From positions 124,001-188,000 of the forward strand of contig NZ_QKVK01000005.1 of NCBI RefSeq assembly GCF_003234965.1: a DNA stretch of 64,000 nt. Reading direction: 5' to 3'. A model generated the notes under the pieces. That model did not search any database, was not told the origin of the DNA, and was given only the letters and a program-made list of their open reading frames with translations. The translations under genes were made by a program, and so were the position numbers. The number at the start of each line of letters is the position of its first letter. Position 1 is the stretch's first letter. Below, piece after piece: positions 1 through 64,000 of the stretch. The DNA comes from Aestuariivirga litoralis (GTDB lineage: Bacteria > Pseudomonadota > Alphaproteobacteria > Rhizobiales > Aestuariivirgaceae).

Positions 1-548
1 CGGGCCGCGATGTGCTCGAACACGAAGCGGCGCATCGCCTGGCGCAGTTCCGCATCGAGCTTGTTGAAGGGCTCGTCCAGCAGCATGGCCCGGGGCTCCG
101 CCACCAGGGCGCGCATGAGCGCCACGCGGGCGCGCTGGCCGCCCGACAGCGTGTGCGGCGGCCGGTCACCGAAGCCCGGCAGCTCCGCTTCGGCCAGCGC
201 GGCGTCGACCTTCGCCAGCCGCTCCGCACGGGCCCCGCGCGGCATGCCGAAGAGCAGGTTCTCCGCCACGGTGAGATGCGGGAAGAGCAGGTCGTCCTGG
301 AACAGCCGCCCGATGTGCCGCGCCTCGGGCGGCAGGCCGCCGAGGGCCGCGCCGTCGAGGCTCACGCCGCCCGCGGCGGTGAAGAGCGGGTCGAGGTCGC
401 CTGCGATGAAGGACAGCAGCGTCGACTTGCCGGAGCCGCTGCCGCCCATCAGCGTCACCGTTTCGCCGGGCGCCACGGTGAGCGACAGGGGCTGGATCAA
501 GCTCCAGTCTCCGAGGCGGATCGACACCTGCTCCAGCCTCAGCGCCAT
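1..548 (-). CDS. ynjD: ABC transporter ATPase, YnjD type (partial)
   Basis: This is the ATP-hydrolysing subunit of an ABC importer, cut by the left window edge, so about 182 N-terminal residues are visible. Reading the minus strand from the ATG at 548 gives a Walker A motif GGSGSGKST near residue 37, a Q-loop region (RLFQDDLLF), the signature LSGGQRAR and a Walker B ending LLDEPF. Its start lies inside the end of the permease gene (10-nt overlap), so the two are translationally coupled. The order binding protein, double-length permease, ATPase is that of the poorly characterised YnjBCD family, whose substrate is not established; thiamine and iron importers are the nearest alternatives. ATPase identity is certain and the YnjD assignment rests mainly on its neighbours. 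Confidence 0.85.
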   Translation of the reverse strand, partial: MALRLEQVSIRLGDWSLIQPLSLTVAPGETVTLMGGSGSGKSTLLSFIAGDLDPLFTAAGGVSLDGAALGGLPPEARHIGRLFQDDLLFPHLTVAENLLFGMPRGARAERLAKVDAALAEAELPGFGDRPPHTLSGGQRARVALMRALVAEPRAMLLDEPFNKLDAELRQAMRRFVFEHIAA

Positions 549-2137
549 CGGGGCCTCCCCAGCAGGGCAGCGGCGAGGAAGGCGATGAGCGGCGGCGCGG
601 CCAGCGCCAGTGCGAAGGCGGCGGTGAGGGCGCGGTTGCCGCCAGCGGCGAGCGTCACCGCCTCCATCGGCAGCGTGCTGAAGCGTCCCGCGGCGATGAG
701 TTGTGCGGGCACGTATTGCGCGATCGACACGGCGAAGCCGATGGCGGCCGCCGTGAGCAGCGGCGCCTTCAGCAGCGGCAGCTTCACGGCGAGCAGCGCG
801 CGCATGCGGGACGCGGAGAGGGCGCGTCCCGCCGCCACGTAACGCCCGTCGAAGCTGCGCCAGGGCCCTGCGAGCACGATCAGCACATAGGCGGCAACCG
901 GTGTGAGATGCGCGAGGAATAGCCCGGCCAGCGTGCCGGTGAGGCCCAGCGGCAGGAACAGCCGGTATTGCCCGCCGGCACTCGCCATCTGCGGCAGGGC
1001 GAGGGCGACGAGCGCGAGGCCGATCACCCAGCGGTCACGCGACGGCGCCTGCGTTTCGAACCACATCATGGCCAGCATGACGGCCGTGATGGCGGCGGCG
1101 AGTGACAGCGTGAGGCTCAGCCACAGGGGCGCTGCCGTCACCTTCATCCAGGCCGCGCCATCCGCTGCTGGCGGCAGCAGCGCAGGGTAGGGCCAGCGCG
1201 GCGCCAGGGAGAGGATGACCAGCACCACCATCGCGAGGACGAGAATGGCAAGTGCAAAGGCCCCGACAAGCGCAGCGAGGCCGCGGGGTGCGCGCAGTGA
1301 TGACGGACCCACGGTAAGAAGCCGGTGCAGCGGGCCATGGGCCTGCCGCAGCACCAGCGCCACGCCGCCCAGCAGCAGCGCGAGCGCGGCGGTGAGCAGC
1401 AGCACCATGGCGAGGCCCATGCCATTCATGGCCGTGTCCACGTCGTTGAGTGCATGCCAGATCACCACGGCCAGCGTCGGCGGCTGCGTCGGCCCCAGCA
1501 CCAGCGCCATGTCCACCACCGTGGCGCCATAGACGAAGACGATCACCAGCGGCCAGCGCAAGTCCTTGAGCAGCGGCGGCAGCACCACGCGCAGGAAGGC
1601 GGAGCCCGGCGAATGGCCGAGGCTCGCTGCCGCGCGGCAGGCCTGCCGCAGCCGCAGCGCCGCGTCACCGCGTGACAGGATGCCGAGCCCGGCGGTGAGC
1701 AGGAAGGGCAGCTCCTTCAGGGCAAGGGCCAGCGACAGGGTCAGCCCCCAGGGGTCCTGGACCGTCACCCATTGCGGCGGCGCCTCGCCCCCGATGACGA
1801 GCCGCGCCAGCAACCCCGATGGCATGACGAGGAAGCCGAAGCCGATCGCGAAGGCGAGGTGCGGAATGGCGAGGCCCGCGGCCGCGAGGGATTGCAGGCT
1901 GTACCAGAGCCGGCTGCGGTAGAGCCCGGCGAGCAGCGTCAGCGTGAGGGCCAGCGCGAGAAGGGTGGAGATGGCCCCGGTGCCGAGCGACAGGGCGAGC
2001 GCCGGCCACAGCTGCGGATGCGCCAGCGCCATGCGCCAGGCCTCACTGTCGCCTGCTGCGGGCAGCAGCATCGCGAGGCCTGCAAGCAGCGGCAGCGCCC
2101 AGAACAGCAGCAGCGGTGCGGCACCTAGTCTCGTCAT
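539..2137 (-). CDS. ynjC: ABC transporter permease, fused double-domain, YnjC type
   Basis: A 532-residue, very hydrophobic protein with two homologous permease halves, as in YnjC and the related ThiP and FbpB proteins. About a dozen hydrophobic stretches can be seen, with a connecting region around residues 265-290. It would form the inner-membrane channel of the importer, and because both halves are fused a single gene provides the dimer. The ATG at 2137 overlaps the stop of the upstream binding-protein gene in an ATGA arrangement. The stop runs past the ATPase start. I see no truncation. Function as an ABC permease is secure; the substrate is unknown. Confidence 0.85.
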   Translation of the reverse strand: MTRLGAAPLLLFWALPLLAGLAMLLPAAGDSEAWRMALAHPQLWPALALSLGTGAISTLLALALTLTLLAGLYRSRLWYSLQSLAAAGLAIPHLAFAIGFGFLVMPSGLLARLVIGGEAPPQWVTVQDPWGLTLSLALALKELPFLLTAGLGILSRGDAALRLRQACRAAASLGHSPGSAFLRVVLPPLLKDLRWPLVIVFVYGATVVDMALVLGPTQPPTLAVVIWHALNDVDTAMNGMGLAMVLLLTAALALLLGGVALVLRQAHGPLHRLLTVGPSSLRAPRGLAALVGAFALAILVLAMVVLVILSLAPRWPYPALLPPAADGAAWMKVTAAPLWLSLTLSLAAAITAVMLAMMWFETQAPSRDRWVIGLALVALALPQMASAGGQYRLFLPLGLTGTLAGLFLAHLTPVAAYVLIVLAGPWRSFDGRYVAAGRALSASRMRALLAVKLPLLKAPLLTAAAIGFAVSIAQYVPAQLIAAGRFSTLPMEAVTLAAGGNRALTAAFALALAAPPLIAFLAAALLGRPRWR

Positions 2138-3327
2138 GCGCCGTAGCGTTCGAGCCAGGCCGCCTCGAGCAGCGGCACCCAGCTGCCATGCGGCTCGGGG
2201 ATGGTGCGGGCGGGGTCCTTCACGGCACCCGGCGCATCACCGCCGGTGAACAGCGCGCGCTGCGCGGGCGTCAGCTTGTCCATGTCGAGCACGGTGGGGT
2301 CGCCCCAGATCTTGAGATCCGCCTTGCGCGCCTGGGCTTCGGGCGAGAGCAGGAAATCCGCCACCACCTGTGCGGCCGCCTTTGAATTCGAGTTGATCGG
2401 GATCGCCACGAAATGCGAGTTGCCGATGCTGCCGCCGCGGTTCTGCCAGGCAATGGTCGTGTCGGGCAGCGTGCCGGCGGAGACGAGGTTTGCCGCCTCG
2501 TTGGGGTTGAAGGTGAGGCCCATCAGCAATTCGCCGTCGGAGAGCATCTGCGTCACCTGCGCCTGGGTCGGCGGGAACTGCTTGCCCTCGCGCCACAGAT
2601 AGGGGTGAAGCTGATCAAGGAACTCGAACAGCGGCTGCGTGGCCTCGGTGAAGGTGTCCTTGTCGATGGCGAGCGGCAGCAGCGCGCGGTCATCGATGGT
2701 CTCCACCAGCGCCTGCTTGACGAAGGTGGTGCCATGGAAATCGGGCGGTGCCGGATAGGTGATGCGGCCCGGTTCGTCGCGCGCCAGGTCGAGCAGCTCC
2801 AGCATCGACATGGGTGGCGTGTCGAGCTTCGCGCCGTCGGCGAAGAAGGTGAGCTGCGCCATGCCCCAGGGCGATTCGAGCCCCTCGGTGCCCTCGGCGA
2901 AATCGACGAGTGTCGTCGGCTTGCCGTCGGTGTCGACCAGCGCGAAATTGGGGAGGTCACCGGTGAAGGGGCCGAAGAGCAGCTGCTCCTCCTTCATCAC
3001 GTGGAAGTTCTGGCCATTGATCCAGATGAGATCGACACTGCCTTGCCTGCCCGCCTTCACCTCGTCGCGCACCCGGCGCACGGCTTCCCCCGTGTCGCTG
3101 AGCTTCACATGCTCGAGGGTGATGCCATGACGCGTGGCGAGTTCACCCGCCGCCCAGGCGATATAGTCATTGACCTGCGGCGAGCCGGCCCAGGCATTGA
3201 AATAGACAGTCTGGCCCCTGGCCTGCTTCTCGATGTCGTCCCAGCTCTCCTCGGCGCGGGCAGGCGAGAGAAAGGGCGTCAGCGCCAAGAGGCTCGCGAA
3301 GCCGCGGCGGGTGAATGTCAGGGGCAT
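2134..3327 (-). CDS. ynjB: ABC transporter periplasmic binding protein, YnjB type
   Basis: Periplasmic solute-binding subunit of the importer, about 397 residues. The chosen ATG at 3327 gives an N-terminus MPLTFTRRGFASLLAL, which looks like a twin-arginine export signal, with cleavage likely after SPARA. An upstream in-frame start at 3354 would bury the signal behind nine extra residues and is less likely. The mature part (TVYFNAWAGSPQVNDYIAW and onwards) resembles the iron/thiamine/spermidine class of binding proteins and the COG4134 YnjB group. A Tat signal would imply folding, possibly with a bound factor, before export. First gene of the three-gene operon; no adjacent regulator is visible. 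Confidence 0.8.
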   Translation of the reverse strand: MPLTFTRRGFASLLALTPFLSPARAEESWDDIEKQARGQTVYFNAWAGSPQVNDYIAWAAGELATRHGITLEHVKLSDTGEAVRRVRDEVKAGRQGSVDLIWINGQNFHVMKEEQLLFGPFTGDLPNFALVDTDGKPTTLVDFAEGTEGLESPWGMAQLTFFADGAKLDTPPMSMLELLDLARDEPGRITYPAPPDFHGTTFVKQALVETIDDRALLPLAIDKDTFTEATQPLFEFLDQLHPYLWREGKQFPPTQAQVTQMLSDGELLMGLTFNPNEAANLVSAGTLPDTTIAWQNRGGSIGNSHFVAIPINSNSKAAAQVVADFLLSPEAQARKADLKIWGDPTVLDMDKLTPAQRALFTGGDAPGAVKDPARTIPEPHGSWVPLLEAAWLERYGA

Positions 3328-3422
3328 GGGTCCGTCTCCGTCTGCAACCCTCATAAGGGGGTGGAGCGGAAAAGAAAATCAGCTTGGCGTGAAGGAACCA
3401 GCAGGGATCATCTTTCTCGAAG

Positions 3423-3510
3423 ATCGTCATCCCGGCGAAAGCCGGGACCCAGCTTTCTGTCCGCTGGGTTACTGCCCGAAGCTGGGCCCCAGCTTTCGCT
3501 GGGGTGACGG
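3423..3510. repeat. Paired inverted intergenic repeat (CGTCAYCCC type)
   Basis: Two units of about 29 bp face each other. The left arm reads CGTCATCCCGGCGAAAGCCG and continues GGACCCAGC. The right arm, read on the minus strand, is CGTCACCCCAGCGAAAGCTG and continues GGGCCCAGC. They differ at only a few positions, and each arm can also fold by itself (CCCGGC-GAAA-GCCGGG). The element lies between the ynjBCD operon promoter side and the end of the CRTAC1-type gene. It probably acts as a terminator for neither strand specifically but can form a long hairpin. It is distinct from the 80-bp family elsewhere in the window. Confidence 0.75.
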
Positions 3511-3512
3511 GA

Positions 3513-5111
3513 CTAACGGTTGGGCGTCCACGCCTCGGCCGCGGCCTTCGCCTTGTCCAGCACCGCGAAGCCATTGGCGTCGACTGTCATCGGTTTCCCC
3601 CAGTCCTCGCCCGGCCAGCGCACACGGACCTCGGCCTGCTTCGCATCGCCGATGCCGAAATGCACCCAGCCGGACTGGCCGGAGACATGGCCGCCGCCGG
3701 ACACGACTTCCCGCGCCTGGCGGCCCAGCTCCGTCTTCACCTCGACCATCGCGCCGATGGCATTCACGTTGCCGCCGGGCTGCTGCAGCTTCACCTCGAT
3801 CCAGTTGCCCGCCCCCGGCGTCACGTTGCGCCAGAGCTGTGTGGGCGCATAGCGGTTGACCACCAGCAGGTCGACGAGGCCATCGAGGTTGAAGTCGGTG
3901 AGCACGCCGCCGCGCGCCGTCTCGGTCGAGGCGACGCCCGCCTTGTCCGCCATCTCGATGAACGTGCCGTCTCGTGCCTGGACGAGCAGGTTGTTCGGAT
4001 CCTTCATCGCGAAGTCCGGCATCTCGGAGACATTGCCCTTGGCGATGAAGATATCCGCAAGGCCATCATTGTTCACGTCCTGGAAATCGATGTGCCAGGC
4101 GGTGGAGGGCTTGAGGTCGTCGCCGGTGAAGGGCCGGTGCGCGGTGACGCCTTTCGGCCAGGCCACGTCCTTGAACGTCGGCTTGGCCGCGCCGCCATCC
4201 TTGGGCGGCTCCTTCAGCGTCTGCAGCTTGTTGTCGGCCATCGAGGTGATGGCATATTCCTGGTAGCCGTCGCCATCGAGGTCGTAGCCGGCGATCCCCA
4301 TGCCCCAGATGCGCAGATAGGCCCAGCCGTCCTCCTTGGTGTAGAGCTTCGGTGGTTGGCCCGGCCGGACTTGCCACATCTGCTCCTGACCGCCCTCGTA
4401 ATACTCGCGGTCATTTGCCATGCGCAGGTCGGCGGTGCCGGAATTGTTCCAGTCGGTGAACAGCATGGAGAGCGGGCAGTAGCTGGGCGTCAGCGCGACC
4501 GGCGCATCGAAGCCTTTGGCGCCGGGCTTCGGCCGCTGCATCACGTTGGGCGTGCAGGAGCCCCAGGGTTCGAGTTCCTGGGCGCGGTCGATGTAGTTGC
4601 CGATGGCGATGGTGGGCCACTGATTGCCCTTCTCCCAGGTCGCGGCATAGGCGGTGGACCAGCCGTCGCCGCCCGCGAAGCCCCAGTCCTCGTTGGCGCG
4701 GGTGAACTGGCAATCGCCCTTGCCCTTCATCACGATGTTCTCGCCCACGCGCAGCACCACCACATCCATGATGCCGTCGCCATCGATGTCGATGGGATAG
4801 GCGCCGGTCATGGCGTCGAACTCGAGGCCGCTCTGCTGCTTCGCGAATGTGAGCGCGCCACCCCTGGCGCTCCTGTTGACATAGAAGGCCGCGGGCATCT
4901 CGCCGCCGGCGATCAGCACGTCCTCGAAGCCGTCCCCGTTGCAGTCGAAGGCAGCGGCACCGCCGCCCACCATGTATTGCCACTGGCCGGTATAGACGCT
5001 GTCGATGCCGGAGGTCTTCGTCTCCTCGGTGAAGGCGGGCACGACCGGCGTGTCCGCCGCATGGGCCTGCCCCGCCGCGAGCATCAGCAGGGCAAGGGCA
5101 GCCCGCCTCAT
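3513..5111 (-). CDS. FG-GAP/ASPIC-UnbV repeat protein, CRTAC1 family
   Basis: An exported 532-residue protein. The ATG at 5111 gives the signal peptide MRRAALALLMLAAGQAHA, and it overlaps the stop of the upstream gene (ATGA). The body carries repeated calcium-binding FG-GAP style loops such as DCNGDGFED, DIDGDGIMD, DLDGDGYQE, DVNNDGLAD and DFNLDGLVD, which predict a beta-propeller. The C-terminal part (NWIEVKLQQPGGNVNAIGA ... SGQSGWVHFGIGDA) matches the ASPIC/UnbV module. No catalytic residues are evident, so a binding or scaffold role outside the cytoplasm is plausible. CRTAC1-like proteins often sit beside PAP2/vanadium-haloperoxidase genes, as here, but their joint role is not established. 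Confidence 0.85.
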   Translation of the reverse strand: MRRAALALLMLAAGQAHAADTPVVPAFTEETKTSGIDSVYTGQWQYMVGGGAAAFDCNGDGFEDVLIAGGEMPAAFYVNRSARGGALTFAKQQSGLEFDAMTGAYPIDIDGDGIMDVVVLRVGENIVMKGKGDCQFTRANEDWGFAGGDGWSTAYAATWEKGNQWPTIAIGNYIDRAQELEPWGSCTPNVMQRPKPGAKGFDAPVALTPSYCPLSMLFTDWNNSGTADLRMANDREYYEGGQEQMWQVRPGQPPKLYTKEDGWAYLRIWGMGIAGYDLDGDGYQEYAITSMADNKLQTLKEPPKDGGAAKPTFKDVAWPKGVTAHRPFTGDDLKPSTAWHIDFQDVNNDGLADIFIAKGNVSEMPDFAMKDPNNLLVQARDGTFIEMADKAGVASTETARGGVLTDFNLDGLVDLLVVNRYAPTQLWRNVTPGAGNWIEVKLQQPGGNVNAIGAMVEVKTELGRQAREVVSGGGHVSGQSGWVHFGIGDAKQAEVRVRWPGEDWGKPMTVDANGFAVLDKAKAAAEAWTPNR

Positions 5112-6430
5112 GCCGCGCTCCGCGTTCGCAGTGCGATGGCGAACTGCGCGATGCAGCGGCCCTGTTCGAGACCCTGCTCGATGGCGGGGCGGAAATGGAT
5201 GCCGCCATACATGCGCGACATGCCGGCCTCGTCCGCGGCGGCCGTGAAGCTCGCGAACTTGCGCTCGCCCAGCCCGTCGCGCACATGGCTGCGGTCGGTG
5301 AAGGCGACGTTGTCGCCATAGATCGACGTCAGCACAGCTGCGGCAGCGCCCGACTCGGTCGAATGCCCGCTCGGATACTCCGGGAACGGAGGCGTGATGA
5401 GGAGCGGTTCCCACTTGGCGTCGATCAGCTTCTTGATGACGGTGACGGGGCGCACGTAGTCATACTGGTACTTGGCGTTCCAGCAGCCGATGAATCCATC
5501 CGCCATGGCAACGCCCAGCCGCATCATCACCTCGGCCGTCTCGTCGAGGCCCGCCTTCTTCTCTGCCAGCAGGTCATGCGCGATGGCGATCCAGTGGCCG
5601 GGCGGCGTGAAGGACAGCATCGGGTCATCCGACCAGAAGCGCGCGATGGCGACCTGTTCAGGCATCAGGCGCATGGTGACGTCATAGACCTCCTTCGCCT
5701 GCGCGTAGAACTCCGATGACGGGTCTTCGCTGTAGGTCGGCGGCGGCGGCAACCCGCAGCTGGCGCCCGACGGCATGGCGAAGCTGCGGTTCTGCCCCCA
5801 TGTCGGCAGCAGCGGAACCTGCTGCTGGCGGATGGCGCTGGTCGGCACCCAGTGGCCGGGCTCCTTCGACACATCGTAAGCCATGGGAAAGCCCATGTTC
5901 TCGATCACCGCGCCGCCATCATCCTTGGACCAGTCGATGATCGCCGCCTTCAGCGTCTCGCCATAGGCGAGGCTCGCCTCCACCACGTCACCGGGAAGCC
6001 CCTGCAGCGCCGCGCCCTTCAGCTTCTTCTCGGCCGCAGCCATGACGCGCTGGCCGGTTGGGCCCGTATTGCCGAAGAAGGTCTTGACGGCGGAGGCCAT
6101 CACGCAATGGGTGATGACGGCATCGCTGTAGCGCTTGGCGGGATCGCGCGGCGGCAGGGCCTTCAACCCGTTGAGCTGGCCTTCGAGCGAGACGAGCGAA
6201 GTGGAGCCCGAGGCCACCGCCTGGTAGGCGGCGACACCGAGATAGGCGAAGGCGCGGCTGGCCACGGGCGGTGAATAGGTGGCGGTGTGGCGCACCAGCA
6301 TCAGCACCACCTTGTACCATTGCCGCAGGATCGCGCCGCCATTGTCCTCCGCCAGGGCGAGGCGCCCGGAAAGGCCCAGCAGCGCGGCGGCAGCCACGCC
6401 TTTCAAAGCACTGCGGCGGGTCATCATCAT
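5108..6430 (-). CDS. Vanadium-dependent haloperoxidase-like PAP2 superfamily protein
   Basis: A 440-residue exported protein. The start at 6430 (three consecutive ATGs) gives MMMTRRSALKG, a Tat-type signal ending near ALA27. The full phosphate/vanadate-binding signature is present: K320 with R327-P328 (KX6RP), P353-S354-G355-H356, and S405-R406 with H412 (SRX5H). These are the residues that bind vanadate in haloperoxidases or phosphate in acid phosphatases. The length and context favour the bacterial vanadium-haloperoxidase-like group, but sequence alone cannot separate peroxidase from phosphatase activity. The gene is translationally coupled on both sides (ATGA with the ROK gene before it and the CRTAC1-type gene after it). 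Confidence 0.87.
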   Translation of the reverse strand: MMMTRRSALKGVAAAALLGLSGRLALAEDNGGAILRQWYKVVLMLVRHTATYSPPVASRAFAYLGVAAYQAVASGSTSLVSLEGQLNGLKALPPRDPAKRYSDAVITHCVMASAVKTFFGNTGPTGQRVMAAAEKKLKGAALQGLPGDVVEASLAYGETLKAAIIDWSKDDGGAVIENMGFPMAYDVSKEPGHWVPTSAIRQQQVPLLPTWGQNRSFAMPSGASCGLPPPPTYSEDPSSEFYAQAKEVYDVTMRLMPEQVAIARFWSDDPMLSFTPPGHWIAIAHDLLAEKKAGLDETAEVMMRLGVAMADGFIGCWNAKYQYDYVRPVTVIKKLIDAKWEPLLITPPFPEYPSGHSTESGAAAAVLTSIYGDNVAFTDRSHVRDGLGERKFASFTAAADEAGMSRMYGGIHFRPAIEQGLEQGRCIAQFAIALRTRSAA

Positions 6431-7683
6431 GCGACGGTCTCCAGTTCGCGGCCCTTCTTCAGGGGTCCATGTGCAAAGATCTCGCGGTCGACGTGGCGCA
6501 GCGCCCGGTCGATCGTGCCCTTGATGATCATGTCGGTGTCGATCGGCACCACCTCGATCTCGACGGTGCGGCGAAGCTCGTCGACGACACCCTGCTCCAG
6601 CGCGCGCTCGAGATGCGGGCGGATCAGCGGCATGGCGCGGGTGCCGGGCCCCGCCAGCACGATGCGCGCCGGCGTGAGGATGGCGATGAGGCGGGCAAGC
6701 CCGAAGCCCAGCGCCTCGCCGGCCTTGGCATAGGCCGAGACCGCGGCGGGCTCGCCGCGATGCGCCGCGGCCTCCAGCGCCAGCATGTCGTCCGGCGGAA
6801 TGGCGTTGGACGAGGGCGGCTGCGTGGCGGCATGGCCCGAGGCCCAGCGCAGAAGGCTGTAATCCGCCACATAGGCCTCGACGCAGCCGCGGCGGCCGCA
6901 CCGGCACAGCGGGCCGTCCGGCAGGTGGTTCATGTGGCCGAACTCGGCGGCAGCCCCGGTGGGCCCGTGATAGACTTGGCCGTTGATGATGAGGCCCATG
7001 CCCACGCCCCAGCCCATGAAGACCACGGCCGCGGTGCCTCCGTAGCGCTTGCGGTCGCTGCCGATCAGCCCCTCGGCGATCATGTTGGCGTCATTGGCCA
7101 CCCGGCAGGCAATGCCAAGGCGCTCTTCGATCGCCGCCGCCACCGAGATGTTCCGCCCACGGAAGGCCGGGCTCCACACCACCGTGCCGGCCTGCGAATC
7201 GGCCACGCCCTGCACCGCGATGCCGACCCGGGCCACGCGCCGCGTGGGGACGCGCGCCTTGGTGAGCAGCGCCGTGATCTCGTCCGCCACCAGCTTGCCG
7301 AAGGCGGCCGAGTCGGCGTCATGGGTGGCGCTGCGCGAGGTGCGGCGCGCCAGGATGGCGCCGCGCGCGTCTGCCAGCGCCAGTTCAAGGCCGTCGATCG
7401 ACACCTTCACGGCCACCACATTGGCGCCCTTCGGGTTGAAGTCGATCTGCGTCGTCGGCCGGCCGCGGCGCTGCGGGCCCTCGGCGGCGGTATGGGGCGT
7501 ATGCGCCTCCTCCAGGATGCCGTCGCCAATCAGCTGCGAGGAGATCGAGGTGATCGAGGCGGGGGAAAGCCCGGTGTGGCGGCCCATGTCGACCCGCGCC
7601 ATGGCGCCATGCTGGCGCAGCGCCTCGAGCAGCAGGAGACGGTTCTGCCGGCGCACGAGGTCGCTGTCGGCCTTCTCCCGCAT
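6427..7683 (-). CDS. ROK family transcriptional regulator
   Basis: A 418-residue repressor-type ROK protein. Residues 1-75 form an N-terminal winged helix-turn-helix (NRLLLLEALRQHGAMARVDM ... LSPASITSISSQLI). The rest is a sugar-kinase-like fold with the ROK hallmarks: the EFGHMN segment and the zinc motif CRCGRRGCVE. It is divergent from the sugar ABC operon and is probably its local sugar-responsive repressor, since ROK regulators of the XylR/NagC/Mlc type commonly lie next to the importer they control. It is also the first gene of the haloperoxidase/CRTAC1 operon, so those enzymes may share its autoregulation. The effector sugar is not known. Confidence 0.88.
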   Translation of the reverse strand: MREKADSDLVRRQNRLLLLEALRQHGAMARVDMGRHTGLSPASITSISSQLIGDGILEEAHTPHTAAEGPQRRGRPTTQIDFNPKGANVVAVKVSIDGLELALADARGAILARRTSRSATHDADSAAFGKLVADEITALLTKARVPTRRVARVGIAVQGVADSQAGTVVWSPAFRGRNISVAAAIEERLGIACRVANDANMIAEGLIGSDRKRYGGTAAVVFMGWGVGMGLIINGQVYHGPTGAAAEFGHMNHLPDGPLCRCGRRGCVEAYVADYSLLRWASGHAATQPPSSNAIPPDDMLALEAAAHRGEPAAVSAYAKAGEALGFGLARLIAILTPARIVLAGPGTRAMPLIRPHLERALEQGVVDELRRTVEIEVVPIDTDMIIKGTIDRALRHVDREIFAHGPLKKGRELETVA

Positions 7684-7903
7684 GGTCCTCCCTGTTTCGC
7701 ATGTGCAACATTCTTTTGCGTTGCACTATTTTGTTTTGGTTATTTTGCATGTTGACTCCGAACACGGATTGTCGCAACATTTTTTTGGACGCCGAAATAA
7801 AACAACAGATCGTCCATGGCCCAGGAACCCCGTGCGGTGGCGTGACAGCTGCTCCAGGGAGGCGTCCCACGGGAACCATACGGCTTGGAGGAGGACCCAA
7901 CGA
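7684..7903. promoter_or_regulatory. Divergent promoter region with candidate ROK operators
   Basis: This 220-bp gap between the divergent ROK gene and the sugar-importer operon is noticeably AT-rich compared with its surroundings. It holds an inverted repeat TGCAAC-N10-GTTGCA (7704-7709 and 7720-7725) and three copies of the hexamer CAACAT (plus strand at 7706-7711 and 7775-7780, complementary at 7749-7754). Runs of ATTTTG recur around 7727-7746. These are reasonable operator half-sites for the ROK protein, but binding is inference. The importer gene has a strong ribosome-binding site GGAGGA at 7888-7893. Confidence 0.5.
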
Positions 7904-8959
7904 ATGCTTCGCAAGATCCTGACACTGGCGGCCGGCGCTGCGGCGCTCACCGCTGCCAGCCTGGCGACGACCCCGGCCATGGCTGCCGGCAAGAACATCT
8001 GCGTCTCCTGGAAGACCTTCCAGGAAGAGCGCTGGAAGACCGACGAAGCGGCGATCAAGGCCGTGGTGGAAGCGGCCGGCAACAAGTATTTCTCGGCTGA
8101 CGCGCAGGGCTCCGCCGCCAAGCAGCAGGCCGACATCGAAGGCCTGATCACCCAGGGCTGCAACGTCATTCTCGTCGTCGCCTTCGACTCCGACGCCATC
8201 CTGCCGGCCTTCCAGGCCGCGGCTGACGCCGGCGTGAAGATGATCTCCTACGACGTGCTCGTCGAGCATCCCGATGCGCTCTACGTGACCTTCGACAACG
8301 TGGGCGTTGGCCGCCTGATGGCCAAGACCATGCTCGAGAAGGGCAAGCAGGAAGGCAACTTCGCCTTCATCAAGGGCGACAAGGGCGACCCGAACGCCAC
8401 CTTCCTGTTCCAGGGCATCATGGAAGTGCTGAAGCCGAACATCGACGCCGGCAAGATCAAGAACGTCTGTGAAACCTTCACCGACGGCTGGAAGCCGGAT
8501 GCCGCCCAGAAGAACATGGAGCAGTGCCTGACCTCGGTGAACAACAAGGTCGATGCGGTGATCTCCGAGAACGACGGCATGGCCGGCGGCGTCGTTGCCG
8601 CTCTCGAGGCCCAGGGCCTCGCCGGCACCGTGCCGGTCACCGGCCAGGACGGCGACAAGGCCGCCCTGAACCGCGTGGCGCTCGGCACCCAGCTCGTGTC
8701 GGTCTGGAAGGACTCGCGCGTGCTCGGCAAGGCTGCGGCCGAATTTGCCAACATGATCGCCGACGGCAAGGCCAACACCGACATCCCGAATGTCGGCAAG
8801 TTCAACTCCGGCGCCAAGGGCGTCGAGGTGAACGCCGTGCTGATCGCCCCGAACCCGATCACCAAGGCCAACCTGAACGACGTCATCGACGGCGGCTGGG
8901 TGACGAAGGACGAAGTCTGCGCCGGCGTGGCGGCAGGCTCGGTCGACGCGTGCAAGTAA
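7904..8959 (+). CDS. Sugar ABC transporter substrate-binding protein, XylF-like
   Basis: A 351-residue periplasmic sugar-binding protein with signal peptide MLRKILTLAAGAAALTAASL... cleaved after AMA. The mature sequence aligns by eye with the D-xylose-binding protein XylF: NATLF-like and MEVLKPNIDAGKIK segments, followed by DGWKPDAAQKNMEQ, NNKVDAVISENDGMAGG, GQDGDKAALNRVALGTQ and VWKDSRVLGKAAAEFA. The ligand is therefore probably xylose or another pentose/hexose of that class. First gene of an importer operon read away from the ROK regulator. A strong hairpin with T-tail after its stop likely keeps its expression higher than that of the membrane genes. Confidence 0.85.
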   Translation: MLRKILTLAAGAAALTAASLATTPAMAAGKNICVSWKTFQEERWKTDEAAIKAVVEAAGNKYFSADAQGSAAKQQADIEGLITQGCNVILVVAFDSDAILPAFQAAADAGVKMISYDVLVEHPDALYVTFDNVGVGRLMAKTMLEKGKQEGNFAFIKGDKGDPNATFLFQGIMEVLKPNIDAGKIKNVCETFTDGWKPDAAQKNMEQCLTSVNNKVDAVISENDGMAGGVVAALEAQGLAGTVPVTGQDGDKAALNRVALGTQLVSVWKDSRVLGKAAAEFANMIADGKANTDIPNVGKFNSGAKGVEVNAVLIAPNPITKANLNDVIDGGWVTKDEVCAGVAAGSVDACK

Positions 8960-8991
8960 AGGGCTGCACGCCGGGACTGTGACACGACTGG

Positions 8992-9024
8992 CCGCGCCAC
9001 TCCCCATGGGGTGGCGCGGTTTTC
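8992..9024 (+). terminator. Intra-operon hairpin with T-tail (attenuating terminator)
   Basis: The arms CCGCGCCAC(T)CCCC and GGGGTGGCGCGG pair across an AT loop and are followed by TTTTC. It lies between the binding-protein gene and the permease gene. Such a partial terminator is common in ABC operons, where the binding protein is needed in excess. Confidence 0.7.
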
Positions 9025-9091
9025 ATGAGGCCGGGCGCCGCCAGAAGCGCCGCACACAAAACACCAGACAGCCTGAAGGGAGGACCCGCCG

Positions 9092-10438
9092 ATGGCCGCC
9101 ATCGACAATACCCAGAGCCCCGCACTGGAACGCGAAGGCGCGGTGACGCGCTTCCTGCGCGCCACCGAAATCGACTCGCGCATGCTCGGCATGCTGGGCG
9201 CGCTGCTGGTCATCTGGGTCGGCTTCGATCTCGCCAGCGCCTTCATCCGCGGCGGCGACGGCCTCCTCGGCGGCACCTTCCTCACGCCCCGCAACCTGTG
9301 GATCCTGCTGGTCCAGACCTCCTCCATCGCGGTGATGACCACGGGCATGGTGCTGATCATCGTCATGCGCCACATCGACCTCTCCGTGGGCTCCGTCCTG
9401 GGCTTCACTGCCGTCTGCATCGGCACCATGCAGGTCTACTGGCTGGGGCCGGCACTGGGCGTTGGCCATCCGGCGATCTGGATCATCACGCTTGTCCTCG
9501 GGCTTGCCCTGGGTGCCGCCATCGGCGCGCTGCACGGCACGCTCATCGCCTATTTCGGCATTCCCTCCTTCATCGTCACGCTGGGCGGCCTCATCGTCTG
9601 GCGCGGTGCCGCCTGGTCGGTCATCCGCGGCGAGACGGTGGCGCCCATGGACAAGAACTTCAAGCTCATCGGCGGCGGCATCTCCGGCATCACGCCCGGT
9701 TCGATCGGCGCCACGGCAAGCTGGGTGCTCGGTTTCATCATCTGCGCGGCCATCGTGGCGCTGATCTGGAACGGCCGCCAGCAGAGGAAGCGCTTCAACT
9801 TCGTGCTGAAGCCGGTGTGGGCCGAGGTGCTGCTCGCCGCCGCCGGCTGTGCGGCCGTCCTCGGCATCACCTTCGTGCTCAACTCCTATTACTGGCCCAA
9901 GGGCGTGGTCGACCGCTGGGCCCAGCAGACCGGGGCCACCATTCCGCCCGAGGGGCTCAACATCTCCTTCGGCTATTCCATCCCGGTGCTGATCGCGCTG
10001 TTCGTCGGCATCGCCATGACCTTCGTCGCCAACCGCACCCGCTTCGGCCGCTACATCTATGCGATCGGCGGCAACCCGGAAGCGGCCGAGCTCGCCGGCA
10101 TCAACACCAAGAAGATCACCCTCATGGTGTTCTCGCTGATGGGCATGCTGGCGGCGATCTCCGCCTCCATCTCCTCGGCCCGCCTCGACTCGGCCACCAA
10201 TGCGCTGGGCCAGTTCGACGAGCTCTACGTCATCGCCGCGGCGGTGATCGGCGGCACCTCGCTGGCCGGCGGCCTCGGCACCATCTACGGCGCCATGCTC
10301 GGCGCCCTCGTCATGCAGTCGCTGCAGTCGGGCATGACGCTGCTCAACTTCGAATCCGCCACCAAGGACATGGTGGTGGGCTGTGTCCTGGTCTTCGCCG
10401 TCTTCGTCGACCAGGTCTATCGCCGTCGCGTCAAGTAA
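9092..10438 (+). CDS. Sugar ABC transporter permease, XylH/RbsC family
   Basis: A 448-residue polytopic inner-membrane protein of the ribose/xylose permease family. The conserved IVMRHIDLSVGSVLGF and the later GGNPEAAELAGINTKKI ... GLGTIYGAMLGALVM segments are typical. It is longer than classical RbsC (about 320) and E. coli XylH (393). The extra material lies around residues 190-300, including a charged stretch QQRKRFN and a long non-cytoplasmic looking segment before SYYWPKGVVDRW. It forms the channel with the adjacent ATPase. The start at 9092 is preceded by GGGAGGA. Confidence 0.87.
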   Translation: MAAIDNTQSPALEREGAVTRFLRATEIDSRMLGMLGALLVIWVGFDLASAFIRGGDGLLGGTFLTPRNLWILLVQTSSIAVMTTGMVLIIVMRHIDLSVGSVLGFTAVCIGTMQVYWLGPALGVGHPAIWIITLVLGLALGAAIGALHGTLIAYFGIPSFIVTLGGLIVWRGAAWSVIRGETVAPMDKNFKLIGGGISGITPGSIGATASWVLGFIICAAIVALIWNGRQQRKRFNFVLKPVWAEVLLAAAGCAAVLGITFVLNSYYWPKGVVDRWAQQTGATIPPEGLNISFGYSIPVLIALFVGIAMTFVANRTRFGRYIYAIGGNPEAAELAGINTKKITLMVFSLMGMLAAISASISSARLDSATNALGQFDELYVIAAAVIGGTSLAGGLGTIYGAMLGALVMQSLQSGMTLLNFESATKDMVVGCVLVFAVFVDQVYRRRVK

Positions 10439-10450
10439 GGGGAGCGCACC

Positions 10451-11287
10451 ATGTCAACGCACGCACACGCCCACAAGCACCCCACCGAAGTCCCGCGCTC
10501 CGGCCCGCCGCTGATCGAGATGAAGGACATTTCCATCGCCTTCGGCGGCATCAAGGCGGTGGACCACGCCTCGGTCGACCTCTATCCCGGCGAGGTCGTT
10601 GGCCTGCTCGGCCACAACGGTGCGGGCAAGTCGACGCTGATCAAGATCCTGTCGGGCGCCTACCAGCGCGACCATGGCGACATCTTCATCAATGGCGAGA
10701 AGGTGGACATCGCCAACCCGCGTGACGCCAAGGCGCTGGGCATCGAGACGATCTACCAGACGCTGGCGCTCGCCGACAATGTCGATGCGGCCGCCAACCT
10801 CTATCTCGGCCGCGAGCTGCGCACCTCCTGGGGCACGCTGGACGACGTCGCCATGGAGGCCGAGTGCCGCAAGGTGATGGGCCGCCTCAACCCCAATTTC
10901 CGCCGCTTCAAGGAGCCGGTGAAGGCGCTTTCCGGCGGCCAGCGCCAGTCGGTCGCCATCGCGCGCGCCATCCACTTCAATGCCCGCATCCTGATCATGG
11001 ACGAGCCGACGGCGGCGCTGGGCCCGCAGGAGACCGCGCAGGTCGGCGAGCTCATCAAGCAGCTGAAGGCGGAAGGCATCGGCATCTTCCTCATCAGCCA
11101 CGACCTGCATGACGTGTTCGACCTCGCCGACCGCCTCACGGTGATGAAGAACGGCCGCGTCGTCGGCACGGCGCGGACCTCCGACGTCGACCATGACGAG
11201 GTGCTCGGCATGATCATTGCCGGCAAGTGCCCGCCCGGCGCCATTCCCGGCCCGGGCGCCCTGCAGAGCCCGGCAGCCGCGGCGTGA
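10451..11287 (+). CDS. Sugar ABC transporter ATPase, single-domain
   Basis: A 278-residue ATPase with one nucleotide-binding domain: Walker [10 protein letters not shown] (residues 55-63), signature [14 protein letters not shown] and Walker [11 protein letters not shown]. Most xylose/ribose importers use a fused two-domain ATPase of about 500 residues (XylG, RbsA), so this one resembles the single-domain FrcA type and would act as a homodimer. The N-terminus is histidine-rich ([10 protein letters not shown]). It starts 12 bp after the permease stop, and its own stop overlaps the GTG start of the kinase gene. Function as the energising subunit is secure. Confidence 0.88.
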
Positions 11288-12204
11288 GCCGTTTCGGCGT
11301 CCTCGCCCTCGGCGAGCCGCTCTATGAACTGAACCGCCAGCCGGACGGCAACTGGCTGACGGGCTTCGGCGGCGACACGCTCAACGTGGCCATCGCCGCC
11401 GCGCGTCTCGGCTGTCCCGCCGCCTATGTCACGCGGCTGGGGGACGACATCTTCGCCACCGAACTGCGCGAGCTGATGCAGCGCGAGGCCATCGACACCT
11501 CTGCCGTCGCGGTGGACGCGGGTGCCCCCACGGGCCTCTACTTCGTCACCCATGGCGCGGCCGGCCATGTCTTCACCTATCGCCGCGCCGGCTCCGCCGC
11601 CAGCCGCATGACGCCGGCGGACCTTGATCAGGGCCTCATCGCCGCCGCCACCTTCCTGCATGTCTCCGGCATCAGCCAGGCGATCAGCCGCGGCGCGGCG
11701 GAGACCGTCGCCGCCGCCATCGCCATGGCCCGCGCCGCCGGCACGCGGGTGTCCTTCGACACCAATTTCCGGCCGCGCCTGTGGAGCGCCCCCGAGGCCC
11801 GCCCCCTGGCGGAAGCCGCCGCCGCCGCGGCCGACGTCTTCAAGACCTCCGCCGAGGATGCCGCCGCCCTCTTCGGCCTCACCGAGCCCGCCGCCATCGC
11901 CCGCCACGTGCTGGGCCTCGGCGCCCGCGCCGTTGTCGTCACGCTGGGCCGGGACGGGGTGGCGCTGGCCACCGCGGCGGGGCTGGAGCGTCTGCCCGGC
12001 CGCGCCGTCGCCACGCGCGATGCCACCGGCGCGGGGGATGCCTTCACCGGTGCCTTGCTGGCGCAGCTGGCGCTGGGCGAGGAGTTGGCCAGTGCTGCAC
12101 GTTTTGCGAATGTCGCGGCCGCCCTTTCCACCCAGGGCTATGGCGCCATCGCGCCCCTGCCGGGGCGCCAGGCGGTGGACGCCGCCCTGCGGGCCGCCGA
12201 TTGA
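11284..12204 (+). CDS. PfkB family sugar kinase (2-keto-3-deoxygluconate/fructokinase-like)
   Basis: A 306-residue ribokinase/PfkB-fold kinase. The GTG at 11284 overlaps the TGA of the ATPase gene (GTGA), which decides the start. It has the N-terminal glycine motif ([17 protein letters not shown]) and the C-terminal catalytic motif DATGAGDAF, whose last aspartate is the general base. The N-terminal phrase [12 protein letters not shown] is like KdgK-type enzymes, but fructokinase or another sugar kinase cannot be excluded. In the operon it would phosphorylate the imported sugar or a catabolic intermediate. Its position after a binding protein, permease and ATPase recalls the rhizobial frcBCAK layout. 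Confidence 0.83.
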
Positions 12205-12214
12205 TCTGGATCAA
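12201..12214. promoter_or_regulatory. Perfect FNR/FixK-type box
   Basis: TTGAT-CTGG-ATCAA matches the FNR/Anr/FixK consensus TTGAT-N4-ATCAA at all ten defined positions. It straddles the stop codon of the kinase gene and lies 57 bp before the hemerythrin ATG. If it acts as a class II activator site centred at -41.5, transcription would begin near 12249, leaving a leader of about 22 nt. That is a sensible geometry, although no promoter was mapped. Confidence 0.7.
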
Positions 12215-12270
12215 GGCCCCTTGGGTCCCGGCCCTTGAAATTGGGCGATGATTTCAGGAACCAGCCGTTG

Positions 12271-12804
12271 ATGTCGGACCACGCCGTGAGTGACAGACCG
12301 AACCCTCTGGCGCGCAATCCGCTGGACATGATCGCCAGCGCCCATGCCCTGCAGGTGCAGATGTGCGACGCCATGGAGCGCATCGCCGATGGCCTGCCGG
12401 ACGAGGTGGACCGCCGCCTCTGCGCCCAGGTCGCCTCCTGCCTGCAGTTCGACCTGCCGCTGCACCACCATGACGAGGAAGAAGGCCTCTTCCCGCTGCT
12501 CATGAAGCGGGCGAAACCCGAGGACGGGCTGGACCAGATCCTGGCGCGGCTGGCCTCCGAACATTCCTCCGACAACGACTTCGCCTCGGAGATCGCCGAG
12601 GCGCTGGAAACCCTGGGGCAGGGCGGCCGCCCCGCCAATCCGGAGATGCTGGGCTACATGCTGCGCGGCTTCTTCGAGCGCTACCGCCGCCATGTGCACT
12701 GGGAAAACCAGCTCGTCATGCCGCTCGCCCGCCTCCGCCTCACCCGCGAGGACCTCGACGAGCTGCAGGCCACCATGAACGAGAACCGCCGCCAGGCCAG
12801 CTAG
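12271..12804 (+). CDS. Hemerythrin HHE domain protein
   Basis: A 177-residue, helix-rich cytoplasmic protein with the histidine and carboxylate pattern of the hemerythrin/HHE cation-binding family: SAH near residue 25, HHHDEEEGLFP, EHSSDND and the late HVHWENQLVMP. These would hold a non-heme di-iron centre used for oxygen, NO or iron sensing or handling. The ATG at 12271 is preferred over an upstream TTG at 12235 because an AGGAA lies 10 nt before it and the FNR box geometry fits. It is a single gene, separated by 190 bp from the chemotaxis operon. Low-oxygen induction is inferred from the FNR/FixK box. Confidence 0.85.
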   Translation: MSDHAVSDRPNPLARNPLDMIASAHALQVQMCDAMERIADGLPDEVDRRLCAQVASCLQFDLPLHHHDEEEGLFPLLMKRAKPEDGLDQILARLASEHSSDNDFASEIAEALETLGQGGRPANPEMLGYMLRGFFERYRRHVHWENQLVMPLARLRLTREDLDELQATMNENRRQAS

Positions 12805-12994
12805 GCCGCGAATTCCATTCCTCCTTCCCCACCGGGAGAACGGAATGGACTGCGGCGGCCATCCGCCCTGCCTGCGCGGCCAGGGATTGATTGACCGACG
12901 TCCCTCCAGCCTGACACAAACTTGCCTGCCTAGCCTCTGACCCGAACAGCAGCGGAGCGGGAGGCCATGCGCATGTCCATCGACAAGGTGCCGG

Positions 12995-13291
12995 ATGAGC
13001 GATAGTCCGGGCATCACCACCCTGCGCCTCAGGCCCTCGCTCGACCCGACCGCCATCGAGGAGCTGCTGCGCGACCTCAGGAAGGCCCGCAACACGGCGG
13101 TTGTGGTGGAGGCGGGCGACGTCGCCCGCGTCTCCACCGTGGCGCTGCAGGCGCTGCTCTCCGCCTGGATGACCTGGCGCTCCGACGGGCACGACTTCCA
13201 TGTCGCCGCCGCCTCTCCCGCCCTCGTCGATGCCGCGGCACTGCTCGGCCTCCCCAGGGACTTTCTCGCCCGTGAAGGACTTGCCTCATGA
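12995..13291 (+). CDS. cheS: STAS domain protein, CheS-like
   Basis: A 98-residue single STAS domain (anti-sigma-factor-antagonist fold), with the central segment VVEAGDVARVSTVALQALLSAW. It is the first gene of the che operon, and its stop overlaps the cheY1 start (ATGA). In Sinorhizobium meliloti a protein of about the same size at this same position, CheS, binds CheA and speeds loss of phosphate from CheY1. The equivalence here is inferred from size, fold and gene order. The residue VST at the usual serine/threonine position of STAS phosphorylation keeps an S. Alternative: a generic STAS regulator. Confidence 0.75.
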   Translation: MSDSPGITTLRLRPSLDPTAIEELLRDLRKARNTAVVVEAGDVARVSTVALQALLSAWMTWRSDGHDFHVAAASPALVDAAALLGLPRDFLAREGLAS

Positions 13292-13653
13292 CCGTCACCA
13301 TCCTCACCGTCAATGATTCCCGCACCATGCGCGACATGCTGCGCATGGCCCTCGTCGATGCCGGCTTCCGGGTCGTGCAGGCCGAGGATGGCCTGCATGG
13401 TCTCGACGTGCTGCGCCAGGAGGTGCCGCATGTGGTCATCACCGACATCAACATGCCGCGCATGGATGGTTTCGGCTTCATCGAGGCGGTGCGGCAGGAC
13501 CAGCAGTACCGCGCCATCCCCATCCTGGTGCTGACCACCGAGAGCGACGACGAGAAGAAGGCCCGCGCAAGGCGGGCCGGTGCCACCGGCTGGATCGTCA
13601 AGCCCTTCGACCCGGCGAAGCTCGTCGCCGCCATCCGCCGCGTCGCCGCCTGA
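13288..13653 (+). CDS. cheY1: Chemotaxis response regulator CheY1 (probable phosphate sink)
   Basis: A 121-residue single receiver domain. Phosphoacceptor D53 sits in TDINMPRMDG, the switch threonine in LVLTTES and the conserved lysine in IVKPFDP. One of the usual two acidic residues near the N-terminus is replaced: TVND instead of VVDD, so only D10 of the Mg-binding pair remains. By position (between the CheS-like gene and cheA) it matches rhizobial CheY1, which drains phosphate from CheA rather than driving the motor. It overlaps the upstream gene by 4 bp and is followed 11 bp later by cheA. Confidence 0.88.
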   Translation: MTVTILTVNDSRTMRDMLRMALVDAGFRVVQAEDGLHGLDVLRQEVPHVVITDINMPRMDGFGFIEAVRQDQQYRAIPILVLTTESDDEKKARARRAGATGWIVKPFDPAKLVAAIRRVAA

Positions 13654-13664
13654 GGAGTGTGCTG

Positions 13665-15761
13665 ATGGACCCGATGGCCGAAATCCGCCTCACCTTCTTC
13701 CAGGAATGCGAGGAACAGCTGGCCGCCCTCGAGAATGGCCTGCTCGCCATGCAGGAAGGCGAGACCGATTCCGAAACCGTCAACGCCGTGTTCCGCGCCG
13801 TGCATTCGATCAAGGGCGGGGCGGGGGCCTTCAAGCTCGACGCGCTGGTGAGCTTCGCCCATGTCTTCGAGACGGCGCTGGACAAGGTGCGCTCCGGCAG
13901 CCTCGCGCCCGATGCCGATGCGATGAAGCTGTTCCTGCGCGCCGCCGATGCGCTGGCCGATCTTGTGGCGGCGAGCCGCGACGGCGCGGTGGAGGACGCC
14001 AGCCCCTATGTGGCGATCGAGGAGGAATTCAACGCCCTCATCGGCGGCGGCCCGGCGGAGGAGGAGGATGAATTCGCCGGCATGGACTTCCAGCCCATCG
14101 TCACCGCCTTCGACGAGCCCGCGCCGGCGCGCAACCGCTATGCGATCCGCTTCCGTCCGCTGCGCGAACTCTATGCCAAGGCCAATGAACCACTGGCCCT
14201 GCTGCGCGAGCTTGCCCGGCTCGGGACGCTCGAGTCCCAGTGCGACATCAAGAACCTGCCCTTCCTCGACACCTTCGAACCCGAGGACAGCTATCTCTCC
14301 TGGGAGCTCCAGCTCGACACCGACGCCTCCCTCGCCGCCGTGAAGGAGGTCTTCGACTTCGTCGAGGGCGACTGCGACCTGGCAATCGCGGCGCAGCCGC
14401 CCGCCGAACAGGCAGCGCCTGTGCCGCAGGAGATGGACATCACCGCCATCCTGCGCAAGGTGCGCGAGGAAGCCCCTGCCATCGCCGCCGCCGCCGCTGC
14501 GGCGGCCCCCGCGCAGCCCGAGGCCGAAGCCGCCCCCAAGGCCAGGGCGGTGGTGCAGCCAACGATCCGCGTCGACCTCGACCGCGTCGACCGGCTCATC
14601 AATCTCGTGGGCGAGCTCGTCATCAACCAGGCCATGCTCACCCAGCGCGTGCTGCATTCGAGCCACGTGCGCGACCGCGAGGTGACATCGAGCCTCGAGG
14701 AACTCGAACGCCTGACGCGCGAGATCCAGGAAAGCGTCATGGCCATCCGCGCCCAGCCGGTGCGCCCGCTGTTCCAGCGCATGTCCCGGATCGTGCGCGA
14801 GGTGGCCGATGCCACCGCCAAGGACGTGCGGCTGCGCACCGAGGGCGAGGCGACGGAGGTCGACAAGACGGTGGTCGAGCTCCTTGCCGATCCGCTCACC
14901 CACATGATCCGCAATGCGGTGGACCACGGCCTCGAAAGCCCCGAGCAGCGAACCGCTGCCGGCAAGCCGCCCGAGGGCACGGTCAGGCTTGCCGCGGCGC
15001 ATCGCTCCGGCCGCGTCATCATCGAGGTCAGCGACGATGGCCAGGGCATCAACCGGCCCAGGGTGCTGCAGAAGGCCATCGCCAACGGCCTGGTGCCGCC
15101 CGACGCGCAGCTCTCCGACAGCGAGATCGACAACCTGCTCTTCCTGCCCGGCTTCTCCACCGCCAGTTCGGTGTCCAACATTTCGGGCCGCGGCGTGGGC
15201 ATGGATGTGGTCAAGCGCTCGATCCAGGCCCTGGGCGGCCGCATCTCGATCTCCTCCGCGCCGGGGCAGGGCTCCACCTTCACGCTCTCGCTCCCGCTCA
15301 CGCTCGCGGTGCTCGACGGCATCGTGGTCACGGTCGACGAGCAGGTCTTCGTGATACCGCTCACCGCCATCGTCGAGACGGTGAAGCACGAGCCCTCGCG
15401 CATCCATCACCTAGGGGATCACTCCTTCGTGCTGCGGGTGCGCGACGTGCTGGTGCCGCTGGTCGACGTCGGCGCCGAGCTGGGCGTGAGGGCGCCCGCC
15501 TCCGACCTCCGCTCCGGTGTGGCCATCCTCATCGAGACGGCCAACGGCACCAGGAGCGCGCTGCTCGTCGACAACATCCAGGACCAGCGCCAGGTGGTGA
15601 TCAAGAGCCTCGAGACCAACTACATGCGCGTCGATGGCATCGCCGCCGCCACCATCCTCGGCGATGGCCGCGTGGCGATGATCCTCGACGTCGATGCCCT
15701 GGTCGGCCCGCGCCACCATGACTGGGCGCAGGCCGAAATCCCCCTTGCCAAAGCGAGCTGA
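13665..15761 (+). CDS. cheA: Chemotaxis histidine kinase CheA
   Basis: A 698-residue cytoplasmic kinase that phosphorylates CheY and CheB. Domains in order: HPt with H47 in AVHSIKGGAGAF (1-105), a linker/P2-like region (about 140-245), an Ala/Pro-rich linker, the dimerisation helices (DRVDRLINLVGELVINQAM), the ATPase domain with the N-box HMIRNAVDHGLE and G boxes DDGQGI and GRGVGMDVV, and the C-terminal CheW-like domain. The ATG at 13665 is chosen because TGAGGAG lies 8-14 nt upstream; a GTG at 13659 would overlap that site. Sits in the operon between cheY1 and cheW. Confidence 0.95.
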   Translation: MDPMAEIRLTFFQECEEQLAALENGLLAMQEGETDSETVNAVFRAVHSIKGGAGAFKLDALVSFAHVFETALDKVRSGSLAPDADAMKLFLRAADALADLVAASRDGAVEDASPYVAIEEEFNALIGGGPAEEEDEFAGMDFQPIVTAFDEPAPARNRYAIRFRPLRELYAKANEPLALLRELARLGTLESQCDIKNLPFLDTFEPEDSYLSWELQLDTDASLAAVKEVFDFVEGDCDLAIAAQPPAEQAAPVPQEMDITAILRKVREEAPAIAAAAAAAAPAQPEAEAAPKARAVVQPTIRVDLDRVDRLINLVGELVINQAMLTQRVLHSSHVRDREVTSSLEELERLTREIQESVMAIRAQPVRPLFQRMSRIVREVADATAKDVRLRTEGEATEVDKTVVELLADPLTHMIRNAVDHGLESPEQRTAAGKPPEGTVRLAAAHRSGRVIIEVSDDGQGINRPRVLQKAIANGLVPPDAQLSDSEIDNLLFLPGFSTASSVSNISGRGVGMDVVKRSIQALGGRISISSAPGQGSTFTLSLPLTLAVLDGIVVTVDEQVFVIPLTAIVETVKHEPSRIHHLGDHSFVLRVRDVLVPLVDVGAELGVRAPASDLRSGVAILIETANGTRSALLVDNIQDQRQVVIKSLETNYMRVDGIAAATILGDGRVAMILDVDALVGPRHHDWAQAEIPLAKAS

Positions 15762-15764
15762 GAC

Positions 15765-16235
15765 ATGATCGAGAAATCCGCCCGGGAGCTGACCCGCGAA
15801 GCCGAATTCGTCGCCTTCCGCGCCGGCGGCCTCGAGTTCTGCATCAACATCATGTCGGTGCGCGAGATCCGCGGCTGGACGCCGGCCACCGCCATCCCGC
15901 GGGCACCCTCCTACATCCGCGGCGTCATCAACCTGCGCGGCGTGGTGCTGCCCATCGTCGACCTGGGGGTAAGGCTCGGCCTTCCCGGCACCGAGCCCAC
16001 GGCGCGCCACGTCATCATCGTCGCCCAGGTGGGCGAGCGCGCCGCGGGGCTGCTGGTCGACTCGGTCTCCGACATCCTGTCGGTCGAGGACACCTCGATC
16101 CAGCCCACGCCGGATGTCGCCTCGCAGCTCGCGCGCATGTTCGTGCGCGGCGTCATCGCCATGGATGGCCGCATGATCTCGGTCATCACCATGGACAACG
16201 TGCTGCCCGCGGGCATCGAGCTGGAAGCGGCATGA
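15765..16235 (+). CDS. cheW: Chemotaxis coupling protein CheW
   Basis: A 156-residue CheW-domain protein that links receptors to CheA. It contains the typical ICNxMSVREIRG-like segment, APSYIRGVINLRGVVLPIVDL and the late SVSDILSVEDTSI. It begins 3 bp after cheA. Its stop codon overlaps the ATG of the first mini-ORF of the tandem repeat preceding cheR, so translation downstream is coupled to its termination. Confidence 0.93.
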   Translation: MIEKSARELTREAEFVAFRAGGLEFCINIMSVREIRGWTPATAIPRAPSYIRGVINLRGVVLPIVDLGVRLGLPGTEPTARHVIIVAQVGERAAGLLVDSVSDILSVEDTSIQPTPDVASQLARMFVRGVIAMDGRMISVITMDNVLPAGIELEAA

Positions 16236-16282
16236 AGGGCGTGACATGAAGGACGTGACATGAAGGACGTGACATGAAGGAC
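16232..16282 (+). repeat. 14-bp tandem repeat forming a ladder of overlapping mini-ORFs before cheR
   Basis: Three exact copies of GTGACATGAAGGAC (16241-16254, 16255-16268, 16269-16282) follow a degenerate partial copy at the cheW stop. Because 14 is not a multiple of three, each copy's ATG is in a new frame. ATGs at 16232, 16246 and 16260 each open a five-codon ORF (M-K-G/D-V-T) whose TGA overlaps the next ATG as ATGA; the last overlap delivers the ribosome to the true cheR ATG at 16274. Each GAAGGR just before a start also works as its ribosome-binding site. Confidence 0.85.
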
Positions 16283-17131
16283 CGGGCGCTCGCCTCCGGC
16301 GAGTTCGGCTTCGACCGGAGCGACTTCGCCTTCATCGCCACCACGCTCTACGAGGATGCGGGGATCAGCCTTCCTGCCTCCAAGGCCAACCTCGTCTATT
16401 CGCGCCTCGCCAAGCGGCTGCGTGCGCTGGGGCTGGAAAGCTTCCGCGACTATTGCGAGCTCGTCGGCTCCGACGAGGGCAGCGAGGAGCGCACCCAGAT
16501 GATCGCGGCGCTCACCACCAACGTCACCCGCTTCTTCCGCGAGCCGCACCACTTCGATCACCTGCGCCGCAAGGTGGTGGAGCCGGCCGCGGCCGAGATC
16601 CGGCAGGGCCGGCGCCTGCGCATCTGGTCGGCCGGCTGCTCGTCGGGGCAGGAGCCCTATTCCATCGCGCTCACCCTGCTCTCGGTCATCCCCGATGCGC
16701 GCGCCTATGACGTCAGGATCCTCGCCACCGACATCAACCCCATCGTGCTGGAGCAGGCGCGCAAGGCCACCTATCCGGCCGAGGAGGTGGTGAGCGTTCC
16801 CGCCGACATGCGCAAGAGCTGGATGGAGCCCACCGGCATCGGCACGCTGCGCCTCGACGAGGCGCCGCGCGGCCTCGTGTCCTTCCGGCCGCTCAACCTC
16901 ATCGGCAGCTGGCCGATGAAGGGGCCCTTCGATGCCGTGTTCTGCCGCAACGTGGTGATCTATTTCGACGAGAAGACCCAGATGCGACTGCTCACCCGCC
17001 TGTCGTCACTGCTCCGGCCCGGCGGCTACCTCTATCTCGGCCATTCCGAACGCATGGTGGGCCCGGCCGAAGCGTTGTTCCGCCTCGAGGGCACGACGAC
17101 CTACCGGAAGCTCGGGGGCGACCACGCATGA
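16274..17131 (+). CDS. cheR: Chemoreceptor methyltransferase CheR
   Basis: A 285-residue SAM-dependent methyltransferase that methylates chemoreceptor glutamates. It has the N-terminal helical domain (VYSRLAKRLRALGLESF; TNVTRFFREPHHF), the SAM-binding motif WSAGCSSGQEPYSIA, ATDINPIVLEQARKA and the C-terminal DAVFCRNVVIYFDEKTQ and GGYLYLGHSE. The start at 16274 is the last ATG of the tandem repeat ladder and gives the normal family length. It overlaps cheB by 4 bp. Confidence 0.95.
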   Translation: MKDRALASGEFGFDRSDFAFIATTLYEDAGISLPASKANLVYSRLAKRLRALGLESFRDYCELVGSDEGSEERTQMIAALTTNVTRFFREPHHFDHLRRKVVEPAAAEIRQGRRLRIWSAGCSSGQEPYSIALTLLSVIPDARAYDVRILATDINPIVLEQARKATYPAEEVVSVPADMRKSWMEPTGIGTLRLDEAPRGLVSFRPLNLIGSWPMKGPFDAVFCRNVVIYFDEKTQMRLLTRLSSLLRPGGYLYLGHSERMVGPAEALFRLEGTTTYRKLGGDHA

Positions 17132-18144
17132 GCCGCATCCGGGTCCTGGTCGTCGATGACAGTCCCACCATGCGCCAGCTCGTCACCCGCGCGCTGCAGG
17201 CGGATGGCGGGATCGAGGTGGCGGGTGCCGCCGCCTCGGCGCTGGAGGCGCGCGACCTCATCAAGCAGCTGAACCCCGACGTGATGACGCTCGACGTCGA
17301 GATGCCGGAAATGGACGGCCTCTCCTTCCTCGAGCGCGTCATGCGGCTTCGGCCCATGCCCGTGGTCATGGTCTCGACGCTGACCGCGCAGGGCACCGAA
17401 ACGGCGATCTCGGCGCTGGCGCTGGGGGCTGTGGACTGCGTGGTGAAGCCGTCGGCGGCGAATCCGACGAGCTTCGACGAGCTTCCCGCCAAGGTGAAGG
17501 TGGCCGCCCGGGTGAAGCGCCGCGTGCCGGCCGCCGAGCCGGAGCCCGCGCCTGGCTTCCGCGGCAGCTACCAGCCCGGCAACAAGGTGATCGCCATCGG
17601 CTCCTCCACCGGCGGCGTCGAGGCGCTGATCGCGGTGCTCACGCGCTTTCCGGCCAATTGCGTGCCCACCGTCGTCACCCAGCACATGCCGCCGGTCTTC
17701 ACCCGCAACCTGGCGCAGCGGCTGGACCGCATGTGCGCCCCCCAGGTGCTGGAGGCCACCCATGGCGCCCCCCTGAAGGTGGGTACCATCTATGTGGCAC
17801 CCGGCGGCGACATGCACCTCGAGGTGTCGGCGCAGTCCTGCCTGCTGAAGCCGGGCGGCCCGGTGAACGGCCATTGCCCCTCCGTCGACCGGCTGTTCCA
17901 GTCGGTGGCGCGCAGCATCGGCCCGCGCGCCGTCGGCGCCCTGCTCACCGGCATGGGCCGCGATGGCGCGCAGGGGCTGCTCGAGATGCGCCGGGCCGGC
18001 GCCCGCACCTTTGCGCAGGATGAGGCAAGCTCCGTCGTCTACGGCATGCCGCGCGCCGCCATGGAACTGGGCGCGGCCGAACATCAATATTCCCTCACCC
18101 GCATCGGCCCGGCCCTCGTCGAGGCCGCGGCGGCGAAAAGCTAG
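17128..18144 (+). CDS. cheB: Chemotaxis methylesterase/deamidase CheB
   Basis: A 338-residue, two-domain protein. Residues 1-120 form a receiver (VVDDSPTMR, phosphoacceptor D56 in TLDVEMPEMDG). The C-terminal methylesterase domain contains the catalytic serine in IGSSTGGVEAL, the histidine in TQHMPPVFT and the aspartate in GMGRDGAQGLLEMRRAGA. It removes methyl groups placed by CheR, with activity raised by CheA-dependent phosphorylation. Coupled to cheR by an ATGA overlap. Confidence 0.95.
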   Translation: MSRIRVLVVDDSPTMRQLVTRALQADGGIEVAGAAASALEARDLIKQLNPDVMTLDVEMPEMDGLSFLERVMRLRPMPVVMVSTLTAQGTETAISALALGAVDCVVKPSAANPTSFDELPAKVKVAARVKRRVPAAEPEPAPGFRGSYQPGNKVIAIGSSTGGVEALIAVLTRFPANCVPTVVTQHMPPVFTRNLAQRLDRMCAPQVLEATHGAPLKVGTIYVAPGGDMHLEVSAQSCLLKPGGPVNGHCPSVDRLFQSVARSIGPRAVGALLTGMGRDGAQGLLEMRRAGARTFAQDEASSVVYGMPRAAMELGAAEHQYSLTRIGPALVEAAAAKS

Positions 18145-18156
18145 TGGAGTCCCTTC

Positions 18157-18546
18157 ATGCCCTTCATGCAGCACCTCAAGGTGATGGTGGTCGACGATAC
18201 CTCGGTGAGCCGCATGCTGCTCGTCGACGGCCTGAACGAGATCGGCATCAAGAACACCGTGCTCGCCGCCGATGGCGAACAGGCGCTGCAGCTGATGATG
18301 CAGGGGCCCTGCCACATCGTGTTCTCCGACATGAACATGCCGAAGCTCAACGGGCTGCAGCTGCTGAAGGCGCTGCGCGAATACCAGCCCACCCGGCAAT
18401 GCTGCTTCATCCTCGTCACCGGCAAGGGCGACCGCGCCATGATCGAGGAGGGCAAGAAATACGGCCTCAACAACTTCCTCGCCAAGCCCTTCACCACGGC
18501 GACACTCAAGGCCGCGATCGAGGCCGTGGTGGGCAAGCTCGTCTGA
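18157..18546 (+). CDS. cheY2: Chemotaxis response regulator CheY2 (probable motor regulator)
   Basis: A 129-residue receiver with the full acidic set: VVDD at residues 11-14, D58 in FSDMNMPKLNG, the threonine in ILVTGKG and the lysine in LAKPFTT. By position after cheB and before cheD it corresponds to rhizobial CheY2, the regulator that acts on the flagellar motor. The ATG at 18157 lies 12 bp after the cheB stop, with GTGGAG just upstream. Confidence 0.9.
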   Translation: MPFMQHLKVMVVDDTSVSRMLLVDGLNEIGIKNTVLAADGEQALQLMMQGPCHIVFSDMNMPKLNGLQLLKALREYQPTRQCCFILVTGKGDRAMIEEGKKYGLNNFLAKPFTTATLKAAIEAVVGKLV

Positions 18547-19070
18547 TGCAGCATCCAGGCCACCACCCGCGCATCAACATCGTGCAGGGCGAATACCACG
18601 TGAGCGGCGACAGGGCACTCTCCATCACCACGCTGCTCGGCTCCTGTGTTGCCGCCTGCCTGCATGATCCGGTGGCGCAGGTGGGTGGCATGAATCATTT
18701 CCTGCTGCCGGGTGACGAGGCCGCCACGGCGCTCTTTGCGCGCCACGGCGTGCACCTCATGGAGCTGCTCATCAACGGCCTGCTCAAGAAGGGCGCGGCG
18801 CGCGAGCGGCTGGAGGCCAAGCTGTTCGGCGGGGCCCGCACCATGCAGGGCCTGGGCGACATCGGCGCCGGCAATGCCAGGTTCGCGCAGGAGTTCCTCC
18901 GGCGCGAGGGCATCACCGTCACCGGCGGCAGCCTCGGCGGCGAAACCGGCCGCCGCATCCAGTTCTGGCCCGCCTCCGGCCGGGTGATGCAGAAACTCGT
19001 GCGCGCCGTGGAGGAAAAGCCGCTTGCCGACGCCGTCCTGCCCAGTGCGGGCGATCTGGAGCTGTTCTGA
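18546..19070 (+). CDS. cheD: Chemoreceptor glutamine deamidase CheD
   Basis: A 174-residue CheD with the catalytic cysteine in LLGSCVAACLHD, the histidine in GGMNHFLLP and a C-terminal GRRIQFWPASGRVMQK segment. It deamidates receptor glutamines and, in some bacteria, partners CheC. The ATG shares its first base with the last base of the cheY2 stop (TGATG). A longer in-frame reading from 18144 is not real because it would cross cheY2. Confidence 0.93.
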   Translation: MQHPGHHPRINIVQGEYHVSGDRALSITTLLGSCVAACLHDPVAQVGGMNHFLLPGDEAATALFARHGVHLMELLINGLLKKGAARERLEAKLFGGARTMQGLGDIGAGNARFAQEFLRREGITVTGGSLGGETGRRIQFWPASGRVMQKLVRAVEEKPLADAVLPSAGDLELF

Positions 19071-19072
19071 CC

Positions 19073-19432
19073 ATGAGCCACCTGCCGCTGCCCGTCCTGC
19101 TGTCGCAGCTCTCGCATGAACTCGGCGCCCTGCAGCTCATGGCCGCCGACATGGAGGCCACGGTGGATGACATGATCGAGCGCCACGCCGGCGTGCTCGA
19201 CGCGCGCTCGATCCAGAACCTGCAGCTTCTCGACATCCTGAACCAGACGCTGCTGGCGCTGGCGCAATATGCCGCCAACACCGCAGCGCTGTGTTCGCCC
19301 GAGTGGAAGGCCGATGGCGTCGCCACCGTCCACGGCATCACCCTCGCCAGCCTCGCCCACCGCCTGTCACGCGGCACCGGCCAGGCCGTGAAGGTGGAGG
19401 CCGAGAGCTATGAGCTGTTCTCGGACGCGTGA
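19073..19432 (+). CDS. cheT: CheT-like chemotaxis protein with DXXXQ motif
   Basis: A 119-residue, mostly helical protein starting 2 bp after cheD, so it is the last gene of the che operon. Residues 54-58 read DILNQ within a predicted helix (NLQLLDILNQTLLALAQ), which is the DXXXQ pattern of CheZ-type phosphatases. In Sinorhizobium meliloti the last gene of the equivalent operon encodes CheT, a DXXXQ protein reported to speed CheY1 dephosphorylation and bind CheR. Identity here is inferred from position, size and motif, not from alignment. Confidence 0.72.
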   Translation: MSHLPLPVLLSQLSHELGALQLMAADMEATVDDMIERHAGVLDARSIQNLQLLDILNQTLLALAQYAANTAALCSPEWKADGVATVHGITLASLAHRLSRGTGQAVKVEAESYELFSDA

Positions 19433-19477
19433 GACGATGCCTTCTCCCGCCGCGGCCAGCGATGGGAAAAGGTTTGC

Positions 19478-20125
19478 TCACTCGTTCGAATAATCACCCT
19501 CTCCATCACCATCGCTCCGCCAGTCATTGTCATAGCCATCGCCGCCGCCGGAGGAGCCGCTGTCATTGTCCCAGCCCGGCACCCGGCTGCGGTCACGCTT
19601 GCCGCGCCAGGTCTGGCGCTCCTGGTAATACTCGTTGGGCGTGTAGCCGCCCTCGCCATCGCCCCAGCTGCCATGGTGGCGGTGATGCCAGTCCATGCCG
19701 TCCATCCCCATCCCCATGCCCATCCCCATCCCCATTCCCCAACCCGCGGGGTAGCAGGCGAAGGAGCCGAAGCCGCCCATCGGCGCCGGGCTCACGCAGG
19801 TCATCATGCCCTGCATCATCGGCTGGCCGCCCCAGCCACCCTGATTCCACGGCGGGCTGCCGGAGGACGTGCCATGGATATTGGGGTTGGGTGACTGGCT
19901 CCCCGGCGTGGCGCTGCCGCTGGTTTCGGGCGCGGTGGAACTGCTGCCCATCCCGGTGGTCGACCCGCTGCCCGTATTGCTGCCGGTCGCGCTGGAGGGG
20001 CCGTCCGTTCCTGGCGTGGTGGCCGTCGGCGGCGTGCCGGTTCCCGTGGCGGTGGACTGCGCCAGCGCGCCGGTGGCGAGTGCGGTCGAAGCAATGAGGG
20101 CCAGCAGCAGGGAGGTCTTCATCAT
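19478..20125 (-). CDS. Exported low-complexity Gly/Ser/Met-rich protein
   Basis: A 215-residue protein of no recognised family. The ATG pair at 20125/20122, preceded by AGGAGAA, gives the signal peptide MMKTSLLLALIASTALATGALA. The mature part is low complexity: Ser/Thr/Gly/Pro-rich (residues 25-90), a short region with two cysteines (TCVSPAPMGGFGSFACYPAG), then alternating Gly-Met repeats, a His-rich patch (DWHHRHHGSWGDG) and an acidic Gly/Asp/Ser tail. The Met and His clusters could bind copper or other metals, but that is a guess. It is convergent with the che operon end and divergent from the dmm operon. Confidence 0.7.
   Translation of the reverse strand: MMKTSLLLALIASTALATGALAQSTATGTGTPPTATTPGTDGPSSATGSNTGSGSTTGMGSSSTAPETSGSATPGSQSPNPNIHGTSSGSPPWNQGGWGGQPMMQGMMTCVSPAPMGGFGSFACYPAGWGMGMGMGMGMGMDGMDWHHRHHGSWGDGEGGYTPNEYYQERQTWRGKRDRSRVPGWDNDSGSSGGGDGYDNDWRSDGDGEGDYSNE
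19701..19740. repeat. Hexanucleotide repeat coding for Gly-Met repeats
   Basis: A run of CCCCAT/CCCATG-type hexamers on the plus strand encodes the (Gly-Met)n tract of the exported low-complexity protein on the minus strand. Unit changes would be in frame and alter only the length of the tract. Confidence 0.7.
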
Positions 20126-20599
20126 GGTTCTCCTGATCGGGGGTGTGATCGGGGGAGAACAGTGCGCCCGCCCGCGCAGTTCCGGTGCGGGCGGCAAATC
20201 CATGAAGGGCAGGGGCCACAAGCGTGCGGCGGGCGAGGAGCGCCATCAGGGCAATGATCAAGCGGATCAGCATTGCAGTCCCTCCCGTCCGCCGCACCAC
20301 CGGCGGCCGGGGAGGGATATGGCACGGCCTGGCGGATAAGTCAAGAAAATCCTATTTAAGGAATAAACATTATAGACCTCGCATATGCGCATCCGCTCAT
20401 GTCGCATCCGCCCGGTGGTCAAATCGCCGCACGCCGCGTGCATCACCTTCACGCCGCACGCGCTGCGTGCTTCAGTTCGGGCATTCCGCTGCCATCCATT
20501 CGCGACGCAATTCCCCCATGAGACGACTTGCGCTTCTCCGATTCCCGTGTACAGTTCGGAAAAAATAATTCCATACAGGAAACACAGAGGAGGAGACTG
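20126..20599. promoter_or_regulatory. 474-bp gene-free divergent region upstream of dmmD
   Basis: No convincing gene is present. The central part (20341-20390) is clearly AT-rich, with TATTTAAGGAATAAACATTATAG giving possible promoter elements (TTATAG-like -10). The dyad GCATATGC follows near 20391. The segment 20430-20475 contains direct CACGCCGC repeats. Just before the dmmD gene there are overlapping dyads GGAA-N7-TTCC and TTCC-N5-GGAA within about 20558-20581, a plausible regulator site, and then a strong GAGGAGGAG ribosome-binding site. No transcription factor gene lies next to this region, so the regulator of the amine cluster is not in view. Confidence 0.45.
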
Positions 20600-21733
20600 A
20601 TGCCGCTTTCCTGGAGATTTTCGGTCCTTGGCGACCGTCACCGTGCCCTGGGCTCGAAGCTCGAAGACTGGAGCGGCATGGGCACCGCCTGGACCTATGA
20701 CAAGGACATCTACGCCGAGCACATCGCCGTCCGCACCAAAGCCGGCCTGATGGACGTCTCAGGGCTGAAGAAGGTCCACCTCGTGGGCCCGCACGCCATC
20801 GCGGTGCTCGACTACATCACCACCCGCGACATGAACAAGGTCTATCCCGGCAAGTCGGTCTATGCCTGCATGCTCAACGACCGCGGCATGTTCACCGACG
20901 ACTGCATCGTCTACCGCACCGGCCCCAATTCCTGGATGCTGGTCCACGGTTCGGGTACCGCGCATGAGGAAGTGATCAAGCAGTCGCTGGGCCGCAACGT
21001 CGCCGTGCTGTTCGATGACGATCTCCATGATCTCTCGCTGCAGGGCCCGGTCGCCGTCGATTTCCTCGCCCAGCACGTGCCGGGAATCCGCGACCTCAAG
21101 TACTTCCACCACATGCAGACCACGCTGTTCGGCGCCCCCGTCATGATCTCGCGCACCGGCTACACCGGCGAGCGCGGCTACGAGATCTTCGTGCGCGGCC
21201 AGGACGCGCCCATGGTGTGGGACACCATCCTCGAGAAGGGCAAGTCGATGGGCATCATCCCCGTCTGCTTCAGCGTGCTCGACATGCTGCGCGTCGAGAG
21301 CTACCTGCTGTTCTATCCCTACGACAACTCGCAGATGTATCCCTTCCCCGACCAGCCCCCGGGCGATTCGCTGTGGGAACTCGGCCTCGACTTCACGGTG
21401 AGCCCTGGCAAGACCGGCTTCCGCGGTGCCGAGGAGCACTACAAGCTCAAGGGCAAGGAACGCTTCAAGATCTTCGGCGTGCTGGTCGAGCACGACGGTC
21501 CGGTGGACCTTGGCGACGAGGTCTGGGCCGATGGCCGCAAGGTCGGCGTCGTCACCTGCCCCAGCTACTCGAAGCTCACCAAGAAGAGCATGGGCATCGC
21601 CCGCCTCGAGGTTCCCTATGCCAAGCAGGGAACCCCGCTCGAGATCCGCGGCAAGAACGTGAAGGCCAAGGCGATTGCCCACACCATCACCTTCGACGAT
21701 CCGGAAAAGAAAAAGCGCACCGCGGTGGGCTAA
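20600..21733 (+). CDS. dmmD: Dimethylamine monooxygenase-associated GcvT-like subunit (DmmD)
   Basis: A 377-residue aminomethyltransferase (GcvT) family protein that should bind tetrahydrofolate. Typical segments are KAGLMDVSGLKKVHLVGPHA, MLNDRGMFTDDCIVYR, the ISRTGYTGERGYEIFV fold-type motif and FRGAEEHYKLKG. It is the first of four tightly spaced genes in the order known as dmmDABC for dimethylamine monooxygenase, also called heme-dependent oxidative N-demethylase. There the GcvT-like subunit is thought to take the formaldehyde from demethylation onto tetrahydrofolate. The ATG at 20600 follows GAGGAGGAGACTG. GcvT-fold is sure; the DmmD role rests on context. Confidence 0.82.
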   Translation: MPLSWRFSVLGDRHRALGSKLEDWSGMGTAWTYDKDIYAEHIAVRTKAGLMDVSGLKKVHLVGPHAIAVLDYITTRDMNKVYPGKSVYACMLNDRGMFTDDCIVYRTGPNSWMLVHGSGTAHEEVIKQSLGRNVAVLFDDDLHDLSLQGPVAVDFLAQHVPGIRDLKYFHHMQTTLFGAPVMISRTGYTGERGYEIFVRGQDAPMVWDTILEKGKSMGIIPVCFSVLDMLRVESYLLFYPYDNSQMYPFPDQPPGDSLWELGLDFTVSPGKTGFRGAEEHYKLKGKERFKIFGVLVEHDGPVDLGDEVWADGRKVGVVTCPSYSKLTKKSMGIARLEVPYAKQGTPLEIRGKNVKAKAIAHTITFDDPEKKKRTAVG

Positions 21734-21748
21734 GGAAAGAAAGGGCGA

Positions 21749-22354
21749 ATGCTCGTAGCTGGTATCAAGAGCCGCCCTGTGTACGGCGGACTGAACGTCG
21801 CAAGCCACGCCAAGCGGCACCTCTTCGCCCTCGAGGGCGAAGGGGCGCTCGCCCTGATCGACCAGGTCAGGGCGGCGGGGCCGGACTTCCTCCGGAAGTC
21901 GGACATCCTTTATGTCGCTTCGGGCTCCGCCGCTCACGAACACGACAAGGCATTGGCGAAGCTGGGCGCCGACACGTTGTGGGTGGCGCCCACCATCCCC
22001 GTCCTCCTCAACCGTCTGAACGTCATGCTTGGCCAGGCCCACATGGGCACCCACATCTATCTCTCGGGCACCGAGGGCTTCATGGGGCAGGCCCAGCAGG
22101 TGGCGATGAACCACGGCGCCGACCCCGCCTCGCTCCACATGGAGCATCGCGGCTCCACGGCGCGGCGCGTGCAGTGCGTGCACTGCAAGGGCATCACCGA
22201 CAGCGTGACGACGAGCCCCTACACCTGCACGCATTGCGGCCTGTCGCTCCTGGTGCGTGACCACTATTCCCGCCGTCTCGGCGCCTTCCAGGGCGTCTGC
22301 ATCGATGCGGAGGAGCCCGGTACCGCGCCCAAGCCGGAGGAATTGTTCCCGTGA
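21749..22354 (+). CDS. dmmA: Dimethylamine monooxygenase subunit DmmA-like
   Basis: A 201-residue protein with a C-terminal zinc-ribbon or rubredoxin-like region: two CXXC pairs at CVHC and CTHC in the segment around residues 145-170. The N-terminal part (YVASGSAAHEHDKALAKLGAD ... TIPVLLNRLNVML) resembles the DmmA-family component. It would be an electron-transfer or assembly subunit of the demethylase. It starts 15 bp after dmmD, and its stop overlaps the GTG start of dmmB. The exact job of DmmA is not clear in the family. Confidence 0.75.
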   Translation: MLVAGIKSRPVYGGLNVASHAKRHLFALEGEGALALIDQVRAAGPDFLRKSDILYVASGSAAHEHDKALAKLGADTLWVAPTIPVLLNRLNVMLGQAHMGTHIYLSGTEGFMGQAQQVAMNHGADPASLHMEHRGSTARRVQCVHCKGITDSVTTSPYTCTHCGLSLLVRDHYSRRLGAFQGVCIDAEEPGTAPKPEELFP

Positions 22355-23316
22355 CCATCAACACCGAAATGAAGGTCCGCGTGGCGAAGATCACGCAGGT
22401 GGCGGACCAGGTGAAGCGCTTCCGCTTCGAGCGCGTCGACGGCCAGCCCATGCCGGTCTTCTCCGGCGGTGCGCATGTCATCGTGTCGATGCGGGACGGC
22501 AAGGCGCTGCGCCGCAATCCCTATTCACTCATGTCCTCTCCTGCGGACACCGCGGGCTATGAGATCAGCGTGCTGCGCGTGGAAAACTCGCGCGGCGGCT
22601 CGGCCTTCCTGCACGAGACGCTGAAGGAGGGCGATGAACTCGTCCTCAGCCAGCCGGTCAACCTCTTTGCCTACGACCATCGCGGCAAGAAGCACATCAT
22701 GATGGCGGGCGGCATCGGCATTACCCCCTTCATCGCCATGATGGACCAGATGGAGCGCGAGGGGAAAAACTTCGAACTGCACTATGCGGTGAGAACCCGC
22801 ACCCACGGCGCCTACTGGAAGGAACTGCAGCAGCGCTATGGTGCGCATCGCGTGAAGGTCTATTGCGACGCGGAGAAGCTGTTCATTCCCGTCGAGAAGG
22901 TGCTGGAGAACCAGCCGCTCGGAACCCACCTCTATGTCTGCGGCCCTGCCGGCATGATCAATGGCGTGCTCGGCAAGGCGCGTGATCTCGGCTGGCCGAA
23001 GCAGAACCTGCACTCGGAGGAATTCCTGGCGCCGCCGCCGGGCAAGGCCTTCCAGGTCAAGCTCGCGAAGTCGAACCGCACCATCGACGTGGCGCCACAC
23101 CAGAGCATTCTCGAAGCGCTCGAGGCCAATGGCGTCGACGCACCCTATCTCTGCCGCGGCGGTGCCTGCGGACAATGCGAAACCGGCGTGATCTCGTGTG
23201 ACGGCGAGCTCGAGCACAACGACCACTTCCTCGAGCCGGACGACAAGGCCTCGGGAAAGAAGATCATGATCTGCGTGTCCCGCATCAAGGGCAACGCCGT
23301 CACCCTCGACCTCTAG
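22351..23316 (+). CDS. dmmB: Dimethylamine monooxygenase reductase DmmB (PDR/VanB type)
   Basis: A 321-residue flavin/ferredoxin reductase. Domains in order: a flavin-binding barrel (RRNPYSLMSSP), an NAD(P)-binding domain (MMAGGIGITPFIAMM; LYVCGPAGMI) and a C-terminal plant-type [2Fe-2S] ferredoxin with CRGGACGQCETG and a later cysteine in MICVSR. It passes electrons from NAD(P)H to the heme subunit. The GTG at 22351 overlaps the dmmA stop (GTGA), which fixes the start. Family membership is firm; the partner assignment follows from the operon. Confidence 0.88.
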   Translation: MTINTEMKVRVAKITQVADQVKRFRFERVDGQPMPVFSGGAHVIVSMRDGKALRRNPYSLMSSPADTAGYEISVLRVENSRGGSAFLHETLKEGDELVLSQPVNLFAYDHRGKKHIMMAGGIGITPFIAMMDQMEREGKNFELHYAVRTRTHGAYWKELQQRYGAHRVKVYCDAEKLFIPVEKVLENQPLGTHLYVCGPAGMINGVLGKARDLGWPKQNLHSEEFLAPPPGKAFQVKLAKSNRTIDVAPHQSILEALEANGVDAPYLCRGGACGQCETGVISCDGELEHNDHFLEPDDKASGKKIMICVSRIKGNAVTLDL

Positions 23317-23328
23317 GAGTTCGCGTCC

Positions 23329-24372
23329 ATGAACATCACATTCAAGAACGAAACCTTCCGCGACGACTACACCTTCAGGAATTCCCCCGAGGCGATCCGC
23401 CGCTTCCCCTTCCCCTTCAACGAAGACAAGTACATGTATTCGGTGAACATGGAGCCCCATGTTCCCGCCGGTCCCGCCGGCCACGCCTATAACAAGCCGA
23501 TCGACGTCGACGAGCACTACCTTGGCGAAATGGCCGACCGCGCCAAGGTGCTGAAGGAAGATCCGCTGCGCTACCAGGCGCTGCCGCACATGATGGCCGC
23601 CCAGTGGGACACGCTGGAGCTCCTGATGGAAGCGCAGGCCGAAGGCTACCCCGAGCACTTCACGCTGGAGAAGAACGGCGACCAGTGGCGCTGGATCAAC
23701 CGCCCGATGGGCATCGACCAGACCTTCACCTTCGGCGACGCCTCGACGCTGCCGATGGAGCCTCTCGAATTCATCACCCGGCAGGTGCAGGGCGATGTGG
23801 TCATCGTCGACCAGCGCGACGGCCAGCTGTGGTGCGATGCCGGCATGGTCACGACCCAGGCCGACTGGTCGCTCGACTTCGACATCGGCATGAACTTCCA
23901 CGAGTGGCACGGCCCCGTGCCGCTGGCCCACGAGATCGGCGTGTTCGACCGCGCGCTCAAGTTCCTGCTGAACCTCCAGCAGGGCAAGCCGGTGCGCCGC
24001 CTCAACTGGACCATGACGATCAACCCGCGCCTCGACACGAGCCCGGAGAACTATCACAAGTGGGGTGCCGACCGCGCCACCGTGACGCCGGAGAATGTCG
24101 GCAACAAGGTGCACCTGCGCTGCGAACTGCAGACGCTGTGGCGCCTGCCGCGCTCCAACGCCATCCTCTTCGTCATCCGCTGCTACCTGATCAAGATGGA
24201 AGAGCTGGTGACCGTGCCCAAATGGGCGCGCCGCTTCCACCGCGTGCTCCGTGACCTGCCGCCGGAGCTGGCGGACTACAAGGGTCTGACCCGCTACCGC
24301 CCGACCACCATCGAGTGGTTGTCGAAGTTTGACGACGGCCAGCCGACCTCTCCCGGCATCTATCCGGAATGA
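23329..24372 (+). CDS. dmmC: Heme-dependent oxidative N-demethylase catalytic subunit (DUF3445, DmmC)
   Basis: A 347-residue DUF3445 protein, the catalytic PAS-like heme subunit of dimethylamine monooxygenase. Family features visible are the N-terminal RDDYTFRNSPEAIRRFPFPF, MAAQWDTLELLMEAQAEGYP, the central ADWSLDFDIGMNFHEWHGPVP (the family HxxVP-like site) and RCELQTLWRLPRSNAILFVIRCY. The enzyme oxidises dimethylamine to methylamine and formaldehyde using O2. It lies 12 bp after dmmB with TAGGAG upstream, and 34 bp before tmm. Confidence 0.88.
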   Translation: MNITFKNETFRDDYTFRNSPEAIRRFPFPFNEDKYMYSVNMEPHVPAGPAGHAYNKPIDVDEHYLGEMADRAKVLKEDPLRYQALPHMMAAQWDTLELLMEAQAEGYPEHFTLEKNGDQWRWINRPMGIDQTFTFGDASTLPMEPLEFITRQVQGDVVIVDQRDGQLWCDAGMVTTQADWSLDFDIGMNFHEWHGPVPLAHEIGVFDRALKFLLNLQQGKPVRRLNWTMTINPRLDTSPENYHKWGADRATVTPENVGNKVHLRCELQTLWRLPRSNAILFVIRCYLIKMEELVTVPKWARRFHRVLRDLPPELADYKGLTRYRPTTIEWLSKFDDGQPTSPGIYPE

Positions 24373-24406
24373 GCAAGGCAAAGAAGACAAGCACTAGGGA
24401 GACACC

Positions 24407-25747
24407 ATGACGAGAGTTGCAGTTATCGGCGCAGGCCCTTCGGGCCTGGCGGCGCTTCGCGCCTTCCAGTCCGCGAAGAAGAAGGGGGCCAAGATCCCCG
24501 AGATCGTCTGCTATGAAAAGCAGGACGACTGGGGCGGCCTTTGGAAATACACCTGGCGCACCGGCCTCGATGAATATGGCGAGCCCGTGCACTGCTCCAT
24601 GTACCGCTACCTGTGGTCCAACGGGCCCAAGGAGTGCCTCGAATTCGCCGACTACACCTTCGAAGAGCATTTCGGCAAGCCGATCGCCTCCTACCCGCCG
24701 CGCGCCGTGCTGTGGGACTATATCGTCGGCCGCGTGAAGAAGGCGGGTGTGCGCAAGTGGATCCGCTTCAACACGCCCGTGCGCATGGTCGAGTACGACA
24801 AGAAGAAAAAGAAGTTCCTGGTGACGGCGCACAACCGCCCGAAGGACATCATGACCACCGAGGAATATGACTACGTCATCTGCGCCTCGGGCCACTTCTC
24901 GACTCCGATCACGCCGTTCTTCCCCGGCCTCGATTCGTTCAACGGGCGCGTGCTGCACGCCCATGACTTCCGTGATGCCCTGGAATTCAAGGGCAAGGAC
25001 GTGCTGATCATCGGCCGCAGCTATTCGGCCGAGGACATCGGCTCGCAGTGCTGGAAATACGGTGCCAAGTCGGTGACCACCACCTACCGCTCGCGTCCGA
25101 TGGGCTTCAAGTGGCCGAAGAACTTCGAGGAGCGCCCGCTCCTCCAGAAGGTCGAGGGCAAGACGGCCTATTTCAAGGACGGCACGAAGAAGGATGTCGA
25201 CGCCATCATCCTGTGCACCGGCTACCAGCACTACTTCCCCTACCTGCCGGAGGAGCTGCGCCTCAAGACGCACAACCGCCTGTGGCCGGAGAACCTCTAC
25301 AAGGGCGTTGTGTGGCAGGACAATCCGAAGTTCTTCTACATCGGAATGCAGGACCAGTATTACACCTTCAACATGTTCGACGCCCAGGCGTGGTACGTGC
25401 GTGACATCATCCTCGGCCGTATCAAGCTGCCCAAGCCCGATGCCATGAAGAAGGACTGGAAGAAGTGGCTTGCCCGCGAGAAGAAGCTCGCAGGGCCGGA
25501 GCAGGACATCAAGTTCCAGGGCGACTACGTCAAGGAGCTGATCGACGCGACGGACTATCCGAGCTTCGACATCGAGGGCGTCAACAAGACCTTCCTCGTG
25601 TGGGAGCACCACAAGGCAGAGGACATCATGGGCTTCCGCAACAACTCCTACCGCTCGCTGATGACGGGCACGATGAGCCCCAAGCACCACACGCCGTGGA
25701 AGGACGCGCTGGACGACTCGCTCGAGGCTTACCTCGCCAACAAGTAA
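24407..25747 (+). CDS. tmm: Trimethylamine monooxygenase
   Basis: A 446-residue flavin-containing monooxygenase that oxidises trimethylamine to trimethylamine N-oxide using NADPH and O2. Motifs: FAD-binding GAGPSG (residues 8-13), the FMO-type [16 protein letters not shown]-binding [10 protein letters not shown], and the late [14 protein letters not shown]. The length and the presence of dmm genes before it and tdm after it make Tmm much more likely than a generic FMO. It shares the operon with dmmDABC. Its end is convergent with tdm, with two copies of the 80-bp hairpin element between them. Confidence 0.9.
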
Positions 25748-25772
25748 GCCTGCTGAGGTTACATTCCCACAA

Positions 25773-25850
25773 TCATCATGCCCGGGCTTGTCCCGGGCAT
25801 CCTTTTTGACGGGTGCGAAAAAGATCGCCGGGACGAGCCCGGCGATGATG
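25773..25850. repeat. 80-bp two-hairpin intergenic element, copy 1
   Basis: The left arm CATGCCCGGGCTTGTCCCGG (continuing GCATCC) and right arm GGATCGCCGGGACGAGCCCG... each fold as a hairpin, with TCATCATG at the left end and CGATGATG at the right end, so the whole unit is also an imperfect inverted repeat. It lies after tmm in the convergent gap with tdm and probably acts as a terminator. Confidence 0.8.
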
Positions 25851-25911
25851 GCGTTCTGGGGATTCGGCAGCCTGGACGAAGGTGAGGAGTGCCGCTGACA
25901 CATTCACCTCC

Positions 25912-25993
25912 ACGTCACCCTCGCCGGGCTCGACCCGGCGATCCTTTTCGCGGCCACCAAAGAAGATGCCCGGGGCGAGCCCGGGCATGATGA
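25912..25993. repeat. 80-bp two-hairpin intergenic element, copy 2
   Basis: Second copy in the same tmm/tdm gap. The left arm is CGCCGGGCTCGACCCGGCG followed by ATCCTTTT, and the right arm is GATGCCCGGGGCGAGCCCGG followed by GCATGATG. The outer left end differs from the other copies (CACCC instead of CATCAT). Position between convergent genes suits a bidirectional terminator. Confidence 0.78.
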
Positions 25994-26014
25994 ACGTGGA
26001 GAGGAGATGAAGCC

Positions 26015-28378
26015 CTACGACCTTGGCCTGGTCTTCTCCGGATCATATGCCGCGAACTTCACGATCTTCGCGGGCAGCCGCTTCTGGTGGCCGTCGAGCT
26101 TGCCGATCTCGACCTCCGTGCCGAGCTCCGCGTTGAGCGCGTCGACCCTCGCGAGCGCGATGTTCTTGCCGAGGATGGGCGAGCGCATGGAAGAGGTGAC
26201 GACGCCCACCTGGGCGCGGCCGATGTGCACGCAGTCGCCGTGGCCCACCGCCTCGTTCGATGCGATCTCGAGGCCGACGAGCTTCCTGCGCGGGTGCTCC
26301 TTGCGCTTGATGAGCGCCTCCTTGCCGATGAAGTCGTCGCCCTTGGTCTTCAAGGGCACGGCGAAGCCGATGCCGGCCTCGAAGGGGTCGGTCTCGGAAT
26401 CGAACTCGTAATGCGCGAAGATCAGGCCCGCCTCGATGCGCACCATGTCGAGCGCCTCGAGGCCCATGGGCTTGAGGCCATATTTCTTGCCTGCCTCCCA
26501 GACGGCGTCGAACACCGCATTGGCATCCTTGGGGTGGCAGAAGATCTCGTAGCCCAGTTCACCCGTGTAGCCGGTACGCGAGACGACCACGGGTGCCCCC
26601 TCGAAGTGGCCGATGCGGGCGGGCGTGAAGCGGAACCACTCGAGCTCAGCCATCGATGGCTGTGCGGGTGGCGTCCAGATGATCTCCTTCAGCAGCTCGC
26701 GGCTGTTGGGGCCCTGCACCGCGATGTTGTGCAGCTGGTCGGTGGAGGACCTGACCCACACCTTGTATCCCATCTTCTCGGCCACCTCGCGCAGCCAGAT
26801 GCCGGAATAGTCATCGCCGCCGATCCAGCGGAAGTTGTTGGGGCCGAGACGGAACACCGTGCCGTCGTCGATCATCCCGCCGTTCTCGTAGCACATGGCG
26901 GTATAGACCACCTGGCCGGTGGCGAGCTTGCGGATGTCGCGCGTCACGCAATACTGCATCAGCGCCTCGGCATCGGGTCCCGTCACCTCGAACTTGCGCA
27001 AGGGAGAGAGGTCCATCACCACGCATTTCTCGCGGGCCGCCCAGTATTCCTCGATCGGCCCGTCATTGTTGAAGCGGGTGGGCAGCCAGTAGCCGCGATA
27101 CTCGGTGAAGTTCCGGGTGAGTGCGGAAAAGCGCTCGTGGAAGGCGGTCTGCTTGGTCAGCTGCGCGTCGGCGTCCGGTGTCATGCGATAGGCCACTGCT
27201 CTCTGGAAGGTTTCTTTTGCCGCATAGGTGCGGATGTGGATGTCGGTCGGGTCCCAGGCATTGGCCGCGTCGATGTCGTCGGGGCAGGAGGAGGAGACGC
27301 AGACGATGTCGGTCAGGGCCCGCATCAGCACATAGTCACCCGGGCGCGACCACGGCTCGTCGAGATAGAGCTGGTTCTGGTGGTCGATATTGGTGTTGTA
27401 GAAGTAGTTGAGCGCCTCCCAGCCCTTGCGCGGGGCGACGCCATAGGGTGCCAGCGCCCGGTTGAAGTTCTCGGTGCAGTTCACGTGGCCGGGATAGCCC
27501 ATGTCGTCGTAGTAGCGGCTGTTGCAGGCGGTGGCGAAGGCATCATGACGGCCCACCGTGTCCTGCACGATCTCGACGAGGGGCTCGAACTCGCGGTCGA
27601 AAGCCTTCGATGGTAGGCCCGGTGTCGGGTAGCTGCGGCCGAGGAGCGTGCGGGTGACGGTCGAGTCCAGTGCGTAGTCGAGGCCCTTGTCCACCTTGCG
27701 GGCGGCCAGCGCCTGGAAGTCGGTGCATTGCCGGCCCGAGACGTCGATCACCTGGATCCATTCGCCGGCGCGCACCAGATAGGCCTGCGCCGTGGCGGCC
27801 CCGATGCGGATGTCGTGAACGGGATCGGCCAGCGGCTCGGGCAGGATGTCCAGCGCCTTGCCGCCTTTCGGTGCCGCGCGGGTGATTCGCAACTCGACGG
27901 TGGTGGCGGTGTCCTGCGCCTCCGGGCTCATGTCGCCCGCGGGCGCTGCAACAATCAGCAGTCCGTTCCGCGCAACCTTCAGCTCGGCACCGGTGCCGGC
28001 GCTGCTCGCGGCGCCGAACAGTCCGATCGAAGAGGCCTTTGCGAGATCGATGCCGCGCCGGCGCAGCGCGCCAAGGGTGCGGGCGGCTCCCTCGCCGTTG
28101 CGCGACAGGATGGCCTTCAGGCCTTCGCCCGCGCCATCCGCCTTGGCGCCCAGTGCAGCGGCATCGAACGTGCCATCCGCCCCGCAGAACAGCACTTCGC
28201 AGGCCTGCCCGCCTTCGATGTCGGTGAGGCGCAGCGCGTCACCCGCCTTCACCTCGACGACCACCGATCCGGCACCCGGAACCGGATAGCGCTCCACCCG
28301 CTCCGGCAGTGTCCGCACCCCCGGCCGCAGGATGCGGCTCGCCGGCGGGGCCGTGTTGCGTCGCAATAAATCCAGCAT
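26015..28378 (-). CDS. tdm: Trimethylamine-oxide demethylase (TMAO aldolase)
   Basis: A 787-residue protein that splits TMAO into dimethylamine and formaldehyde. It has the two-part architecture of Tdm: an N-terminal DUF1989-type domain (about 1-350), with metal-ligand cysteines visible in CNSRYYDDMGYPGHVNCTEN and CVSSSC, and a C-terminal GcvT-like tetrahydrofolate-binding domain (about 400-787; KCVVMDLSPLRKFEVTGPDA, RTGYTGELGYEIF). The ATG at 28378 gives MLDLLRRNTAPP and is preceded by a GAAGGG. An upstream in-frame start at 28612 would overlap the divergent permease and is rejected. Divergent from the permease gene, with a 227-bp shared control region. Confidence 0.9.
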   Translation of the reverse strand: MLDLLRRNTAPPASRILRPGVRTLPERVERYPVPGAGSVVVEVKAGDALRLTDIEGGQACEVLFCGADGTFDAAALGAKADGAGEGLKAILSRNGEGAARTLGALRRRGIDLAKASSIGLFGAASSAGTGAELKVARNGLLIVAAPAGDMSPEAQDTATTVELRITRAAPKGGKALDILPEPLADPVHDIRIGAATAQAYLVRAGEWIQVIDVSGRQCTDFQALAARKVDKGLDYALDSTVTRTLLGRSYPTPGLPSKAFDREFEPLVEIVQDTVGRHDAFATACNSRYYDDMGYPGHVNCTENFNRALAPYGVAPRKGWEALNYFYNTNIDHQNQLYLDEPWSRPGDYVLMRALTDIVCVSSSCPDDIDAANAWDPTDIHIRTYAAKETFQRAVAYRMTPDADAQLTKQTAFHERFSALTRNFTEYRGYWLPTRFNNDGPIEEYWAAREKCVVMDLSPLRKFEVTGPDAEALMQYCVTRDIRKLATGQVVYTAMCYENGGMIDDGTVFRLGPNNFRWIGGDDYSGIWLREVAEKMGYKVWVRSSTDQLHNIAVQGPNSRELLKEIIWTPPAQPSMAELEWFRFTPARIGHFEGAPVVVSRTGYTGELGYEIFCHPKDANAVFDAVWEAGKKYGLKPMGLEALDMVRIEAGLIFAHYEFDSETDPFEAGIGFAVPLKTKGDDFIGKEALIKRKEHPRRKLVGLEIASNEAVGHGDCVHIGRAQVGVVTSSMRSPILGKNIALARVDALNAELGTEVEIGKLDGHQKRLPAKIVKFAAYDPEKTRPRS

Positions 28379-28605
28379 CAATGACCCTTCCCTAGGGGTA
28401 CGTTTCGAACGTCTTTTGAAACTATAAGTGAGTTTCTCTTGACCGTCGATATAACCGCATTCAAAATTATTTCCTGAGGGATCGAGGGGGAACGGCGGCA
28501 GGCTCCGCTGCCTCATTTCTTGCCCGTTGGACAAACGACCCGCCCGAAAGAGGCGGGCGCGCCTCCGGGGGATGGGAATTGGGAACCAACGGAGGATAAG
28601 ACTAC
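28379..28605. promoter_or_regulatory. Divergent tdm/permease control region with hairpins
   Basis: The tdm-proximal half (28400-28480) is AT-rich and contains repeated TTTCGAACGTC, TTTTGAAACTATAAG and TTCAAAATTATTTCC, with a GAAAC/GTTTC-type dyad character that suggests promoter and operator sequence. The permease-proximal half has two hairpins: GGCAG-GCTCCG-CTGCC (about 28497-28512) and CCCGCC-CGAAAGA-GGCGGG (about 28540-28558), both in the probable 5' leader. A good ribosome-binding site GGAGGA precedes the permease ATG. No riboswitch class was recognised. Confidence 0.45.
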
Positions 28606-30369
28606 ATGTCACAACAATCGAACTCGGGCGAACTCGTCCGGGCGCTGGACTGGAAGGGCGCCTTCTGGGTCGCGGCCGGCGTGCCGCCGCTCGTGCTCTT
28701 CTCCATCGGCGGCATCGCCGGCACCACGGGCAAGCTCGCCTTCCTGGTGTGGATGATCTCCATGGTGATGGGCTTCCTGCAGTCCTTCACCTATGCCGAA
28801 ATCGCCGGCATGTTCGCCAACAAGTCGGGCGGCGCCTCGGTGTACGGAGCAACGGCCTGGCTGCGCTATTCGAAGTTCATCGCGCCCCTTTCGGTGTGGT
28901 GCAACTGGTTCGCCTGGAGCCCGGTCCTCTCGCTCGGCTGCGCCATCGCGGCGGGCTATATCCTGAACTCCCTGTTCCCCATCCCCGCGGCGGATTCGCA
29001 GATGGTGCTGGACTGGGTGGCGGCCAACCTCGCCAACTATACCGAGACCACGCAGTCGGTCGTCGACTACATCGCCGCCAATGCCGGAACGGCACCCGCC
29101 GATGCCATCAAGGCGGTGGCCACCAATGATGCCGTCGCGGCCCTCACCCCGGCGATCCGCAGCTGGGAGGCCTTCGGCTTCGACATCCCCGGCCTCGGCG
29201 TGCTGCACTTCAACACCACCTTCGTGATCGGCGCCGTCCTGATGCTGATCATGTTCGCGATCCAGCATCGCGGCATCGCCTCCACCGCGAGCGCGCAGAA
29301 GGTGCTGGCCATCATCGTGCTCGTGCCGCTGTTCCTCGTCGGCATCGTGCCGATCATCACCGGCCAGATCGACTATGCCAACGTCACCGGCCTCGTGCCG
29401 CCTGCCGCCGCCTATTCGGCGGAGGAGGGCACCTGGAACATCGGCGGCTGGACGCTGTTCCTCGGCGGCCTCTACATCGCCGCCTGGTCGACCTACGGCT
29501 TCGAGACCGCGGTGTGCTACACCCGCGAGCTCAAGAACCCCAAGACCGACACCTTCCGGGCCATCTTCTACTCGGGGCTCCTGTGCTGCGTGTTCTTCTT
29601 CCTCGTGCCCTTCTCCTTCCAGGGTGTCCTGGGCCACGCGGGCATGCTCGCCCCCGGCATCGTCGATGGCACGGGTGTCGGTGAAGCGCTCGGCAACATG
29701 GTGGGCGGCGGCAAGGTCATCACCCAGATCTTCGTGATCCTGATGATCCTGGCGCTCTTCCTCGCCATCATGACGGCAATGGCCGGTTCGTCCCGCACCC
29801 TCTACCAGGGTTCGAAAGACGGCTGGCTGCCGAAGTACCTGAGCCACGTCAACAAGCATGGCGCCCCCACGGGTGCGATGTGGACGGACTTCGCCTTCAA
29901 CCTGTTCCTGCTGGCGCTGGCCTCCGACATCGCGGGGTACTTCTACGTGCTCGCCATCTCGAACGTCGGCTACATCATCTTCAACTTCCTGAACCTCAAC
30001 GCGGGCTGGATGCACCGTGTGGACTCGGGGCACGTCGAACGCGCTTGGAAGGCGCCGACCTGGCTCATCGGCTTCAATACCATCCTGGCCTTCGTCAACG
30101 CGCTGTTCCTCGGCGCCGGCGCCAAGGTCTGGGGCTATTCGAGCGCGCTGTGGGTCGGCTTCGTGATGGCGGCGCTGATCATCCCGGTGTTCATCTTCCG
30201 CCACTACATCCAGGATGGCGGCCAGTTCCCCAAGGAAGCGCTCGATGATCTCGGCATCGTCGGCGGCGGCCTGGGCGAGCGCAAGGCGGGCGTGCTGCCC
30301 TACCTCGCTCTCGTGGCGGGCATCTGCGTGGTGCTGTGGGCCAACTGGTTCTTCGTGCTGCCGGGCTGA
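28606..30369 (+). CDS. APC-superfamily permease linked to methylated-amine genes
   Basis: A 587-residue integral membrane transporter of the amino acid-polyamine-organocation superfamily, with roughly 12 or more hydrophobic segments and the early conserved FSIGGIAGTTGKLAF. A long non-conserved hydrophilic insert occupies about residues 125-190. The substrate cannot be read from sequence. Being divergent from tdm and next to tmm/dmm, uptake of TMAO, trimethylamine or a related quaternary or methylated amine is the natural guess. The ABC-type TMAO importer known from marine bacteria is not in the window, so this permease may fill that role. Confidence 0.8.
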   Translation: MSQQSNSGELVRALDWKGAFWVAAGVPPLVLFSIGGIAGTTGKLAFLVWMISMVMGFLQSFTYAEIAGMFANKSGGASVYGATAWLRYSKFIAPLSVWCNWFAWSPVLSLGCAIAAGYILNSLFPIPAADSQMVLDWVAANLANYTETTQSVVDYIAANAGTAPADAIKAVATNDAVAALTPAIRSWEAFGFDIPGLGVLHFNTTFVIGAVLMLIMFAIQHRGIASTASAQKVLAIIVLVPLFLVGIVPIITGQIDYANVTGLVPPAAAYSAEEGTWNIGGWTLFLGGLYIAAWSTYGFETAVCYTRELKNPKTDTFRAIFYSGLLCCVFFFLVPFSFQGVLGHAGMLAPGIVDGTGVGEALGNMVGGGKVITQIFVILMILALFLAIMTAMAGSSRTLYQGSKDGWLPKYLSHVNKHGAPTGAMWTDFAFNLFLLALASDIAGYFYVLAISNVGYIIFNFLNLNAGWMHRVDSGHVERAWKAPTWLIGFNTILAFVNALFLGAGAKVWGYSSALWVGFVMAALIIPVFIFRHYIQDGGQFPKEALDDLGIVGGGLGERKAGVLPYLALVAGICVVLWANWFFVLPG

Positions 30370-30398
30370 CGCCGGCCACGCGACAATCCGACGACCGT

Positions 30399-30420
30399 GC
30401 GGGGCCCTTCGGGGCCCCGC
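30399..30420 (+). terminator. Strong GC hairpin after the permease gene
   Basis: GCGGGGCC-CTTCGG-GGCCCCGC forms an 8-bp GC stem 29 bp after the permease stop. There is no T-tail, so it may be a processing or stabilising hairpin rather than a classical intrinsic terminator. Confidence 0.5.
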
Positions 30421-30481
30421 ATGCGTCTTGCGGGGGAGCCGCTCTCTTCCTACACTCCAGTCAACAGGGAGAACGTGCACC

Positions 30482-30844
30482 ATGAAGCAGATCGCCGCCA
30501 CCGAGCGCATCGTCGCCAACTACAAGACCGCGCCCTACAAGGCCTACATCGATGCCGACGGCCGCGAGATCCCGGGCCAGTCCTTCGTGCAGTTCGATGA
30601 CACCTTCCCGGAAGGGGCAGGCTTCACCCTCTACCGCATGGCACCCGGTTCCTCGAGCCAGCCGCATGAGCACACCTGCCATGAGCAGTTCTTCGTCATC
30701 GAGGGCGAGGTCACCGACAATGACGGCTATGTCTACAAGGCCGGTGACTTCGTGCTGCTGAAGACCGGAACGCAGCATTTCTCGACCACCGAGAAGGGTG
30801 CCACCCTCGTGGTCTTCGTGAGAGAGCTGGAAAGGAACCTCTAG
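30482..30844 (+). CDS. Small cupin-domain protein
   Basis: A 120-residue single cupin barrel. The metal-binding motif is clear: QPHEHTCHEQFFVIEGEV gives the two histidines and the glutamate, and the second motif carries the histidine in TGTQHFSTTEKG. The function is unknown; a sensor or small dioxygenase/isomerase-like role is possible. The ATG at 30482 follows GGGAGAA. It is separated from the amine permease by a hairpin, so membership in the amine cluster is doubtful. It is convergent with lptF, only 6 bp apart. Confidence 0.8.
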   Translation: MKQIAATERIVANYKTAPYKAYIDADGREIPGQSFVQFDDTFPEGAGFTLYRMAPGSSSQPHEHTCHEQFFVIEGEVTDNDGYVYKAGDFVLLKTGTQHFSTTEKGATLVVFVRELERNL

Positions 30845-30850
30845 CTTCGC

Positions 30851-32011
30851 TCAGGGGGTCTGCGGCTTGCCGCGCAGCCGCGCCAGCGGATCGCCAGCCG
30901 GCCCCCAGCGCGAGAGCGCGGCGGACAGGCGGTCCGGCAGCGTGCCGATGCCCGTCGTCGTCTTGTAGAACAGCACGACCGAGGTGGCGAAGAACACGCC
31001 ATAGGTGAACCACAGCAGCGCCGCGGGCCCGATGGCCAGTTCCTTGCCGACGTCGCCGGCGAACTCCACCAGCTGGTGGTAGATGATGACGATGAGCAGG
31101 GCGATGATCGACTGGTAGATGTTCTTCTTGCGGGCGCTCTGCACGCCCAGCGCCACCGCCATCAGCGGCAGGAACAGGCAGGAGAGCGCGATCACCAGCC
31201 GCTTGTGGGCGTTGGAGGAAATATCCGCCACGCTGGCATCGGCGAGGGCCGTGTTCTGGGCGAGGAGCTCCGGCATCAGCAGCTCCTGCTCGTCCTCGCC
31301 GCGCGGCCGGAAGGGCGCCACCGCATTGCCCACCGGCACGTCGATGACGTCGAAGTTCAGCGACTGCACGTTGTCGGGCTCCGCACCGTTCTCGATCAGC
31401 AGGCGCTGCCCATCATAGAGCCTCAGGCTCAGCCTTTCGCCCAGCTTGGTGATGTTGCCGCGCGGCGCCGCGATGGTCATGCTGCCGCCCTTGTCGAGGG
31501 GCTCGTAGATCAGGATCTTCTGGAAGCTGTGACGGTCGGGGTTGATCTTCTCCACGAAGATGGTCCGCGGGCCCACATTCATGAAGGTGCTGTCGCGCAC
31601 CCTGAGGTAGAAGTCGGCGTTCTCCAGCTTGTAGGCGAGGGCGCGGTAGGTGTAGCGCCCCATCGGCTGCAGCCAGCCCACCACCGCGACGTTGATGGCG
31701 GCGAACACCACCCCCAGCACCACCAGCGCCCGGAAGGTGCGGCCCACCGAAGACCCGGTGGCCTGCAGGATGTTCACCTCCGAGCTCACCGTCAGCTGCC
31801 GCACCGTGGTGTAGCTGCCCCAGTACAGCGCCAGCGGCAGCATGAAGGCGAGGTAATGCGGCACGAAGGCGGCCAGCAGCCGCGCCACGATGATGAGGCC
31901 CTGGTCATTGCCCAGCACCAGGTCGAACACGATCAGGAAGCGCGCCGCCGACAGCACCAGCAGGCCGATGAGGATGGTTCCCATGATCGGCAGAAGCGCC
32001 TGGCGCAGCAC
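30851..32011 (-). CDS. lptF: LptF/LptG family LPS-export permease
   Basis: A protein of at least 386 residues from the YjgP/YjgQ family, with N-terminal membrane helices, a central periplasmic beta-jellyroll region (about 110-270) and C-terminal helices (LVIALSCLFLPLMAVALG ... FFATSVVLFY). It is part of the ABC machine that moves lipopolysaccharide to the outer membrane. I could not tell LptF from LptG, and no partner gene is adjacent. The only standard start is the GTG at 32011, yet the in-frame residues before it (LTIIDRYV) look like the conserved family N-terminus, so translation may begin at a rarer codon such as CTG at 32032. Confidence 0.78.
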   Translation of the reverse strand: MLRQALLPIMGTILIGLLVLSAARFLIVFDLVLGNDQGLIIVARLLAAFVPHYLAFMLPLALYWGSYTTVRQLTVSSEVNILQATGSSVGRTFRALVVLGVVFAAINVAVVGWLQPMGRYTYRALAYKLENADFYLRVRDSTFMNVGPRTIFVEKINPDRHSFQKILIYEPLDKGGSMTIAAPRGNITKLGERLSLRLYDGQRLLIENGAEPDNVQSLNFDVIDVPVGNAVAPFRPRGEDEQELLMPELLAQNTALADASVADISSNAHKRLVIALSCLFLPLMAVALGVQSARKKNIYQSIIALLIVIIYHQLVEFAGDVGKELAIGPAALLWFTYGVFFATSVVLFYKTTTGIGTLPDRLSAALSRWGPAGDPLARLRGKPQTP

Positions 32012-32052
32012 ATAGCGGTCAATGATGGTCAGAAGGACCTCGCCTGACAGGG

Positions 32053-32064
32053 GGAAACGTTTCC
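32053..32064. promoter_or_regulatory. Perfect 12-bp palindrome upstream of lptF
   Basis: GGAAACGTTTCC is a perfect dyad centred on CG, the form used by LacI-family and similar dimeric repressors. It lies in the leader of the minus-strand LPS permease gene, about 20-40 bp before its start. No matching regulator is in the window. Confidence 0.4.
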
Positions 32065-32210
32065 AAACAGCCTAAAAAACCATGATATATCTGCGAAGCC
32101 AAGCCCCAATAATCCGGGAAAGCTGCATGCGGCGCAATGCGCCCGTACCCGTGGCGCGGGCTTGATACAACCACGAAGTCATGACGGATGCCGCATGGTG
32201 CGGCGGAGGA

Positions 32211-32286
<76 letters not shown>

Positions 32287-32369
32287 TTGTAACCATCGGT
32301 CTCGCCACATGGGGGTGGCGAAGCGGGGCGGAACCTAGTTCCGCCGCCGCTGACACGCAAGAACTATTT

Positions 32370-34870
<2,501 letters not shown>

Positions 34871-34874
<4 letters not shown>

Positions 34875-35341
34875 GGCGCGCGGTCGATCCGACCGGAATA
34901 GCAGCCCTGCCTCGCATTGTGGACGTGGATGTAGCTGACGGCCGGATCGGCGAAGAAGCGTGCGATGACCGGTTCGATGGCGGTGCCCTCCACCACATCG
35001 GCATCGCGCATCATGCCGCCCGCGTCGAAGGCCCGCAGCGACAGAAGCCGCCGCCGCATCACCGGCGGCACCTCGTCCACCGCATCATAGGCCTGCGTGG
35101 CGCCCTCGCGCACGAAAATGGCATGCGAGGCACGGTAGGGCGTGTCCGCGGGCTGACTCACGTGGTTGAGCAGCAGCACGGTCTCGCCCGGCTCCGCATC
35201 CCGCATCTCGATCCGGTCCGGATAGCCCGGAGACATGTCGACGACGTAGCGCTTCACGCCGAACCTCTGCAGGTCATCGTCGGCGAGGCCGAAAAGGTGG
35301 CGGAAGGGCTCTGGTGACAATCCGGTGATGCGAAAGGCCAT
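34871..35341 (-). CDS. DUF1203 domain protein
   Basis: A 156-residue cytoplasmic protein of the uncharacterised DUF1203 family. Typical features visible are the N-terminal FRITGLSPEPF, the CRHCL-like region replaced here by KRYVVDMSPGYPDR, GETVLLLNHV, and the C-terminal YIHVHNARQGCYSGRIDR. No catalytic function is established. It is on the opposite strand to cmk and rpsA and overlaps the end of cmk by 4 bp. Its start at 35341 faces the long rpsA leader. Confidence 0.8.
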
Positions 35342-35706
35342 GGGCGTCTCCTGTCATGCCGCCATCTGGCAATCCCGCAGCCTGCTCCGCCACCCGATTC
35401 CTGACCCGTTGGCCCGATAGGTCCCTTTCCCTTGCCCCACCCCCAAATTTCACCTATATGCGGCCCCGTTGCAGGACGTCCGGCCTCGGGGCCGTGGCGG
35501 ACATGAACCGGGGTGCCTCACCGCACCCCATATTGTTTCACCGCTTCGAAGACCGCTAACTGTCTGCCTGGACAGGGTTTTCTGGCTTGGAACGCAGGGT
35601 CGAGTTTGCCCCTCCGGCGCCCATTTCAACCCAGGGAGCCTGTGGGGACGTCCTAGCGGTTTTTTCCGCCGGGCCAGCCTCGATTTGAACAGGACACGTA
35701 ACACAC
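35342..35706 (+). promoter_or_regulatory. rpsA promoter and long structured leader
   Basis: No gene is supported in this 365-bp gap. A sigma-70-like promoter is visible: TTGCCC (35432-35437), a 17-bp spacer and TATATG (35455-35460), which would start transcription near 35467 and leave a leader of about 240 nt before rpsA. The leader begins with the hairpin GGCCCCG ... CGGGGCC (35462-35493), followed by GGGGTGC-CTCACC-GCACCCC (35510-35529), CTGTC-TGCCTG-GACAG (about 35569-35584) and, near its end, GCGG-TTTTTT-CCGC. Autogenous control by protein S1 is a reasonable inference. Confidence 0.55.
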
Positions 35707-37413
35707 ATGGCGAAATCCGCCGTCTCGCTCACCCCCACCCGTGAAGACTTCGAATCTCTCCTCGCCGAGAGCTATTCCGACAATCCGGCCTCCGAAGGCA
35801 GCGTGGTCAAGGGCCGCGTCGTCAACATCGAAAACGACTTTGCGATCATCGACGTCGGTCTGAAGACCGAGGGCAAGATCGCCGTCAAGGAATTCGCCCA
35901 GCCGGGCAAGGCCTCGGAACTCAAGGTCGGCGACACCGTCGAAGTCTATCTCGAGCGCATCGAGAATGCGATGGGCGAGGCTGTGCTCTCGCGTGACAAG
36001 GCCCGCCGCGAGGAGGCCTGGACCCGCCTCGAGCAGATGTCGAATGCCAACGAGCGCGTCGAAGGCGTGATCTTTGGCCGCGTCAAGGGCGGCTTCACCG
36101 TCGACCTCGGCGGCGCCGTGGCGTTCCTTCCCGGTTCGCAGGTCGACGTCCGCCCGATCCGCGACGTGGGCCCGCTGATGAACGTTCCGCAGCCCTTCCA
36201 GATCCTCAAGATGGATCGCCGCCGCGGCAACATCGTCGTGTCGCGCCGCGCCATCATGGAAGAGACCCGCGCCGAGCAGCGCTCCGAACTCGTCCAGAAC
36301 CTCGCCGAAGGCCAGGTGGTCGAGGGCGTGGTCAAGAACATCACCGATTACGGTGCGTTCGTTGACCTCGGCGGCATCGACGGCCTGCTGCACGTCACCG
36401 ACATCGCGTGGAAGCGCGTCAACCATCCCTCCGACGTGCTCCATGTCGGCCAGACGGTGAAGGTCCAGATCATCCGCATCAACCCCGAGACGCAGCGCAT
36501 CTCGCTCGGCATGAAGCAGCTGGACAAGGATCCGTGGGAAGTCGTCACCGAGCGCTATCCGATCGGCGCCAAGGTGAAGGGCAAGGTCACCAACATCACC
36601 GACTACGGCGCCTTCGTGGAACTGGAAGACGGCATCGAAGGCCTGATCCACGTGTCCGAAATGAGCTGGACCAAGAAGAACGTGCACCCCGGCAAGATCC
36701 TCTCGACCTCGGAAGCGGTCGAGGTGCAGGTGCTCGACATCGACTCGGCCAAGCGCCGCATCTCGCTGGGCCTCAAGCAGACCCAGAAGAACCCGTGGGA
36801 AGCCTTCGCGGACAAGTATCCGACCGGCACCGACGTCGAGGGCGAGATCAAGAACATCACCGAATTCGGCCTGTTCATCGGTCTCGACGGCGATGTGGAC
36901 GGCATGGTCCACCTCTCCGACATCGACTGGAAGCGCTCGGGCGAAGAAGCCATCAAGGACTTCAAGAAGGGCGACCGCGTCAAGGCGCGCGTCCTCGATG
37001 TGGACCGTGAGAAGGAGCGCATCTCGCTCGGCATCAAGCAGCTGGGCTCCGATCCGCTGGCCTCGGCCGCCGGCATCAAGAAGGGCGACACGGTCACCTG
37101 CGAAGTCCTCAAGGTCGAAGAGAACGGCCTCGAGGTGAAGGTCGCCGGCACCGACATGACGGCCTACGTCAAGCGCGCCGACCTGGCCCGTGACCGCGCC
37201 GAACAGCGCCCCGAGCGTTTCGCCGTGGGGGAGAAGTTCGACGCCAAGGTCACCATCTTCGACCAGAAGGCCCGCAAGATGAACGTCTCGATCAAGGCCC
37301 TCGAGATCGCCGAAGAGAAGGAAGCCGTGGCTCAGTACGGTTCCTCCGACTCGGGCGCCTCGCTTGGCGACATCCTCGGCGCTGCGCTCAAGAAGCAGAA
37401 GACCGACGAGTAA
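35707..37413 (+). CDS. rpsA: 30S ribosomal protein S1
   Basis: A 568-residue S1 protein with six S1 RNA-binding repeats. The first two are the divergent ribosome-binding ones (GSVVKGRVVNIENDFAIIDVG; GVIFGRVKGGFTVDLGG). The later ones carry the canonical GVVKNITDYGAFVDLGGIDGLLHV pattern and repeated RISLGLKQ/RISLGMKQ ends. It brings mRNA to the small subunit and is essential in most proteobacteria. Full family length, followed by a strong intrinsic terminator. Confidence 0.97.
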   Translation: MAKSAVSLTPTREDFESLLAESYSDNPASEGSVVKGRVVNIENDFAIIDVGLKTEGKIAVKEFAQPGKASELKVGDTVEVYLERIENAMGEAVLSRDKARREEAWTRLEQMSNANERVEGVIFGRVKGGFTVDLGGAVAFLPGSQVDVRPIRDVGPLMNVPQPFQILKMDRRRGNIVVSRRAIMEETRAEQRSELVQNLAEGQVVEGVVKNITDYGAFVDLGGIDGLLHVTDIAWKRVNHPSDVLHVGQTVKVQIIRINPETQRISLGMKQLDKDPWEVVTERYPIGAKVKGKVTNITDYGAFVELEDGIEGLIHVSEMSWTKKNVHPGKILSTSEAVEVQVLDIDSAKRRISLGLKQTQKNPWEAFADKYPTGTDVEGEIKNITEFGLFIGLDGDVDGMVHLSDIDWKRSGEEAIKDFKKGDRVKARVLDVDREKERISLGIKQLGSDPLASAAGIKKGDTVTCEVLKVEENGLEVKVAGTDMTAYVKRADLARDRAEQRPERFAVGEKFDAKVTIFDQKARKMNVSIKALEIAEEKEAVAQYGSSDSGASLGDILGAALKKQKTDE

Positions 37414-37437
37414 GCGAGACGACAAGAATCGAACAGG

Positions 37438-37468
37438 ACGGCCGGGGAAACCCGGCCGTTTTGCTTTT
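37438..37468 (+). terminator. Intrinsic terminator of rpsA
   Basis: ACGGCCGGG-GAAA-CCCGGCCGT is a perfect 9-bp stem with a GAAA loop followed by TTTGCTTTT, 25 bp after the rpsA stop. A textbook Rho-independent terminator. Confidence 0.93.
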
Positions 37469-37484
37469 GTGACTTTGACAGAAG

Positions 37485-37563
37485 TCATCATCGCCGGGCT
37501 TGTCCCGGCGATCCTCTTTGGCGGCCGTGGAAAGGATGCCCGGGACGAGCCCGGGCATGATGA
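37485..37563. repeat. 80-bp two-hairpin intergenic element, copy 3
   Basis: Between the rpsA terminator and sppA. The left arm is CATCGCCGGGCTTGTCCCGG (continuing CGATCCTCTTT) and the right arm is GGATGCCCGGGACGAGCCCG (continuing GGCATGATG). The GGCCG-type centre differs in sequence from other copies, while the arms are nearly constant. Confidence 0.82.
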
Positions 37564-37658
37564 GCGACGTGCAGCGGGGGCGATGAGTTGGATGGATGGA
37601 GCGTTTCCATCCGCCCGCAACACCCTATATAAGCCCCACACCACCACGGGAGCCCCGC

Positions 37659-38591
37659 ATGATCTCCGAAGCCGAACTCATCGTCGACCGCCGCAAGCTG
37701 AAGCGCCGCGTCACCTTCTGGCGCATCCTGGCTGTCGTGCTGGGCATCGCGACCGTGGCGGCCCTGCTGTGGAGCCAGGGCTGGACGGGGGGCGACCAGA
37801 TCGCCCGGGTGCGGATCGACGGCCTCATCACCGGCGACCAGAAGACCATGGACCTCTTGAAGCGCGTCGAGCGCGAGGACCGTGTCAAGGCGGTGATCCT
37901 CAGGATCGACAGTCCGGGCGGGACCACCGCCGGCTCCGAGGCGGTTTATGACGCCGTGCGCAAGATTTCCGAGAAGAAGCCCGTCGTCGCCGTCATGGAC
38001 ACGGTGGCGGCCTCGGGTGGCTACATCACCGCACTCGCCGCCGACCGCATCGTGGCGCGCGGCAACACCATCACCGGCTCGATCGGCGTGATCTTCTCCA
38101 TGCCGGAATTCTCCAAGCTGCTGGCGACCGTCGGCGTGCAGATGGAGGAATTGAAATCGGGCGACCTGAAGGCCGAGCCCTCGCCCTACAAGCCGATGAC
38201 GGAGAAGGCCCGCGCCGCCTCCATGGAACTCGTCATGGACGGCTTCGCCTGGTTCAAGGGCCTGGTGGCGGAGCGCCGGAACCTGCCCATGCCCACCGTG
38301 GACGTGCTGTCGGACGGCCGCGTCTATACCGGGCGCCAGGCGGTGGCCAACAGGCTCATCGACGAGCTGGGTGACGAGGGAACAGCCATCGCCTGGATGG
38401 AAAAGGACAAGGGTGTTGCCGCCCGGCTCCCCATCCGCGACTGGGAGCCCGAACGGGAAGGGGAGGGCTTCGGGCTCGGCTTCTCGGCGGCTGACCTGGT
38501 CCTCAAGTCCTTGGGCCTCAAGGGCTTCCAGGAAGCGGCCCAAAGGGCACAGCTTGACGGGCTGCTCGTGCTTTGGCACCCTGCCCAGTAA
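37659..38591 (+). CDS. sppA: Signal peptide peptidase SppA, short (36K) type
   Basis: A 310-residue membrane-anchored serine protease of the S49 family. One N-terminal transmembrane helix (about 20-40: [19 protein letters not shown]) anchors a periplasmic catalytic domain. The Ser nucleophile lies in [12 protein letters not shown], and the Lys base is in the segment [18 protein letters not shown]. It degrades cleaved signal peptides and membrane protein fragments. The ATG at 37659 follows GGGAG; the earlier in-frame start at 37596 adds a stretch unlike the family. Followed 13 bp later by ihfB. Confidence 0.9.
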
Positions 38592-38604
38592 CAAGGGAAG
38601 CGCC

Positions 38605-38892
38605 ATGATCAAGTCCGAGCTCGTCCAGAAGATCGCGGAAAAGAACCCGCACCTCTATCACCGCGACATCGAGCGCATCGTCAACACGGTGCTCGACGAG
38701 ATCATCAATGCCCTGAAGGAAGGCGACCGGGTGGAGCTGCGCGGCTTCGGCGCCTTCTCCGCCAAGGCCCGCAACGCCCGCATGGGCCGCAACCCGCGCA
38801 CCGGTGAATCGGTCGAGGTGGTAGCCAAGCGCGTGCCCTTCTTCAAGACCGGCAAGGAACTGCGCGAGCGGCTGAACCTGCCCAAGGCGTGA
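38605..38892 (+). CDS. ihfB: Integration host factor subunit beta
   Basis: A 95-residue HU/IHF-fold DNA-bending protein. It has the dimer core [20 protein letters not shown] and the DNA-contacting arm with the signature [20 protein letters not shown], in which NPRTGE is the proline-containing intercalating tip. It pairs with IhfA, whose gene is not in the window. The order sppA-ihfB-lapA is conserved in alphaproteobacteria. Confidence 0.94.
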
Positions 38893-38927
38893 TTGTGCGC
38901 CGGGGCCTCAGGGCGTAGAACAGGGCC

Positions 38928-39272
38928 ATGACGTTCAAGCGCATCATCAGCTGGGTCGTGGGCCTGCCCATCGCCGTCATCGGCGTGGGCTTCGCGGTGG
39001 CCAACCGCGAGTGGGTCACCGTCTCCTTCGATCCCATCAACCGGCTTCAGCCCTTCGCCACCATCGCCATGCCGCTGTGGGTGCTGTTCTTCGCGGGCAT
39101 CTTCGTCGGTATCTTCGTGGGCTGGTTCGTGGCCTGGCGCGGTGCGGGAAAGCACCGCCGCAGCGCGCGGGATGCGAAGATCGAGCTGATCCGCGCCCAG
39201 CAGCACCATGAGCGCGAGAAGCGCGAGCTGCAGCAGCAGCTTCCTGCCATCCGCCCGGAACACGTCTCGTGA
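38928..39272 (+). CDS. lapA: Lipopolysaccharide assembly protein A domain protein
   Basis: A 114-residue inner-membrane protein (DUF1049/LapA) with two transmembrane helices (about 6-26 and 45-70) and a charged, probably coiled cytoplasmic tail (RRSARDAKIELIRAQQHHEREKRE). LapA works with LapB in LPS synthesis control in enterobacteria; in alphaproteobacteria the role is less clear. The stop overlaps the GTG start of the following gene (GTGA). Confidence 0.82.
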   Translation: MTFKRIISWVVGLPIAVIGVGFAVANREWVTVSFDPINRLQPFATIAMPLWVLFFAGIFVGIFVGWFVAWRGAGKHRRSARDAKIELIRAQQHHEREKRELQQQLPAIRPEHVS

Positions 39273-40192
39273 AGATCCTGACCCAGGCCGACGTGGCGCG
39301 GCTCGGCGCCTACCGGGACATTGTGGAGGCCCTGCGCGAAGGCTTCCGCGCCGAGATCGAAACCCCGGTGCGCCACCATCATGACATCACCGATGTCGCG
39401 ACGCTGCTCCTCATGCCGGCCTGGTCGAAGGACTGGGCCGGGCTCAAGACCGTTGTCTTCAAGTCCGACAATGCGGCGCAAGGCCTGCCGACGATCCAGG
39501 CAAGCTACCTCCTCATCGAGCAGAAGACCGGCGAGACGGTCGCCATGATGGATGGCGGCGAGATCACCCGCCGCCGCACCGCCGCGGCCTCGGCACTGGC
39601 CGCTGACTACCTCGCGCGCAAGGATGCGGAGACCATGACGCTGGTGGGTGCAGGTGCGCTCAGCTCCCATTTCGCGCTGGCCCATGCTGCGGTCAGGCCG
39701 GTGAAGCGGGTCTTCATCTACACCCGCTCGCTCCCCAAGGGCGAGGCGCTGGCCGCCGAACTGGCGCAGCGTGGGCTCGAAGCGCATGCGGTGACCGACC
39801 TCGAACACGCGGTGCGCCAGTCGGACATCGTCACCTGCGTCACGACGTCGACGGCCCCCATCGTCAAGGGCGCATGGCTGAAGCCGGGTGCCCATGTCGA
39901 CCTCGCCGGGGCCTTCAAGCCGACGATGCGCGAGACCGACGGCGACGTGGTGGCGCGCTCCTCCGTCTATGTCGACACGCGCGAGGGGGCGCTGGCCGAG
40001 GCGGGCGATCTCCTGCAGGCGCGCGACGAGGGCAAGTTCGACTTCGCCCATGTGAAGGGCGACCTCTTCGACCTGTGCCGGGGCAAGGTTCAGGGCCGGG
40101 CCTCGGACGAGGAAATCACGCTCTTCAAGTCCGCCGGCACGGCCATAGAGGACCTTGCCACCGCCATCATGCTGTATCAAAAGGCCCGCTGA
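39269..40192 (+). CDS. Ornithine cyclodeaminase/mu-crystallin family protein
   Basis: A 307-residue NAD(P)-dependent enzyme of the ornithine cyclodeaminase/mu-crystallin family. The Rossmann motif is MTLVGAGALSSHF (about 121-133). The conserved substrate-site residues GLKTVVF, MDGGEITRRRTAAASALAA and HVDLAGAFKPTMRETD are present. The family includes ornithine cyclodeaminase, alanine dehydrogenase and cyclic ketimine reductases, and the sequence does not decide among them. The GTG at 39269 overlaps the lapA stop. It is followed by pyrF and trpF, with no obvious pathway link. Confidence 0.82.
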   Translation: MKILTQADVARLGAYRDIVEALREGFRAEIETPVRHHHDITDVATLLLMPAWSKDWAGLKTVVFKSDNAAQGLPTIQASYLLIEQKTGETVAMMDGGEITRRRTAAASALAADYLARKDAETMTLVGAGALSSHFALAHAAVRPVKRVFIYTRSLPKGEALAAELAQRGLEAHAVTDLEHAVRQSDIVTCVTTSTAPIVKGAWLKPGAHVDLAGAFKPTMRETDGDVVARSSVYVDTREGALAEAGDLLQARDEGKFDFAHVKGDLFDLCRGKVQGRASDEEITLFKSAGTAIEDLATAIMLYQKAR

Positions 40193-40226
40193 CCTGCCAT
40201 ACCGGCAGGGAACAGGGAGCTCCCGC

Positions 40227-40928
40227 ATGCCCGCCAACCCGATCTGCGTCGCCATCGACACGCCGGACCTCGAGAAGGCCGTGGCGCTGGCGAAAACGCT
40301 GAAGCCGCATGTGGGCTGGGCCAAGATCGGCATGGAGTTCTTCTATGCCCATGGGCTTGCCGGCTACACGCGCGTCGCGGAGACGGGCTTGCCTATCTTC
40401 CTCGACCTGAAGCTCCACGACATCCCGAACACGGTCGCCTCCGCCATGAAGGCGCTGATGAAGATCACGCCCACGCCGGGCATCGTGAACCTGCACGCCA
40501 CCGGCGGCCTCGACATGATGAAGGCCGCGGCGGACGCCGTCGACGGCCGGGCGAAGCTCATCGCCGTGACGATCCTCACGAGCCTGTCGGATGACGATAT
40601 CTGGGCCGCCGGCTTCGAGACGGCGAAGAACACCGAAGCCCATGCCCGCTCGCTGGCAGAGCTCACCAAGCGCGCCGGCCTCGATGGCGTGGTCTGCAGC
40701 CCGCATGACCTCGTCGGCATCCGCCATGACCTTGGCCGCGACTTCCTCACCGTCGTCCCGGGAATCCGCCCGGCGGACGCCGCGGTGCAAGACCAGAAGC
40801 GCGTAGCCACGCCGGCCGCGGCGCTGGAGGCGGGTGCCGACATCCTCGTCATCGGCCGCGCCATCACCGGGGCGGCAGACCCGGCCAGGGCGGCGCAGGA
40901 CATTCTGGGGACGCTCCATGCCGGTTGA
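40227..40928 (+). CDS. pyrF: Orotidine 5'-phosphate decarboxylase
   Basis: A 233-residue TIM-barrel enzyme that makes UMP from OMP. It contains the hallmark FLDLKLHDIPNTVASAMKAL with the catalytic Lys-Asp-Lys array, VTILTSLSDDD and the phosphate-binding TVVPGIRPADAA ... GADILVIGRAITGA. The start at 40227 follows AGGGAG and gives the normal length. Its 3' end overlaps the trpF start by 11 bp. Confidence 0.95.
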   Translation: MPANPICVAIDTPDLEKAVALAKTLKPHVGWAKIGMEFFYAHGLAGYTRVAETGLPIFLDLKLHDIPNTVASAMKALMKITPTPGIVNLHATGGLDMMKAAADAVDGRAKLIAVTILTSLSDDDIWAAGFETAKNTEAHARSLAELTKRAGLDGVVCSPHDLVGIRHDLGRDFLTVVPGIRPADAAVQDQKRVATPAAALEAGADILVIGRAITGAADPARAAQDILGTLHAG

Positions 40929-41565
40929 GGTCAAGATCTGCGGGCTCTCGACGCCGGAGACGGTGGATGCGGCGCTGGATGCCGGTGCCGATCTCGTGGG
41001 TTTCGTGTTCTTCCCCAAAAGCCCGCGCAACGTCACGCTGGAACAGGCGGCGACGCTCGCCGCCCGGGCGCGCGGCAAGGCCAGGATCGTCACCCTCGTG
41101 GTCGATGCCGACGATGCGCTACTGGAAGCGATTGCGGCCGAGGTCCGGCCCGATCTCATCCAGGCCCATGGCTCCGAGACGCCGGAGCGCATCGCCCAGA
41201 TCGCCCAGCTGACGGCGAAGCCCGTCATCAAGGCCATCCGGGTGAAGGACGACGCCGACATTGACGCGGCGGCGGATTATTCCACCGTGGCGAGCCTTAT
41301 CCTCTATGATGCCAAGGCGCCGGAGACGCTGGGCAATGCGCTGCCGGGCGGCAATGGCCATGCTTTCGACTGGGGCCTGCTGGAGGGGGGGAAACGCCCC
41401 GCCTTCATGCTCGCGGGCGGGTTGACGCCCGAGAATGTCGCAGAGGCCATCCGGGTCACCGGTGCGCCCGTAGTGGATGTGTCGTCAGGCGTCGAATCCG
41501 CCCCCGGCATCAAGGATATCGACCTCATCCGGAAATTCATTGAGGCCGCCAAGTCAGCCCGCTAG
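40918..41565 (+). CDS. trpF: Phosphoribosylanthranilate isomerase
   Basis: A 215-residue TIM-barrel enzyme of tryptophan synthesis. The catalytic cysteine sits in VKICGLSTPE and the aspartate in the VVDADD segment. GFVFFPKSPRNV and the phosphate-binding FMLAGGLTPENV and VDVSSGVESAPG are typical. The ATG at 40918 inside the end of pyrF is chosen because it gives the family-typical MPVEVKICG start. Followed after 39 bp by trpB. Confidence 0.94.
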   Translation: MPVEVKICGLSTPETVDAALDAGADLVGFVFFPKSPRNVTLEQAATLAARARGKARIVTLVVDADDALLEAIAAEVRPDLIQAHGSETPERIAQIAQLTAKPVIKAIRVKDDADIDAAADYSTVASLILYDAKAPETLGNALPGGNGHAFDWGLLEGGKRPAFMLAGGLTPENVAEAIRVTGAPVVDVSSGVESAPGIKDIDLIRKFIEAAKSAR

Positions 41566-41604
41566 AACCGGGCCAGCATACGACAAGAAGGCAGTATCAG
41601 CCCC

Positions 41605-42821
<1,217 letters not shown>

Positions 42822-42825
<4 letters not shown>

Positions 42826-43640
42826 CGACCCGCATCGACCGCCGCTTCGAGGCCCTGAAGAAGGAAGGCCGCGCCGCCCTCGTCACCTTCGTGACGGCGG
42901 GTGACCCGGACTATGACACCTCGCTCAAGATCATCGCAGGGCTTCCCAAGGCCGGTGCCGACGTGATCGAGATCGGCATGCCCTTCACCGACCCGATGGC
43001 CGATGGCCCGGCGATCCAGGCCGCTGGGCTGCGCGCACTGGCCGCCGGCCAGAACATGAAGAAGACGCTGAAGCTGGTGAAGGACTTCCGCAAGCAGGAC
43101 AAGGACACGCCCATCGTGCTGATGGGCTATTACAACCCGGTCTATGTCTATGGCGTCGAGAAGTTCCTGAAGGACTCGAAGACCGCGGGTGTGGACGGCT
43201 ACATCATCGTCGACCTGCCGCCGGAGGAAGACGGCGAGTTCTGCATTCCCGCCCTCAAGGCCGGGCAGAACTTCATCCGCCTCGCCACGCCGACAACGGA
43301 TGACCATCGCGCCCCCACCGTGTTCCACAACACGAGCGGATTCGTCTATTACGTCTCGGTGCTCGGCATCACCGGCACCAAGGCGCCGGACCTCAAGAGC
43401 GTGAAGGCCAACGTCAACCGCCTGAGGAAGCACACGAAGCTCCCCATCTGCGTCGGCTTCGGCGTCAAGTCGGCCGAGCAGGCCCGTGCCATCGCCAAGG
43501 ATGCCGACGGCGTGGTGGTCGGCTCGGCGCTGGTGCAGGCCGTCGAGAAGAGCCTCACAAAAGCCGGAAAACCCACCTCTAAGACGGCCAAGGCCGTGCA
43601 TGCACTGGTCTCGGACATCGCCCAAGGCGTGAGGAGCTAG
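42822..43640 (+). CDS. trpA: Tryptophan synthase alpha chain
   Basis: A 272-residue TIM-barrel subunit that releases indole from indole-glycerol phosphate. Catalytic residues lie in the usual segments: the glutamate in [17 protein letters not shown] and the aspartate in [29 protein letters not shown] and the phosphate-site [10 protein letters not shown] are present. The GTG start is fixed by its overlap with trpB. Next gene accD begins 4 bp after the stop. Confidence 0.96.
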
Positions 43641-43644
43641 TCAC

Positions 43645-44544
<900 letters not shown>

Positions 44545-44546
44545 TC

Positions 44547-45872
44547 TTGGCCCTCAGCGACGCCATCCTGACGCGGCTCCTGTCGCTGCACCCGAAGATC
44601 ATCGACCTGAGCCTCGGCCGCATGGAGGCGCTGCTGGCGAAGCTTGGTCATCCGGAGAGGAAGCTGCCGCCGGTGATCCACGTCGCGGGCACCAACGGCA
44701 AGGGCTCTACCGTCGCCTATCTCCGCCACATCATGGCGGCCGCAGGCCTCAAGGCCCATGCCTATACCTCGCCGCATCTGGTGAAGTTCCACGAGCGCAT
44801 CCGTGTTGCGGGCGAGCTGATCTCCGAAGCCGATCTCACGGCGCTGCTGGAGGAATGCGAGCAGGTGAATGGCGGGTTGCCCATCACCTTCTTCGAGATC
44901 ACCACGGCCGCCGCCTTCCTCGCCTATAGCCGCACGCCGGCCGATTACCTGATCCTCGAGGTGGGCCTGGGCGGCAGGCTCGATGCCACAAATGTCATCG
45001 ACCCCGCGGTCTCCGTCATCACCACCATCGACTATGACCACCAGCAATATCTGGGCGACACGCTGAGCCTCATCGCGCATGAGAAGGCGGGCATCCTGAA
45101 GCGTGGGCGTCCGGCCATCATCGGCGTCCAGCCTGACGAGGCCCGCGCCGAGATCGAGCGCGTGGGCGAGCGGGTGCGTGCGACGCTCCACATCGCAGGC
45201 CAGGACTGGTCGTCCTACGAGCAGCATGGCCGCCTCGTCTTCCAGGACGAGAAGGGCCTGCTCGACCTGCCGCTGCCGCAGTTGAAGGGCCGCCACCAGA
45301 TCGACAATGCCGGCAACGCCATCGCCACGCTGCGCGTGCTGGATGATCCGCGCATCACCGACGCCCACATCGCCGAGGGCCTGAAGTCGACCACCTGGCC
45401 CGCCCGCATGCAGCGGCTGGGGCAGGGCGCGCTCTCGGCACTTGTTCCCGCCGGGTCGGAACTCTGGCTCGACGGCGGCCACAACCCGTCTGCCGGCCGT
45501 GTGCTGGCCCAGGCCTTCTCGGAACTCAACGAAAGGCATTCGCGCCCGCTGGTCATGGTCTGGGGCATGCTCAACACCAAGGATGTCGGCAGCTTCATCG
45601 GCTGCTTCGCCGGCATCGCCAGCCGCGTGATCACCATCACGATTCCGGACGAGGAGAATGCGGTGCCGGCAGACAAGCTTGCCGAGTCTGCCCGTGCGCA
45701 TGGCCTGCAGGCGGAAACCGCGCCCAATCTCGACGCGGCACTGCGCCAGGCGTCATCGACCGTGCCGGCCCCGCGCATCCTCATCTGCGGCTCGCTCTAC
45801 CTCGCCGGCCGCGTGCTCGCGGCACATGGCAATGAGGAGATGACGAAAGTGAGCGGGGCAGGGAGACGATAG
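44547..45872 (+). CDS. folC: Folylpolyglutamate/dihydrofolate synthase
   Basis: A 441-residue Mur-ligase-fold enzyme that adds glutamate to folates. It has the P-loop VIHVAGTNGKGSTVAYLR, the YTSPHLVKFHERIRV loop, FEITTAAAFLAY, LEVGLGGRLDATNV and the C-terminal LWLDGGHNPSAG. The start at 44547 is TTG, like the accD gene just before it, and the two are 2 bp apart. trpB-trpA-accD-folC is a conserved alphaproteobacterial order. Confidence 0.94.
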   Translation: MALSDAILTRLLSLHPKIIDLSLGRMEALLAKLGHPERKLPPVIHVAGTNGKGSTVAYLRHIMAAAGLKAHAYTSPHLVKFHERIRVAGELISEADLTALLEECEQVNGGLPITFFEITTAAAFLAYSRTPADYLILEVGLGGRLDATNVIDPAVSVITTIDYDHQQYLGDTLSLIAHEKAGILKRGRPAIIGVQPDEARAEIERVGERVRATLHIAGQDWSSYEQHGRLVFQDEKGLLDLPLPQLKGRHQIDNAGNAIATLRVLDDPRITDAHIAEGLKSTTWPARMQRLGQGALSALVPAGSELWLDGGHNPSAGRVLAQAFSELNERHSRPLVMVWGMLNTKDVGSFIGCFAGIASRVITITIPDEENAVPADKLAESARAHGLQAETAPNLDAALRQASSTVPAPRILICGSLYLAGRVLAAHGNEEMTKVSGAGRR

Positions 45873-45896
45873 GGACGCCATGCGCACCCCACACAT

Positions 45897-45975
45897 TCAT
45901 CATGCCCGGGCTTGTCCCGGGCATCCTTTTTCCAGGTCACCAAGGAGGATCGCCGGGACGAGCCCGGCGATGATG
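45897..45975. repeat. 80-bp two-hairpin intergenic element, copy 4
   Basis: In the gap between convergent folC and the M24 peptidase gene. The left arm CATGCCCGGGCTTGTCCCGG continues GCATCCTTTTT, and the right arm GGATCGCCGGGACGAGCCCG continues GCGATGATG. Almost identical in its arms to the copy after tmm. Likely a bidirectional terminator. Confidence 0.83.
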
Positions 45976-45995
45976 AAGGCAGGAGGTGTGGGGCT

Positions 45996-47093
45996 CTACC
46001 CCACGATCCTGAGCTCGCGCGGGAAGCTCGTCAGGCACTCGATGCCGTCTTCCGTCACCACCACATCGTCCTCGATGCGAACGCCCGCCTCGCCCTCGCG
46101 GTAGAGGCCGGGCTCGATGGTGAAGACCATGCCGGGTTCGAGGACATCCCTGTTGCCCCGCATGATCTGCGGCGCCTCGTGCACGTCGAGGCCCAGGCCA
46201 TGGCCGGTCTTGTGGCGGCAGAATTGCGCGAATTGCGACTGCTCGAGCACGGTCAGCACGGCATCGTCGACGTCGGAGGCGGTGATGCCTGGGCGGGAAA
46301 TTTCACGGCCCCTCGTGTTGGCGGCCAGCACCGTCTCGTAGAAGGCGCGGTCGTAGTCGGACACCTCCTTCACGAAGAAGGTGCGGGTGATGTCGGCGCT
46401 ATAGCCCTGGTAGGTGCCGCCGAAGTCGATCAGCAGAGGGTCACCCGGCTTCAGGTGATAGTCGGGTCGTGCGTGGGCATGGGGCTTTGCGGCATTGTCG
46501 CCCGCCGCCACGATGGGTGCGAAGGAAAGGCCATCGGCGCCATGCGAGAACAGGTTGCGCAGCAGGATGCCCTCGACCTCCGTCTCGGTCATGCCGACCC
46601 TCACCTCGGCGAGTGTTGCCTCGAGCGCCGCTTCGGAAATGCGGATCGCCTTGCGCTGCAGTTCGATCTCGTCAGGTGTCTTGTGCAGCCGGACCCTGGA
46701 GATCTCGCAATGAATGTCGATGAATTCCGCGCCGGGCAATGCCTGCTGCAGGGCGAAGAGGTCGAACACCCGCATGCGCTGTCCCTCGACACCGATGCGC
46801 GCCGCCTTGCGCAGTTGCGGAAGGGCCTCGCCGGCCGCCATGAAGGCACCCATGTAGCCCTGCTCGTCACGCCACGGGAAGACCCTGCCCGGGAACCCGA
46901 TGGGGGTGAAGGAACCCATTTCGAGATGCGGCACAATGGCGACTGATTCGCCCTGACGTGGCACGATGACGGCGAGCGGGCGCTCCATCTGGTGGAAGTC
47001 CTTGCCGAAGACGCGGCGGAAATTGGCGCCCGGCACCAGCACCAGGGCATCGAGCCCGGTGCGGGCAAGGACCGTCATGAGGGGAGTGAGCAT
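45996..47093 (-). CDS. M24 family metallopeptidase (Xaa-Pro peptidase-like)
   Basis: A 365-residue creatinase/aminopeptidase-P fold protein. The C-terminal pita-bread domain (about 140-365) has the metal ligands in order: D in LLIDFGGTYQGYSADITRTF (two aspartates), H in HKTGHGLGLDVHEAP, E in FTIEPGLY and E in VRIEDDVVVTEDG. The N-terminal domain is the creatinase-type fold. It probably cleaves X-Pro dipeptides or peptides, though family members can have other substrates. No clear ribosome-binding site precedes the ATG at 47093. Confidence 0.88.
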   Translation of the reverse strand: MLTPLMTVLARTGLDALVLVPGANFRRVFGKDFHQMERPLAVIVPRQGESVAIVPHLEMGSFTPIGFPGRVFPWRDEQGYMGAFMAAGEALPQLRKAARIGVEGQRMRVFDLFALQQALPGAEFIDIHCEISRVRLHKTPDEIELQRKAIRISEAALEATLAEVRVGMTETEVEGILLRNLFSHGADGLSFAPIVAAGDNAAKPHAHARPDYHLKPGDPLLIDFGGTYQGYSADITRTFFVKEVSDYDRAFYETVLAANTRGREISRPGITASDVDDAVLTVLEQSQFAQFCRHKTGHGLGLDVHEAPQIMRGNRDVLEPGMVFTIEPGLYREGEAGVRIEDDVVVTEDGIECLTSFPRELRIVG

Positions 47094-47188
47094 GCGAGTT
47101 GCACTAAGTTGCAGAAATGCTTTTCAGTAACCGTTTGCCAAATTGCTCAACTTACAATTCGGCGCCATAGGGTAGCAGAGGTTCGCCG

Positions 47189-47434
47189 CTACTCCTTGAT
47201 CATGTAGATATAGGCGGTGCTTACACCGTATTTTTCGGCCAGCTTGGTGGCCGGTACGCCCTTGGCGCGCTTCGCCAGGATATCGGCACGCATCTTCTCG
47301 GCCTCGACAGCCGAGCGCCGCCGGCGCTTGGGCCCGCCCGAGCGGCTGTCCTCGAGATGCGCTGTGTCGAGCATCTTCTGTGCCGTGCTGATGATCTTGT
47401 TGAGATAGGCAATCTGTCTTTTCGAAAGTGCCAT
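47189..47434 (-). CDS. Small helix-turn-helix protein in AT-richer DNA
   Basis: An 81-residue protein of unknown function. Its C-terminus, GVPATKLAEKYGVSTAYIYMIKE, is a clear helix-turn-helix of the kind at the end of resolvases and in small regulators. The middle is very basic (GPKRRRRS), and the N-terminal half is a predicted helix. The surrounding 47.1-47.5 kb is visibly lower in GC than its neighbours and its intergenic flanks contain no other gene. It may have been acquired horizontally or be the remnant of a larger element, but no transposase, integrase or inverted ends are seen. Confidence 0.6.
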   Translation of the reverse strand: MALSKRQIAYLNKIISTAQKMLDTAHLEDSRSGGPKRRRRSAVEAEKMRADILAKRAKGVPATKLAEKYGVSTAYIYMIKE

Positions 47435-47561
47435 GTTTGTTCCGCTGGTTGTGGGAGAGCGGCAGAAAGCGGCTGTGGCTCTCGGGCTGTCGACACAGCT
47501 TGCTTACCCTGCAAAGTGATGCAAGGCAATCCTAAGTTATGATTGCCCCCGAAGTGGCTGG

Positions 47562-49604
47562 TCAGCCGCGCCTGCGCCGCCGGCGCTCGGCCCCGTCATC
47601 ACCTGCCGTCACGACATCCTTGGGCGGCGGCAGCGTCACTTCCTTCGACAGCTGCGGGAAGGGCGCGGTCTTGTGCGGGATGGCCATGGCCTCGACGAAG
47701 TGCTGCTGGAACATCGGCTCCACCGCCGTCTCGATCTTCTCGATGCGGCGGACCACACTCTCGATCTCGTCACGCGCCTTCATGTTGAGGAGCGCGATGC
47801 GCGCACCCGTGCCCGCGGCATTGCCCGCACTCTGCACCTTGGCGAGGTCGCAATCGGGGATGAGGCCGAGGATCATCGCATACTTGACGTCGATGTGGCT
47901 GCCGAAGGCGCCGGCGAGCCTGATCTTGCCGACCTGTTCGATCCCGAGCTTGTCCATCAGCAGGCGCACGCCGGCATAGAGTGCGGCCTTGCCGAGCTGG
48001 ATGGCGCGCACGTCATTCTGCGTCACGCGGATCAGGGGCTCGTTGCCGCCTTCCTTCGGGGCGCGGATCACATAGTTGAAGGTGCGCTTGTGCGGCTCGA
48101 TGCGCGGGCTCTTCTCCGCCAGCGAGCCGTCGATGAGGCCATCCTGGTTGATGACGCCCGAGAGATACATCTCGGCAATCGCCTCGATGATGCCGGAGCC
48201 GCAGATGCCGGTGACGCCGGTCTGCACGATCGCCTCCTCGAAGCCCTCTTCGTCCGACCACTTGTCGCAGCCGATCACCTTGTAGCGTGGCTCCAGCGTT
48301 TCCGGGTTGATGCGGATGCGCTCGATGGCGCCGGGGGCCGCGCGCTGGCCCGAGGAAATCTGTGCGCCTTCGAAAGCGGGGCCGGTGGGCGAGGAGCAGG
48401 CGAGCAGCCGCGCCTTGGAACCGAGCACAATCTCGGCATTGGTGCCGACGTCGACGGCCAGCATGATCTCGTCCTGCTCATGCGGCGCTTCGGAGAGAAC
48501 GACGCCCGCGGTGTCCGCGCCCACATGGCCCGCGATGCAGGGCAGCACATAGGCCCAGGCGCCCGGGTTGAGATGCAGGTCGAGTTCCTTCGCGGGGCAG
48601 GTGACGGCGAGCCCGGTGGCCAGTGCGAAGGGCGCACCGCCGAGCTCGGTCGGGTCGATGCCGAGGAAGAGGTGGTGCATGACGGGGTTGCCGACCAGCA
48701 CCACTTCGAGAATGTCGGTGAGTTCGATGCCGCCCTGCCTCGCCACGTCCTGCGCCAGCGTGTTGAGCGCCTGGCGGATGGCGGCGGTCATCTCCTTCTC
48801 GCCGCCCGGATTCATCATCACGTAGGAGACGCGGCTCATCAGGTCTTCGCCGAAGCGGATCTGCGGGTTCATCAGGCCGGCGGAGGCCGTCACCTCGCCG
48901 GTCGAGAGATTGGTGAGGTGGGCGGCAATCGTGGTGGAGCCCACGTCGATGGCTAGCCCAAAGACCTTGTCATGGAAGCCCGGCCAGATGGCGACAAGGC
49001 GGTTGCCGCCGCCCGGCGCGCGGCTGAACACGGCGGCAGTGATCTTCCACTCGCCCTTGCGCAGCGTCTTCTGCAGGTCGGAGATGATGGAAAGATCGCA
49101 GGAGAGATTGTCGATGCCCCACTGGTCGTGCAGCGCCTTGTAGACGCGCTCGAGATCGGAGGACGGCTTGTGCATGTCGGGCTCTTCGACCTCGATGAAG
49201 CACAGCCTGGTGGCGGGATCGAGCTCGATGGCGCGGGTGTCGGCTTCCTTGCGGACGACCTGCTTGTGGACCTGGGACTCCGGCGGCACGTCGATGACGA
49301 GATCGCCGAGGATCTGCGTCTGGCAGGACAGGCGGCGGCCCGCGGGCAGGCCGCGGATCTTGTCGTAGCGCTCCTCGACCTTGGTGACGCCGGAGACATG
49401 GGAGGCGGTGGAGGTGATGCCGTGCTTGGCGAAGTCGCCTTCGCCCACATTGATCTGGCAGCGCCCGCAAATGGCACGACCCCCGCACACCGAGTCGATG
49501 TCGACGCCGAGCGCGCGCGCGGCCTGCAGCACCGGCGTGCCGATGGGGAAGCGGCCACGCTTGCCCGAAGGCGTGAAGACGATGAGGGGGTTCGTTTCGG
49601 TCAT
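47562..49604 (-). CDS. RACo-type corrinoid activation protein (ASKHA ATPase with ferredoxin domain)
   Basis: A 680-residue protein of the RamA/RACo group. Residues 1-100 are a [2Fe-2S] ferredoxin with cysteines C40, C46, C49 and C94. The rest is the ASKHA ATPase-like fold: LAIDVGSTTIAAHL, VGNPVMHHLFLGI, MLAVDVGTNAEIVLG and IRLAGAFGSHIDVKYA. Members use ATP to drive reduction of inactive Co(II) in corrinoid methyltransferase proteins back to Co(I). It carries a basic RRRRRRG tail. It lies downstream of a pterin-dependent methyltransferase gene, matching a corrinoid methyl-transfer role. The corrinoid protein itself is not in the window. Confidence 0.86.
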   Translation of the reverse strand: MTETNPLIVFTPSGKRGRFPIGTPVLQAARALGVDIDSVCGGRAICGRCQINVGEGDFAKHGITSTASHVSGVTKVEERYDKIRGLPAGRRLSCQTQILGDLVIDVPPESQVHKQVVRKEADTRAIELDPATRLCFIEVEEPDMHKPSSDLERVYKALHDQWGIDNLSCDLSIISDLQKTLRKGEWKITAAVFSRAPGGGNRLVAIWPGFHDKVFGLAIDVGSTTIAAHLTNLSTGEVTASAGLMNPQIRFGEDLMSRVSYVMMNPGGEKEMTAAIRQALNTLAQDVARQGGIELTDILEVVLVGNPVMHHLFLGIDPTELGGAPFALATGLAVTCPAKELDLHLNPGAWAYVLPCIAGHVGADTAGVVLSEAPHEQDEIMLAVDVGTNAEIVLGSKARLLACSSPTGPAFEGAQISSGQRAAPGAIERIRINPETLEPRYKVIGCDKWSDEEGFEEAIVQTGVTGICGSGIIEAIAEMYLSGVINQDGLIDGSLAEKSPRIEPHKRTFNYVIRAPKEGGNEPLIRVTQNDVRAIQLGKAALYAGVRLLMDKLGIEQVGKIRLAGAFGSHIDVKYAMILGLIPDCDLAKVQSAGNAAGTGARIALLNMKARDEIESVVRRIEKIETAVEPMFQQHFVEAMAIPHKTAPFPQLSKEVTLPPPKDVVTAGDDGAERRRRRRG

Positions 49605-49622
49605 TGCGCTCTGCCAATCTCT

Positions 49623-49741
49623 GTTCCCCTCCCCCCTTGTGGGGAGGGGTAGGGGTGGGGGTGGTGCCGCGCGGTGGGTGGGGGAGCCTGAGCCTCAGCC
49701 ATCACCCCCACCCTGCCCTCCCCACAAGGGGGAGGGGGAAG
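49623..49741. repeat. Long C/G-rich inverted repeat inside the methyltransferase operon
   Basis: Left arm CCCTCCCCCCTTGTGGGGAG with GGGTAGGGGTGGGGGTG, right arm CACCCCCACCCTGCCCTCCC with CACAAGGGGGAGGGGG. The two arms are near-perfect reverse complements over about 38 bp, and each contains an internal small hairpin CCTTGTGGGG. It sits in the 144-bp gap between the methyltransferase and RACo-type genes and would form a large stable RNA hairpin. Confidence 0.8.
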
Positions 49742-49748
49742 GTCTGTG

Positions 49749-50708
49749 TTAGCGGCGGCGGCGCGCCTCGCGCGCGGCGCGGCGGGCGGCGAGTTCCTCG
49801 GCGGAGGGCGCTGCCTCGCCCGGAGCAAGCGCTGCGGTCGAGGGGGCAGGCGCCATGTCGCGGAACTTGTTGTTCCAGAACTTGCAGTGCGCATCCGTGC
49901 CGTTCAGCACGTTGGCACCGAAGATCGCATGCATGTCTTCGTCGTGCAGCGGGTTCATGATGGCCGAGGTCATGCCGTGGCTCGCGGCCATGGCGAGGAA
50001 GTAGCCGGTGAGCGCGCGGCGGTTGGGCATGCCGAAGGAAATGTTGGAGGCGCCGCAGGTGGTGTTGACCTTCAGCTCCTCGCGCAGGCGGCGGACGAGG
50101 CGGAACACCTGCTGGCCGGCCGTGCCCATGGCGCCGATCGGCATGACCAGCGGGTCGACCACGATGTCATGCGGCTTGATGCCATGGTCGGCGGCGCGCT
50201 CGACGATCTTCTTGGCCACCGCGAAGCGCACGTCCGGGTCTTCCGAAATGCCGGTCTCGTCATTCGAGATGGCGACGACGGCAACATTGTACTTGGCCAC
50301 CAGCGGCAGGATGGCCTCGAGCTTCTCTTCCTCGCCGGTCACCGAGTTCACCAGCGGGCGGCCCTTGGCGGTCTCGAGGCCCATCTTGAGGGCGGAGGAC
50401 ACCGAGGAGTCGATGCACAGCGGCAGGTCGCACACGGACTGCACGATCTCGATGGTCTGGCGCATCAGCGGCGGCTCGGATTCGTTCGGGTTCACCGCGG
50501 TGACGCCGGCATTGACGTCGAGGATGTGGGCACCGGCCTCCATCTGGGCCAGCGCATCCTTGATCACGGTGTCGAAGTTGCCGGCCTGCATCTCGGCGGC
50601 GAGCTTCTTGCGGCCCGTCGGGTTGATGCGCTCACCGATGACGGTGAAGGGGCGGTCGAAACCGATGATGTGCTCACGCGTGGCGGACGCGACGAGGGTA
50701 TGGGTCAT
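49749..50708 (-). CDS. Pterin-binding methyltransferase (methyltetrahydrofolate:corrinoid type)
   Basis: A 319-residue TIM-barrel protein of the dihydropteroate synthase/pterin-binding family, as in MtrH/AcsE/MtgA-type enzymes. Pterin-binding landmarks are FTVIGERINPTGRKKL, AHILDVNAGV, LPLCIDSS, GRPLVNSVTGEEEKLE, VVDPLVMPIG and TTCGASNISFGMP. It would move a methyl group between tetrahydrofolate and a corrinoid protein. The C-terminus ends in an Ala/Arg-rich tail. Coupled to the upstream gene by an ATGA overlap. It is not folP, because the sulfonamide-type dihydropteroate motifs are absent and the context is corrinoid. Confidence 0.85.
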   Translation of the reverse strand: MTHTLVASATREHIIGFDRPFTVIGERINPTGRKKLAAEMQAGNFDTVIKDALAQMEAGAHILDVNAGVTAVNPNESEPPLMRQTIEIVQSVCDLPLCIDSSVSSALKMGLETAKGRPLVNSVTGEEEKLEAILPLVAKYNVAVVAISNDETGISEDPDVRFAVAKKIVERAADHGIKPHDIVVDPLVMPIGAMGTAGQQVFRLVRRLREELKVNTTCGASNISFGMPNRRALTGYFLAMAASHGMTSAIMNPLHDEDMHAIFGANVLNGTDAHCKFWNNKFRDMAPAPSTAALAPGEAAPSAEELAARRAAREARRRR

Positions 50709-51004
50709 TGGGCTTTGCCTCCGTTGGCAATGAGTGTCTTGAGCTTGTCTTGCGTGAATAGGGCTTCGATTTCGGCCCTGGCCTTCTCGACTTCCGCCGC
50801 GAGGTCGTCACCCACGGGGACGGGCTCGGCCCGGCGCCAGTCGGCGAGGTAGCTGTCGGTATCGGAGGCGCCGCCCCGCATGGCGGCCATGTCGATCGCT
50901 TCCTGGAAGCGGTCGGCGAGCATGCGCTTTTCCTCCTTGCGGCCGGCCTTGACCGAGACCGCGGAAGGAATGTCGCGCCAGTACGTGATAATCAGGTTGG
51001 CCAT
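50705..51004 (-). CDS. Small 'virulence factor' family protein linked to corrinoid methyltransfer
   Basis: A 99-residue protein starting MANLIITYWRDIPSAVSVKAGRK, typical of a small family named 'virulence factor' in databases. Members are mostly found next to RACo and pterin methyltransferase genes rather than in pathogens, so a role in corrinoid-dependent one-carbon transfer is more plausible than virulence. It has a second helical region rich in charged residues (DLAAEVEKARAEIEALF). First gene of this three-gene set, and it overlaps the next gene by 4 bp. Confidence 0.72.
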   Translation of the reverse strand: MANLIITYWRDIPSAVSVKAGRKEEKRMLADRFQEAIDMAAMRGGASDTDSYLADWRRAEPVPVGDDLAAEVEKARAEIEALFTQDKLKTLIANGGKAQ

Positions 51005-51109
51005 GATGGGCCGTGTATGCCCGGTCCCGCGGGGGGCGGATAGCCTGAAAGCGACATGGAAAAAGGGCGGGACGAAGCCTCGTCCCGCCCCTTGCAGACG
51101 GTAAACGGT

Positions 51110-51367
51110 TCAGGCCCGGCGGTTCTTCGAGATCATGCCCCAGACGGCGAGCACGATGATCGCACCGACGATCGAGGCAATGAAACCCGCGCCCTGGCCC
51201 GGGCCATACCAGCCGATGGCCTGGCCAAGCCATGTCGCCACGAAGGCGCCGACGATGCCGAGAATGGCGGTGAGAACGAAGCCCTGCGGCTCGTTCGGGC
51301 CGGGCATCAGGAACTTGGCGATAACCCCCGCCACAAACCCGATGATGATCGTCCAAATGATTGACAT
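51110..51367 (-). CDS. GlsB/YeaQ/YmgE family membrane protein
   Basis: An 85-residue protein with three hydrophobic helices and the family glycine pattern (IIWTIIIGFVAGVIAKFLMPG, FVLTAILGIVGAFVATWLG, GFIASIVGAIIVLAVWGMI). Often called transglycosylase-associated or stress-response membrane protein; no enzymatic function is known. The ATG at 51367 follows AGGGGA. Divergent from the YidB-type gene. Confidence 0.88.
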   Translation of the reverse strand: MSIIWTIIIGFVAGVIAKFLMPGPNEPQGFVLTAILGIVGAFVATWLGQAIGWYGPGQGAGFIASIVGAIIVLAVWGMISKNRRA

Positions 51368-51490
51368 CAACGTCCCCTATGGTTTTCTGGTCTAGGACTA
51401 CCCAATGGCAAGGAGCGTTTTCAGTTCCCCTGCCCCTTGCAATCCTGGTGGCCGGGGCCACCTCAGAAGACCATAGACTTGGAGCGTCAC

Positions 51491-51946
51491 ATGTCAAACC
51501 GCATGCCTTCTCTCGCCGCCCTGCTGGGTCTCGTGGCCGTGGCCGGCTACCAGAATCGCGAAAAGATCGGGGAATTCATCAAGAACTTGCAGAGCCCGGG
51601 CAGCGGCACCTCGCCCGCCCCCGCCGAACAGGGCACCGACATGGCCGGATCGGGCTATGGCGGTGGTGCCGTGTCCGGCGGCCTTGGCGACCTGATCGAC
51701 CATTTCCGCAATTCGGGGCTGGCCAAGAAGGCTGACAGCTGGGTCTCGACCGGCCAGAACGAGCCGGTGGACGAGGCCGAGATGGGCCAGGCCCTGGGGC
51801 CGGACCTGCTCGACCAGCTGGCCCGGCAGACCGGCCTCAGCCGCGAGGAACTGGCCAAGCGCCTGTCGCAGGTGCTGCCCCAGGCCATCGACCACATGAC
51901 GCCGGAAGGCCGCCTGCCGCCCCGCTCGCGCGAGGGCGCCGCATAG
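51491..51946 (+). CDS. YidB/DUF937 family protein
   Basis: A 151-residue protein with an N-terminal hydrophobic segment (SLAALLGLVAVAGYQ), a Gly/Ser/Pro-rich linker and the C-terminal YidB signature GGLGDLIDHFRNSGLAKKADSWVSTGQNEPVDEAEM ... QTGLSREELAKRLSQVLPQAIDHMTPEGRLP. Function unknown. The ATG at 51491 gives a sensible family start. Followed by an intrinsic terminator. Confidence 0.87.
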   Translation: MSNRMPSLAALLGLVAVAGYQNREKIGEFIKNLQSPGSGTSPAPAEQGTDMAGSGYGGGAVSGGLGDLIDHFRNSGLAKKADSWVSTGQNEPVDEAEMGQALGPDLLDQLARQTGLSREELAKRLSQVLPQAIDHMTPEGRLPPRSREGAA

Positions 51947-51975
51947 GCCCGCGCCGAACGGTTTCGATTTTCAGG

Positions 51976-52006
51976 ATGCCCGGGTGAGAGCCCGGGCATT
52001 TTCTTT
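51976..52006 (+). terminator. Intrinsic terminator after the YidB-type gene
   Basis: ATGCCCGGG-TGAGAG-CCCGGGCAT followed by TTTTCTTT, 29 bp after the stop. The stem is the same sequence as one arm of the 80-bp repeat family, which suggests that it derives from it. Confidence 0.9.
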
Positions 52007-52177
52007 GCGCAGGCACGGAATCGAAATCAGTCAAAGGATATTTTTCCTTGACTTTTGGTCGCACCTATGTTAGGTATGTGTTCCTTGAAGTGCTTGCTGC
52101 TGATTGACATTGTGAATCTGTTTTCGGGGCCGGAGCGGGTCTCTCCCGGCGGGGGCGTGTCTGGTGCGCTGACAGTC

Positions 52178-52255
52178 TCATCATGGCCGGGCTTGTCCCG
52201 GCCATCCTTTTCCGTGGCGGCCAACAGGATCGCCGGGACAAGCCCGGCGATGATG
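52178..52255. repeat. 80-bp two-hairpin intergenic element, copy 5
   Basis: Left arm CATGGCCGGGCTTGTCCCGG continuing CCATCCTTTT, right arm GGATCGCCGGGACAAGCCCG continuing GCGATGATG. Located near the end of the CaiB-type gene, where it could terminate transcription. Compensating changes keep both hairpins intact relative to other copies. Confidence 0.83.
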
Positions 52256-52309
52256 GCATGAGGGTGGCATGAGGAGAGTGGAGTGGAAGGGGAAGAGAGG
52301 CCGGCCTGT

Positions 52310-53533
52310 CTACCCGATCACGCCCGCCTTGCGCAGCCGTGCGATCTCATCGGCGTCCAGGCCCAGCTCCTCGCGCAGGACCTTCTCCGTGCCGTCGCCC
52401 AGGCGCGGCGGGGCCTTGTCGTACTGGATGGGGGTTCCGGAGAAGACGATGGGGTTGGCGACGCCCGGCACCTGCACGCCGTCGTCACGCGTCAGCCCGA
52501 TCTGCAGGCCGCGCGCCAGCACCTGCTCATTGGCAAAGACCTGGTCGATCGCGTTGATCGGGCCGCAGGGGATGGCGGCACTCTCGAAGGCCTGGACCCA
52601 TTCCGCCGTGGTGCGCGTCTTCATCGGCTCGACGAGGAGCGGGATCAGTTCGGCGCGGTTGATGACGCGGCCGCGGTTGAGCTTGAAGCGCTCATCCTCC
52701 GCCAGATGCGGCAGGCCGAGGATGCCCACATACTCCTTGAACTGACGATCATTGGCGACAGCCATGATGATGTGGCCGTCCTTCGTCGCGAAGGTCTGGT
52801 AGGGCACGATGTTGGGATGCGCATTGCCGAGCCGGGTGGGCGCCTTGCCGCCGACGAGATAGTTGAGAGCCTGGTTGGCCAGCACGCCGACCTGGCTGTC
52901 GAGCAGCGCCACGTCGATGTGCTGGCCCTCGCCGGTGCGCTCGCGGTGGAACAGCGCGGCCTGGATGCCGATGGTGCAGTAGAGCCCGGTGAAGATGTCG
53001 GCGAAGGCCACGCCGATCTTCATTGGCTCGGCGCCAGGCATGCCATCGGGCTGGCCCGTCACCGACATGATGCCGCCCATGCCCTGGATCATGAAGTCAT
53101 AGCCGGCGCGCTGCGCGTAAGGGCCGGTTTGGCCGAAGCCGGTGAGCGAGCAGTAGATGAGGCGCGGGTTGACCGCCTTCAGGCTCTCGTAGTCGAGGCC
53201 GTATTTCTTCAGGCCGCCGACCTTGAAGTTCTCCATCACGATGTCGGACTTCGCCGCGAGATCGCGGATGAGCTTCTGGCCTTCTGCACTCGCCATGTCG
53301 ATCTCCACCGACCACTTGCCGCGGTTGGTGGACAGGAAATAGGCCGCATCGCCCTTGGAGCCATCGGGGTTGGTGATGAAGGGCGGTCCCCAGCCGCGGG
53401 TGTCGTCACCTTCGCCCGGCTTCTCGACCTTGATCACCTCGGCGCCGAAATCGGCGAGGATCTGGGTGCACCAGGGCCCGGCGAGCACGCGGCTCAAGTC
53501 GAGGACGCGAAGACCGGCGAGTGGACCTGGCAT
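52310..53533 (-). CDS. CaiB/BaiF family CoA-transferase
   Basis: A 407-residue class III (family III) CoA-transferase. It has the typical N-terminal GLRVLDLSRVLAGPWCTQIL, DFGAEVIKVE, FLSTNRGKWSVEID and the catalytic aspartate in GYDFMIQGMGGIMSVTG. GEGQHIDVALLDSQVGVLANQ and PCGPINAIDQVF complete the fold. It moves CoA between carboxylic acids; the substrate (for example succinate plus an acyl-CoA) is not evident, and no partner dehydrogenase or ligase is adjacent. The ATG at 53533 follows GGAG. Confidence 0.9.
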   Translation of the reverse strand: MPGPLAGLRVLDLSRVLAGPWCTQILADFGAEVIKVEKPGEGDDTRGWGPPFITNPDGSKGDAAYFLSTNRGKWSVEIDMASAEGQKLIRDLAAKSDIVMENFKVGGLKKYGLDYESLKAVNPRLIYCSLTGFGQTGPYAQRAGYDFMIQGMGGIMSVTGQPDGMPGAEPMKIGVAFADIFTGLYCTIGIQAALFHRERTGEGQHIDVALLDSQVGVLANQALNYLVGGKAPTRLGNAHPNIVPYQTFATKDGHIIMAVANDRQFKEYVGILGLPHLAEDERFKLNRGRVINRAELIPLLVEPMKTRTTAEWVQAFESAAIPCGPINAIDQVFANEQVLARGLQIGLTRDDGVQVPGVANPIVFSGTPIQYDKAPPRLGDGTEKVLREELGLDADEIARLRKAGVIG

Positions 53534-53616
53534 GATGGCTCCGTGAGAGTGACTGTGCTGGAGATCATCTAGTCAATATTTGCGGTGACGTCACCCCGCC
53601 TTGCAGCCACCTCTGC

Positions 53617-53696
53617 TCATCATCGCCGGACTTGTCCCGGCGATCCTTGTCCGCCCCACCCGAAATGATGTCCGGGTCAAGCCCGGGCATGATGAG
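53617..53696. repeat. 80-bp two-hairpin intergenic element, copy 6
   Basis: Left arm CATCGCCGGACTTGTCCCGG continuing CGATCCTTG; the right arm is slightly degenerate (GATGTCCGGGTCAAGCCCGG continuing GCATGATGAG). It separates the end of the 53.7-kb hypothetical gene from the CaiB-type gene promoter. Confidence 0.8.
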
Positions 53697-53725
53697 ACGC
53701 GTGGTGCGGTGAAGCGGAATGGACC

Positions 53726-54178
53726 CTAGATCGCGGCCCACTGAGCGTCATCGATCTCCAGACCCTCTTGCGCGGCGAGGTCGAGCTTTTCCACATAGGG
53801 GTTCTTGTGGCGCTCGCCGCCCACCGCGAAGGACGGGTCCACCGGGCAGCCCAGCCCAATGTTCTCGCGGACCGTGAAAGGCAGCATGTAGAGGCCATGC
53901 CGCACGTTGCGCAGGAAGGCGCGGCCGTTGGCGGCGACCTCGCGCATGATGGCGGGGGCGAGGAAGGCGCAGGAGACCTGCTGCAGGTCGATGCCCAGCG
54001 CATCGCGGGTGAGGTCCAGCGTGCGGCGCTCGTCCTTCAGCGCCTCGCCCAAGAGCTTCACGCCGGAATAGCCGCAGGCCTCGAGCCAGATGGTGGCCCA
54101 GGCGATGTCGGCGGCGTCGGGGAGGCCGCCCAGCTTCTTCGTCAGTTCGGCCTGGGCCGTCTGCATGTCGATGCGCAT
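53726..54178 (-). CDS. Hypothetical protein in the murA-associated group
   Basis: A 150-residue soluble protein I do not firmly recognise. Its beginning (AWATIWLEACGYSGVKLLGEAL) has a weak likeness to DUF3726 proteins, which occur with malate/lactate-type dehydrogenases, but the match is not secure. The later part is LTRDALGIDLQQVSCAFLAPAIMREVA and LPFTVRENIGLGCPVDPSFAVGG, looking like a globular enzyme-associated or binding domain. The ATG at 54178 is used; the longer in-frame reading runs through the phosphatase gene. It is codirectional with the phosphatase gene, 80 bp downstream. Confidence 0.6.
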   Translation of the reverse strand: MRIDMQTAQAELTKKLGGLPDAADIAWATIWLEACGYSGVKLLGEALKDERRTLDLTRDALGIDLQQVSCAFLAPAIMREVAANGRAFLRNVRHGLYMLPFTVRENIGLGCPVDPSFAVGGERHKNPYVEKLDLAAQEGLEIDDAQWAAI

Positions 54179-54220
54179 GGGATGAGTGTAGGACGGAAGC
54201 GAGAAGGTGGCTAGACCAAC

Positions 54221-54258
54221 TCCGCGCGTCCTCTCCCGCAGCGCGGGAGAAGACGAAG
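54221..54258. repeat. Short palindrome between phosphatase and hypothetical genes
   Basis: CTCTCCCGC-AG-CGCGGGAGA-type hairpin within the 80-bp gap, extended by CGTC/GACG ends. A possible terminator or processing site without a T-run. Confidence 0.55.
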
Positions 54259-54705
54259 TCACACGCCTCTTGCCGCGAACGTGCCGAAGCGCTGCTTGAT
54301 GCGGCGGACCAGCTGGTCGCGCACCTCGCGGTAGCTGTCCAGAATCTGTTCGCGGCTGCCCGCGGTGATCGAGGGATCGAGGGTGGGCCAGTATTCCGTC
54401 TCGATGGCCATGGTGCGGGTGAGCTCCAGGGCGCGGTGGTGCGCCTCGGGCGAGAGCGAAATGACGAGGTCGAAGCTCGAATCCTCGAGGTCCTCGAAGC
54501 CCTGCGGGCGGTGCTTGCCGAGGTCGATGCCCATCTCGTCCATCACCGTGGCGACGAAGGGATCGGGCGTTCCGGGCCGCACCCCGCAGGAGGCGACATA
54601 GACGCGCTGGCCGTAGAAATGCTTCATGATGGCGGCCGCCATCACCGAACGGATGACGTTCTGCGTGCAGGCAAAGAGGACGGCGCTGGGAAGGTCTCCC
54701 GCCAT
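54259..54705 (-). CDS. Low-molecular-weight phosphotyrosine phosphatase family protein
   Basis: A 148-residue protein with the CX5R phosphate-binding loop as CTQNVIRS (residues 13-20), slightly unusual in having QNVI rather than GNIC, and a later DPF/DLVISLS segment in place of the usual DP loop. It also resembles arsenate reductases of that fold. It dephosphorylates phosphotyrosine or reduces arsenate; the sequence does not choose. In related genomes it lies in the murA/UPF0262 group, as here, with an ATG at 54705. Confidence 0.83.
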   Translation of the reverse strand: MAGDLPSAVLFACTQNVIRSVMAAAIMKHFYGQRVYVASCGVRPGTPDPFVATVMDEMGIDLGKHRPQGFEDLEDSSFDLVISLSPEAHHRALELTRTMAIETEYWPTLDPSITAGSREQILDSYREVRDQLVRRIKQRFGTFAARGV

Positions 54706-54714
54706 CGGGTGAGC

Positions 54715-55194
54715 CTAGCCCCGCCAGTGCAGGACGCAGACGAGGGTGAAGAGGCGGCGCGCCGTGTCGAAGTCCACTTCCACCTTGCCGTTGAGGCGCT
54801 CCTTCAGAAGCTCGCTGCCCTCGTTGTGCAGGCCGCGGCGGGCCATGTCGATGGTCTCGATCTGGCTCGGCGTCGCCGTGCGGATCGCCTCGTAATAGCT
54901 CTCGCAAATCATGAAGTAGTCCTTCACGATGCGGCGGAAGGGCGACATCGAGAGGCCGATGAGGGTGAGGCGCTCCTCGCGCTCGTTCAGCACGTCGAAG
55001 ATCAGCCGGCCATCTGCGGTGGAGAGCTTGAGGCGGTAGGGGCCTTCGGGCTGGCTCAGCAGCGTGAAGCTGTTCTCCTCCACCAGGTCGTAGATGGCGA
55101 CACGGCGCTCATGCTCGGCCTCGGGCGAGGGGCCGGGGCCGATGGTGGCGTCGAGTTCGACCGCCGCGAGGCGGGTCTTCGGTTTGTCGGTCAT
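54715..55194 (-). CDS. UPF0262 family protein
   Basis: A 159-residue cytoplasmic protein of the alphaproteobacterial UPF0262 family. The [38 protein letters not shown] and [21 protein letters not shown] ... [18 protein letters not shown] segments are characteristic. Function unknown. It is normally found beside hisD and a phosphatase gene; here hisD is absent. Confidence 0.9.
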
Positions 55195-55290
55195 GGGGGG
55201 AGGATAGCCGGGTGAGGGCAGGCGAGGCTAGGGCGACGAGAGGATAGGGTGGTGGAAGGAATTTTCCCCTCCCCTTGCTGGGAGGGGGAT

Positions 55291-55731
55291 CTAAGCCGGG
55301 TCGTCTTCTTCCTCGTCCTCGACGTCGTGGTGCGGCACGGCGATGGCGGCCCAGGCCGGGCCCAGGTCACTCATCTGGCATTCGAGGCATTCGACGGAAA
55401 GCCGGATGGTGGCGCCTTCCGAGAAGGCCAGCAGCACCTCGCCCGAGGGCGCATCGATTTCGGCGAAGGTGACGGAGAGCAGCGACAGCACCTCGTCCTT
55501 CTCCAGGTGGCTCATGTTCAGCGTCTTGACGGCGAGCACGCGGTCGAAGTGCAGCCCGGTGCGGCGGCGCTGCGGGGTATCGGGGTCATCCCAGGCGAAG
55601 CGGTTGGCCAGCAGCACGAACTGCTTGCGCTTCCGGTCATAGCTCATGTCGCCCGCCAGCAGCACGGCGTCCTGCATCTGGGCGGAAATGATGGCGAGGT
55701 CCTCGGTGTCGAGGGCGGAGAGGCGCAGCAT
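55291..55731 (-). CDS. DUF2948 family protein
   Basis: A 146-residue protein of the DUF2948 family, found mainly in alphaproteobacteria just after murA. Family-like stretches: LRLSALDTEDLAIISAQMQDAVL, FVLLANRFAWDD, RRTGLHFDRVLAVKTLNM and the acidic C-terminus VEDEEEDDPA. Role unknown. The ATG at 55731 lies 6 bp after the murA stop, so the two are co-transcribed. Confidence 0.88.
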   Translation of the reverse strand: MLRLSALDTEDLAIISAQMQDAVLLAGDMSYDRKRKQFVLLANRFAWDDPDTPQRRRTGLHFDRVLAVKTLNMSHLEKDEVLSLLSVTFAEIDAPSGEVLLAFSEGATIRLSVECLECQMSDLGPAWAAIAVPHHDVEDEEEDDPA

Positions 55732-55736
55732 CAGGA

Positions 55737-57023
55737 TCAGCCGGAGATACGCGCCACATCGGCGCCGCAGGCGACAAGCTTGTCTTCCAGCGTCTCGAAG
55801 CCACGATCAAGGTGATAGACGCGGCTGATCATCGTCTCGCCTGCGGCCGCGAGCCCCGCGATAACGAGGGAGACCGAGGCGCGGAGGTCGGTGGCCATGA
55901 CGGGTGCACCGGTGAGCTTCTTCACGCCGCGCACTTCCGCGGTGTCGCCGTGGAGGTGGATGTCGGAACCGAGACGGGCGAGTTCCTGCACATGCATGAA
56001 GCGGTTCTCGAAGATCGTCTCGCGGATGATGGAGGTGCCATTGGCCATGGTCATCATCGCCATCAGCTGCGCCTGGCAGTCGGTGGGAAAGCCGGGGAAG
56101 GGCTCGGTGTCGAGCCGCACCGGCGCGAGCGCCGCGCCATTGCGGTGGATGCGCAAGCCATCGTTCTTCACATCGACGCTGACGCCGGCGCGCTGCATGA
56201 CGTCGATGACGGCGCCGAGGTGACTGGCGTTGGCATCCTTCAGCAGCACGTCGCCGCCGGTCATGCCCACGCACATGGCATAGGTGCCGGTCTCAATCCT
56301 GTCCGGGATCACGCTGTGTTCGCAGCCCGCAAGGCTGGTGACGCCCTTGATGCGAAGCGTCGGGGTGTGGATGCCCTCGATCTTCGCCCCCATCTTGACG
56401 AGGCATTCGGCCACGTCGCCGATCTCGGGTTCGGAGGCGGCATTCTCGATGATGGTGTCGCCGTCGGCCAGCACGGCGGCCATCAGCGCGGCATGGGTGG
56501 CGCCGACCGACACCTTGTCGAACACGATGTGCGCGCCCTTGAGGCCCTTCCTCGCGGCGGCGATCACATAGCCGTTCTCGATCTCGAGGCTGGCGCCGAG
56601 CTTCTCCATCGCCATCAGGTGCATGTCGACGGGACGCGTGCCGATGGCGCAGCCGCCGGGGAGCGACACCTTCGCCTCGCCGCAGCGAGCCAGCAGGGGC
56701 CCGAGCACCCAGAAGCTGGCGCGCATCTTGGAGACGAGGTCATAGGGCGCGGTGGTGTCGACGATGTCCTTCGCCGAGAGGTGCATCACGTCGCCCATGC
56801 CGGTCTGGCCGGCGCGCTTGCCGGCGACCGTGATGTCGACACCGTGGTTCTGCAGGATGCGCTGCAGCAGGCGCACGTCGGCGAGGCGCGGAACGTTGGA
56901 CAAGGTCAGCGTGCCGGGGGTGAGCAGCGAGGTGATCATCAGCGGAAGAGCGGCGTTCTTGGCGCCCGAAATCGCGATGGTGCCGTTCAGGCGGTTGCCG
57001 CCGCGGATGCGGATACGATCCAT
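55737..57023 (-). CDS. murA: UDP-N-acetylglucosamine 1-carboxyvinyltransferase
   Basis: A 428-residue enolpyruvyl transferase catalysing the first committed step of peptidoglycan synthesis. It begins [29 protein letters not shown]. The active-site cysteine is in the loop [14 protein letters not shown], so it would be fosfomycin-sensitive by this residue. [14 protein letters not shown] and the C-terminal [14 protein letters not shown] are complete. First gene of the operon murA, DUF2948, then UPF0262 and the phosphatase downstream. Confidence 0.96.
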
Positions 57024-57113
57024 ACTTTGTTCCCCTGCTCGGCAGGCGGCCCGGGAATCACCCCGAATGGCCCCGAACCTGCCCCGGTTTTGGCGCTAAC
57101 AAGCACAGATGGC

Positions 57114-57281
57114 TCAATTGGGGCAACCATCCTCGTCAGGGGGCGTTTCCGGGGGGGCTTCTCCCGCGGGCCGCGTGGCGGCCTGCGCCCGGGCCTGCGC
57201 CTTGCGCTTCGCGATATTGGCCTTCAGCGCCCGCGCAAGGCGGGCCTTGCGGGCCTCGGATGAGGGTTTTTCGGCAGCCAT
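57114..57281 (-). CDS. Small basic protein upstream of murA
   Basis: A 55-residue protein beginning MAAEKPSSEARKARLARAL and continuing with a helix rich in Lys, Arg and Ala, ending in a Pro/Glu-rich tail DEDGCPN. Small proteins of this kind are usual just before murA in rhizobia-like genomes; no function is known. The internal ATG at 57281 is preferred to the earlier in-frame start at 57368, which would begin inside the promoter area next to the tRNA gene. Confidence 0.65.
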   Translation of the reverse strand: MAAEKPSSEARKARLARALKANIAKRKAQARAQAATRPAGEAPPETPPDEDGCPN

Positions 57282-57375
57282 CACGGGCTTTTCCGCCGCC
57301 CCGCGGCAATCGTCAAGCGATGGGGTTGCGCAAGCCCGCCCGCTGTGGCATGTGTCCGCCCGCTTCACATGGTGC

Positions 57376-57450
<75 letters not shown>

Positions 57451-57600
57451 TTTCACGCCACATCGCTGCATCGACCGGGCCGGCTGCCATATCGTGGCTG
57501 GCATGAGCAGGGCGTGGGTGGTTATCAGGCCCGCAGCGGCCTAAGCTTGGCCGATGCCGCGGCCGGGTGCCTTCCGGGCCGCAGCGCTGCGAGGTGCTTC

Positions 57601-57966
57601 ATGAAACGTCGGCTGGCTGCCGTTGCGGTGTTCCTTCTGCTGTCCCCCGTTGCCGAGGCGCGCGACAGGGTGGTCGACTGCGCCATTCTCTCGCTGCCCG
57701 GCAAGGCCGTGCAGTTCAAGGGCAAGTGCAACTTCATGCCGGAGGCGGGGGGATCCTTCTCGCTTGCCGATGCCGACGGCAAGCCGAAGCTCTATGGCGA
57801 CATCGGGGTGGTGTCGGTGACGCTGACGGGCAAGGATACGGCGGAGGTGAGCGGCCTCGTCATCGACAGCGGCGGCGGGCACAGTTCGCGCTGGGGCACG
57901 GCGCGGCGGGCGGCGGACGACCGCGCCTGCTGGGATGGCGAGGATTTCCGCATCTGCGCCTGGTAG
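57601..57966 (+). CDS. Small exported protein of unknown function
   Basis: A 121-residue protein with a signal peptide MKRRLAAVAVFLLLSPVAEA. The mature part has four cysteines (VVDCAIL, KGKCNFM, DRACW, RICAW) that could form two disulphides, and a beta-rich look (VQFKGKCNF, GGSFSLADADGKPKLYGDI, VVSVTLTGKDTAEV). The phrase ARRAADDRACWDGEDFRICAW at the end resembles small alphaproteobacterial secreted proteins. No function can be given. It begins 150 bp after the tRNA-Thr gene; the in-frame stretch before 57601 overlaps the tRNA and is not coding. Confidence 0.65.
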   Translation: MKRRLAAVAVFLLLSPVAEARDRVVDCAILSLPGKAVQFKGKCNFMPEAGGSFSLADADGKPKLYGDIGVVSVTLTGKDTAEVSGLVIDSGGGHSSRWGTARRAADDRACWDGEDFRICAW

Positions 57967-58159
57967 GCCGACGGGGCGCCGCTGAGGTCGCCTGAAGCAG
58001 GCCCCAAGCCGCGCGGATTTCACCACACGTGTCTGGATCCGGTGATCTGAACGCAACGTCAATTTGAGGGAAGTCAATTCAGGGCCGGCTTTGGTTGGCT
58101 AAAAGGGACCCATCGCGGAGATTGCAGGATGGCTCTCCGCCACCGAGGAGACTGGGCAC

Positions 58160-58537
58160 ATGTCCACCGTGCATCGCTCGCTTGCCGCCGTGCTTGTTAT
58201 CACCGCCCTGTCGGTCGGCCCCGCCTCCGCCGCGGAGGTCTCGGGCCGGCAGCTGCTGTCGCTCTGCGCGGCCGGACTGGCGGGCGCCGACCACCCTGTC
58301 GAGGCGGCGGAATGCACCGGCTTCATCGCCGGGGTGGCCGATACCTTCGACTGTGTTGAGGCAAACCACGGCGCGAGGTGGAACAGCAAGGTGAACCTGC
58401 CGGAGGCCGAGCTTGCCGGCCTCGTCATCCAGTACATCCAGTCGCACCCCGAGGCCCTGGAGAGCGACGCCCACCGGCTGGTGGGCGCGGCACTGGCGGC
58501 GGCCTATCCCTGCCGGCCCCGCACGGCCGCAAAGTAA
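58160..58537 (+). CDS. Rap1a/Tai family immunity-like protein
   Basis: A 125-residue exported protein with a signal peptide ending PASAAE. The mature domain has the pattern of Rap1a/Tai proteins: LLSLCAAG, ECTGFIAGVADTFDC, then LAGLVIQYIQSHPEALESDAHRLVGAALAAAYPC, with four cysteines. Tai4/Rap1a proteins neutralise type VI amidase effectors, but no effector or secretion genes are nearby. The family is also common as stand-alone genes in alphaproteobacteria, where the role is unclear. Confidence 0.75.
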   Translation: MSTVHRSLAAVLVITALSVGPASAAEVSGRQLLSLCAAGLAGADHPVEAAECTGFIAGVADTFDCVEANHGARWNSKVNLPEAELAGLVIQYIQSHPEALESDAHRLVGAALAAAYPCRPRTAAK

Positions 58538-58711
58538 CGCCGCTTCATCCGGGAATTCCCGCAGCCAGCTTGACGCCATGGCTGGAGGCTTGCGGAATTC
58601 ACCTAGGAAACTTGCGCCATTCCGCATGAGAGCCATGAGCAATCAATGATTTGAGCTGGCGCCGGCCGCCCGCATATAGCGCTTGGCAGTCGTTAGGAGT
58701 GAGGCCAGCCA

Positions 58712-59761
58712 ATGACCGTTGCGGCGATCGTCAAGCGCAGTTCCACCAGGCTCGTGTCCATCGGCGAGGATGCGGACATCCGCGCCGTGGCGGCCAGGAT
58801 CGGCGAGCCCGATACCGGTGCCGTCGTCGTGCTGAACCAGGCGGGGGAACTCACCGGCATCATCACCGAGCATGACCTCGTCCGTGCCATGGCCACCGGG
58901 AATGCCGGCCTCACCGCGCGCGACTTCATGACCCGCGAAGTCTTCACCTGCGCCCCGCGCGACACCGATATCGGCGTGATGCTGGCGATGACGGAGAGAG
59001 AGATCCGCCACATGCCGGTGGTGCTGGAAGGCAAGGCAGTGGCGATGATCGGCCTGCCGGAAGTGGTGAAATACCGGCTGGGAAAGATCGGCCGCCTGGC
59101 GGAAGAGGCCCAGCAGGAACCGGACGACGCCAAGCGCCTCGACATTCTCTCGAGCCACCTGAAGAAGCTGCCCGGCGACATGCGGCGCGGACAGATCGTC
59201 GATGTCGCCCGGCGAGTGATCGTCGAGCAGGGCATGAAGGGCTTCACGGTGCGCAACATCACCCGCGAGGCGGGCCTCTCACCCGGCATGATCAACCTGC
59301 ATTTCGGCAGCATGGAAGGTCTGCTGCACGCCGTCTTCGATTCGGTGATGTTCGAACTGCCTGACACGGCGGGGCGCGAACCGGTGAACCTGACGGTAGC
59401 CATCATCAACCTGCGCCTGATCGTGAAGCGCTATTTCGAGCCGCAGTATTTCTCGCGCCAGAGCCTGCTGGTGTGGCTGCCGCTGTTCGATGCGATGCTG
59501 CGCGACCCCGAGTTCCGCAAGAAGGTCTATGCCCGCGACGAGGACTACGTGGCGGAATTCGCCAGCCACATCGCCAAGGTGATGGCCTTCCGCCAGATCG
59601 AGGGCGATGCCGTGGCGATCGCCCGCAACCTGATGAGCTTCATGGACGGATTGTGGCTGCGCTGGTGCCATTCCAGCCGTGACGACACGCGGCCCGAACA
59701 TGCCGCGGCCATGGAATATCTCGAAAGCAAGGTCGGCTCGCTGGCGATCGAGGGCGTCTGA
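58712..59761 (+). CDS. CBS-domain pair fused to a BetI-like TetR regulator
   Basis: A 349-residue cytoplasmic protein with an uncommon architecture. Residues 10-123 form a CBS pair (GAVVVLNQAGELTGIITEHDLVRAM ... FMTREVFTC ... EREIRHMPVVLEGKAVAMIG), a module that binds adenosine nucleotides. After a linker, residues 156-349 form a TetR-family repressor: helix-turn-helix about 176-200 (TVRNITREAGLSPGMINLHF) and a ligand-binding half whose MDGLWLRWC echoes BetI. Such a fusion could gate DNA binding by energy or adenylate status. The ATG at 58712 follows GAGG 7 nt upstream. It stands alone, with no obvious target operon beside it. Confidence 0.85.
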   Translation: MTVAAIVKRSSTRLVSIGEDADIRAVAARIGEPDTGAVVVLNQAGELTGIITEHDLVRAMATGNAGLTARDFMTREVFTCAPRDTDIGVMLAMTEREIRHMPVVLEGKAVAMIGLPEVVKYRLGKIGRLAEEAQQEPDDAKRLDILSSHLKKLPGDMRRGQIVDVARRVIVEQGMKGFTVRNITREAGLSPGMINLHFGSMEGLLHAVFDSVMFELPDTAGREPVNLTVAIINLRLIVKRYFEPQYFSRQSLLVWLPLFDAMLRDPEFRKKVYARDEDYVAEFASHIAKVMAFRQIEGDAVAIARNLMSFMDGLWLRWCHSSRDDTRPEHAAAMEYLESKVGSLAIEGV

Positions 59762-59780
59762 CGCGGCGCCCGGCTGCGCC

Positions 59781-60032
59781 TCACGAGACGTAGGGCGTGG
59801 GACCGGGGCTCGGACCGGGGGTCGGCGCGGGATCGAGTGCGGGCAGTACGCCCGGTGCCTGCAGCGGGAACTGCGAATAGCCGCAGCGCGGCGCGCCGCG
59901 GTTGCTGCCGGGCGGCAGGTCGTCCCGGCACTCCCAGGTAGGCTTGGCGGCGATGGCTCCGCCGCTGGCCAGCAGGCTCGCGCCGGTGACCGCGCTGGCG
60001 AGCGCCATGGCCCGCAGCATCTTGTGTTTCAT
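59781..60032 (-). CDS. Small exported proline-rich protein
   Basis: An 83-residue protein. The signal peptide MKHKMLRAMALASAVTGASL... ends at AIAA. The mature part has two cysteines (WECRDD, PRCGY) and a proline-rich C-terminus (LDPAPTPGPSPGPTPYVS). Unrecognised. The ATG at 60032 is used; earlier in-frame residues lack an ATG with a good ribosome site. It is convergent with the regulator gene, 19 bp away. Confidence 0.55.
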   Translation of the reverse strand: MKHKMLRAMALASAVTGASLLASGGAIAAKPTWECRDDLPPGSNRGAPRCGYSQFPLQAPGVLPALDPAPTPGPSPGPTPYVS

Positions 60033-60183
60033 GTCTCGACGTCCTTCGAGGGAACAGGCCGATGGGCGCAAGACCGCATCCGGCAACTTCTGCGGCTCCC
60101 CTAGCAACCCGGAGGCGTCGAAGACAGCTGGTGCTTATGTCACTGGGGCTGGTGCTTATACCTAAGGCCGCAGCAACCCTGCC

Positions 60184-61530
60184 TCAGAACGGCGCGAGGC
60201 TCACGTTGGGCGTGCCAAGCCCGGTGGGTCCGTCATAGCCGGGGCCCGCCTTGCACAGGAAGCCGATGGCGCAGGTGCCGGTGCTGCCGGAGGTGACATC
60301 GCGCAGCGCGCCACGCTGGGCATAGAGGTTCCTGCCATAGCCGGTGGCGACGGTGGTGCCGCCCTTGTTCGGATAAACCGAGGAGGCGACGGTGCCGGAA
60401 CTCAGCGTCAGGCGGATCGCCACGTTGCGCTGGGCGATGATGCCGGCGATGATGGGCGCGCCCACGCTGGTGCCGCCGAAGCGGAAGTAGCTGCCGCGAT
60501 AGACCACGAAGACGCCGGTGTTGATGTCAGCCACGGCGGAGACGTCCGACGCGACGCGGCCGACGCAGGCGGTGGAGGGCAGCACCGGGCTCTGCCAGGC
60601 CATCTGGCTGTAGATCTTGCTGCAGCCGCTGCCGGCCTTGGCCCAGGCGGTCTGCGACCATGATCCGTTATAGGTCAGCGACGTGCCGCCGACCGAGAGC
60701 ACATAGGGTGCGGATGACGGGAACTCGGTGCCGCCGGCATAGGCGCTGTCGCCCGAGCTGACGGTGACGGCGATGTGGACGGGCAGCTTTCCGGCATAGC
60801 CGTTGGTGATGGTGTTCACCGGGCTGTAGAAGGCGGAATAGAGGCTGGAGCCGGTTTCCGACCCGCCATAGCTGTTGGAGATGGCGATGACGCCCGGAAA
60901 GGCGCTGGCCGTCAGCACCGCCTTGCCGAGATTGGCGTAGCTCGCCGAGTTGGCCTGGACCAGCACGATGTTGCACCATGGGCACATGGCGCTGACCATC
61001 TGGACGTCGAGGGCCTGCTCCTGCGCCCAACTGCTGGAGGCCATCGGATAATTGCCCGCCACGCCGGACTGGTTGAGCTTGGTGAAGCGCACGCAGCCCG
61101 TGGTGAGCGTGGCCGTGCACAGCGGCGGAAGGTTGTTGAGCTGGCGGTAGGTCGCAAGGTCGGTGGCTGCCTGGCCATAGCCATAGGCGGCGACCACGGC
61201 CACCGTGGGCCGTGCGCCGGCGGGAACGGCTGGCATGGTGATGGTGCCGTAATAGGCCGACCACAGGTCACGCGCGAAATAGGGAACGGCACCGAGCGTG
61301 CTGCGGCTGAAGGGGCGCAGCCCCGCGGCCAGCGGGCGGCCCGCCTGGTCGGTGGCGATCTCGCCATGGCAGCGCGCATGGCCGGCAGCGGGCGCATCCG
61401 AGCACAGGCGCTTGTAGAAGCCCTGGCCGGCGCGCTCCACCCCGATGACGGATTGGGCGGCGGCTTCACTGAGGCCCGCGGCCATCACCGCGGAGACAAC
61501 GAGAATCGCCTGCAGAATCCTCACCAACAT
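60184..61530 (-). CDS. Sedolisin-like S53 serine-carboxyl peptidase
   Basis: A 448-residue exported protease of the sedolisin (S53) type. The signal peptide is MLVRILQAILVVSAVMAAGLSEAAA. The catalytic Glu and Asp are E171 and D175 in WAQEQALD, the oxyanion Asp is D261 in VSSGDSAY, and the serine is S355 in FGGTSVGAP (sedolisin form SGTSxxxP). The C-terminal DVTSGSTGTC ... GPGYDGPTGLGTPN is the calcium-site region. Sedolisins usually carry a propeptide of about 180 residues; here only about 140 precede the catalytic motif, so the propeptide is short or missing. The ATG at 61530 follows GGAAGG, and the GTG at 61539 lies within that site. Confidence 0.82.
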   Translation of the reverse strand: MLVRILQAILVVSAVMAAGLSEAAAQSVIGVERAGQGFYKRLCSDAPAAGHARCHGEIATDQAGRPLAAGLRPFSRSTLGAVPYFARDLWSAYYGTITMPAVPAGARPTVAVVAAYGYGQAATDLATYRQLNNLPPLCTATLTTGCVRFTKLNQSGVAGNYPMASSSWAQEQALDVQMVSAMCPWCNIVLVQANSASYANLGKAVLTASAFPGVIAISNSYGGSETGSSLYSAFYSPVNTITNGYAGKLPVHIAVTVSSGDSAYAGGTEFPSSAPYVLSVGGTSLTYNGSWSQTAWAKAGSGCSKIYSQMAWQSPVLPSTACVGRVASDVSAVADINTGVFVVYRGSYFRFGGTSVGAPIIAGIIAQRNVAIRLTLSSGTVASSVYPNKGGTTVATGYGRNLYAQRGALRDVTSGSTGTCAIGFLCKAGPGYDGPTGLGTPNVSLAPF

Positions 61531-61774
61531 GCTGCGCACCTTCCGTAACCTGACATTGAAACCGGGCCACGCCCCCGCGCGGCACCGACCGCCGGCACCA
61601 TGGCCGGTGGAAACTTACACATTGCTGACAGCCTGTGGCGATCAGCGCATCCCTGCTGCGGCGCTGTTACATTGTGCCGGGATTTGAAACCACAGATCGA
61701 AAGTTGAACCATCCGTCGCAGGCCTCACACACGCCTGAGCTGCAGACGGATGGATCGCGGCGGGGTCGCGGGCG

Positions 61775-62323
61775 CTAGAGGGCGCCCTCGTCGGTGAGCG
61801 ACATCACCTCGGCCACACGGCCGTTCTTGACCAGGCACTGCCACCGCGCCTTGTCCTTGCCGACGCCGATGATGACGGTGTTGTTGGCTTCCGAGCTGTT
61901 GGTGTCGAGCACCACCACCTCGCCATTGTTGGTCTTGTTCGAGACCGCGGCGAGGCAGGCCTCCTGGTCCTTGCTGGGAGCCAGGGTGAGATTGCCGCCA
62001 GCGCCGCCACTGCTGCTGGGGGCGGCACTGCTCGTCACCTGGCAGATGCCGTTGGCCCCGCCCTTGCCGGTATAGGTGACGGTGAGCTCCGAACCATCGA
62101 CGCCGAAGTCGATGCTGACGCCATTGGCGCGGGCTTCCCAGGCCGTGGAGCTGAAGGTCTTCACCGTGGCCTTGGTGCCGTTGATCCTCACCTTGCCCTT
62201 GCCGTTCGATTTGACCTCGATGCCGGTGGGGCAGCTCGCCGTGAATTTCGGCGGATTGGCCAGGGCCGGCGTGGCGAGCATGGCGAGAAGGGTGGCGGCG
62301 GCCGCAAGGGTGAAGGGTTTCAT
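61775..62323 (-). CDS. Exported protein of unknown function
   Basis: A 182-residue protein, signal peptide MKPFTLAAAATLLAMLATPALA. Two parts: an N-terminal beta-like segment (PTGIEVKSNGKGKVRINGTKATVK ... DGSELTVTYTGKGG) and, after a Ser/Gly/Ala linker (SSAAPSSSGGAGG), a C-terminal segment around DQEACLAAVSNKTNNGEVVVLDTNSSEANNTVIIGV and ARWQCLVKNGRVAEVM. It has four cysteines in total. Seen in the same exported cluster as the sedolisin and L,D-transpeptidase. Function unknown. Confidence 0.6.
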   Translation of the reverse strand: MKPFTLAAAATLLAMLATPALANPPKFTASCPTGIEVKSNGKGKVRINGTKATVKTFSSTAWEARANGVSIDFGVDGSELTVTYTGKGGANGICQVTSSAAPSSSGGAGGNLTLAPSKDQEACLAAVSNKTNNGEVVVLDTNSSEANNTVIIGVGKDKARWQCLVKNGRVAEVMSLTDEGAL

Positions 62324-62383
62324 GGGTGTCTCCTTGTTTGCAGTGTGAGCAGGAAAGAATTCAGGGCGCAGGCGTGGCGTGCG

Positions 62384-63373
62384 TCAGTAGACCCCTTCGA
62401 GGATGGTGAAGTCGTTGGCGCGGTGGGATGCGGTGTTGGGCTGGTCCGTCGTCACCACCGTCATGCCGTTCTGCATGCGCTTGCGGATTTCACCGCGCAC
62501 GTTCTGGTCGGCCGTGATGCGCCGGAGTTCACGCCCCATGTCCTCGCGGTCGGTCTTGCCATAGCCCACACTCGACCAGGTGAGGCTGTCATCCGCCCTG
62601 TCGGCGCCGGTGAGGGTGTAGACATTCTCGCCCAGCGGCTTGCCGCCGCCGGAGATCGCCGCCTTTCCGCGCGCCACCACGTGCCCGTCCTCCATCACGG
62701 TGACGCTCTTGTCCCTGCTGCTCACCACGACGCTGGTGACGGTGGGCTTTGCAGCATGCCCGGCGCCGTACTGGTCCTTCAGCAAGGCGGTGTCGACGGC
62801 GGCGAACTCGCGCCGCGCATAATCGCCCAGCACCATGCCGGGATGGGTGACGGCCGCGGGCTGCGAATGCTCGTCGGCGATCACCACCGTCATGCCTTTG
62901 CGGGTGATGTCGAACAGCAGTTCCGAGAACTGCATCGGCAGGCGCACGCAGCCATGCGAGGCGGGATAGCCCGGCAGGTTGCCGGCATGCAGCGCGATGC
63001 CGCTCCACGTCAGGCGGTTCATGTTGGGCATGGGGGCGTTGGAATAGGTGGAGGAGCGGTGGTGCTTGTCCTTCTGCAGGATCTGGAACACCCCTGTCGG
63101 CGTGCGGTGGCCCGGCTTGCCGGTGGAACAGGTGGAGGCGGCGATGCGGATCCCGTTGCGGTAGACATGCACCAGCTGGTCCGGGATCGACACGATGATC
63201 AGGATGGGCCCGCCTTCCGAGCGCTCCGGAAACCAGTTGAACTCGCCATTCTTCAGGTCATAGGCGAGCTTGTTGACGAGCTGTGCGGCGGCGGGCCGTG
63301 CGAGCAGGGGGGCCGCTGCCGCCAGCCCGGCGCCCGAGATGAGAAAACTGCGTCTTTGCAAGAGTACCGCCAA
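62384..63373 (-). CDS. L,D-transpeptidase (YkuD) with Tat-type signal
   Basis: A protein of about 329 residues. The N-terminus carries QRRSFLISGAGLAAAAPLLARPAAA, a twin-arginine type signal. The YkuD catalytic domain occupies about 40-185, with the catalytic histidine and cysteine in HAGNLPGYPASHGCVRLP. The C-terminal half (about 200-310) contains a second, incomplete YkuD-like segment (KPTVTSVVVSSRDKSVTVMEDG) without the cysteine. It would form 3-3 peptidoglycan crosslinks or anchor proteins. The start is uncertain: the only in-frame candidates are TTG codons at 63373 and 63361, and no good ribosome-binding site is seen. Confidence 0.85.
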   Translation of the reverse strand: MAVLLQRRSFLISGAGLAAAAPLLARPAAAQLVNKLAYDLKNGEFNWFPERSEGGPILIIVSIPDQLVHVYRNGIRIAASTCSTGKPGHRTPTGVFQILQKDKHHRSSTYSNAPMPNMNRLTWSGIALHAGNLPGYPASHGCVRLPMQFSELLFDITRKGMTVVIADEHSQPAAVTHPGMVLGDYARREFAAVDTALLKDQYGAGHAAKPTVTSVVVSSRDKSVTVMEDGHVVARGKAAISGGGKPLGENVYTLTGADRADDSLTWSSVGYGKTDREDMGRELRRITADQNVRGEIRKRMQNGMTVVTTDQPNTASHRANDFTILEGVY

Positions 63374-63572
63374 CTGTTCACTTGGAGGTGGCAGAATTCC
63401 CGATGTGGTTGATGCCCGTCAACCAAACATTTGCGTGATCCGGGGCTGCACGCAGCAAGCGAAACGACCGACGCTCCTGAAGTCTCCACCGGAGCGCCGT
63501 GGCTGCGGGCGGCACGCCGCACTAGACTTCGCGACGGACGGCATGACCTCAAGCTCCGAGAAGGAGAATGAC

Positions 63573-63875
63573 ATGCGTTGTTCCCTGTCCATCCTCTGCA
63601 CGGCAGTGATGGTGTCTGCGCTGCTGTGGCCCGCCGCAGCGCCCGCCGAGGCTGCTTCACGCAGCGCCGTGCTTTCGGCCTGCAACCGCACCGCCGGTTG
63701 CGGCTATACCAAGAACAAGGACAATGGCGATATTTCAGGCTGCAGCCGCCAGTCCGGCAAGTGCTTCTATTGCCCCAATGACGGCAAGAAGCAGTGCTTC
63801 GGCGTGGGCCGCACCTTGCCGCCTGCCGGCAGGCTGCCAGTGATCACCGGCGATGCCGTGGTGCTCACGAAGTAG
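63573..63875 (+). CDS. Small cysteine-rich exported protein
   Basis: A 100-residue protein, signal peptide [20 protein letters not shown]... ending AEA. The mature part has six cysteines within 40 residues ([32 protein letters not shown]), with CFYC as the only CXXC. A disulphide-rich extracellular domain is likely; no family recognised. The ATG at 63573 follows AAGGAGAA. Its 3' end overlaps the convergent glycosylase gene by 11 bp. Confidence 0.65.
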
Positions 63876-64000
63876 CAAAGCGGCGGCTGAGAAACGGCGA
63901 ACCCGCAAGGCCGAAACGCCACGGCACCTCCGCCGCGCGGCTGATGCCGATGCGCGGCCCGGTGGCCAGCGGCACGTTGCCCAGCGCGGGGTTGAGGCCG
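63865..64000 (-). CDS. Probable 3-methyladenine DNA glycosylase (AAG/MPG type), partial
   Basis: Only about 44 C-terminal residues are inside the window. Read on the minus strand they give [20 protein letters not shown] and then [12 protein letters not shown] before the stop at 63865. That pattern (GPRIGIS, PWRF, NPFVSR-like end) is the typical C-terminus of alkyladenine DNA glycosylases. The rest, including the catalytic glutamate, lies beyond the right edge, so this is a tentative call. Confidence 0.6.

Follow-up and report, generated by a model that had tools for sequence, protein, structure and literature searches.

Gene pairs in which the start codon overlaps the preceding stop codon at a spacing of -4 nt (ATGA) are known as termination-reinitiation pairs (PMC6728339, PMC10666635). 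For E. coli, it is reported that the last 15 nt of the upstream ORF are enough for coupling, and that with a gap of +38 nt reinitiation fell by 80-90% in two pairs and was lost altogether in a third; an opposing view, based on ribosome profiling after recycling-factor depletion, holds that ribosomes start de novo more often than they reinitiate (PMC10666635). The E. coli chemotaxis pairs cheR_cheB, cheB_cheY, cheY_cheZ, and cheA_cheW are translationally coupled, and coupling of cheW or a receptor gene to cheR has been suggested to hold the levels of receptor and methyltransferase in ratio (PMC2716512). Repeats at start codons are also described. According to a 2025 review, MIRU (mycobacterial interspersed repetitive units) appear to be mobile, insert at start codons, and carry an ORF coupled with -4 nt spacing; the same review gives a short upstream ORF that delivers the ribosome to the next gene (PMC12548453). 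Between senX3 and regX3, MIRU occur as 77-bp units in 1-7 copies, mostly together with a 53-bp unit (PMC2453075, PMC4213456); by our own arithmetic, both lengths are 2 mod 3. Finally, TAACTGA heptamers are short intergenic tandem repeats by start codons for which a translational role has been proposed (PMC4679880).

We analyzed a junction of this kind in the chemotaxis operon of Aestuariivirga litoralis, within a 64-kb stretch of DNA that we refer to as the window (Table 1). The array between cheW and cheR was read directly as ATGAAGGGCGTGAC ATGAAGGACGTGAC ATGAAGGACGTGAC ATGAAGGAC, and it contains three exact tandem copies of the 14-bp unit GTGACATGAAGGAC. The preliminary description of this DNA had reported these copies together with three interlocked mini-ORFs, and both are correct to the base in the sequence, the list of ORFs, and the translations. 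The mini-ORFs, which we call rungs, repeat every 14 nt and hold five codons each (15 coding nt), and an ATGA start-stop overlap is present at all four junctions from cheW through cheR. Because 14 is 2 mod 3 and each junction is ATGA, every added unit is a closed mini-ORF whose TGA lies on the next ATG, which supports the geometry of a reinitiation ladder as it had been proposed. The fourth ladder ATG is the sole start of cheR, with no upstream in-frame ATG, GTG, or TTG before a stop codon is reached.

Table 1. Features of the cheW-cheR ladder and its flanking genes (positions in the window).
Feature	Position	Strand	Details
cheA	13659..15761	+	Hpt, H-kinase_dim, HATPase_c, and CheW domains; TGA 3 nt before cheW ATG
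cheW	15765..16235	+	PF01584, 6.4e-38; stop TGA 16233-16235 overlaps ATG1 (16232)
Array	16232..16282		ATGAAGGGCGTGAC ATGAAGGACGTGAC ATGAAGGACGTGAC ATGAAGGAC
Rung 1, mini-ORF MKGVT	16232..16249	+	TGA 16247-16249 overlaps ATG2; sequence and translation
SD-like GAAGGG	16234..16239	+	6 nt before ATG2; sequence, anti-SD energy
Gap from cheW stop to cheR start	16236..16273		38 nt
Repeat copy 1	16241..16254	+	Exact 14-bp unit
Rung 2, mini-ORF MKDVT	16246..16263	+	TGA 16261-16263 overlaps ATG3; sequence and translation
SD-like GAAGGA	16248..16253	+	6 nt before ATG3; sequence, anti-SD energy
Repeat copy 2	16255..16268	+	Exact 14-bp unit
Rung 3, mini-ORF MKDVT	16260..16277	+	TGA 16275-16277 overlaps cheR ATG; sequence and translation
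SD-like GAAGGA	16262..16267	+	6 nt before cheR ATG; sequence, anti-SD energy
Repeat copy 3	16269..16282	+	Exact 14-bp unit
cheR	16274..17131	+	PF01739, 4.1e-64; started by the fourth ladder ATG (16274)
cheB	17128..18144	+	PF01339, 2.2e-59; ATG on cheR TGA (ATGA, 17128-17131)

The array is the best tandem repeat in the window (score 97 versus 65 for the runner-up, among 58 rows). No further copy of the unit was found elsewhere in the window with up to one mismatch, and shuffled sequence gave a mean of 0.01 matches, with three matches in none of 100 shuffles. Across the whole genome, the 22-nt array motif (up to two mismatches) matched a single locus, in three overlapping registers. An artefact of assembly is hard to credit: the array is only 51 nt long, which should be shorter than usual reads, and lies well inside a 321-kb contig. 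We likewise consider it very improbable that the array is a protein- or RNA-binding repeat; direct repeats can be binding sites, although nothing specific points to one here, no Rfam match was obtained at gathering threshold in window positions 12800-19600, and binding leaves the start and stop codons in every unit unexplained.

Compared with the described systems, the locus shares the overlap of the known ATGA pairs at each of its junctions but differs from them in having four overlaps in series through three tandem five-codon ORFs. The rungs would have the same hand-over role as the single short upstream ORF reported with MIRU, except that here there are several near-identical ones, by tandem duplication. 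What MIRU and the ladder have in common is a unit that holds an ORF overlapping the flanking stop and start codons. MIRU are larger, dispersed, and apparently mobile, whereas the cheW-cheR unit is 14 bp long, is confined to one genomic locus rather than belonging to a dispersed family, and resembles the start of cheR; the comparison is one of layout and length, the lengths themselves differing (14 versus 77 and 53 bp) though all are 2 mod 3. MIRU also stand in tandem with a variable number of copies; the cheW-cheR junction was read in one genome of its species, and copy number differs among the analogous ladders described below. TAACTGA heptamers form a genome-wide family in certain genomes and, in the accessible part of that report, are not described as start-stop chains linking two genes (PMC4679880). 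As regards contingency-locus VNTRs, in which a change of copy alters expression or reading frame, copy number at the ladder leaves the protein reading frames unaffected, and any effect would be on expression. We conclude that coupled mini-ORF repeats are already known in kind, with MIRU the nearest to this locus, while the scattered 14-nt micro-version, apparently self-derived, is undescribed as far as our searches went, since no published account of such micro-ladders was found at the level of titles and abstract openings.

To place the ladder among its relatives, we compared the cheW-cheR junction, as had been suggested with the original claim. A survey of 37 genomes of the genus returned the CheR family (E <= 0.001) in 15, the window's own included, and 12 other members with a readable upstream cheW make up the comparison (L005-L016), leaving aside L020 (no upstream cheW match) and L034 (weak match). 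The ladder is present in none of these 12. In 10 of them the cheR ATG lies directly on the cheW TGA (ATGA overlap), one has TGATG, and one has its cheR start 7 or 19 nt downstream, so that the ladder is known from one species of the genus (one genome of that species). Outside the genus, L017 has an ATGA overlap, L019 has the cheR ATG at +8, and L018 gave no cheW match. A wider, named set from GTDB returned 80 cheR loci (one of them, L035, very probably duplicates the genome of genus locus L011), 61 with cheW just upstream and 19 without. Taking the overlapping start where several were possible, 53 of the 61 permit start and stop to overlap by 4 nt or by 1 nt (28 ATGA, 13 GTGA/TTGA, and 12 TRATG, against 8 with neither). 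Direct start-stop overlap is the rule at this junction and is likely the ancestral state. Because relatives show the direct overlap, the most plausible reading is that Aestuariivirga litoralis gained the ladder. Aligned with the first 14 nt of cheR, the unit agrees at 11 of 14 positions, compared with a mean of 7.0 and a maximum of 8 for the other ATGA sites of the locus (n = 11), which is consistent, apart from the GTGAC part of the unit, with an origin by duplication of cheR's own start.

We propose, with a probability of about 0.52, that the ladder arose recently, by tandem expansion where cheW and cheR overlap, and keeps cheW-to-cheR coupling. Expansion at the start-stop overlap would have produced the three 14-nt units; a ribosome leaving cheW would then reach cheR after four in-place rounds of termination and restart, crossing just one overlap per step and never the full 38-nt gap, and each rung offers the 15 coding nt that are enough for coupling in E. 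coli. Ancestral coupling could in this way be retained over a distance that would otherwise largely abolish it. Judging from the E. coli data, little coupling should survive a gap of 38 nt, so that the rungs most likely serve to preserve it, although they are possibly only tolerated. The level of CheR would be set by the efficiencies of all steps multiplied together, with a contribution from ribosomes that start de novo at the moderate GAAGGA site, and CheB would be coupled behind. Translation of the rungs, the efficiency of each step, a phenotype, and selection for the ladder are all things we infer.

A competing explanation, to which we give appreciable though lesser weight, is that the array is a neutral slippage scar: a harmless 14-bp duplication, with cheR started mainly de novo at GAAGGA and the rungs incidental. 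Such a duplication would be harmless because duplicating the ATGA junction leaves both proteins intact, and chance alone would give a length of 2 mod 3 in one case out of three. That none of the 12 other genus members in the comparison has the ladder fits a scar, and the SD-like GAAGGA at 6-nt spacing before cheR gives it a start site; because the cheR start carries its own moderate SD, coupling may be unnecessary. We estimated the anti-SD energies at ATG1-ATG4 as -3.7, -5.0, -5.9, and -5.9 kcal/mol, and 25% of 300 random positions attained -5.6 kcal/mol. The sites are moderate and not outstanding. What argues against a scar is that the cheR SD with the ladder (-5.9) is hardly better than in relatives with direct overlap (median -5.6, n = 11). 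For the same reason, strengthening of the SD is weak as a candidate for the main effect of the ladder.

The preliminary description had also given each step its own GAAGGR SD. This holds before ATG2, ATG3, and ATG4 but fails at ATG1, on the cheW overlap, which has a weak site only and whose start codon is predicted to be almost fully paired (2% unpaired); both points weigh against coupling through the ladder. An SD on every rung can be dismissed as a general rule: when we scored 13 other ladders (clpS counted once), only three, those of SpoIIE-like, RsmD, and ECH, had an SD on every ATG after the first. Ladders before a ThiS-like and a ThiP-like gene keep perfect phase with rungs practically without SD, the second by way of an irregular 20-nt first rung, and this too speaks against incidental rungs.

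How far such ladders extend beyond cheR was asked in 210 genomes of Alphaproteobacteria (class sample), searched for four ATGA at spacings of 14, 11, or 17 nt (2 mod 3, ladder) or at control spacings of 13, 10, or 16 nt (1 mod 3), and in 398 genomes of the phylum at the 14-nt spacing only. This pattern misses ladders with fewer than three rungs, an irregular period, or GTG/TTG starts. Defining a gene-to-gene ladder as one whose first TGA closes one gene and whose last ATG opens the next, we found six besides cheW-cheR, with all rungs 2 mod 3. Those from the class sample link an oxidoreductase to the ThiS-like protein and a solute-binding protein to the ThiP-like permease (rungs of 20+14+14+14 nt; ThiP models below cut-offs), both in G094, and a SixA-like protein to a 463-aa protein in G147 (17-nt rungs; SixA-like below cut-off, Pfam His_Phos_1 above). 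The phylum sample added HATPase to a SpoIIE-like protein (G305), ferredoxin reductase to RsmD (G474), and a cupredoxin to a 327-aa protein (G337). Neither the 463-aa nor the 327-aa protein had a family match; codon composition supports the former clearly and the latter weakly. Ladders before an M24 peptidase, a Sel1 protein, a LysR regulator, and an enoyl-CoA hydratase had no upstream gene end that we could find, and others precede clpS and a histidine kinase, where the upstream side fell outside our trace; the histidine kinase ladder has inner stops in its first two rungs. Two candidates were rejected as spurious ORFs by codon-position GC: L147 (11-nt units) as a gene bridge, and a 284-codon ORF before the ThiP-like gene, where the true upstream gene ends one 20-nt rung earlier.

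These data do not establish that the ladder phase is under selection, because every frame-class comparison was non-significant (Fisher p 0.11-0.43), as a scar would predict. Matched genomes in the class sample (ATGA versus the reversed pattern AGTA, n = 210) numbered 11 versus 4, 7 versus 3, and 4 versus 1 at 14, 11, and 17 nt, and 5 versus 7, 4 versus 3, and 4 versus 2 at 13, 10, and 16 nt (control counts taken from the result tables), and ladder lengths were not significantly over-represented relative to control lengths (Fisher p 0.16). In the phylum sample there was no enrichment at 14 nt (21 versus 22 of 398 genomes). The class sample yielded 26 distinct ladder-length arrays (one further duplicate excluded) and 18 control-length arrays; several arrays, in AT-rich genomes, are chance spacings rather than repeats. 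An array ATG opened a Pfam gene in 7/26 versus 2/18 (p 0.27, or 0.43 with cheW-cheR excluded), and the last array ATG did so in 7/26 versus 1/18 (p 0.11). Gene-to-gene ladders made up 4 of the 26 ladder-length arrays (cheW-cheR included) and none of the 18 controls; the phylum sample held its three further ones among 22 distinct arrays, cheW-cheR again included.

Two control arrays stand at real genes. Thymidylate kinase starts from the last ATG of one, with its domain beginning at residue 39. The other (L141, G094 contig C13) is a 13-nt array, ATGAGGGGAGGAA, rich in SD-like sequence and lying just before an FMN oxidoreductase gene that starts from the fourth of five ATGs; its domain begins at residue 30, and residue 20 is a further in-frame ATG. 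This is a repeated-SD leader, not a ladder. We considered whether reinitiation ladders are a general bacterial architecture, repeatedly self-generated, for protein-silent, slip-prone translational control at operon junctions and leaders, in which a gene's own ATGA start would be duplicated in tandem, in units whose length is 2 mod 3, each adding an interlocked mini-ORF. We regard this generalization as doubtful, and hold it less probable because a second control-length array, that of the FMN oxidoreductase, adjoins a real gene. In another array, of 16 nt (L170 in G085), the last ATG starts a 155-codon ORF whose codon composition is unusual and for which Pfam gave no match. We take the L170 array to resemble a dispersed intergenic repeat.

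Outside cheR, entire rungs are gained and lost in ladder arrays with little or no change in the protein. The clpS leaders of seven members of G245's genus hold 1, 3, 4, 7, 4, 1, and 0 in-register NTGA units (L176-L182; the count for L181 omits one further degenerate unit, and the contig of L177 ends 131 nt upstream), and the ClpS proteins behind them are 87-100% identical. In some of these genomes the first rung is GTG or TTG. On G094 contig C1, one oxidoreductase/ThiS-like junction occurs twice, with 3 and 4 rungs (L131, L134), and a single 14-nt gap is the sole difference in a 263-nt alignment; this pair may reflect a strain mixture or the assembly, as one of the two is at the end of a contig and N runs are near both. 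The proposal that copy number could change without touching either protein is thus borne out at the clpS leaders and in G094; these cases do not establish it for cheW-cheR itself, which was read in one genome of its species. Ladders of at least three 14-nt rungs were found in G094 alone among 10 genomes of its genus; their absence from the other nine, in which shorter ones would have escaped the search, again suits a scar. Because ladders are absent from congeners both at cheW-cheR and in G094's genus, they look short-lived.

These changes also bear on the idea that the array is a slip-prone translational rheostat, maintained because copy changes adjust CheR/CheB output within populations. Copy number differs in the analogous ladders, and the cheW-cheR units, being near-identical, are capable of slipping, but three short units should be a weak slippage target, and we think this idea improbable. 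Its original form, tuning of the CheR:CheB ratio, is not supported as stated, as an ATGA overlap also links cheR to cheB. Because the cheB start overlaps the cheR stop, CheR and CheB should shift together relative to CheA and CheW, and copy number would scale the two jointly.

If the rungs are translated, these loci are natural experiments on the disputed question of in-place restart versus fresh initiation at stop-start overlaps, with one ribosome restarting four times (cheR) or about seven times (longest clpS leader) in series. Because the same ribosome must restart serially, output as a function of rung number would directly measure per-step efficiency. Translated ladders would also be a repeat class that alters expression by copy number with proteins unchanged. 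Even if they are neutral, ladders show that tandem duplication can be tolerated at ATGA junctions, and such rungs would be overlooked by gene callers that set a minimum length.

We additionally observed period-7 ATGANNN arrays, each of which amounts to two interleaved 14-nt ladders, at L191, L192, L193, L195, L198, L199, L200, L202, L205, and L206. That of L191 runs into an IS200-like transposase ORF, and at L192 a phage integrase ORF ends within the array. Within the window, a hexamer is repeated 7.2 times at 19702-19745, inside a minus-strand ORF (19478-20221), where it encodes a Gly-Met repeat. Further downstream, at 20528-25747, lies a cluster that we take to resemble methylamine/trimethylamine oxidation genes with a flavin monooxygenase.
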